A stretch of 24,458 nt of DNA, from IMG/VR virus record IMGVR_UViG_3300044732_001907, positions 1 through 24,458 of that record. The stretch is one strand, 5' to 3'. Below are positions 1 to 24,458 of the stretch, one piece after another. Below the pieces are notes generated by a model that was not told where the DNA came from, searched no databases, and saw only the letters and a list, made by a program, of their open reading frames with translations. Source of the DNA: a virus. Made by a program: the position numbers and the translations under genes. Position 1 is the first letter of the stretch. Each line of letters starts with the position of its first letter.

Positions 1-1
1 C

Positions 2-151
2 GAACAAATGAAGACTTTGTTTACACAATTTGAAACAGAGCACAACGGAACTAAAAAAGTAAACAAATCAAGAGCTAGAAAAGCTATCGGTGATTTGAAG
101 AAATTGATTACTGCGTATAGACAAGCATCTACCGCAGAGCAAAAAGCATAA
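2..151 (+). CDS. C-terminal part of a histone H1-like DNA-binding protein
   Basis: The reading frame enters from the left edge and gives 49 residues before a TAA stop. The visible tail is rich in Lys and Arg and contains RARKAIGDLKKL followed by a YRQAS stretch. This resembles the C-terminal half of the small H1/Hc1-like proteins common in Bacteroidota, which have a conserved RARKA...LKKL...YRKAS pattern and are thought to bind DNA without sequence specificity. The N-terminus lies outside the window. A phage copy could compact or coat DNA, or be host-derived. A hairpin directly after the stop suggests the gene ends its own transcription unit. The family call rests on one short pattern, so it is moderate. 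Confidence 0.55.
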   Translation, partial: EQMKTLFTQFETEHNGTKKVNKSRARKAIGDLKKLITAYRQASTAEQKA

Positions 152-156
152 TATGA

Positions 157-178
157 TAGGGGAGGTAACACTCCCCTA
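157..178 (+). terminator. Strong hairpin after the H1-like gene
   Basis: TAGGGGAG (157-164) and CTCCCCTA (171-178) are perfect reverse complements around a 6-nt loop. The 8-bp stem starts 6 nt after the preceding stop codon, where a terminator is expected. No run of T follows, only mixed AT sequence, so it may be a weak intrinsic terminator or an mRNA 3'-end stabiliser. The stretch from here to 310 is AT-rich and holds no gene and no promoter I can call with confidence. Confidence 0.6.
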
Positions 179-310
179 ACTATATGTTATAATAGACATT
201 AATAAGAACAGACAAAAATATTAAAAAATAGTTGTGAATTCTGAAAGGTTTATGAGTATATATTGTATTTATATTCACCCCTCAAAGAACTTACAAAATT
301 AGATTACACT

Positions 311-1324
311 ATGAGCAAATTATTTACGGATAGGATTCCCTACAAACCATTTGAATTCCCAGAATACTACAATGAAGGTTGGTTGAAACAAATGCAAGCA
401 TTTTGGTTACATACTGAAATCCCAATGCAGGGAGATGTGAAGGATTGGAATGAGAATTTAACAAAAGAAGAAAAACATTTAGTTGGAAATATTCTTTTGG
501 GGTTTGCTCAAACGGAATGTGCAGTATCAGATTATTGGACAGGTATGGTTACCAAATGGTTTCCAAAGCATGAGATTAGACAAATGGCGATGGCATTTGG
601 TTCGCAAGAAACAATCCATTCAGTTGCATATTCATATCTTAATGAAACATTGGGATTAGATGATTTCGCAGGTTTCCTACATGATGAAACAATGAAGGAA
701 AGATTTGAGTTATTAACAAACACAACTGCAGATTGGACTCCTAAAGATTTACAAACAAATCATCAGGCTAGAGTTGAAGTTGCTCGTTCACTTGCTATAT
801 TTTCAGCATTTGCAGAAGGTGTGGCATTATACTCATCATTCGCTGTGTTGTATTCTTTTCAAATGAGAAACTTATTAAAAGGAATTGGACAACAAATGAA
901 GTGGAGTGTAAGAGATGAATCACTACATTCAAAGATGGGTTGTCAATTATTCAGACATATGTGTGAGGAGTTTCCTGAATTATTGGAGGAAGCTAAAAAA
1001 GATATTTATGAGGCAGCACTAATTATTAGAGATTTAGAACATAAATTTATTGATAAAATTTTTGAAATGGGTGATTTGGATAATCTTAAAAAAGATAACT
1101 TAAAAGAATTCATTACAAAAAGAGTTAATGAGAAATTAGGAGAATTAGGATACAACCCAATTAAAGGTGGAGATGACTACTTTGAGTTTAACGAAAAGAA
1201 AGCATCTGAATTAGATTGGTTCTACCATCTTACAGGTGGAGTAACCCATACGGATTTCTTCGCTATGAGACCTACTGATTATAGTAAGGCTGGTGAAGGT
1301 GAAAATTGGGATGATATATTTTAA
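311..1324 (+). CDS. nrdB: Ribonucleotide reductase class I, small (radical) subunit
   Basis: This is the beta subunit, which houses the metal cofactor and tyrosyl radical that start nucleotide reduction on NrdA. From the ATG at 311 it is 337 residues. The metal ligands are visible as E69 (QTECAVSDY), E100 and H103 (QETIHSVAY), E169, and E203/H206 (RDESLHSK). Y107 sits where the radical tyrosine of class Ia enzymes lies. The acidic and aromatic tail (ENWDDIF) fits the NrdA-docking peptide. An in-frame TTG at 263 would add 16 residues, but the ATG start gives a normal family N-terminus. nrdA follows after 9 nt and thioredoxin after that, forming a complete dNTP supply operon as in T4-type phages. 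Confidence 0.95.
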   Translation: MSKLFTDRIPYKPFEFPEYYNEGWLKQMQAFWLHTEIPMQGDVKDWNENLTKEEKHLVGNILLGFAQTECAVSDYWTGMVTKWFPKHEIRQMAMAFGSQETIHSVAYSYLNETLGLDDFAGFLHDETMKERFELLTNTTADWTPKDLQTNHQARVEVARSLAIFSAFAEGVALYSSFAVLYSFQMRNLLKGIGQQMKWSVRDESLHSKMGCQLFRHMCEEFPELLEEAKKDIYEAALIIRDLEHKFIDKIFEMGDLDNLKKDNLKEFITKRVNEKLGELGYNPIKGGDDYFEFNEKKASELDWFYHLTGGVTHTDFFAMRPTDYSKAGEGENWDDIF

Positions 1325-1333
1325 AAAAAGTTT

Positions 1334-3112
1334 ATGAAAAATTACGGAGAAGAAAATGGTTGGGAGATTGATGTTGATTTTCCTTCTTGGGGAAACAATG
1401 AGATATATATAAAAACTATATCAAAGACTTATTTACAATCAGGCGAAAAACCTAAAGATGCATATTGGAGAGTTGCTACGGCAGTTGCTAAGAGATTAGA
1501 AAAACCACAATTAGCAACAAAGTTTTTTGATTATATGTGGAAGGGCTGGTTGTGTTTAGCAACGCCTGTATTAGCAAACACTGGTACTGACAGAGGTTTA
1601 CCTATATCTTGTTTTGGTATTGATGTGGGTGATAGTATCTATGAGATTGGTTCTAAGAATTTAGAATTGATGTTGTTAGCAAAGCATGGCGGTGGTGTTG
1701 GTATTGGTATTAATATGATTAGACCGGCTGGTACTAAAATTACTGGAAATGGTACATCAGATGGTGTAGTTCCATTTTGTAAAATCTATGATTCAACTAT
1801 TCTAGCTACAAATCAGGGTTCAGTTCGTAGAGGAGCAGCATCGGTAAACATTAAAATTGAACACAAAGATTTTGAAGATTTCTTAGAGATTAGAGAACCA
1901 AAGGGAGATGTAAATCGTCAATCACTTAACTTACATCAATGTGTTGTAATTAGTGATAGATTTATGAAGAAGTTAGAAGAAGGTGAGCCTGATGCTCGTA
2001 GAAAGTGGGGTAAATTATTACAAAAAAGAAAAGCAACTGGTGAACCATACATTATGTATAAAGGAAATGTAAACAAAGCAAATCCTGAAATGTATAAAAA
2101 GAATGGTTTGAAAGTTCATATGACTAATATATGTTCTGAAATCGTATTACATACTGATGAACAACATTCATTTGTTTGTTGCTTAAGTTCTCTAAACTTA
2201 GCAAAGTACGATGAGTGGAAAGATACGGATTTAGTTTATACAGCTACTATATTCTTAGATGGTGTATTGGAAGAATTTATCCAAAGAGCTAAAAACTTAA
2301 AAGGATTTGAAAATTCAGTACGTTCAGCAGAGAGAGGTAGAGCATTAGGATTGGGTGTATTAGGATGGCACACTTACTTACAACAAAAAGGATTACCATT
2401 TGAAGGATTGCAAGCTCAATTTGAAACTCGTAAGATTTTCTCTCAACTAAAGATTGAATCTGAAAGAGCAAGTAGATGGTTAGCAACTGAATATGGTGAA
2501 CCACTATGGTGTAAAGAAAGTGGTATGAGAAATACACATTTAAGAGCAGTAGCACCTACGGTATCAAACTCTAAGTTGAGTGGTAACGTAAGTAGTGGTA
2601 TTGAACCTTGGGCAGCTAACGTATTTACCGAACAAACATCAAAAGGAACTTTTATCAGAAAGAACCCTGAATTAAAAAAGGTGTTAAAGAAAATTGGATT
2701 TGATACAAAAGAAACTTGGGATAAGATTTTAGCAGATGGTGGTTCTGTAATGGGACTAGATTTTTTAGATGAGTGGTGTTATGTAGATGGAAAGATTGTG
2801 GAGTGTAAAGAAGTAGAGGGTGAAGTAAAACATAAGTGTACATCAGTTAAAGATGTATTCAAAACATTCAAAGAAATTAATCAATTGGATTTGGTAAGAC
2901 AGGCAGGTGTTAGACAACAATATATAGACCAGGCAGTTTCATTGAATTTAGCATTTCCAGCAATAGCTGACCCTAAGTGGATTAATCAAGTACATTTGGA
3001 AGCTTGGAAGCAAGGAGTTAAAACATTATATTATATGAGAACTGAATCAGTATTGAGAGGAGATATAGCTCAACAAGCTATGAATCCTGACTGTGTAAGT
3101 TGTGAAGCATAA
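1334..3112 (+). CDS. nrdA: Ribonucleotide reductase class I, large (catalytic) subunit, compact form
   Basis: The alpha subunit reduces ribonucleotides to deoxyribonucleotides. Visible catalytic parts are C93 in SCFG, N265/C267/E269 in the NxCxE motif, the cysteine pair at 282-283 followed by LSSLNL, the tyrosine pair Y566-Y567 of the radical path, and a C-terminal C587-x2-C590 that relays electrons from thioredoxin. At 592 residues it is much shorter than the roughly 750-residue cellular NrdA. The N-terminus goes almost directly into the core, so there is no ATP-cone for dATP feedback inhibition. Loss of that cone is known in several phage and bacterial reductases and would let dNTP pools rise. 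The thioredoxin gene 21 nt downstream is the likely electron donor. Confidence 0.95.
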   Translation: MKNYGEENGWEIDVDFPSWGNNEIYIKTISKTYLQSGEKPKDAYWRVATAVAKRLEKPQLATKFFDYMWKGWLCLATPVLANTGTDRGLPISCFGIDVGDSIYEIGSKNLELMLLAKHGGGVGIGINMIRPAGTKITGNGTSDGVVPFCKIYDSTILATNQGSVRRGAASVNIKIEHKDFEDFLEIREPKGDVNRQSLNLHQCVVISDRFMKKLEEGEPDARRKWGKLLQKRKATGEPYIMYKGNVNKANPEMYKKNGLKVHMTNICSEIVLHTDEQHSFVCCLSSLNLAKYDEWKDTDLVYTATIFLDGVLEEFIQRAKNLKGFENSVRSAERGRALGLGVLGWHTYLQQKGLPFEGLQAQFETRKIFSQLKIESERASRWLATEYGEPLWCKESGMRNTHLRAVAPTVSNSKLSGNVSSGIEPWAANVFTEQTSKGTFIRKNPELKKVLKKIGFDTKETWDKILADGGSVMGLDFLDEWCYVDGKIVECKEVEGEVKHKCTSVKDVFKTFKEINQLDLVRQAGVRQQYIDQAVSLNLAFPAIADPKWINQVHLEAWKQGVKTLYYMRTESVLRGDIAQQAMNPDCVSCEA

Positions 3113-3133
3113 ACAATTAAAAAAGAAAAGAAG

Positions 3134-3397
3134 ATGTTAGAAGTAAAGAAATTTTCAGCAGCGTGGTGTGGACCATGCAGAGCATTAGCTCCTATTATGA
3201 ATGAAGTTAAGGGACAATTTACAAATGTTAAGTTTACTGATTATGATGTAGATACGGCATATGAGGCAGCAACTGAATACGGAGTACGTTCAGTACCAAC
3301 TGTAGTGATAGTAAAAGATGGAGTAGAAATAAATAGATTTACTGGAATGTCTTCTAAGATGGCGTATGTAAACGCTATCAACGAAGGATTGAAGTAG
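3134..3397 (+). CDS. Small thioredoxin/glutaredoxin-like reductant
   Basis: This 87-residue protein has the WCGPC active site (C12, C15) and the conserved cis-proline in SVPT (P55), so it is a minimal thioredoxin fold missing the N-terminal extension of E. coli thioredoxin (109 residues). Its place directly after nrdA, whose C-terminus carries a redox CxxC, points to a job as the reductant of the phage ribonucleotide reductase. It probably shares the nrdB-nrdA transcript, since the gap is 21 nt and contains no promoter-like sequence. The role in reduction is family knowledge; pairing with NrdA is inferred from position. Confidence 0.9.
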   Translation: MLEVKKFSAAWCGPCRALAPIMNEVKGQFTNVKFTDYDVDTAYEAATEYGVRSVPTVVIVKDGVEINRFTGMSSKMAYVNAINEGLK

Positions 3398-3420
3398 AAC
3401 AAAAAATAAAGGTTACATTT

Positions 3421-3624
3421 ATGGCAATTTTAAGAGGGCAGCAACACCCGTCAGCAAAACTGACAGAGGAACAAGTTTTAATCATCAGAGACCTATGGAG
3501 AATGGGTCATCGTAATATTAAAGTTATTGCCCAAAACAATAAGGTATCACCATCAAATGTATTGAAGATAATTCAACGTAAAACTTGGACTCATTTAAAT
3601 CATTTTTGGAGTGGTAGCTTATGA
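3421..3624 (+). CDS. Small helix-turn-helix protein of the homing-endonuclease DNA-binding type
   Basis: The 67-residue product has the pattern AKLTEEQVLIIRDLW, then IKVIAQNNKVSPSNVLKII, then KTWTHL. This is the helix-turn-helix module found at one end of many phage HNH homing endonucleases (AKLTEEDV..IR...iA..f.VS...I..I....W.h), here free-standing without any nuclease domain. It could be a regulator or a leftover of a homing endonuclease. Its stop codon overlaps the start of the first Mom-like gene (ATGA at 3621-3624), so the two are probably translationally coupled, which is reminiscent of phage Mu, where mom overlaps a small upstream gene (com). The product is not recognisably Com: it has no zinc-binding cysteines. 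Confidence 0.65.
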   Translation: MAILRGQQHPSAKLTEEQVLIIRDLWRMGHRNIKVIAQNNKVSPSNVLKIIQRKTWTHLNHFWSGSL

Positions 3625-4394
3625 AAGTAGAAGGTAAACAATATTGTGATATCTCTAAGTTTTCTATTAGAGAGATTAATAAGAACATAGCAAAGGATAT
3701 CATTGTCAATAACCATTATAGTGGGATATGGACGAAGGTATCCTATGCTATTGGATTATTTTATATATCCGATGATGAGCATAATTTTTTTAGTGGTGTA
3801 AACGAACAATTAGTTGGAGTTGCCTGTTATGGTGACCCGGTTGGTAGAAATGCCGGCGCATCAATCTCCGAATTACTTCCTAGAGATGGTGTGTTAGAAT
3901 TGACAAGACTATTCGTATTCGATGGATATGGTAGTAACATTGAGAGTTGGTTCGTTGGACAAACTTTCGAATGGTTGAGAACTAATGTACCTCGTATTAA
4001 AGCACTAATATCATATTCAGACCCAAACGCTGGGCATTTAGGAACGGTATATCAAGCTACCAATTGGATATATCAGGGTAACAAAATCAGATGGTCAGAT
4101 AGTTGGAGTTTCAAATGGAGTGAAGATGATGAATGGCATCATTCTCGGACATCTTATGTGAAGTACGGAACGAATGACCCGAAGATAATTCAGACAATGG
4201 TTACAAGCCCATTCTGGATTAAAAGAGAACCCCGTAAGCATCGATATGTGTATATTCTAACCAAAGATAAAAAGGAGCGTAAAGCCCTCTTAAAATCGCT
4301 TAAACATGAGGTATTCCCCTATCCAAAGGTGGAGTTGGATATTATCGATGAAGTCCATAAAATGGACCCGATAGATTTGGTAGTTTCAGATTAA
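3621..4394 (+). CDS. Mom-like DNA modification protein, copy 1
   Basis: The 257-residue protein matches the Mom family, GNAT-fold enzymes named for phage Mu Mom, which converts adenine in phage DNA to a carbamoylmethyl/acetamido derivative that blocks restriction. Visible conserved parts are HYSG at 32-35, ELTRL at 93-97, the GYGSNIES segment near 102-109, SYSD at 131-134, and GHLGTVYQATNW at 138-149, followed by HHSRTS and a basic KHRYVYIL segment. The start is fixed by the identical MKVEGK opening of copy 2. It overlaps the helix-turn-helix gene by 4 nt. A hand-counted 60-base sample (3841-3900) is 26/60 G+C against 21/60 in the matching part of copy 2, so it looks less AT-rich. The family is clear; the base or product modified is unknown. 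Confidence 0.85.
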   Translation: MKVEGKQYCDISKFSIREINKNIAKDIIVNNHYSGIWTKVSYAIGLFYISDDEHNFFSGVNEQLVGVACYGDPVGRNAGASISELLPRDGVLELTRLFVFDGYGSNIESWFVGQTFEWLRTNVPRIKALISYSDPNAGHLGTVYQATNWIYQGNKIRWSDSWSFKWSEDDEWHHSRTSYVKYGTNDPKIIQTMVTSPFWIKREPRKHRYVYILTKDKKERKALLKSLKHEVFPYPKVELDIIDEVHKMDPIDLVVSD

Positions 4395-4407
4395 TTTCGT
4401 ATATTTG
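4376..4407 (+). promoter_or_regulatory. Conserved phage promoter P1, before the 84-residue gene and mom-like copy 2
   Basis: TTTG (4376-4379), a 20-nt spacer and TATATTTG (4400-4407) match the Bacteroidota -33 and -7 elements. The spacer carries the shared TCAGA and TTTCG blocks. The promoter overlaps the end of mom-like copy 1. If the -7 box spans about -12 to -5, transcription starts near 4412, 3 nt before the ATG at 4415. Confidence 0.75.
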
Positions 4408-4414
4408 TAATGTT

Positions 4415-4669
4415 ATGGCAAAAGTAGAACCAAGCGCTAAGGATAAACCACGTAAATTTGAACACATCTATAAAGATGATGATGGGTGTGAATCAATTTG
4501 GAAATACGATTTGGATAAATTCCCAAATGGACCTATATCAGTAGAAAATAAATATCCTGCTGGGTATGTGAAAGAATTGAAACAAAGACAAAAATTAGCA
4601 AAGGCTGAGAGAAGTTTATCTATTTTAGAAAAAGCAAAACAAGCAAAAAAGAATGAAGGTAGAAGGTAA
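4415..4669 (+). CDS. Small charged protein of unknown function between the Mom-like genes
   Basis: I do not recognise this 84-residue protein. The N-terminal two thirds contain an acidic and aromatic stretch (HIYKDDDGCESIWKYDLD) and a PAGYVKELKQRQ segment; the C-terminal third is a lysine-rich helix likely to be coiled or nucleic-acid binding (EKAKQAKKNEGRR). There is no signal peptide or membrane segment. It is the first gene after promoter P1 and its end overlaps the start of Mom-like copy 2 by 17 nt in another frame, which suggests translational coupling. By position it could be an accessory or control protein for the modification enzyme, but nothing in the sequence shows that. Confidence 0.65.
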   Translation: MAKVEPSAKDKPRKFEHIYKDDDGCESIWKYDLDKFPNGPISVENKYPAGYVKELKQRQKLAKAERSLSILEKAKQAKKNEGRR

Positions 4670-5453
4670 AAATTATTGTGATACATCCAAAGTATATGTA
4701 GCACCAATAGCAAAGAGTATCGCTAAAGATATTATTGTTAAGAAACACTATACTCACGCTTGGACAGCTTGTAGATATGCAATTGGAATATATTACAAAT
4801 CAGAAGATGCTAATACCTTTGATGGTGATAAACTTATAGGTTGTTTAATCTATGGTTTTCCTGTTGGAGCAAAAGCATCGACTTCTATTTGTGAAGGATT
4901 AACCAAAGATAACATTTTAGAATTAACTCGTTTGTATTGTGATGATGGTTATGGTTCTAATATTGAATCATTTGCATTAGGACAATCTTTCAAATGGTTA
5001 AAAGAGCACGATAAAAATATTAAAGTATTACTTTCATACGCCGATAACGGACAAGCTCACTTAGGAGGAATATATCAGGCTACCAATTGGATTTATCAGG
5101 GGTTATCTACGGATATTGCATTGATGCCAAATTGGGGTATATCATTACACAAAGACCCGTATCAATGGATTCATAGTAGAACTGTATTCTCAATGTGGGG
5201 TAGTGGTAATTTAGCACACTTACAAATGGAAATCGGTAAGCAAGGATATAAAGAGTTTTGGAGAAGGGAAGAACCACCAAAGCATAGATATGTTCAAATA
5301 CTTGCGCAAGATAAAAAAGAAAAGAAAGATTTGATGAAACGATTGAAGCATGAGATTAGACCTTATCCAAAAGATACGGCTAGTTACAATACGGAAGTAG
5401 TTCATCACTTAACAACATATGAAGTACCTGAAGGAACTGAAAACTTTTGGTAA
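4653..5453 (+). CDS. Mom-like DNA modification protein, copy 2
   Basis: The 266-residue protein is a diverged paralogue of the product at 3621-4394. Both open with MKVEGK and share IAKDIIV..HY, LELTRL, DGYGSNIES, LSYAD or ISYSD, YQATNWIYQG, HSRT and KHRY..IL..DKKE. Family residues are visible as H32, R93 in ELTRL (90-94), D131 in SYAD (128-131), and the H136-LGGIYQATNW segment. The loops differ, for example around residues 52-60 and after residue 150 where copy 2 has an insertion, so the two may differ in sequence target or partner. The start at 4653 lies inside the upstream gene but is supported by the matching N-terminus. P2 begins in its last codons. Confidence 0.85.
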   Translation: MKVEGKNYCDTSKVYVAPIAKSIAKDIIVKKHYTHAWTACRYAIGIYYKSEDANTFDGDKLIGCLIYGFPVGAKASTSICEGLTKDNILELTRLYCDDGYGSNIESFALGQSFKWLKEHDKNIKVLLSYADNGQAHLGGIYQATNWIYQGLSTDIALMPNWGISLHKDPYQWIHSRTVFSMWGSGNLAHLQMEIGKQGYKEFWRREEPPKHRYVQILAQDKKEKKDLMKRLKHEIRPYPKDTASYNTEVVHHLTTYEVPEGTENFW

Positions 5454-5477
5454 TATCAGGAATATTTCGTATATTTG
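5446..5477 (+). promoter_or_regulatory. Conserved phage promoter P2, before the polymerase operon
   Basis: TTTG (5446-5449), a 20-nt spacer and TATATTTG (5470-5477). The spacer has TCAGG and ATTTCG at the same places as in P1, P3 and P4. The -33 box lies in the last codons of mom-like copy 2. The predicted start near 5482 gives a leader of about 60 nt. Confidence 0.8.
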
Positions 5478-5493
5478 TATAAATAAAAGGTTT

Positions 5494-5521
5494 TGTGAGG
5501 TCCCTATTAAATACTCTCACA
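5494..5521 (+). promoter_or_regulatory. Inverted repeat in the leader of the polymerase operon
   Basis: TGTGAG (5494-5499) and CTCACA (5516-5521) are reverse complements with a 16-nt loop, one G-T pair could extend the stem. It lies within the predicted 5' leader between P2 and the ATG at 5545, so it could be an operator or an mRNA hairpin. A 6-bp stem with a long loop is weak evidence. Confidence 0.3.
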
Positions 5522-5544
5522 CCCAAACTTAAAAACTAAATTTT

Positions 5545-7296
5545 ATGACAAATTCAGAAAAAAAAGAAAGACTTACACGTCTTATTCAAATGACAGCCCC
5601 ATCTTGGCTAACAAAAGAAAAGTATGAAAATTTTCTTAGAGAAAGAGAAACTTTAAAGAAAGCGTTTTCAATTGAAACTCATTTAGGCCCAATTCTTGCG
5701 GCAAACCAACTCAATTGGAGAGATGCTAAGTTAAATCCTGCTTGGCAATCTTGGGAAGTTGCATTATCTCCTAAATTTTTAGTAGATAAATATCTAGCAG
5801 ATGAAGTAATATCAGACCCATCATCCGGACAAGACCCAAAGACATTTTCAAAAGAAAATGAAAAAACAGCTAGTGTTCATGCTGGCAGACATTGGGGGTA
5901 TAAAAAGATTTTTACACAGCCCGGTGTAAATTTTATAGAAACGCCATCCGAATGGTTACAATCTGGAACTTTTAATTTAATTATAATAGATGGTAGACTT
6001 GTAGTAGTTCCCATTAATGTTGAGCATAGAAATTGGGGATTGATTGGATTTCCATTGAACTTAGTTCCTTTGGATTCTAATAAAAAACTTTGGTACTACA
6101 ATCCAAAATTGCCAGAATTATATGATGATGAACTTGGAAAAATGGTAAATGGTATTAGAGTTGATGGACTTTATTTATCGGATATAGTTAGTAAGTGTAG
6201 AGAGCTTGGAGCTGATATAACAGCCGATGATATAAAAAATAGATTTTATCAAAATAAATTTACATTTCAATTTTTACCTTTCTTTTCTCAAAAAGAAACT
6301 GAAATATTTTTTAAAGAAATTAATAGTTCAAGTGCAAAAACAGAACCACAATTATTTCATGCAGAACCACACCCAGTACAATATTGGATAAAGAAATTTT
6401 CATCCCCAAAGGTAGTTGAATTTAAACCATCGAATCAACAATACCATCCTTTATTTGAAAATATGAGTATGACCTCTAAAGTAAAGTTAGAGGCTATGAT
6501 GATTTCACATGAAATATTACAATGGAATCTAAATGATAGAAAATTCGTACCACACTCAGATAAAGCATTGATTAATTTATTTAGTACAAATAGTAATAAA
6601 GTTGATGAAGATATTAAACAACAAACCATAGATGATATGGATTGGTTATATAGTATATTATCAAAATCAGACCCTATGTTACAACCAACTAGACCTTTGG
6701 TTCAACACTTTTTAAAAATAAAAGATTATTTGGAAGATGATGGTAAAATTATAGCAGACCCATATACATTCATAAATGAATGGAATGATTGGTTTGCGGC
6801 AGCTTCATCAGAAAATGGAAACTTAACAAAATTTGCATTAGCTTGGCGTAAATCTACTGCAGAGGCTTATAAAGAAGCTTGGAAAATTATTAAAGATGGA
6901 TTTCTTAAAAAACTAAATATAGGCATTGTTGATAAATCACCATCTGTTCCAAGAATTTTTGATAGAGATGTAATTCAAGATTCTTTGAAATTAAATAAAG
7001 GACTTGATGTTGATGCTAGTTTTCTTGAAAGTAGAGCAGTGGGTGGGCATATAATTTCTGATTTTGAATTAATTAGAATGACTAAAGAGGAAAGAGATAT
7101 TGCTTTTCAGAATGAAAAATTAGGAGATGTTTTTGATTTTAATAAAAATTGTAGAGCAATGAGTTCTTATCACAACCAAAGAATGGGTGTTTTGAGATTG
7201 AGTGAGTATCTTTCACTTATGCACGATGAAAATTCAGTAAGAACAGCTAGGATTCGAAAATATAAAGAATTGAAAGATAAACAAATATTAGTATAA
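5545..7296 (+). CDS. Large protein of unknown function, possibly ParB/DUF262-like with an HNH-like C-terminus
   Basis: I do not firmly recognise this 583-residue protein. Near residues 145-172 a hydrophobic strand IIIDG is followed by INVEHRNWGLIGFPLN, recalling the DGQHR/DUF262 signature (DGqHRl..l..F), with E160-H161-R162 in place of QHR. Residues 250-275 (ETEIFFKEINSSSAKT, then QLFHAE) fit the 'iN..s...T..e' element of the same group. The C-terminus has GGHII (500-504) and SSYHNQRMG (540-548), which could be a degenerate HNH site, though no CxxC zinc pair is present. DUF262 proteins include restriction enzymes against modified DNA, so a defence or counter-defence role beside the Mom-like genes is conceivable but inferred. 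First gene after P2; its TAA overlaps the next ATG by one base. Confidence 0.4.
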   Translation: MTNSEKKERLTRLIQMTAPSWLTKEKYENFLRERETLKKAFSIETHLGPILAANQLNWRDAKLNPAWQSWEVALSPKFLVDKYLADEVISDPSSGQDPKTFSKENEKTASVHAGRHWGYKKIFTQPGVNFIETPSEWLQSGTFNLIIIDGRLVVVPINVEHRNWGLIGFPLNLVPLDSNKKLWYYNPKLPELYDDELGKMVNGIRVDGLYLSDIVSKCRELGADITADDIKNRFYQNKFTFQFLPFFSQKETEIFFKEINSSSAKTEPQLFHAEPHPVQYWIKKFSSPKVVEFKPSNQQYHPLFENMSMTSKVKLEAMMISHEILQWNLNDRKFVPHSDKALINLFSTNSNKVDEDIKQQTIDDMDWLYSILSKSDPMLQPTRPLVQHFLKIKDYLEDDGKIIADPYTFINEWNDWFAAASSENGNLTKFALAWRKSTAEAYKEAWKIIKDGFLKKLNIGIVDKSPSVPRIFDRDVIQDSLKLNKGLDVDASFLESRAVGGHIISDFELIRMTKEERDIAFQNEKLGDVFDFNKNCRAMSSYHNQRMGVLRLSEYLSLMHDENSVRTARIRKYKELKDKQILV

Positions 7297-8411
7297 TGGA
7301 TTTTTGGGAAGGACAATTAAGTAAAGAAGCAAGGCGTGTTTTGGTGATACCTAATATCACCAATTCCGCTAATATAGAAAAGGATTCATTTGTTGATGTT
7401 ATATACAATCATATAAAAGGTTTAGAGCAGTACGGAGAATACTTTTGGAATATTATATTACCAGAGCCGGTTAAGAAATTAAATTTACTAAATGTAAAGC
7501 AACATATCCTAACTTTCTCTGGCGATATGATTAAAATGCGTACCTATCCGCCTGACTTTAATAGGTTATTGGAAACATTAGAGTATGATGTTATCTATTC
7601 ACATTTGCCTGATTGGCCTCAAGTTGGAAGATATAAGAATTCATTTGATACTAAAATAATTGGTTACTGTCATTGGTGGGAAATGAAATCCTGCAATGCG
7701 GAGGATAGAAAGAATAAATGGAGATGGATGCCAATTGAATTATTGGGTATATCTCAAATGGAAACTTGCTATCTTAATACACAAGACCAAAAGAATAGAG
7801 TATTAGAAGAAGCTAAGATTTGGTTCAATGATGAGTTTGTTAAAAAGCTAGATGATATTTTGGTGGTATGGAATTTAGGATTACCAAAACAAAATGTAAT
7901 TGAATCAGCATCGGAAGAAAAACAAAATATTATAGTATTCAATCATAGAGCAGCAGCTTACAAAGGTTATCCTGCTTTTATTAAATTGATGGAAGAATAT
8001 AGAGAACGTAGACAAGATTTTAGTGTATGGGTGCCTCAATTAAAAGGAACGCCGGAACATAATTGGATTGATGCTACTAAACTTCCAAAGCATGAGTATT
8101 ATGGTAGATTACAACAATGTAAAGTTGGTATTCAGATGAGGCAAACGAATTATGGTTGGAGTGTATCTGCAACTGATTGTTTGATGAATGGTACGCCAAT
8201 GATATATCAAGAATCATTATGTTATCAGGAAATAGAACCAAACGGATTGTTTTTTAAATTTAAAAAAGACCTGTTTGAAATGCTGGATAAAATATTCGAT
8301 GACGATAATTATAGAAAGGATAGGGAGATTAAAAGTATAGCAAGAGCATTAGAACTTTCAGAAAATGAAGGTAAGATGTTACAACAATTAAACATAAAAT
8401 TAAAAGCATAG
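7296..8411 (+). CDS. GT-B fold glycosyltransferase encoded directly before DNA polymerase
   Basis: The 371-residue product has the two-domain layout of GT-B glycosyltransferases. The C-terminal half starts with a strand and loop (IIVFNHRAAAYKGYPAFIKL, 212-231) typical of the nucleotide-sugar domain, and residues 286-303 (YGWSVSATDCLMNGTPMI) take the place of the EGFGL..aEAmA.G.P signature of GT4 enzymes, with the first Glu replaced. The N-terminal domain holds YDVIYSHLPDW and CHWWEMKSC segments. It overlaps the upstream stop by one base and is followed immediately by the polymerase start, so it is co-expressed with replication, unlike the other glycosyltransferases in this window. DNA or nucleotide glycosylation is a reasonable inference by position; a glycan target cannot be excluded. 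Confidence 0.65.
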   Translation: MDFWEGQLSKEARRVLVIPNITNSANIEKDSFVDVIYNHIKGLEQYGEYFWNIILPEPVKKLNLLNVKQHILTFSGDMIKMRTYPPDFNRLLETLEYDVIYSHLPDWPQVGRYKNSFDTKIIGYCHWWEMKSCNAEDRKNKWRWMPIELLGISQMETCYLNTQDQKNRVLEEAKIWFNDEFVKKLDDILVVWNLGLPKQNVIESASEEKQNIIVFNHRAAAYKGYPAFIKLMEEYRERRQDFSVWVPQLKGTPEHNWIDATKLPKHEYYGRLQQCKVGIQMRQTNYGWSVSATDCLMNGTPMIYQESLCYQEIEPNGLFFKFKKDLFEMLDKIFDDDNYRKDREIKSIARALELSENEGKMLQQLNIKLKA

Positions 8412-10934
8412 ATGTATCAAAATATTTATTATCAGAGAGAAAGAAATTTAGTACACATTTGGGATGATAAGTTAGGATATAGAACCTTTCCGTATGTTAG
8501 GTATGCTTACGAAAAAGCACAAAGAGGACAATACACATCTTTGTACGGAGATAAGTTAGATAAGATTTTTAAATTTACAAAAGATGACCCGAATTTATTT
8601 GAATCGGATGTAGCTGAAACCACTAGAGTTTTGGTTGATACATATACTGATTCGGATATTCCATCAGAAGGGCACGTTACACTTACTTATGATATTGAGT
8701 GTGAAATGGATAGTGGTTTGCCTGATGTTGAAAAATCAGAAAATGAATTAACCGCTATTGGTTTGCACGATTCTGCTACTGACCATTATTGGGTTTTAAT
8801 TATGGACAAAGCTGGTAAGATGAGTGAAAAGAAGACCGGTAATAGAACTGTAATTCCTTTCAAAGATGAGAGGGATATGTGTATGAAGTATTTAGAGTTA
8901 TACGAATATATTAATCCAACCATCGTAACGGGTTGGAACATTGATAACTTCGATACTCCTTATTTGTATAATCGTATTAAAAGACTATTAGGTGTTAAGC
9001 ACGCTAATAGGTTAAGCCCAATAGGTGAATGTTTTTGGTCTCCATATCGTAAGAGATTCTATATGGCCGGCGTATCTTATTTAGATTACCTAGCTTTATA
9101 TAAAAACTTCACCTATTCGGAATTAGATAACTATCGTTTAGATAGTATTGCGATGAAAGAATTGGGTAGAGGTAAGATTGAGTACTCTGGTAACTTAGAT
9201 GATTTATTCAAAGATGATATTGAAAAGTTTATTGAGTATAACTTAGTCGATGTTCAATTGGTGGTTGATATGGATGCTAAATTACAATTCATTGATACGG
9301 CTAGAGGTATCTGTCACGCTGGACACGTACCTTATGAAGATTTTGTTTATTCATCAAAGTACTTAGAGGGTGCATTGTTATGTTACCTTAAAAGAAGAAA
9401 CATTGTAGCTCCTAACAAACCTGCGGATAGACAAGAAAGGATGCAAGCACTTAGAGATAATGACCAAGAGAAATTCATTGGTGCATATGTGAAGGCACCC
9501 ATCGTTGGTAAGTACGAATGGATATATGATTTGGATTTAACTTCACTATATCCTTCAATCATTATGACAACTAACATTTCACCAGAAACAAAAGTTGGTA
9601 AGATTGATAATTGGGATGCACAAAAATTTATGAAGGGTGAGATTGATACATTTTTCTTAGGTGAAAAAAGTATTACAAAAGAAAACCTTAAAAAGTTATT
9701 AGATGAAAGCAAATACGCTATATCATCTAATGGAGTTCTTTACACTACTGATAAAGTAGGTTGTATCCCTGATATCTTAGACCTATGGTTTAAACAAAGG
9801 GTTGAGTTTAGAGCATTGGAAAAAAAGTATGGTGAGAGTGGTGACAAAGAGAAGTACGCATTCTATAAGAAAAGACAATTGGTACAAAAAATCTTATTGA
9901 ACTCTTTATATGGTGTGTTAGGTTTGCCGGCTTTCCGTTTTTATGATGTGGATAACGCTGAGGCTGTAACAACAACCGGACAGACTGTAATTAAATCTAC
10001 GGCTGATATGGCTAACATTAAATACAATAAAGAGTTAGGAACAAGCGGACAAGACTTTAACATATACATTGATACGGATTCGGTATTCTTTTCAGCAGTA
10101 CCTATCTTAGACCATCGTTATAAAGATTGGAGAACTTTGCCTGATGCAGAAATTGCCTTGAAGGTGGATGCTATTGCTGGTGAAACTCAAGACTTTTTAA
10201 ATAAGTTTTATGATGTATTGGCTGAGAAAGTATTCAATGTAGATAAAACAAAACATAGATTCCAAATCAAAAAAGAATTTGTAAGTAGAAGTGGTATTTG
10301 GATTGCTAAGAAACGATACGCTCAATGGATTATTGCGGAGAATGGTATTCCTTGTGATACGTTGCAAGTTAAAGGATTGGATGTGGTTCGTTCATCGTAT
10401 CCAGCACAATTCCGTAAGTTTATGAGTGGTATATTGATTTCAATTCTACAAGGTGAAACTGAAATGGTATTAACTGATAGGATATATGATTTCAAAAAGG
10501 ACTTGGTTAATATGGATGTAACTTCAATTGCTAAGAACTCAGCAGTAAAAGAATTATCAAAATACATTCCAAAGAAAAAAGATAATAGAGCAATGTTCCA
10601 ATTCAATAGTGGAACTCCGGCGCATGTAAAAGCAGCAATCGCTCACAATCAACTATTAGTTCATTTTAAATGTGCAGCTAAGCACGCTCCAATGAGAGAT
10701 GGTGATAAAATTAAGTGGGTATATTTGAAACAAAACCCATATGGATTGGATGCGGTTGGATTCAAAGGACATGATGACCCTGATGAAATAATGGACTTGG
10801 TGAGGATGTATATCGATTATGATAAAATCTTCGAAAGGGAATTATTGAAGAAATTAGAGGACTTTTATGGGGCTTTAGGGTGGGGTGCAGTACTTTCCTC
10901 ACAAAAAACCGCTGAACAATTCTTTTCTTTCTAA
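8412..10934 (+). CDS. Family B DNA polymerase, T4 gp43-like replicative enzyme
   Basis: The 840-residue protein carries both activities of a replicative family B polymerase. The 3'-5' exonuclease motifs are YDIECE (D94, E96), GWNIDNFD (173-181) and YNLVD (D280). The polymerase motifs are A, DLTSLYPS with D375; B, KILLNSLYG (493-501); and C, YIDTDS with D554 and D556, followed further on by KKRYAQW. Length is near T4 gp43 (898). No intein or intron interrupts it. It starts on the base after the preceding stop and ends the P2 operon. The sliding clamp and clamp loader genes follow in the next operon, which supports a T4-type replisome. Confidence 0.97.
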   Translation: MYQNIYYQRERNLVHIWDDKLGYRTFPYVRYAYEKAQRGQYTSLYGDKLDKIFKFTKDDPNLFESDVAETTRVLVDTYTDSDIPSEGHVTLTYDIECEMDSGLPDVEKSENELTAIGLHDSATDHYWVLIMDKAGKMSEKKTGNRTVIPFKDERDMCMKYLELYEYINPTIVTGWNIDNFDTPYLYNRIKRLLGVKHANRLSPIGECFWSPYRKRFYMAGVSYLDYLALYKNFTYSELDNYRLDSIAMKELGRGKIEYSGNLDDLFKDDIEKFIEYNLVDVQLVVDMDAKLQFIDTARGICHAGHVPYEDFVYSSKYLEGALLCYLKRRNIVAPNKPADRQERMQALRDNDQEKFIGAYVKAPIVGKYEWIYDLDLTSLYPSIIMTTNISPETKVGKIDNWDAQKFMKGEIDTFFLGEKSITKENLKKLLDESKYAISSNGVLYTTDKVGCIPDILDLWFKQRVEFRALEKKYGESGDKEKYAFYKKRQLVQKILLNSLYGVLGLPAFRFYDVDNAEAVTTTGQTVIKSTADMANIKYNKELGTSGQDFNIYIDTDSVFFSAVPILDHRYKDWRTLPDAEIALKVDAIAGETQDFLNKFYDVLAEKVFNVDKTKHRFQIKKEFVSRSGIWIAKKRYAQWIIAENGIPCDTLQVKGLDVVRSSYPAQFRKFMSGILISILQGETEMVLTDRIYDFKKDLVNMDVTSIAKNSAVKELSKYIPKKKDNRAMFQFNSGTPAHVKAAIAHNQLLVHFKCAAKHAPMRDGDKIKWVYLKQNPYGLDAVGFKGHDDPDEIMDLVRMYIDYDKIFERELLKKLEDFYGALGWGAVLSSQKTAEQFFSF

Positions 10935-10938
10935 AAGA

Positions 10939-10970
10939 TTTGGTGGTTTCAGGTATTTTTCGTATATTTG
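10939..10970 (+). promoter_or_regulatory. Conserved phage promoter P3, before the clamp operon
   Basis: TTTG (10939-10942), a 20-nt spacer and TATATTTG (10963-10970). The spacer contains TCAGG and TTTTTCG in the same register as P2 and P4. It lies wholly in the gap after the polymerase. Predicted start near 10975, leaving a leader of about 35 nt to the ATG at 11010. Confidence 0.85.
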
Positions 10971-11009
10971 TGTATTATAAACTTTAAATAAATTAAAATT
11001 AGATTCGTT

Positions 11010-11705
11010 ATGAACAAAAGCAAATTCGATGGTTTCGTAAATCGTTACAACTTAGGTGGTGAGATTGAATCCGTTATGGTAAAATCCGATGATACAAATT
11101 TATCGGTAAGAATGATTTCAGATGACAAAACCTTATTAGGTGATGTTACAGTAGTAGGCGGTGAATTTCCAAATGGTGAGTTTGGTATTTACACTACATC
11201 TCAATTGAAAGGATTATTGAGTGTATTAGATGAATCAATCGCAGTAGAAGAAGTTACTGGAGCATTGAAATTCTCTGATAAGAAAACAAAGGTACAATAT
11301 ATGTTAGCAGCACCATCGGTGATTCCTGCAGTACCTGATTTAAAAGCATTACCTCCATTTGATACGGAAGTAAGTTTAGATGATGACTTTGTAAATAAGT
11401 TCATTAAATCAAAAGGTGTATTATCTGATTCAGATACATTCACATTTATGGTTAAAGGTGGTAAGGCTGAAATTATCTTAGGATATTCTTCAATCAACTC
11501 AAACCGAATTTCAATTGCAGTAGAAGCAACTGCTAAAGAAGATATCGAACCAATCGCTTTCTCAGCAAAATATTTGAAAGCTATCTTAATGGCTAACAAA
11601 GGTTCTAAATCATCTTCATTAAAAATCTCATCTAAGGGATTATCGCATGTAGCATTCGTAGATGGTGATTACACTTCAAACTATTACTTAGTAGAAATTA
11701 AATAA
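11010..11705 (+). CDS. Sliding clamp, T4 gp45-like
   Basis: The 231-residue product is close in length to T4 gp45 (228), the trimeric ring that tethers the polymerase to DNA. It has no enzymatic motifs; the call rests on overall pattern: alternating strands, the IYTTSQLKGLLSVLD segment near 60-74, a second-domain SDTFTFMVKGGKAEI segment, and the terminal HVAFVDGDYTSNYYLVEI, which matches the closing strands of clamp proteins of this group. Context is strong: it lies between the polymerase and two clamp-loader subunits. In T4 the clamp also activates late transcription, which may matter here since more than one promoter class appears in the window. Confidence 0.8.
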   Translation: MNKSKFDGFVNRYNLGGEIESVMVKSDDTNLSVRMISDDKTLLGDVTVVGGEFPNGEFGIYTTSQLKGLLSVLDESIAVEEVTGALKFSDKKTKVQYMLAAPSVIPAVPDLKALPPFDTEVSLDDDFVNKFIKSKGVLSDSDTFTFMVKGGKAEIILGYSSINSNRISIAVEATAKEDIEPIAFSAKYLKAILMANKGSKSSSLKISSKGLSHVAFVDGDYTSNYYLVEIK

Positions 11706-11710
11706 TTATT

Positions 11711-12922
11711 ATGAGCTTTTGGGATACTGAACCACAAAAACCTGTCTTTGACTTTGAATCTGAAAAATCAAAGTTAATAGAAAATATGGATTACCTTATG
11801 ACAATGTCTGTACAAGAACAAACTTTGTATAAGAAGTGGGTAGAATTGCAAGAACCTACAATGATTCAAGCAAAAGCCCAAATAGCATCATACTATGATT
11901 CTCAATGGAAACCAACTGATATCAACAATAAGGAGCTAACGATAAAAGAAATTGAATCGTTAGACCCTTACGTTGAGATTGTGGAAGACCCGAAAGAATC
12001 TACTAAGTGGGCAGCGGTAAGACGTATGATTCACACAATGGATTTTACAGCAAACCCTGGCCGTAATGTGAAGATTAATGTAAAGGATAGAGTAAGTGGA
12101 AAACTATTAGGACAGATTTCATTAGCATCCGATGTAACCGCTATGGGAGTTAGAGATAACTTTATTGGTTGGACTAAGGATAATAAGTTTGTTGATGGTA
12201 AGTTAAACAATACTACTATTGCCTCTACTATTGTATGTACTCAGCCATTAGGATACAATTTCTTAGGTGGTAAGTTAATCGCTATGATGACAACTACGCC
12301 GGAGGTTAGAGCATATTGGAAAGAGAAGTATAAGAACGTATTGATTGCAGTGGGTACAACATCTTTGTATGGTATTCATTCACAATATAATGGTATCCCT
12401 TTATTTAAAACATTAGGTGAATCAGCTGGTAAGATTAGTTTAAAGCCGGATGATAAATTCTATGACCCGTGGCATCAATGGATTAAAGAAAACCATGCGG
12501 AGTGGTATTCTGAAAACATTACCGAAGAAAGAGCTCGTAATGGCGCTAATATGGGTTACGAAAGAAACGGACCTGTTAGTGGTATCAAACAAAAGATATT
12601 AGGTAAGATATTCAAAGAGTGTGGTATTAAGGCAACTGAATATCATCACGGATTTAAAAGAGGTGTGTACTTCGCTATGATGTATGAGAATGGAAATGAA
12701 TTCCTTCGTAACGAAATCACCGAAGATAAACTAATCATCAAAGATAAGTTTAAGCAAGGTACTGAATACATCAACAAATGGTGGAAGAAACACGCAATAA
12801 GTAGATATACAAAACTACATGATGAAGGAAGAATTAAACCAGAACACTTATTCTACATAGATGCTATTGGAATTAGTTGGGAAGAAATGAAAGAAAAATA
12901 CCTATCAGAAGTAGGAAGATAA
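11711..12922 (+). CDS. DruA-like (DUF4338) family protein in the replisome operon
   Basis: The 403-residue protein resembles the DUF4338/DruA family. The central part runs G-ISLASDV..., RDNFIGW, then LNNTTIASTIVCTQPLGYNFLGGKLIAM, W..KY, a strand with GTTSLYG, and FKTLGESAGK. This follows the order of the DruA signature (iGWd...l..nsRFLilP...n.aShvL...W...Y...P.l.eTF......G..Y.aanw..lG.T.Grg). DruA is named after the Druantia defence system; its catalytic role is unsettled, and phage-encoded homologues are known only as uncharacterised proteins. The last third (residues about 270-400) is basic and aromatic and may bind DNA. It lies 5 nt after the clamp gene. Family call moderate, function unknown. 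Confidence 0.5.
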   Translation: MSFWDTEPQKPVFDFESEKSKLIENMDYLMTMSVQEQTLYKKWVELQEPTMIQAKAQIASYYDSQWKPTDINNKELTIKEIESLDPYVEIVEDPKESTKWAAVRRMIHTMDFTANPGRNVKINVKDRVSGKLLGQISLASDVTAMGVRDNFIGWTKDNKFVDGKLNNTTIASTIVCTQPLGYNFLGGKLIAMMTTTPEVRAYWKEKYKNVLIAVGTTSLYGIHSQYNGIPLFKTLGESAGKISLKPDDKFYDPWHQWIKENHAEWYSENITEERARNGANMGYERNGPVSGIKQKILGKIFKECGIKATEYHHGFKRGVYFAMMYENGNEFLRNEITEDKLIIKDKFKQGTEYINKWWKKHAISRYTKLHDEGRIKPEHLFYIDAIGISWEEMKEKYLSEVGR

Positions 12923-12939
12923 TATAAAAAACAAAAATT

Positions 12940-13359
12940 ATGGCAAAGGATAAAAAAACAAAAATTGAAAAGGTAGAAACCGCAACAAAAGAAATAGTAC
13001 CTGAATTAGGACTAGCATCAATAAATTTAGAAAAATACGATGATTGTGAGTGGTGTTTTCAATTTGATGAAGATGAACCACAAATATTTGCTTGGATGGA
13101 TGATGAGTTAAATAAAGAAGAAGACCCAAAAGTAATGTTTAGTATTACCAATGTAAAGGATTCTTATATTAACTTTACACATCAAAATGGAAAAGTATTT
13201 AAATTATTTGCTAGAGAAATTTCAGAGCAAGGTAAGGAATTAAGAGAAAAGCAAAGAGTTATGATAGCTCAAATGAAAGAAGATGAAAGAGCTTATCAAG
13301 AAAGATTACAAGAAATTCAAAAAGAAAACGAAAATGCAAGTGAAAATAAAAAGGATTAA
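12940..13359 (+). CDS. Acidic protein of unknown function
   Basis: I do not recognise this 139-residue protein. It begins with a lysine-rich segment, has an acidic aromatic middle (WCFQFDEDEPQIFAWMDDEL), a probable beta region (VMFSITNVKDSYINFTHQNGKVFKLF), and ends in a long charged helix that is likely a coiled coil (from about residue 95 to the end). No membrane segment or enzyme motif is visible. It sits between the DruA-like gene and dUTPase in the clamp operon, and its last 26 bases overlap the start of the dUTPase gene in another frame. Confidence 0.65.
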   Translation: MAKDKKTKIEKVETATKEIVPELGLASINLEKYDDCEWCFQFDEDEPQIFAWMDDELNKEEDPKVMFSITNVKDSYINFTHQNGKVFKLFAREISEQGKELREKQRVMIAQMKEDERAYQERLQEIQKENENASENKKD

Positions 13360-13768
13360 TCCTAATGCGGTAATTCCAACATACGCTAAAGAAGGTGATG
13401 CTGGTATGGATTTAGTAGCAACATCAATTATATCAGAAACAACTACTGATGTAACCTATGGTACGGGATTGGCTATGGAAATTAGAGATGGGTTTGTGGG
13501 ATTGGTATTCCCTCGTTCATCAATAAGAAAATACGATTTGGCATTAACAAATTCTGTAGGTGTAATTGATAGTGGGTATAGAGGAGAAATTCAAGCCACA
13601 TTCAAAAAAACTAATTGGTTAAAAGGCAATGAATCTGAAAAATATCAAATAGGTGATAGAATTGCACAAATTATGATTATACCGCATCCACAAATTGAGT
13701 TTGATGAAGTGGACGAGTTATCGGATACTCAAAGAGGTGATGGTGGATTTGGTTCAACTGGAAAATAA
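13334..13768 (+). CDS. dut: dUTP diphosphatase (trimeric dUTPase)
   Basis: The enzyme hydrolyses dUTP to dUMP and pyrophosphate, which keeps uracil out of DNA and feeds thymidylate synthesis. All five motifs of the homotrimeric family are present in 144 residues: GDAGMDL (21-27), PRSS (60-63), GVIDSGYRGEI (76-86), GDRIAQIMI (107-115) and RGDGGFGSTG (134-143). The ATG at 13334 is preferred over one at 13283, because the family N-terminus begins just before KIKRINP; the longer form would add 17 lysine-rich residues. It overlaps both neighbours or abuts them, so it belongs to the clamp operon. Confidence 0.95.
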   Translation: MQVKIKRINPNAVIPTYAKEGDAGMDLVATSIISETTTDVTYGTGLAMEIRDGFVGLVFPRSSIRKYDLALTNSVGVIDSGYRGEIQATFKKTNWLKGNESEKYQIGDRIAQIMIIPHPQIEFDEVDELSDTQRGDGGFGSTGK

Positions 13769-13778
13769 AAAATACAAT

Positions 13779-14720
13779 ATGTTTATAGAACAAACGGAAG
13801 AAAAGGTAAATAATAATTTATGGGTAGAGAAATATCGCCCATCAAAGCTTGTTGATTATGTAGGTAACGAACATCTAAAATCAAAAGTAGAAGGTTATTT
13901 AGAAACAGGTGAAATTCCACATTTACTTTTGTACGGAAAAGCCGGCACTGGTAAAACTACATTAGCAAAGTTAATCGTAAAATCAATTGAATGTGATTAT
14001 ATGATTATCAACGCATCTTCGGAGAATAATGTGGATACCGTAAGAAATAAAGTAACTAACTTTGCATCTTCAATGGGATTCAAACCATTTAAGATTATTA
14101 TATTGGATGAGTTTGATTATATGACTCACAACGCACAAGCTATATTAAGAAACTTAATGGAAACATTTTCAGCACATTGCCGTTTCATATTAACTTGTAA
14201 CTATGTTGAGAAAGTAATTGACCCAATTCAAAGTAGATGTCAATCATTTCAAATTGTACCTCCAACTAAAAAAGACGTTGCTATGCAAATTAGTAAAATC
14301 TTAAAAAATGAAGAAATTGAATTTGAAGTTAAGGATTTAGTTCCAATTATTGATGCAGCTTATCCTGATATTCGTAAGGTTATTAATACTTGCCAATTGA
14401 ATTCAATCAAAGGTAAGTTGAAAGTGGATGTACAAAATCTATTAGAGAATGATTATAGAAATAAAATTATTGACATCCTATCTTCAAAAGATGATAAGAG
14501 AAATAAGTATATGAAAGTAAGACAGGCTCTTATTGATTCCAAAGTTACGGACTTTACTGATTTATATACAATGTTATATGATAAGGTAGATGAGTATGGT
14601 GGAGAGAATACGGCAAACATCATTCTTTTATTAGGAGATGGTGTAAGTAAATCAGCAGTAGCAATTGATAAAGAAATTATAGCAGCAGCTACATTAATTC
14701 AAATTTTAAATATTATATAA
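13779..14720 (+). CDS. Clamp loader large subunit, T4 gp44/RFC-like AAA+ ATPase
   Basis: The 314-residue product is an AAA+ ATPase that opens and loads the sliding clamp at primer ends. It has the RFC opening motif WVEKYRP (15-21), Walker A GKAGTGKT (53-60), Walker B IIILDE (106-111), sensor 1 LTCN, and the SRC motif (152-154) that supplies the arginine finger to the neighbouring subunit. Its length matches T4 gp44 (319). The ATG at 13779 places the family start correctly; an upstream ATG at 13695 would lie inside dUTPase and add 28 unrelated residues. Its stop overlaps the next start by one base. Confidence 0.93.
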   Translation: MFIEQTEEKVNNNLWVEKYRPSKLVDYVGNEHLKSKVEGYLETGEIPHLLLYGKAGTGKTTLAKLIVKSIECDYMIINASSENNVDTVRNKVTNFASSMGFKPFKIIILDEFDYMTHNAQAILRNLMETFSAHCRFILTCNYVEKVIDPIQSRCQSFQIVPPTKKDVAMQISKILKNEEIEFEVKDLVPIIDAAYPDIRKVINTCQLNSIKGKLKVDVQNLLENDYRNKIIDILSSKDDKRNKYMKVRQALIDSKVTDFTDLYTMLYDKVDEYGGENTANIILLLGDGVSKSAVAIDKEIIAAATLIQILNII

Positions 14721-14986
14721 TGGCAAACATTTTAGGAGCAGGTGGGCAACCAATCGGAGGACAAGAAGAAAAAGCAGTTTCATTAGAAAAAACCGAAGCA
14801 ATCGGATGTAAGAAATGTGGTGGTGAGATTTTCGTACAAGGTTTTGGATTCCGTAGAATTTCAAAGTTATTAACTGGTAAACCAAAAGATGAAGTACTGC
14901 CGGTTGAACTATTCCTTTGTGGAGATTGTGGTGAAGTACTTAATGAATTATTACCTCCGGGTTTAAAAGTAGAAGAAGAAGCATAA
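14720..14986 (+). CDS. Small zinc-ribbon protein between the clamp loader genes
   Basis: The 88-residue protein has C30-x2-C33 (CKKCGG) and C67-x2-C70 (CGDCGE), spaced as in a zinc ribbon, after a glycine-rich start and before an acidic tail. I do not recognise the family. It overlaps the clamp-loader stop by one base and ends one base before the next start, so it is made together with the two loader subunits. Zinc ribbons of this size serve in nucleic-acid binding or in transcription complexes; whether it joins the replisome or clamp-dependent transcription cannot be told from sequence. Confidence 0.7.
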   Translation: MANILGAGGQPIGGQEEKAVSLEKTEAIGCKKCGGEIFVQGFGFRRISKLLTGKPKDEVLPVELFLCGDCGEVLNELLPPGLKVEEEA

Positions 14987-14987
14987 T

Positions 14988-15437
14988 ATGGCTAAAACAT
15001 TATTCGACCATCTAAACGCAATTACGGATAAGAAAGACCCAAAGTATTGGGACACGCTTGATGAAAGTGATAAAAAGACATGGAGTAACTATATGATACT
15101 CCGTTTTCTTTCTATGAAACCTGAGTGGATAGAACTAATTGCAGATATACAACCTTACATACAGGAGGCACCTCCCAAAGCGATGTATTTATGTTTGATA
15201 GGATTGATTCCAAAGACGAGAGCATTCTTAAAATATATGAAACCCGCTTCATCTGAAAAGTATGAAGATTGGATTATTGAATTGGTAGCAAGACAATATG
15301 AAGTATCTTTAACTGAAGCAGAGGATTATCTTAAAATACTTTACGAAACCACCAGCGGTAAGATGCATATTAAGGAAATCGCTGAGAACTATGGTACTGA
15401 CCCTAAACAAATTACTAAATTAAAACTCAAAGTTTAA
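14988..15437 (+). CDS. Clamp loader small subunit, T4 gp62-like
   Basis: The 149-residue protein starts with LFDHLNAIT and contains SNYMILRFLSMKPEWIELI followed by a proline break and a short hydrophobic LIGLIPKTRAFLKYMK. This is the pattern of the gp62 family in T4-like phages (F.vnr.LS..pe......, then liPk....kymk), although it is shorter than T4 gp62 (187). gp62 is the non-ATPase partner of gp44 in the 4:1 loader. The C-terminal part (IAENYGTDPKQITKLKLKV) could form a small helical DNA-binding unit. Position after gp44-like and zinc-ribbon genes supports the call. It is the last gene of the P3 operon; P4 starts on the base after its stop. Confidence 0.7.
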   Translation: MAKTLFDHLNAITDKKDPKYWDTLDESDKKTWSNYMILRFLSMKPEWIELIADIQPYIQEAPPKAMYLCLIGLIPKTRAFLKYMKPASSEKYEDWIIELVARQYEVSLTEAEDYLKILYETTSGKMHIKEIAENYGTDPKQITKLKLKV

Positions 15438-15469
15438 TTTGGTAATCTCGGGTATTTTTCGTATCTTTA
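15438..15469 (+). promoter_or_regulatory. Conserved phage promoter P4, before the nuclease gene
   Basis: TTTG (15438-15441), a 20-nt spacer and TATCTTTA (15462-15469), with one deviation from TAnnTTTG at the last base. The spacer has TCGGG and TTTTTCG in the same register as the others. It begins at the first base after the upstream stop; the ATG follows at 15487, so the predicted leader is about 13 nt. Confidence 0.75.
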
Positions 15470-15486
15470 TAGAATAAAATAACATA

Positions 15487-16359
15487 ATGGCTAAAGTATC
15501 ATTTTCTCAATATAGTATGTGGAGTTCATGCCCACATCAATACAAATTAAATTACATAGATAAGTTAGGTGAAAGTTCATCTAACGTTCATACAATTTTT
15601 GGAACTGCAATGCACGAAACTATCCAACATTACCTATCGGTTATGTATGGTGTTTCTAAGAAGCAAGCAGATGAAATTAACAAAGATAAACTCTTATTGG
15701 AAAGAATGAGAGAAGCTTATAAATCTGAAGCTGAAAAGATGAGTGAGGGAACTCCTTGTACTCAAATCGAATTAGAAGAATTTTATGGTGATGGCAGACG
15801 TATTCTACAATGGTTAGATAAGCATATGCATAAATTCTATTCAAAGAGTGGATTTGAATTGGTAGGTATTGAAATTCCATTAAACGCAACTATTAAAGAA
15901 GGTGTACACTTTATTGGATTTATCGATATTGTGATGAGAGATTTGGCATCTAATGAAATTATTATCATTGACCTTAAGACATCTACTATGGGATGGAATC
16001 AGTATCAAAAAGCTGATAAGATGAAGAACTCTCAAATCCTATTATACAAAAAGTATTATTCGGAGTTATTTAATATTCCATTACAAAAGATTAAAGTGGA
16101 GTATCAGATACTTCGTAGGAAATTACCCGAAGATTCGGCATTTCCAGTACCACATGTATCTAAGCATATTCCAGCACATGGTTCTCCATCTGTTAAAAAA
16201 GTATATGATGAATTTATGGAATTTATCAATACTGTATTTGAAGATGGTGGTGCGTTTAAAAATATAGAATTTCCAAAAGTGCCAGGCGCAGCAAAAAAGA
16301 ATTGTAAGTTTTGTGAATTTGGCAATAGGGGAATATGTGATAAAAAGGCTACAAAATAA
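15487..16359 (+). CDS. Cas4/RecB-like PD-(D/E)XK nuclease with probable 4Fe-4S cluster
   Basis: The 290-residue protein opens with the family-typical FSQYSMWSSCPHQYKLNYI (C15), then GTAMHETIQ (H43), a core of GFIDIV (D147) and IIIIDLKTST (D162, K164), and a QILLY segment (Q183, Y187). Near the C-terminus C273, C276 and C284 (CKFCEFGNRGIC) combine with C15 to form the four-cysteine set that holds an iron-sulfur cluster in Cas4 and AddB nucleases. All catalytic residues are present. Such phage enzymes act in recombination or DNA end processing; no Cas gene or CRISPR array lies nearby. It is expressed alone from P4, with the ribbon-helix-helix gene following. Confidence 0.88.
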   Translation: MAKVSFSQYSMWSSCPHQYKLNYIDKLGESSSNVHTIFGTAMHETIQHYLSVMYGVSKKQADEINKDKLLLERMREAYKSEAEKMSEGTPCTQIELEEFYGDGRRILQWLDKHMHKFYSKSGFELVGIEIPLNATIKEGVHFIGFIDIVMRDLASNEIIIIDLKTSTMGWNQYQKADKMKNSQILLYKKYYSELFNIPLQKIKVEYQILRRKLPEDSAFPVPHVSKHIPAHGSPSVKKVYDEFMEFINTVFEDGGAFKNIEFPKVPGAAKKNCKFCEFGNRGICDKKATK

Positions 16360-16383
16360 AAATTTATGTTTTTTTGAAAACTT

Positions 16384-16407
16384 TATATTTATATATACAA
16401 ATATATT
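16384..16407 (+). promoter_or_regulatory. 24-bp AT-rich dyad element, copy 1, before the ribbon-helix-helix gene
   Basis: A 24-bp sequence here is identical to 23606-23629. It has arms TATATTT (16384-16390) and AAATATA (16399-16405) around 8 nt, so it is an imperfect palindrome. It ends 4 nt before the ATG at 16412. Possible operator for the protein encoded next, or a second promoter class containing TATATTTA. Confidence 0.5.
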
Positions 16408-16411
16408 TATA

Positions 16412-16612
16412 ATGAATCAAGACAACACAAAACTAACAACTGTGAAAATACTGAAAGATGTATATTCATCATTCAAAAAGGTTTCTTTCGATTCTGACGT
16501 AACACTTCAAAAGCTGGTAAATAGAACAGTGGAAAGATATGTTAAGGATGATGAGTTTAGAAAAGAAATGAATGAATATTTACAACTTCAAATTTCAGGT
16601 TCACAATTTTAA
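16412..16612 (+). CDS. Ribbon-helix-helix (Arc/CopG-like) DNA-binding protein
   Basis: The 66-residue protein has the proportions of a ribbon-helix-helix regulator: a short strand TTVKILKD (9-16), a helix YSSFKKVSFDS, a turn, then a helix TLQKLVNRTVERYVKD (31-46), and a short C-terminal helix. Proteins of this type bind palindromic or tandem operators as dimers and often repress their own gene. The identical 24-bp dyad just upstream and before the gene at 23678 would be natural targets. The ATG at 16412 is chosen because an earlier in-frame start at 16313 would lie inside the nuclease gene and run through the AT-rich element. Fold call is by pattern only. Confidence 0.65.
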   Translation: MNQDNTKLTTVKILKDVYSSFKKVSFDSDVTLQKLVNRTVERYVKDDEFRKEMNEYLQLQISGSQF

Positions 16613-16628
16613 GAAACAAAAATAAGTT

Positions 16629-18011
16629 ATGGCAAAAAAGAAGATTCTGTTACTTTCAGATGATTTGAGAATGGCAAGTGGTATCGCCACAATGTCAAAA
16701 GAATTGGTGCTAGGTACTGCACACAAATATGATTGGTTTCAAGTAGGAGCCGCAATTAATCACCCAGAAGCAGGTAAGATTTTAGATGTGAGCGAAGATA
16801 TAAAAAACACATATGGTATCGATGATGCTAATGTTAAAATTCTTCCTTGGAATGGTTATGGTAATGCGGATTTGATTAGACAATTAATCAATACTGAAAA
16901 GCCTGATGCTATCTTACACTTTACTGACCCTCGTTATTGGACTTGGTTGTATGATATTGAGCATGAAATTAGACAAAACGTTCCTCTTTTATTCTACGCA
17001 ATTTGGGATGATTTACCAGACCCATTATATAATCGTAACTTCTATGAAAGTTGTGATTGGATTGGTTGTATCTCTCGTCAAACATATGGTATAATCAAAA
17101 GATTATCAGCATTGGATACTAAACCAACTTGGAAACCAAAAGCTGATTGGCAAGTTAGTTATGTACCTCATGGTATTGATTTTAATTTATATAAACCAGC
17201 TGATGTACCTTCGGAATTTCGTAAGGAAATTTTAGGTGGTAAGGATTATGATTTTGTTCTTTATTGGAGTAATCGTAATATCCGTAGAAAACAACCCGCC
17301 GATGTTATTGTAGCTTTCCAAAGATTTTGTGATACAATTGGTAAGGAAAAAGCAGATAAATGTGTATTAGTAATGCACACACAACCTGTTGATGAAAATG
17401 GAACGGATTTACCTGCAGTAATTGATGCAGTAGCACCAAATTGTAATATCATATTTTCAGAAAAAAGAAGAACACAACAAGAATTAAATCTTCTTTATAA
17501 TATAGCAGATGCAACAATCAACATAGCTAACAACGAAGGATTTGGATTAGCAACTGCAGAATCGGTAATGGCTGGAACTCCAATCATTGTAAACGTAACT
17601 GGTGGATTGCAAGACCAATGTGGATTTGAAGTTGATGGTAAGTTATTAACACATGAAGATTATGTTAAGATAGGTTCATTACATGAATGGAGAAAGTGGG
17701 AAAAGACTGTAAAAAGTGGAGAGTGGGCTACACCAGTATGGAGTAGAGCACAAGCATTGGCAGGCTCAGTACCAACACCTTATATTTGGGATGATAGAGT
17801 TGATGTTGATGAAGTAGCTGAAAAAATATTAGAAGTGTATAACACACCAAAAGAAACTCGTAAATCAAATGGACTAAAAGGTAGAGAAGCATTTATTGGA
17901 GATATGGGATTATCTCATACAAATATGTGCCAAACTTTAGTTGATGGTATTGAATCAACATTTGAAAATTGGAAACCTCGCCAAAGATTTGAGGTATTTA
18001 AAATTAAATAA
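16629..18011 (+). CDS. GT4-family glycosyltransferase
   Basis: The 460-residue GT-B enzyme starts KKILLLSDDLRMASGIATM, in which SGIATM resembles the GG.a....L motif of GT4 N-domains. The middle has YVPHGID (178-184), a strong GT4 hallmark, and the C-domain has the E-x7-E motif in EGFGLATAE (303-311), which binds the nucleotide sugar. No membrane segment is present, so it works in the cytoplasm on a soluble acceptor, or on virion protein before assembly. It begins a run of two GT4 genes that leads to the tail fibre genes, so virion decoration is a plausible role. Sugar donor and acceptor are unknown. Confidence 0.88.
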   Translation: MAKKKILLLSDDLRMASGIATMSKELVLGTAHKYDWFQVGAAINHPEAGKILDVSEDIKNTYGIDDANVKILPWNGYGNADLIRQLINTEKPDAILHFTDPRYWTWLYDIEHEIRQNVPLLFYAIWDDLPDPLYNRNFYESCDWIGCISRQTYGIIKRLSALDTKPTWKPKADWQVSYVPHGIDFNLYKPADVPSEFRKEILGGKDYDFVLYWSNRNIRRKQPADVIVAFQRFCDTIGKEKADKCVLVMHTQPVDENGTDLPAVIDAVAPNCNIIFSEKRRTQQELNLLYNIADATINIANNEGFGLATAESVMAGTPIIVNVTGGLQDQCGFEVDGKLLTHEDYVKIGSLHEWRKWEKTVKSGEWATPVWSRAQALAGSVPTPYIWDDRVDVDEVAEKILEVYNTPKETRKSNGLKGREAFIGDMGLSHTNMCQTLVDGIESTFENWKPRQRFEVFKIK

Positions 18012-18021
18012 GTTATAAAGA

Positions 18022-19296
18022 ATGAAACCAACATTAGTATTTCAAGGACCTATATTCACTCGTAGTGGTTACGGTGACCATTGTAGAGATTTAATGAAAT
18101 CTTTACGCAAGATGGATAAGTATGATATTAAAATTATACCTCTAAGATGGGGCAATACTCCACAAAATCAAGTTGATGGAGAAAGTGAATTTGGTAGATG
18201 GATGTTAGAGAGAGTGATAGGTGAAATTGGACAAAAGCCAGATGTATTTGTACAAGTATCAGTAGCAAATGAGTTTGAACCAAAAGGAAATTATAGTATT
18301 GGTGTAACTGCTGGTGTTGAAACTACAATATGTCCAAAGGACTTTATTGATGGATGTAATAAAATGGATTTGATAATAGTACCATCTCAGTTTACAAAAC
18401 AAAATTTAGGAGGTACTATCTATCAGCAAAAAGACCAAGCAACTGGAGAAATTGTTGGTGAGATTAAAATAACAAAACCAATTGAAGTTCTTTTTGAAGG
18501 AGTTGATACTGAAATATTTTCTAAAGGAAGTGGTAATGATGTATTGGCAAATGTAAAAGAAGATTTTAACTTCTTAATTGTAGGACATTGGTTAAAGGGT
18601 GAGTTAGGACAAGATAGAAAAGATATTGGTATGGCAATTAAAACATTTGCTACGGTATTCCAATACCTTCCAAAAGATAAAAGACCAGGTCTTATCGTTA
18701 AAACATCGCACGCTGGATTTAGTGTAATAGATAGAGAAGCTACTAGAGAAAAATTAGAAGGTGTATTAAAACCGCTTGGTGATAAATGCCCATCTGTATA
18801 TTTGATACATGGTGATATGGAAGAAACTGATATGAGTAATTTATACCACCATCCTAAAGTTAAAGCAATGATTTCATTTGCTAAAGGTGAAGGATATGGT
18901 AGACCTATGGCTGAGTTTACTTTGACAGGTAAACCAATTATAGCTAGCGGTTGGAGTGGACAATTAGATTTCTTACCAGCAGAACATTCTGTTTTATTAG
19001 AAGGTAGTTTGACAGCAGTACATGAATCAGCAGCTGACCAATTTTGTATGAAAGAAGCACAATGGTTTAGTGTAAACTATTCAAATGCAGCAAATAAAAT
19101 TTATGATGTATATAACAAATATGATTCTTATTTAGATAAATCAAAAGGTTTGAGAGAAAATAGTTTAAAAAACTTTACTTTAGATAATATGCATGATAAA
19201 TTTACGCAACTAATGGATACTTATGTAAGGAAAGCTCCTCAATTTATTCCATTCAATACATCTAAAATGCAAATACCAAAATTGAATAAAGTATAA
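18022..19296 (+). CDS. GT4-family glycosyltransferase, second
   Basis: The 424-residue product opens VFQGPIFTRSGYGDHCRDL, a phage and bacterial GT-B N-terminus with the glycine-rich acceptor-side loop. VLFEGVDTEIF (156-166) stands for the VpnGVd element and EGYGRPMAE (290-298) is the E-x7-E nucleotide-sugar site, followed by GKPIIASGWSG. It starts 10 nt after the previous glycosyltransferase and differs clearly from it in sequence, so it probably adds a different sugar or acts at another step. It is followed after 1 nt by a gene of unknown function. No signal peptide or transmembrane helix is seen. Confidence 0.88.
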   Translation: MKPTLVFQGPIFTRSGYGDHCRDLMKSLRKMDKYDIKIIPLRWGNTPQNQVDGESEFGRWMLERVIGEIGQKPDVFVQVSVANEFEPKGNYSIGVTAGVETTICPKDFIDGCNKMDLIIVPSQFTKQNLGGTIYQQKDQATGEIVGEIKITKPIEVLFEGVDTEIFSKGSGNDVLANVKEDFNFLIVGHWLKGELGQDRKDIGMAIKTFATVFQYLPKDKRPGLIVKTSHAGFSVIDREATREKLEGVLKPLGDKCPSVYLIHGDMEETDMSNLYHHPKVKAMISFAKGEGYGRPMAEFTLTGKPIIASGWSGQLDFLPAEHSVLLEGSLTAVHESAADQFCMKEAQWFSVNYSNAANKIYDVYNKYDSYLDKSKGLRENSLKNFTLDNMHDKFTQLMDTYVRKAPQFIPFNTSKMQIPKLNKV

Positions 19297-19297
19297 A

Positions 19298-19774
19298 ATG
19301 CCATTTACATTACAATATAAACCTCTTATCGAAGGCGAAGAAAAGATTGGAAAATCTCTACTTCGCCCTAGAAATATTTATAGGATAAACACTTACAAAT
19401 ATATTGATGGAACAACCAAAACTTTAGCTGGCGTAGAAAGCACTTTGGTTTTTGTAATAGGAATAACGCCTGATAAATTATTATGTTGTTTGAAAATAAG
19501 TTTGATAAAACCTGATATATTTTTTAAATGGTTGAAAAAACTATTTGCGGCTGGAAAAAACGAACAAGATGTTAATAATGCAGATTTGTTAGAAGAATTA
19601 TTAATATTTGATACTAGAAAGGGAGAGAAGATATTCAATCAATTTGTAAAACCCAGCCCAATTTATAGAAAGAATCCTCCGATATATAGAACTTACTCAA
19701 TCAATGGTATAAAAAACATTGAAAAAGTTACATTAAAGAAAAGTATTATTTTACAATACTTAACTAATCCGTAA
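19298..19774 (+). CDS. Basic protein of unknown function before the tail fibre gene
   Basis: I do not recognise this 158-residue protein. It begins with an FTLQYKPLIEGEEKIGKSLLRPRNIYRI segment and has a mixed beta core (TLVFVIGITPDKLLCCLKISLIKP), then an FFKWLKKLF helix and a lysine- and tyrosine-rich C-terminus. No enzyme motif, signal peptide or clear membrane span is visible; the hydrophobic stretch is broken by a Pro and charged residues. The ATG lies one base after the preceding stop, so it shares the glycosyltransferase transcript. Position before the fibre suggests a structural or assembly part, but this is guesswork. Confidence 0.7.
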   Translation: MPFTLQYKPLIEGEEKIGKSLLRPRNIYRINTYKYIDGTTKTLAGVESTLVFVIGITPDKLLCCLKISLIKPDIFFKWLKKLFAAGKNEQDVNNADLLEELLIFDTRKGEKIFNQFVKPSPIYRKNPPIYRTYSINGIKNIEKVTLKKSIILQYLTNP

Positions 19775-19801
19775 TTCTTCTTTTTACCTTTTATTTATAT
19801 T

Positions 19802-19831
19802 TACTTGTATAACCAACGAAATATACAAGTA
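19802..19831 (+). promoter_or_regulatory. Perfect 10-bp inverted repeat before the tail fibre gene
   Basis: TACTTGTATA (19802-19811) and TATACAAGTA (19822-19831) are exact reverse complements with a 10-nt spacer; the repeat ends 9 nt before the ATG at 19841. TATATTTA at 19796-19803 and ATATACAAGTATA here resemble the two halves of the 24-bp dyad element. It could be an operator, or an mRNA hairpin covering the translation start region. Confidence 0.55.
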
Positions 19832-19840
19832 TAATATAAA

Positions 19841-21982
19841 ATGGCATTAATTTTAAGAACAGTCAAAAATTCTCCACTCACAGCAGCTGAGATGGATGGC
19901 AACCTAACCTATTTAGAAGGTGAAATTCAAGCCGGAACTTCTGGAACATCAGGATTAACTGGTTCAACGGGTACTGCTGGCACAGCAGGTACATCGGGAA
20001 CTTCAGGTTCATCTGGAGCAACAGGTTCATCTGGAGCAACTGGTTCATCGGGAAGTGCAGGTACAAGCGGTACATCTGGGGCTAGTGGTGATAGATTTGC
20101 AACAAATTCAATTACATCGGAATCACTAACAACTGGAGCTAAAACATTTGCAATAGCTTCTGGATTACAATGGCAATCTGGACAGGGAATTAGAATAGCT
20201 TATGATGGCAATAACTATATGGAGGGTACAGTTACTTCATATTCCACAACTATTTTGGTTGTAAATATAACATCCGCAGTAGTAGTTGGTTCTACTGGAC
20301 CATTTGCAACTTGGACAATAAATACATTAGGGGCAGCAGGACAAGCTGGTACAAATGGTACTAGTGGGTCATCTGGTTCGTCTGGTAAAGATGGTACAAA
20401 TGGTACTGCTGGTAAAGATGGTTCAAATGGTACTGCTGGTAAAGATGGTTCAAGTGGTACAAGCGGCACCGATGGTTCTGCTGGTACGGGGGGTACTTCA
20501 GGAACTTCTGGAAAGGATGGTACATTCTTTGGTTCATCTGGAACATCTGGGGTTAATGGAAGTAGTGGTACAAGCGGTTCTGGTGGTACAAGTGGTGCTC
20601 AAGGTACGCCGGGCACAAATGGTACATCGGGAACTCGTGGCACAGCTGGTACGGGAGGTACATCGGGCGTTAATGGTACATCTGGCACAAGTGGAATAAG
20701 TGGTTCATCGGGAATAACCGGAACTTCTGGTACATCGGGCATAAGTGGAACGGCAGGTAGTGGTGGTACGTCTGGAACTGGGGCTAATTTAATTACACAA
20801 CAGGGTGCTGGTGGTACTCCAATAACTGGAGTTTCTAAAGTTATATTTAATGGCGCTGGTGTTACTAATAATGGTAGTGGTATAGTTACTGTTGATATAA
20901 ACGCAGCAGGTGGTAGTTTAACTTTCGTTACTGGTTCTACTACAATTACAAGTGTTAGTAGTGTAACATTAGCATCTTCTATTAATGTTCAAAATAACGG
21001 AGCAGGTTCAATTACACTTTCTTCATTAGGTAGTGCTGGTGGTGGGACTGGAAGTAGTGGTACATCAGGAACTTCAGGTTCTTCTGGTAAAGATGGTACT
21101 ATGGGTACATCAGGTTCAACTGGTAAAGATGGTACTGGTGGAACAAGCGGTACTTCATCGATTGGAACATCTGGAACATCGGGTTCAAATGGTTCTCCTG
21201 GTACATCTGGTCTAAATGGTTCGTATGGTTCTTCTGGTACAAGCGGACAAGATGGTAGTGGTGGTACAAGTGGTCTTGGAGTTACTTTGAGTTTAAATGA
21301 TGCAGGAAATACTACTGTAAGTGATGTAAGAGCAGTAACATTTGGAAGTGGATTCACACTTACATCGGCTGGAACATATTCTGCTTCAATAACTGTAAGT
21401 GGATTTGGTGGAACGGCAGTACCTGGTACTGTATCATCATCCGCACAAATTGTAGCATTCGATACATTTGCAGTAACAACTGGTTCAAATAGATTTCTTA
21501 GTACACAAGCTATTAATGGTAACGTTAATATAACCGGTTCATTGAGAATGACTGGATTATTTACAGCATCATTAACCACCGATTATGTTTGGGTTGGTAA
21601 TGCTGATGGTGTTAATGAGATGGTTCATAAAAATACATTAACCTCAAGTGCTGGTGGTGGAACTGGAACTGGATTTCCATTTGTTGGACAAGCTGATGTT
21701 AGTGGTAGTTTAATATTGACGGGTTCACTTATTGTGACTGGTTCAATAACTGCATCAGCATTATACACAAATAACGCAGGTATACCTGAAATAGCATCAC
21801 CATCAACTTTAAGATTAACCGCAGTTAATACGGTGCATGTAACAACATCATCTTTAAGATTAGCATCTTTTAGTGATGCACAAACAAGTAGTTTAACGGC
21901 TACAAACGGAGATTTAATTTATAATACTACAAGCAACAAATTCTGGGGATATGCTGGTGGAGCTTGGGTAGCATTACATTAA
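19841..21982 (+). CDS. Collagen-like tail fibre protein
   Basis: The 713-residue protein has a short N-terminal motif typical of phage fibres (LRTVKNSPLTAAEMDGNLTYLE) and three Gly-x-y blocks of GTSGTSG/GSSG/GKDG type at about residues 32-83, 164-314 and 401-479. Small non-repetitive modules separate them (84-163, 315-400), and a 235-residue C-terminal region ends in FWGYAGGAWVALH, a common end of phage fibre tips. Gly-x-y repeats form trimeric rods in collagen-like phage proteins. Proline is scarce; Ser and Thr fill the x and y positions, which could also be glycosylation sites for the nearby transferases. It lies 7 nt upstream of the protease gene, with which it is probably co-transcribed. 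Confidence 0.85.
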   Translation: MALILRTVKNSPLTAAEMDGNLTYLEGEIQAGTSGTSGLTGSTGTAGTAGTSGTSGSSGATGSSGATGSSGSAGTSGTSGASGDRFATNSITSESLTTGAKTFAIASGLQWQSGQGIRIAYDGNNYMEGTVTSYSTTILVVNITSAVVVGSTGPFATWTINTLGAAGQAGTNGTSGSSGSSGKDGTNGTAGKDGSNGTAGKDGSSGTSGTDGSAGTGGTSGTSGKDGTFFGSSGTSGVNGSSGTSGSGGTSGAQGTPGTNGTSGTRGTAGTGGTSGVNGTSGTSGISGSSGITGTSGTSGISGTAGSGGTSGTGANLITQQGAGGTPITGVSKVIFNGAGVTNNGSGIVTVDINAAGGSLTFVTGSTTITSVSSVTLASSINVQNNGAGSITLSSLGSAGGGTGSSGTSGTSGSSGKDGTMGTSGSTGKDGTGGTSGTSSIGTSGTSGSNGSPGTSGLNGSYGSSGTSGQDGSGGTSGLGVTLSLNDAGNTTVSDVRAVTFGSGFTLTSAGTYSASITVSGFGGTAVPGTVSSSAQIVAFDTFAVTTGSNRFLSTQAINGNVNITGSLRMTGLFTASLTTDYVWVGNADGVNEMVHKNTLTSSAGGGTGTGFPFVGQADVSGSLILTGSLIVTGSITASALYTNNAGIPEIASPSTLRLTAVNTVHVTTSSLRLASFSDAQTSSLTATNGDLIYNTTSNKFWGYAGGAWVALH
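20384..20464 (+). repeat. Three 27-bp tandem repeats within the fibre gene
   Basis: Units at 20384-20410, 20411-20437 and 20438-20464 each start GGTAAAGATGGT and encode GKDG(T/S)(N/S)GT(A/S). They differ at only a few bases, which is less than expected if selected at protein level only, so they are probably recent duplications. Such tandem units can change number by slippage or recombination and alter rod length. Confidence 0.8.
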
Positions 21983-21988
21983 TAGAAT

Positions 21989-23587
21989 ATGAGAGAATAT
22001 AACGTTGCATTAAAAAAAGATGTAGACTACGATGAGTTTTGGAATGATATAGAAAGTGATACCGATGGTGGTAAACTTTACATTCCAAATAGAGCAGTAG
22101 AATTTACAAACGAAAGACCGGCATCTCTTCGTCAATGCTGGTATTTGCTGACAGATGAAGAAGCTGAAATTCTTAGACAGGATGATAGAGTTTTTTGCGT
22201 AGAGATACCACCAGAACATAGAGATGATATCGTAATGGGGTTTAGAGCAACTCAAAAATCTGACTTTACTAAAACATCATCTGATAGTGGTGTTTTTGTA
22301 AATTGGGGATTGATACGTTCTAATTTTCCAACAAACGTATTTGGTAGTGGGCCTACTCCAATAATTAATGCAAATTATGATTATACATTAACTGGAGCTG
22401 GTGTTGATGTTATAATACAAGATAGTGGAATACAAGTAGACCATCCCGAATTTCAAGACGCATTAGGAAATAGTAGAGTTCAGCAAGTAGATTGGGGAAC
22501 ACTAAGCGGCTTATTCACTCAAAACGCAAATCATTATAGAGATTACGATGGACATGGTACACACGTAGCTGGTATTGCTGCTGGAAAAACATATGGATAT
22601 GCAAAGGATGCAAGAATATATTCTGTAAAAGTTAATGGACTTGAAGGTAGTGGAGATAGTGGGACTGGTATATCTGTAACATATTGTTTTGATGCTATAA
22701 AAATATTTCATAGAGATAAAGCAATAAATCCTAGTACTGGATGTAAAAGACCAACTGTGGTTAATATGAGTTGGGGATACGGACATTATTACAGTTCTAT
22801 AAGTTGGATGTATCACCAAGGTACTACATATAATAGTGCATCGGCATCAGATGAATTATTTAGATATACAAATTTAGGATTACCAAACTCAAGTGGAGCT
22901 CCATCGGCAACATACGCAACAAATGTAAGAGTTCCTTCGGTGGATACTGATGTGGAAGAATTAATAGATGCTGGTGTTGTTGTTTGTATAGCAGCTGGAA
23001 ATCGTTCACATAAAGTAGATATATCTGGTGGTTCTGATTATGATAATTATATTGTAACAAATAGTAGTTCTAGTGGTAGTATTTATTATCATAGAGGTAG
23101 TTCTCCATATTCTACAAGAGCATTTATGGTTGGTAGTTTAGATAGTGATACATTTGATGCTGATTTAGACCAAAAAGCAACTTATTCTGAAACTGGGCCT
23201 GGTGTTAATATTTACGCACCTGGAACAGACATAATGAGTGCATGTTCAACTACTAATGCTTTTAGTGGGCAATCTTATTATTTAAATGCATCATATAGGC
23301 AAGTTAATATTAGTGGTACATCAATGGCAGCTCCTCAAGTATGTGGTGTGGCTGCTTTATTCTTACAAAACAATCTAACTGCTAGTGCAGCACAAGTTAA
23401 ATCATCTATTTTGGCTAGAGCTCAAATAGCAGCTTATACGGGTTCTAATTCATCATCTTATAACAACACAAGAGCATTACATGGTAGTATTCCAAGAGTA
23501 TTATACAATCCATATGGAGGAACTAATCAATTACAATTCTCAGGCTCACTAACAATTTCAGCAAATATAAATTTCATCAATTTTTAG
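21989..23587 (+). CDS. Subtilisin-like serine protease (S8 family) paired with the tail fibre
   Basis: The 532-residue protein carries the full subtilase set: D145 in VIIQDSG, H189 in DGHGTHVAG, oxyanion N338 in AAGN, and S445 in SGTSMAAP. The core spans roughly residues 125-480. The first 120 residues (YNVALKKDVDYDEFWNDI ... YIPNRAVEFTNERP) form a separate domain that could be a propeptide or a virion attachment domain. The C-terminus after 495 is short and ends in a strand-rich stretch, QFSGSLTISANINFINF; the words SGSL and ITGS also occur in the fibre C-terminus. No signal peptide is present, which fits a virion or intracellular enzyme rather than a secreted one. It may cut host surface proteins or process the fibre. 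Confidence 0.9.
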   Translation: MREYNVALKKDVDYDEFWNDIESDTDGGKLYIPNRAVEFTNERPASLRQCWYLLTDEEAEILRQDDRVFCVEIPPEHRDDIVMGFRATQKSDFTKTSSDSGVFVNWGLIRSNFPTNVFGSGPTPIINANYDYTLTGAGVDVIIQDSGIQVDHPEFQDALGNSRVQQVDWGTLSGLFTQNANHYRDYDGHGTHVAGIAAGKTYGYAKDARIYSVKVNGLEGSGDSGTGISVTYCFDAIKIFHRDKAINPSTGCKRPTVVNMSWGYGHYYSSISWMYHQGTTYNSASASDELFRYTNLGLPNSSGAPSATYATNVRVPSVDTDVEELIDAGVVVCIAAGNRSHKVDISGGSDYDNYIVTNSSSSGSIYYHRGSSPYSTRAFMVGSLDSDTFDADLDQKATYSETGPGVNIYAPGTDIMSACSTTNAFSGQSYYLNASYRQVNISGTSMAAPQVCGVAALFLQNNLTASAAQVKSSILARAQIAAYTGSNSSSYNNTRALHGSIPRVLYNPYGGTNQLQFSGSLTISANINFINF

Positions 23588-23605
23588 CGGTTTTTATTTT
23601 TATTG

Positions 23606-23629
23606 TATATTTATATATACAAATATATT
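23606..23629 (+). promoter_or_regulatory. 24-bp AT-rich dyad element, copy 2, between protease and GT2 genes
   Basis: Identical over 24 bp to 16384-16407, with arms TATATTT (23606-23612) and AAATATA (23621-23627). It starts 19 nt after the protease stop and lies just upstream of promoter P5, whose -33 box begins at 23642. That position suits an operator or an upstream second promoter. Confidence 0.5.
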
Positions 23630-23641
23630 ATCAGAGATAGA

Positions 23642-23673
23642 TTTGGTAATGTAGAAAAAAAGTGTTATATTTG
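23642..23673 (+). promoter_or_regulatory. Promoter P5 with -33/-7 geometry but a different spacer
   Basis: TTTG (23642-23645), a 20-nt spacer and TATATTTG (23666-23673). The spacer begins GTAAT like P2 and P4 but then has an A-run in place of the TCRGG and TTTCG blocks. If the -7 box is at -12 to -5, transcription starts at 23678, which is the A of the ATG. Confidence 0.65.
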
Positions 23674-23677
23674 TATT

Positions 23678-24307
23678 ATGATAAATGTTACATACGCTAT
23701 TACGGTTTGCAACGAGCTTACCGAAATTACTCAACTTATTAATTTCTTACATCCAAGACTAAAATCAGAAGATGAGATATTAATACAATACGATACGGAT
23801 TCCGCAACTACTCAAGTTAAGGATTACCTTACTATCTTAACTCAAATGCATGAAAACATTAGAGTTATCTCATTCCCTTTAAACAAAGATTTTGCATCTT
23901 ACAAAAACAATTTAAAAAATCATGCCAATGGTATGTTTATTTTTCAAATTGATGCAGATGAAATGCCATCGGAATATTTGGTTGAAAATTTGGAGTTCTT
24001 TTTAGAATCTAATAAAGAAGTAGACCTTTTCTTTATACCTCGCATTAATACTGTTGAAGGATTAACTGATGAACACATTAAAAAGTGGGGATGGAAAGTT
24101 AATGAATTGGGATGGATAAACTTTCCTGATTATCAAACACGTCTTTACAGAAGAACATCGGAAATTGAATGGCAAGGTAAGGTACATGAAAGAATAATTG
24201 GATATAATACATTATCCGTATTACCGCAAGATGAAGAATATTGTTTGTATCATCATAAGCAAATAGCAAGACAAGAAAAGCAAAACGAATTGTATGATAC
24301 CATCTAA
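23678..24307 (+). CDS. GT2-family glycosyltransferase (GT-A fold)
   Basis: The 209-residue product opens with VTYAITVCNELTEI, the usual first strand and loop of GT2 enzymes, and has a D-x-D metal and nucleotide-sugar site in IDADEMPSEY (D92, D94). WQGKVHE (165-171) is a conserved late motif of small single-domain GT2 proteins of the lipopolysaccharide-core biosynthesis type. The ATG at 23678 is chosen because the family start coincides with it and P5 ends 4 nt before; a TTG at 23603 would add 25 residues encoded by the promoter and dyad DNA. It overlaps the next gene by 14 nt. Acceptor unknown. Confidence 0.88.
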   Translation: MINVTYAITVCNELTEITQLINFLHPRLKSEDEILIQYDTDSATTQVKDYLTILTQMHENIRVISFPLNKDFASYKNNLKNHANGMFIFQIDADEMPSEYLVENLEFFLESNKEVDLFFIPRINTVEGLTDEHIKKWGWKVNELGWINFPDYQTRLYRRTSEIEWQGKVHERIIGYNTLSVLPQDEEYCLYHHKQIARQEKQNELYDTI

Positions 24308-24458
24308 GATAGCTTTCCTTACCGAAATGGGATTTGTAGGTAAAGTTCCAGCGAATCATCCAAATATGAGAACGGAGTTTGCTTGGATGCACGCTTTAGA
24401 TGCTGACCATTATAATCTTCATCTATTTGGTTCTGATAAAAATTTGACAGGATATGAC
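24294..24458 (+). CDS. Start of another gene, possibly a glycosyltransferase, cut by the window edge
   Basis: An ATG at 24294 opens 55 codons without a stop to the window end. The visible N-terminus (KIAFLTEMGFVGKVP, then a WMHALDADHYNL segment) has the hydrophobic first strand followed by a glycine loop that GT-B enzymes such as those at 16629 and 18022 also show. It overlaps the GT2 gene by 14 nt, so it is probably co-translated with it. With only 55 residues and no sugar-binding site in view, the function is a guess from neighbours; the gene itself is well supported by frame and coupling. Confidence 0.6.
   Translation, partial: MIPSKIAFLTEMGFVGKVPANHPNMRTEFAWMHALDADHYNLHLFGSDKNLTGYD

What the first reader, a model, noticed from the sequence alone, without database searches (positions are those of the whole stretch)
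4376..15469. Promoter family with a conserved spacer as well as conserved -33 and -7 boxes
At 4376, 5446, 10939 and 15438 a TTTGG is followed at identical distance by TC(A/G)G(G/A), then TTTCG directly against TAT(A/C)TTT(G/A)T. All four have exactly 20 nt between TTTG and the -7 box and all lie at operon starts. The host -33/-7 consensus of Bacteroidota leaves the spacer free, so the fixed spacer blocks suggest an added contact, such as a phage activator, an extended -7 (TTTCG), or a phage sigma factor. It defines a probable replication-gene regulon.
Basis: partly seen in the sequence, partly recalled or inferred. Interest (0 to 1): 0.75.

Follow-up and report, generated by a model that had tools for sequence, protein, structure and literature searches.

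The report
Phage promoters using host's extended signal
Four start signals for gene reading in a phage share not only the two known recognition boxes but also fixed letters between them; similar extra letters occur in chromosomal start signals of some Bacteroidales bacteria, so the phage most likely copies a host signal rather than using a factor of its own.

Summary
At 4376, 5446, 10939 and 15438 TTTG-N20-TATNTTTR recurs with 11 of 20 spacer columns identical (0 of 200,000 random quadruples exceed 6). A fifth promoter, 23642, has the spacing without the blocks. In 12 phage records (window plus 11 relatives) the spacing is rigid (N20 107, N19 18, N21 3), and 84 non-redundant sites share T-26 C-25 and TTTCG beside the -7 box. 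These blocks are not phage-specific: 95 Bacteroidales sites, chosen by -33/-7 boxes with seed matches removed, favour the same letters, and a spacer-only matrix from them ranks the four sites 1-4 of 48,852 positions (1, 2, 4 and 5 without the strongest genome). Three sigma-factor families gave 0 of 10 phage records. Best reading: strong extended promoters of the host housekeeping polymerase (sigma-ABfr) for a broad early/middle gene set, not only replication genes. New variant of a known kind. Caveats: those host genomes were found through the motif; the strict pattern is rare in other sampled genomes; the phage's host is unknown.

The parts
4376..4407 (+). Extended promoter 1: -33 TTTGG 4376-4380, TC of the -25 element 4386-4387, TTTCG 4395-4399, -7 TATATTTG 4400-4407; predicted start of transcription about 4412
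   Evidence: start placed from F. johnsoniae data, 4-5 nt after the -7 box
5446..5477 (+). Extended promoter 2: TTTGG 5446-5450, TC 5456-5457, TTTCG 5465-5469, TATATTTG 5470-5477; predicted start about 5482
   Evidence: no ortholog of the 5545 gene was found in the 80 clamp loci (E 1e-8, aligned from its first six residues), so this copy is not explained by ortholog inheritance within them
10939..10970 (+). Extended promoter 3 (sliding clamp operon): TTTGG 10939-10943, TC 10949-10950, TTTCG 10958-10962, TATATTTG 10963-10970; predicted start about 10975
15438..15469 (+). Extended promoter 4 (PD-(D/E)XK nuclease): TTTGG 15438-15442, TC 15448-15449, TTTCG 15457-15461, TATCTTTA 15462-15469; predicted start about 15474
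   Evidence: the unusual -7 TATCTTTA is kept in 41 of the 43 orthologous promoters listed
23642..23673 (+). Fifth promoter, same 20-nt spacing (TTTG 23642-23645, TATATTTG 23666-23673) without TC or TTTCG; predicted start coincides with the ATG at 23678 (leaderless)
   Evidence: ranks only 210 with the host spacer matrix
4415..4669 (+). 84-aa gene without a Pfam match behind promoter 1, followed by a Mom-family gene (4653-5453)
5545..10934 (+). Operon (inferred) behind promoter 2: 583-aa protein without a Pfam match, glycosyltransferase-like protein (below Pfam cut-off), family B DNA polymerase
11010..15437 (+). Operon (inferred) behind promoter 3: sliding clamp, DruA-like protein, unknown protein, dUTPase, clamp-loader ATPase, zinc-ribbon and gp62-like proteins (the last two below Pfam cut-off)
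   Evidence: the clamp has no Pfam match and is named from its place between polymerase and clamp loader
15487..16359 (+). PD-(D/E)XK nuclease behind promoter 4
16384..16411 (+). Two copies (16384-16393, 16402-16411) of a second, late-like promoter box TATATTTATA before the ATG at 16412; the second copy touches the ATG and is unlikely to drive it
23606..23615 (+). Another TATATTTATA box

Best explanation
These are strong, near-consensus promoters for the housekeeping RNA polymerase (sigma-ABfr type) of a Bacteroidota host. Besides -33 TTTGG and -7 TATATTTGT they carry a rigid 20-nt spacer holding a T-26 C-25 (A/G)-24 element and a T-rich TTTCG extension at -17 to -13, elements that some Bacteroidales chromosomal promoters also use. 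Shown: the sites, the spacing, the spacer conservation in phages and its counterpart in those hosts. Inferred: that host polymerase reads them unaided, early in infection, for an early/middle gene set, and that the -25 and -13 positions are read by the holoenzyme (about one helical turn apart). In four of the six promoter-like sites with a 19-nt spacer (picked by eye) TC keeps its distance to the -7 box, not to -33, so it behaves as part of the -7 side unit.
For: Rigid spacing in phages (TTTG-N20-TANNTTTG 107 forward/6 reverse, N19 18, N21 3), in Prevotella sp. MA2016 (N20 31, N19 14, N21 1) and in a termite-gut Bacteroidales MAG (N20 46, N19 14, N21 5). Same columns biased in 95 host sites. 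Host spacer-only matrix ranks the four sites 1-4 of 48,852 positions and scores 79 other phage sites at 8.2 against -7.1 (sd 0.55) for letter-shuffled spacers; without the MAG (50 sites) the ranks are 1, 5, 2, 4, with MA2016 alone (29 sites) 1, 49, 3, 34. The 44 stretches returned for the full pattern from 84,980 species genomes all bear Bacteroidota titles, several from the same genome. crAss001, whose recorded host is Bacteroides intestinalis, has 10 forward N20 sites in 50 kb, 8 with T-26 and 3 with TC (counted by eye). In phages TC stands at -26/-25 in 37 of 73 N20 sites against 15 of 250 at control spacings. PF04542, phrog_234 and phrog_12791: 0 of 10 phage records each. 124 of 166 sites lie within 120 nt of a following start codon, 13.6% expected.
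Against: The host genomes examined closely were reached because they hold the motif. A Seonamhaeicola genome (251 kb) and a 20-genome phylum sample (349 kb, two pieces all N) show no N20 excess; a strict pattern was in 0 of 60 other sampled genomes, a looser one in 1 of 40. In hosts the TC signal is uneven: 22 of 45 in the MAG, 6 of 29 in MA2016, 5 of 22 in the other loci; together 33 of 96 against 25 of 134 at other spacings, a modest difference (Fisher p 0.009). With equal selection, phage sites differ from these hosts at -32 (G 89% against 52%), -9 (A 66% against C 75%) and -4 (T 92% against C 78%), so these lineages are not the host or the phage has preferences of its own. The phage's real host is unknown. 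crAss001 sites lack CG before the -7 box (0 of 10). The phage records may be incomplete, so a factor could lie outside them or be too diverged. No transcript data.
Confidence: 0.75

Rival explanations
1. A phage-encoded activator (MotA-like in role) binds the TC(A/G)GG block and recruits host polymerase, defining a middle-gene regulon.
For: The block is shared by non-orthologous promoters in one genome and kept in relatives; it is more frequent in phage than in host sites, and -32 G, -9 A and -4 T are phage preferences even with equal selection.
Against: The same block stands in Bacteroidales sequence and in 3 of 10 crAss001 sites; where the spacer is 19 nt it moves with the -7 box (4 of 6 by eye); in 16 of 76 clamp promoters TC is TG with the spacing intact.
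Confidence: 0.12
2. A phage sigma factor with its own -33/-25/-7 specificity reads them.
For: High density and uniformity of the motif in these phages.
Against: PF04542, phrog_234 and phrog_12791 gave 0 of 10 records, which may be incomplete; the motif contains the complete host -33/-7 boxes.
Confidence: 0.04
3. The spacer conservation is only recent common descent of one promoter cassette copied in front of several genes.
For: Within close relatives the spacers are nearly identical; near-identical promoter copies follow one another in Mel-JY01.
Against: 84 sites reduced at 60% identity over 102 nt still show the columns while flanks are nearly flat; spacers differ at the free positions.
Confidence: 0.09

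Closest known systems
sigma-ABfr housekeeping promoter of Bacteroidota (-33 TTTG, -7 TAnnTTTG)
   Same: Both boxes at their places; start-site distance taken from F. johnsoniae (passages of PMC6847099); B. thetaiotaomicron agrees on the boxes (passages of PMC7366714).
   Different: [quoted passage not shown] thetaiotaomicron) or AT-rich motifs at -18 and -28 with a weak -33 (F. johnsoniae); here the spacer is rigid at 20 nt with T-26 C-25 and TTTCG. Figures were not seen.
T4 early promoters (recalled, from no call)
   Same: Phage promoters read by unmodified host polymerase with a consensus longer than the host's -35/-10.
   Different: Different host sigma; here the extra positions also occur in host sequence.
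T4 middle promoters with MotA box (recalled, from no call)
   Same: A block at fixed distance from the -7/-10 box, replication genes downstream.
   Different: The -33 box is intact and the block exists in hosts; no MotA search was made.
crAss001 promoters (Bacteroides intestinalis phage)
   Same: TTG-N20-TANNTTTG, 10 forward sites in 50 kb against 0-3 at the ten other spacings tested; T-26 in 8, TC in 3.
   Different: A different phage group by its record; the CG of the TTTCG extension is absent from all 10.

Membership tests
sigma-ABfr type promoter | -7 TAnnTTTG | tested here: met
   3 of the 4 listed sites and the fifth exactly; 15438 has TATCTTTA
sigma-ABfr type promoter | TTTG near -33 | tested here: met
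   all 5 sites, 20 nt before the -7 box
sigma-ABfr type promoter | spacer as in host promoters | tested here: met
   host spacer-only matrix ranks the four sites 1-4, the fifth 210; met only against lineages found through the motif
sigma-ABfr type promoter | transcript 5' end 4-5 nt after the -7 box | not testable with these tools
   no RNA data; a hint: in 10 of 84 representative phage sites an ATG falls exactly on the predicted start
Promoter read by a phage sigma factor | phage encodes a sigma factor | tested here: inconclusive
   0 of 10 records for PF04542, phrog_234 and phrog_12791, but records may be incomplete and other families were not searched
Activator-dependent (MotA-like) middle promoter | activator box replaces the -35/-33 element | tested here: not met
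   -33 TTTGG intact in all four
Activator-dependent (MotA-like) middle promoter | phage encodes the activator | not tested
   no MotA or AsiA family search was made

The most novel reading that the evidence does not exclude
The T-26 C-25 (A/G) element is an undescribed recognition element of the Bacteroidota housekeeping RNA polymerase holoenzyme, in register with the -7 box, used by part of the Bacteroidales chromosomal promoters and enriched by lytic phages; together with TTTCG and a rigid 20-nt spacer it makes an extended promoter class for this phylum.
Probability: 0.42. Interest if true: 0.6.

Novelty: new variant of a known kind. Interest (0 to 1): 0.45.

Why it matters
Promoter rules in Bacteroidota rest on short -33/-7 boxes. 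A spacer element with fixed register, visible in phages and in some hosts, would sharpen promoter prediction, suggest stronger expression parts for Bacteroidales, and point to a polymerase contact that can be tested by mutation and structure. It also lets promoter type help assign hosts to uncultured phages.

Tried and rejected
Phage sigma or late factor: PF04542, phrog_234 and phrog_12791 gave 0 of 10 records each, 10 of the 19 phage records that then had handles. The exact block TC(A/G)G(G/A) as defining: too narrow, distant relatives keep TC or TG only. A tight pattern scan of viral contigs returned 1 locus, in a record that had no match to the looser pattern (G018). Host generality: no N20 excess in Seonamhaeicola or the 20-genome sample. 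Whether the sampled genomes are Bacteroidota was checked with SusD on 29 handles: 20 of 29 had it, 12 of 15 drawn as order of G020 but only 5 of 11 drawn as phylum of G021, so the phylum sample is a weak negative. Promoters of the 23678 gene: 4 orthologs, 2 with an N20 promoter lacking TC, 2 with none. Host TC frequency against other spacings was only modestly raised.

Literature: nine searches were answered; no title or abstract start in the listings pointed to a -25 element or to promoter maps of such phages. Passages of PMC6847099 and PMC7366714 were read, nothing else. The library lacks most subscription journals, so this says little about print as a whole. BfP1E6, a Bacteroides phage promoter known to me by recall, occurred in one of the 10 listed papers and was not compared.
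Full report
Observation. The window is a whole IMG/VR record of 24,458 bases carrying a ribonucleotide reductase small chain, two Mom-family proteins, a family B polymerase, dUTPase and T4-like clamp-loader genes. The four sites are exactly as described. Eleven of 20 spacer columns are identical; 200,000 random quadruples never exceed 6. A fifth site at 23642 has the same spacing but not the blocks.

Relatives. A clamp search found 162 relatives, of which the best 80 were kept. Of 78 clamp orthologs with an aligned start, 2 had too little upstream; the other 76 all have a promoter of 19- or 20-nt spacing, with TC at -26/-25 in 59, TG in 16, TA in 1. For the 4415 gene there were 18 orthologs: 1 too short, 5 without the promoter, 12 with it, all 12 with TC. 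For the nuclease 54 orthologs: 11 without the full pattern (the four shown keep TC and TTTCG but have TTAGG for TTTGG), 43 with it, 35 with TC. The 5545 gene gave no ortholog. The 23678 gene gave 4: two with an N20 promoter lacking TC, two with none. In 18 whole records TTGG-N19-TATNTTTRT gave 130 matches (my addition) against 2 for the reversed pattern, in 17 of 18 records; some records are near copies of each other.

Architecture. In 12 records (window included, 1.03 Mb) spacing is rigid at 20. After reduction at 60% identity 84 sites show, besides the boxes, T-26 (85%), C-25 (56%, G 23%), A-24 (68%, G 25%), T-16 and T-15, C-14 (62%) and G-13 (74%) (column 25 taken as -12). One of the three patterns that chose these sites required TTGG and one TTTGT, so -32 and -4 are partly imposed; with the plain pattern TTTG-N20-TANNTTTG (53 sites) the figures are T-26 92%, C-25 60%, C-14 64%, G-13 89%. 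TC stands at -26/-25 in 37 of 73 N20 sites and in 15 of 250 control sites of other spacings. Of 26 N19 sites six look like promoters by eye, and in four of them TC keeps its distance to the -7 box. 124 of 166 sites lie within 120 nt of a start codon, 13.6% expected.

Host comparison. A scan of 84,980 species genomes for the full pattern returned 44 stretches, all with Bacteroidota titles, mostly Prevotella or other Bacteroidales. From 43 of these loci (the one Flavobacteriaceae left out, seed matches removed), 400 kb of Prevotella sp. MA2016 and 400 kb of a termite-gut Bacteroidales MAG, 95 non-redundant TTTG-N20-TANNTTTG sites show T-26 62%, C-25 45%, G-13 63%. A matrix of their spacer columns alone, with spacer composition as background, ranks the four window sites 1, 3, 2, 4 of 48,852 positions and the fifth 210; across 79 phage sites outside the window's families the mean is 8.2 against -7.1 for shuffled spacers, and the upstream half alone also separates (4.5 against -3.9). 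Without the MAG (50 sites) the ranks are 1, 5, 2, 4; with MA2016 alone (29 sites) 1, 49, 3, 34. So the conserved spacer is not peculiar to the phage.

Limits of that comparison. These genomes were found through the motif. The TC part is strong in the MAG (22 of 45) and weak in MA2016 (6 of 29) and the other loci (5 of 22); pooled, 33 of 96 against 25 of 134 at other spacings (p 0.009), where the comparison sites may include real -7 boxes. Less selected samples show little: no N20 excess in a 20-genome sample and in Seonamhaeicola, itself reached by one match, 0 of 60 genomes for a strict pattern besides the seed genome, 1 of 40 for a looser one with 0 of 41 for a displaced control. The extended form is lineage-dependent or sparse in hosts and dense in these phages, whose host is unknown.

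Other phages. crAss001 has 10 forward N20 sites in 50 kb against 0-3 at the other spacings, 8 with T-26 and 3 with TC, none with CG before the -7 box. The cyanophage S-CAM9 has 1. Mel-JY01, listed as infecting Microcystis elabens and the nearest record by polymerase among annotated phages (52%), has 20 forward and 4 reverse in 150 kb.

Mechanism. Host holoenzyme recognition is the simplest account. Three sigma families gave no match in 10 records; activators were not searched. In one relative (G008, 17 sites) the first genes behind the sites include the clamp; of ten others scanned with Pfam, DnaB-like helicase, HAD, FkbM methyltransferase and UvdE were recognised, one weakly as DUF1599, five not at all. 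This suggests an early/middle set wider than replication. Timing is inferred.

A second class. Of 330 upstream stretches without this promoter, 78 hold TATTTATA; TATATTTATA occurs 82 times on the coding strand and 2 on the other, with no -33 or spacer signal. It resembles a late promoter and would be a better candidate for a phage-specific factor.

Noticed in passing
16384, 16402, 23606; weaker near 262 and 19786: Second promoter-like class TATATTTATA without a -33 box, 82 forward against 2 reverse in 12 records; in 24 of 48 representatives the next called start is 13-30 nt downstream. Reminiscent of T4 late promoters (recalled), yet no gp55-family match in 10 records.
   Followed up: partly
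23678; 84 representative sites in 12 phage records: Predicted leaders look bimodal: 17 of 84 have the first fitting ATG at -1 to +2 of the predicted start (10 exactly on it), none at 3-8, 48 at 9 or more, 19 none found. Against this, the window's own 4415 gene lies at +3. Suggests some leaderless phage mRNAs.
   Followed up: partly
L185, L269, L270 (PP395634.1): Microcystis phage Mel-JY01 carries Bacteroidota-type TTG-N20-TANNTTTG promoters (20 forward in 150 kb), unlike 50 kb of cyanophage S-CAM9 (1); its recorded host may be doubtful.
   Followed up: partly
3621-4394 and 4653-5453: Two neighbouring Mom-family (PF25680) paralogs, suggesting DNA base modification.
   Followed up: no
11711-12922: A DruA-like protein (PF14236) inside the clamp/clamp-loader operon, an odd place for a family named after a defence system.
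   Followed up: no

Follow-up and report, generated by a model that had tools for sequence, protein, structure and literature searches.

The 24-bp element located in front of a gene for a small ribbon-helix-helix (RHH)-like protein is a real and conserved feature of the analyzed viral DNA (24,458 nucleotides, here called the window). It is a dyad which occurs at two sites and overlaps a late promoter. Most probably, as judged by sequence comparison, this dyad is an operator placed on the late promoter and bound by the RHH protein, which would thereby repress its own gene in the late phase and share control of a glycosyltransferase (GT2) gene.

Occurrence and conservation of the element

The element TATATTTATATATACAAATATATT is present in exact form at positions 16384-16407 and 23606-23629, both times on the plus strand, and the two copies are 7,222 bp apart. 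The initial annotation, which had described one 24-bp sequence with palindromic arms 4 nt before the RHH gene and again at 23606 before the GT2 gene, proved correct. The end of the first copy is separated by 4 nt from the ATG at 16412, and the second core is located 50 nt before the GT2 ATG (23678), past the end of a subtilase gene. Compared with its own reverse complement, the 22-bp core TATATTTATATATACAAATATA is equal at 20 of 22 positions. This core defines the dyad, a putative operator, at 16384..16405 (plus strand) before the RHH gene.

The element is not mere noise of AT-rich DNA. Within the window, no third copy was found at up to three mismatches, and none of 100 dinucleotide shuffles of the window contained a match to the 24-mer. 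For 16 long relatives (45-274 kb), a search at up to three mismatches mostly yielded one to three near-exact copies per record, meaning copies within two mismatches. The reversed pattern, used as a control with three mismatches in the same records, gave 0-1 matches. An exact scan detected the core in more than 100 IMG/VR contigs. The AT-richness of the window would favor a chance likeness, but the shuffles, the low copy numbers and the preservation of the element across divergent phages leave no room for this explanation. In the 274-kb record G001, a third exact copy is found at 243355, distant from the RHH/GT2 region.

Close relatives of the 66-residue RHH-like protein are encoded on 284 stretches. 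The core TATA(C/T)TTATATATACAAATATA in front of the RHH gene is kept in 41 of 42 distinct upstream sequences with single-base variants only, the sole exception being L187. Flanks and spacing around this core are variable, with 4-18 nt to the ATG. Four subfamilies (L012, L114, L017 and L091), whose proteins are 42-47% identical to that of the window, show an identical core, and it is almost unchanged before the RHH genes of five subfamilies in all. At more diverged RHH genes (L326-L329, L331, L334) both arms are changed together, giving GTATATGT-N8-ACATATAC, and most of the L326-L334 set has the dyad form GTATATGTATAGATAAACATATAC. Upstream of the RHH homologue of Immutovirus (Flavobacterium phage immuto) lies TATATTTATATATAAATATA, a perfect palindrome with changed arms. 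The relative G013 has a degenerate site at its own RHH gene (TATATATATATACATATATA) and a perfect element at a tail-region gene, which speaks against the operator reading.

Altogether, 107 distinct exact elements were collected, 60 of them before RHH genes, 25 before a gene with the N-terminus MTSKEF, 20 before GT2 and 2 before other genes, of which one is portal-like. At the MTSKEF gene the dyad is located 5-8 nt before the ATG. Several contigs with this type of element show no RHH gene; these contigs are fragments. The M(T/N)SKEF-LWLKGF gene carries a perfect dyad, usually behind a terminator-like hairpin (L006, L007, L008, L063, L082, L198 and others), and in G013 adjoins the genes for tail tube and sheath. 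In L040 an exact element at 6120 was observed 7 nt before the ATG of a portal-like gene (MALDRSLFPRLKRLF).

The putative RHH-like regulator of 66 residues is encoded at 16412..16612 on the plus strand, based on its open reading frame, weak family matches and conserved motifs. The gene upstream of it encodes a PD-(D/E)XK nuclease (15487..16359, plus strand; Pfam PF12705, E 5e-22), and the same order is found in Immutovirus. The protein is weakly matched by the Arc-like repressors of PHROG 582 (E 8.8e-4). Single homologues show weak matches to the Pfam families Omega_Repress (0.005), RHH_10 (0.024) and RHH_4 (0.084). By hhalign it is in register with omega over 36 columns (TVRVRADL vs TVKILKDV), in a weak alignment. 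Among 13 homologues L8, T9, V11, K12 and an LQKL-R motif are invariant and position 10 is always S or T; the SGS tail is invariant in the homologues except that of immuto. The stretch LT(S/T)VK is where the DNA contact of RHH proteins is expected, and it may make this contact here. AlphaFold2 monomers, predicted with 7 and 12 sequences, reached a low pLDDT of 67-68; they show a long N-terminal helix followed by two more (32-45 and 47-64), and no strand. The strands of RHH proteins form only in the dimer. A Foldseek search gave no match, a sequence search of the PDB no significant relative and a direct query against annotated phages no match; the Immutovirus match was obtained with a diverged homologue as query. 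We regard an RHH fold of the 66-residue protein as likely.

The probable late promoter box and the right half of the dyad

An unbiased word count in the 188-kb relative G003 yielded several promoter-like word families. One of them, TATATTTAT, occurs almost only in intergenic regions and on the coding strand. In six genomes, the regions before genes contain 74 sense and 3 antisense copies of TATA(C/T)TTAT, with about 5.6 expected from a first-order model. Where a function is recognisable, the genes behind this box encode, among others, proteins of tail sheath, tail tube, fibre and baseplate and one S-adenosylmethionine decarboxylase; many others are unknowns. An alignment of 92 boxes contains no strongly conserved element further upstream and no conserved -35 element. 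Because of the sense-strand intergenic enrichment, the tail genes located behind it and the lack of an upstream element, the left half of the dyad, TATA(C/T)TTATA, is likely the late promoter box of these phages, shared with many other genes and missed in the initial annotation. At the RHH gene it corresponds to TATATTTATA, the first 8-10 bp of the dyad on the plus strand. A gp55-like late sigma factor is not among the matches listed for 48 ORFs of G003 (25/36 families).

Two further promoter classes are present in G003. The host-type Bacteroidota promoter reads T(T/A)GG-N19-21-TAnnTTTG and precedes nucleases and a polymerase domain. The consensus TAnnTTTG is given for Flavobacterium (PMC10309648). 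A second phage class (L338-L347) consists of AAAGCTTG-N-TACCTTTA, about 20 nt apart, before many small genes (e.g., at 136419, 158718, 159148, 166868 and 167142), and is absent from the window. ORFs of 140-240 aa in G003 match ferredoxin-dependent bilin reductase, heme oxygenase and ferrochelatase, and the genome with these matches has Bacteroidota-type promoters. Such genes are better known from cyanophages. The DNA polymerase of the window is closest to that of Microcystis phage Mel-JY01 (52%). Neighbouring paralogous genes are located at 3621-4394 and 4653-5453 of the window (MKVEGKQYCD... and MKVEGKNYCD...).

The right half of the dyad is much more restricted than the late box. Among 101 late-box sites it is present at 11-12 of 12 positions only for the RHH, GT2 and MTSKEF genes; one further gene has 10 of 12, and all remaining late boxes have at most 9. 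The element might be just a late promoter in a strong form, with an extended box and a favoured initial transcribed sequence, to which the RHH protein does not bind; the RHH gene would then be merely one late gene among others. This would agree with the left half being the late box and with the element also preceding non-RHH genes (GT2, MTSKEF and one portal gene). However, the right half is missing from about 90 further late boxes, among them the boxes of the tail sheath and tail tube genes, and it hardly varies in front of RHH genes. In addition, the dyad is kept at the diverged RHH genes despite the change in both arms, and we consider a pure promoter variant unlikely. Binding of the dyad by the adjacent RHH-like protein is most likely from the pattern of conservation, and the dyad would work as an operator at the RHH gene's own promoter. 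An antisense host-type promoter was also considered, since the right half reads TATATTTG on the minus strand, but it was rejected as a matching -33 box is found in only one of 107 sites.

The GT2 gene and the fibre leader

The GT2 glycosyltransferase gene (23678..24307, plus strand) encodes 209 aa (Pfam PF00535, E 2e-7; PHROG 37334). The second copy of dyad and late box is located before it at 23606..23627 on the plus strand, and this arrangement is seen in each of the 20 distinct GT2 contexts. Between dyad and gene, a Bacteroidota-type promoter, TTTGG-N19-TATATTTG, is present at 23642..23673 (plus strand) and starts 14 nt after the dyad. The offset from dyad to host-type promoter is 13-15 nt in all of these 20 contexts, and the sequence in between varies. 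The gene order nuclease-RHH-GT-GT-hypothetical-GT2 is also found in immuto, and no dyad was found before the GT2 gene of this phage.

Because the spacing is fixed, a role of the RHH protein as activator or switch at GT2 is possible. The protein could bind the dyad but act as an activator or early-to-late switch. This would concern GT2 in particular, where the dyad centre would be near -58 of the host-type promoter. At the RHH and MTSKEF genes, however, the dyad covers the sole recognisable promoter, with 4-18 nt to the ATG. This arrangement fits better with repression, and the Immutovirus GT2 gene has no dyad. We consider activation or such a switch quite improbable. A related proposal combines both effects: the RHH protein would be a late-phase switch that shuts the late promoters with a dyad and acts from a fixed distance upstream on the host-type promoter of GT2. 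We regard this as unlikely. If true, one protein would time a glycosyltransferase across the infection cycle in a large, uncultured group of T4-like phages.

A single regulator had been proposed for its own operon, the glycosyltransferase operon and a fibre-protease operon. The first two parts are in line with the ties of the dyad to RHH genes (60 contexts) and to GT2 (20/20); the comparison lends no support to the third. In front of the fibre gene lies a late box of the usual kind (TATATTTA, 19796..19803, plus strand), and the right half of the dyad is missing there. This late box is kept before the fibre genes of 18 of 19 sequences and replaced by AATATTTA in L147. The half-site reported before the fibre gene does exist, as AATATACAAGTATA at 19820, which deviates from the 14-bp half-site by 2 mismatches, but it belongs to a different inverted repeat at 19804..19829 (plus strand; arms 19804-19812 and 19821-19829). 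It was discarded as an operator because it forms the 3' arm of a covarying stem-loop that immediately follows the fibre late box. The half-site gives no support for control of the fibre-protease operon by the RHH protein.

In this stem-loop, 6 of 9 pairs show changes on both sides among the 16 aligned leaders in which it is conserved, a small alignment of related sequences, and the covariation score was matched by none of 500 shuffles. Folded alone, it reaches -5.4 kcal/mol (z -2.85). The alignment also contains G-U cells, which suggest a stem-loop of RNA. In positions 19796-19843 of the window and in 15 related leaders, the stem-loop lies close to or at the 5' end of the mRNA for the collagen-like fibre, where it is possibly a leader hairpin. 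Scanning the window for Rfam families and tRNAs gave no match.

Proposed mechanism and comparison with known systems

Since the late box and the probable start site of the RHH gene both lie under the dyad, negative autoregulation in the late phase is the natural reading. Late transcription in these T4-like phages, whose hosts are of the Bacteroidota type, would start at the left half, TATA(C/T)TTATA. Addition of the inverted right half (ACAAATATA) to the late box would create a 22-bp dyad such as those to which RHH proteins bind as pairs of dimers. Once made, the RHH protein would sit on the dyad and cover both the late box and the start site. Late transcription of its own gene would be shut off in this way. 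The same shut-off would take place at GT2, but the host-type promoter that follows there after 13-15 nt may escape it or be subject to modulation.

The element could also act as an RNA hairpin which steers translation of both mRNAs. It is near the ATG at the RHH gene, and the L326-type sequence could fold well (-8.0 kcal/mol, z -3.2). The element of the window folds poorly, however (z -1.0); in the common TATACTT form one arm pair is lost, and the fold has -0.8 kcal/mol. The GT2 copy, 50 nt upstream of its gene, is outside any transcript from the host-type promoter, and the late start site would fall inside the element. As the common form loses the arm pair and the folds are weak, the hairpin is unlikely, and we give it hardly any weight against the operator.

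The favored operator reading would supply a testable regulator-operator pair and a late promoter motif. The phages concerned are uncultured and widespread, with the exact core in more than 100 contigs, and their transcription control appears undescribed. The reading also illustrates a route to a dyad operator, by which one inverted half is added to a standard late promoter. Flavobacterium phage immuto is a cultured relative with an RHH gene and a version of the site, which makes bench testing possible. A literature search yielded no account of this RHH family, its operator or the late promoter motif, and all three appear to be undescribed in the literature searched.

The late promoters of T4, which depend on gp55, gp33 and gp45, are similar in that a short AT-only box without a conserved -35 region is located before tail genes. 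Clamp and clamp-loader genes are present here as well (window 11010-15437). The late box of T4 is TATAAATA, whereas the box found here is TATA(C/T)TTATA on the sense strand, and gp55 is not among the matches listed here. An autoregulating phage RHH repressor with a dyad operator is a known kind, of which Arc is the model. Arc of phage P22 and the Arc-like repressors of PHROG 582 are small phage RHH-like proteins, as is putatively the case here, and the operator of Arc is located over the promoter of its own transcript. In contrast to Arc, the present system occurs in T4-like phages of Bacteroidota-type hosts, its putative operator lies across a late promoter, there is a further site at a glycosyltransferase gene, the dyad is AT-rich and the protein has a conserved SGS tail. 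Autoregulation is also characteristic of plasmid RHH regulators like the Omega repressor of pSM19035 and the CopG/ParG-type proteins, and omega shows the weak in-register alignment with the present protein. The omega operator consists of heptad repeats; the system described here differs by its single 22-bp dyad and by the lack of partition or copy-control genes nearby.
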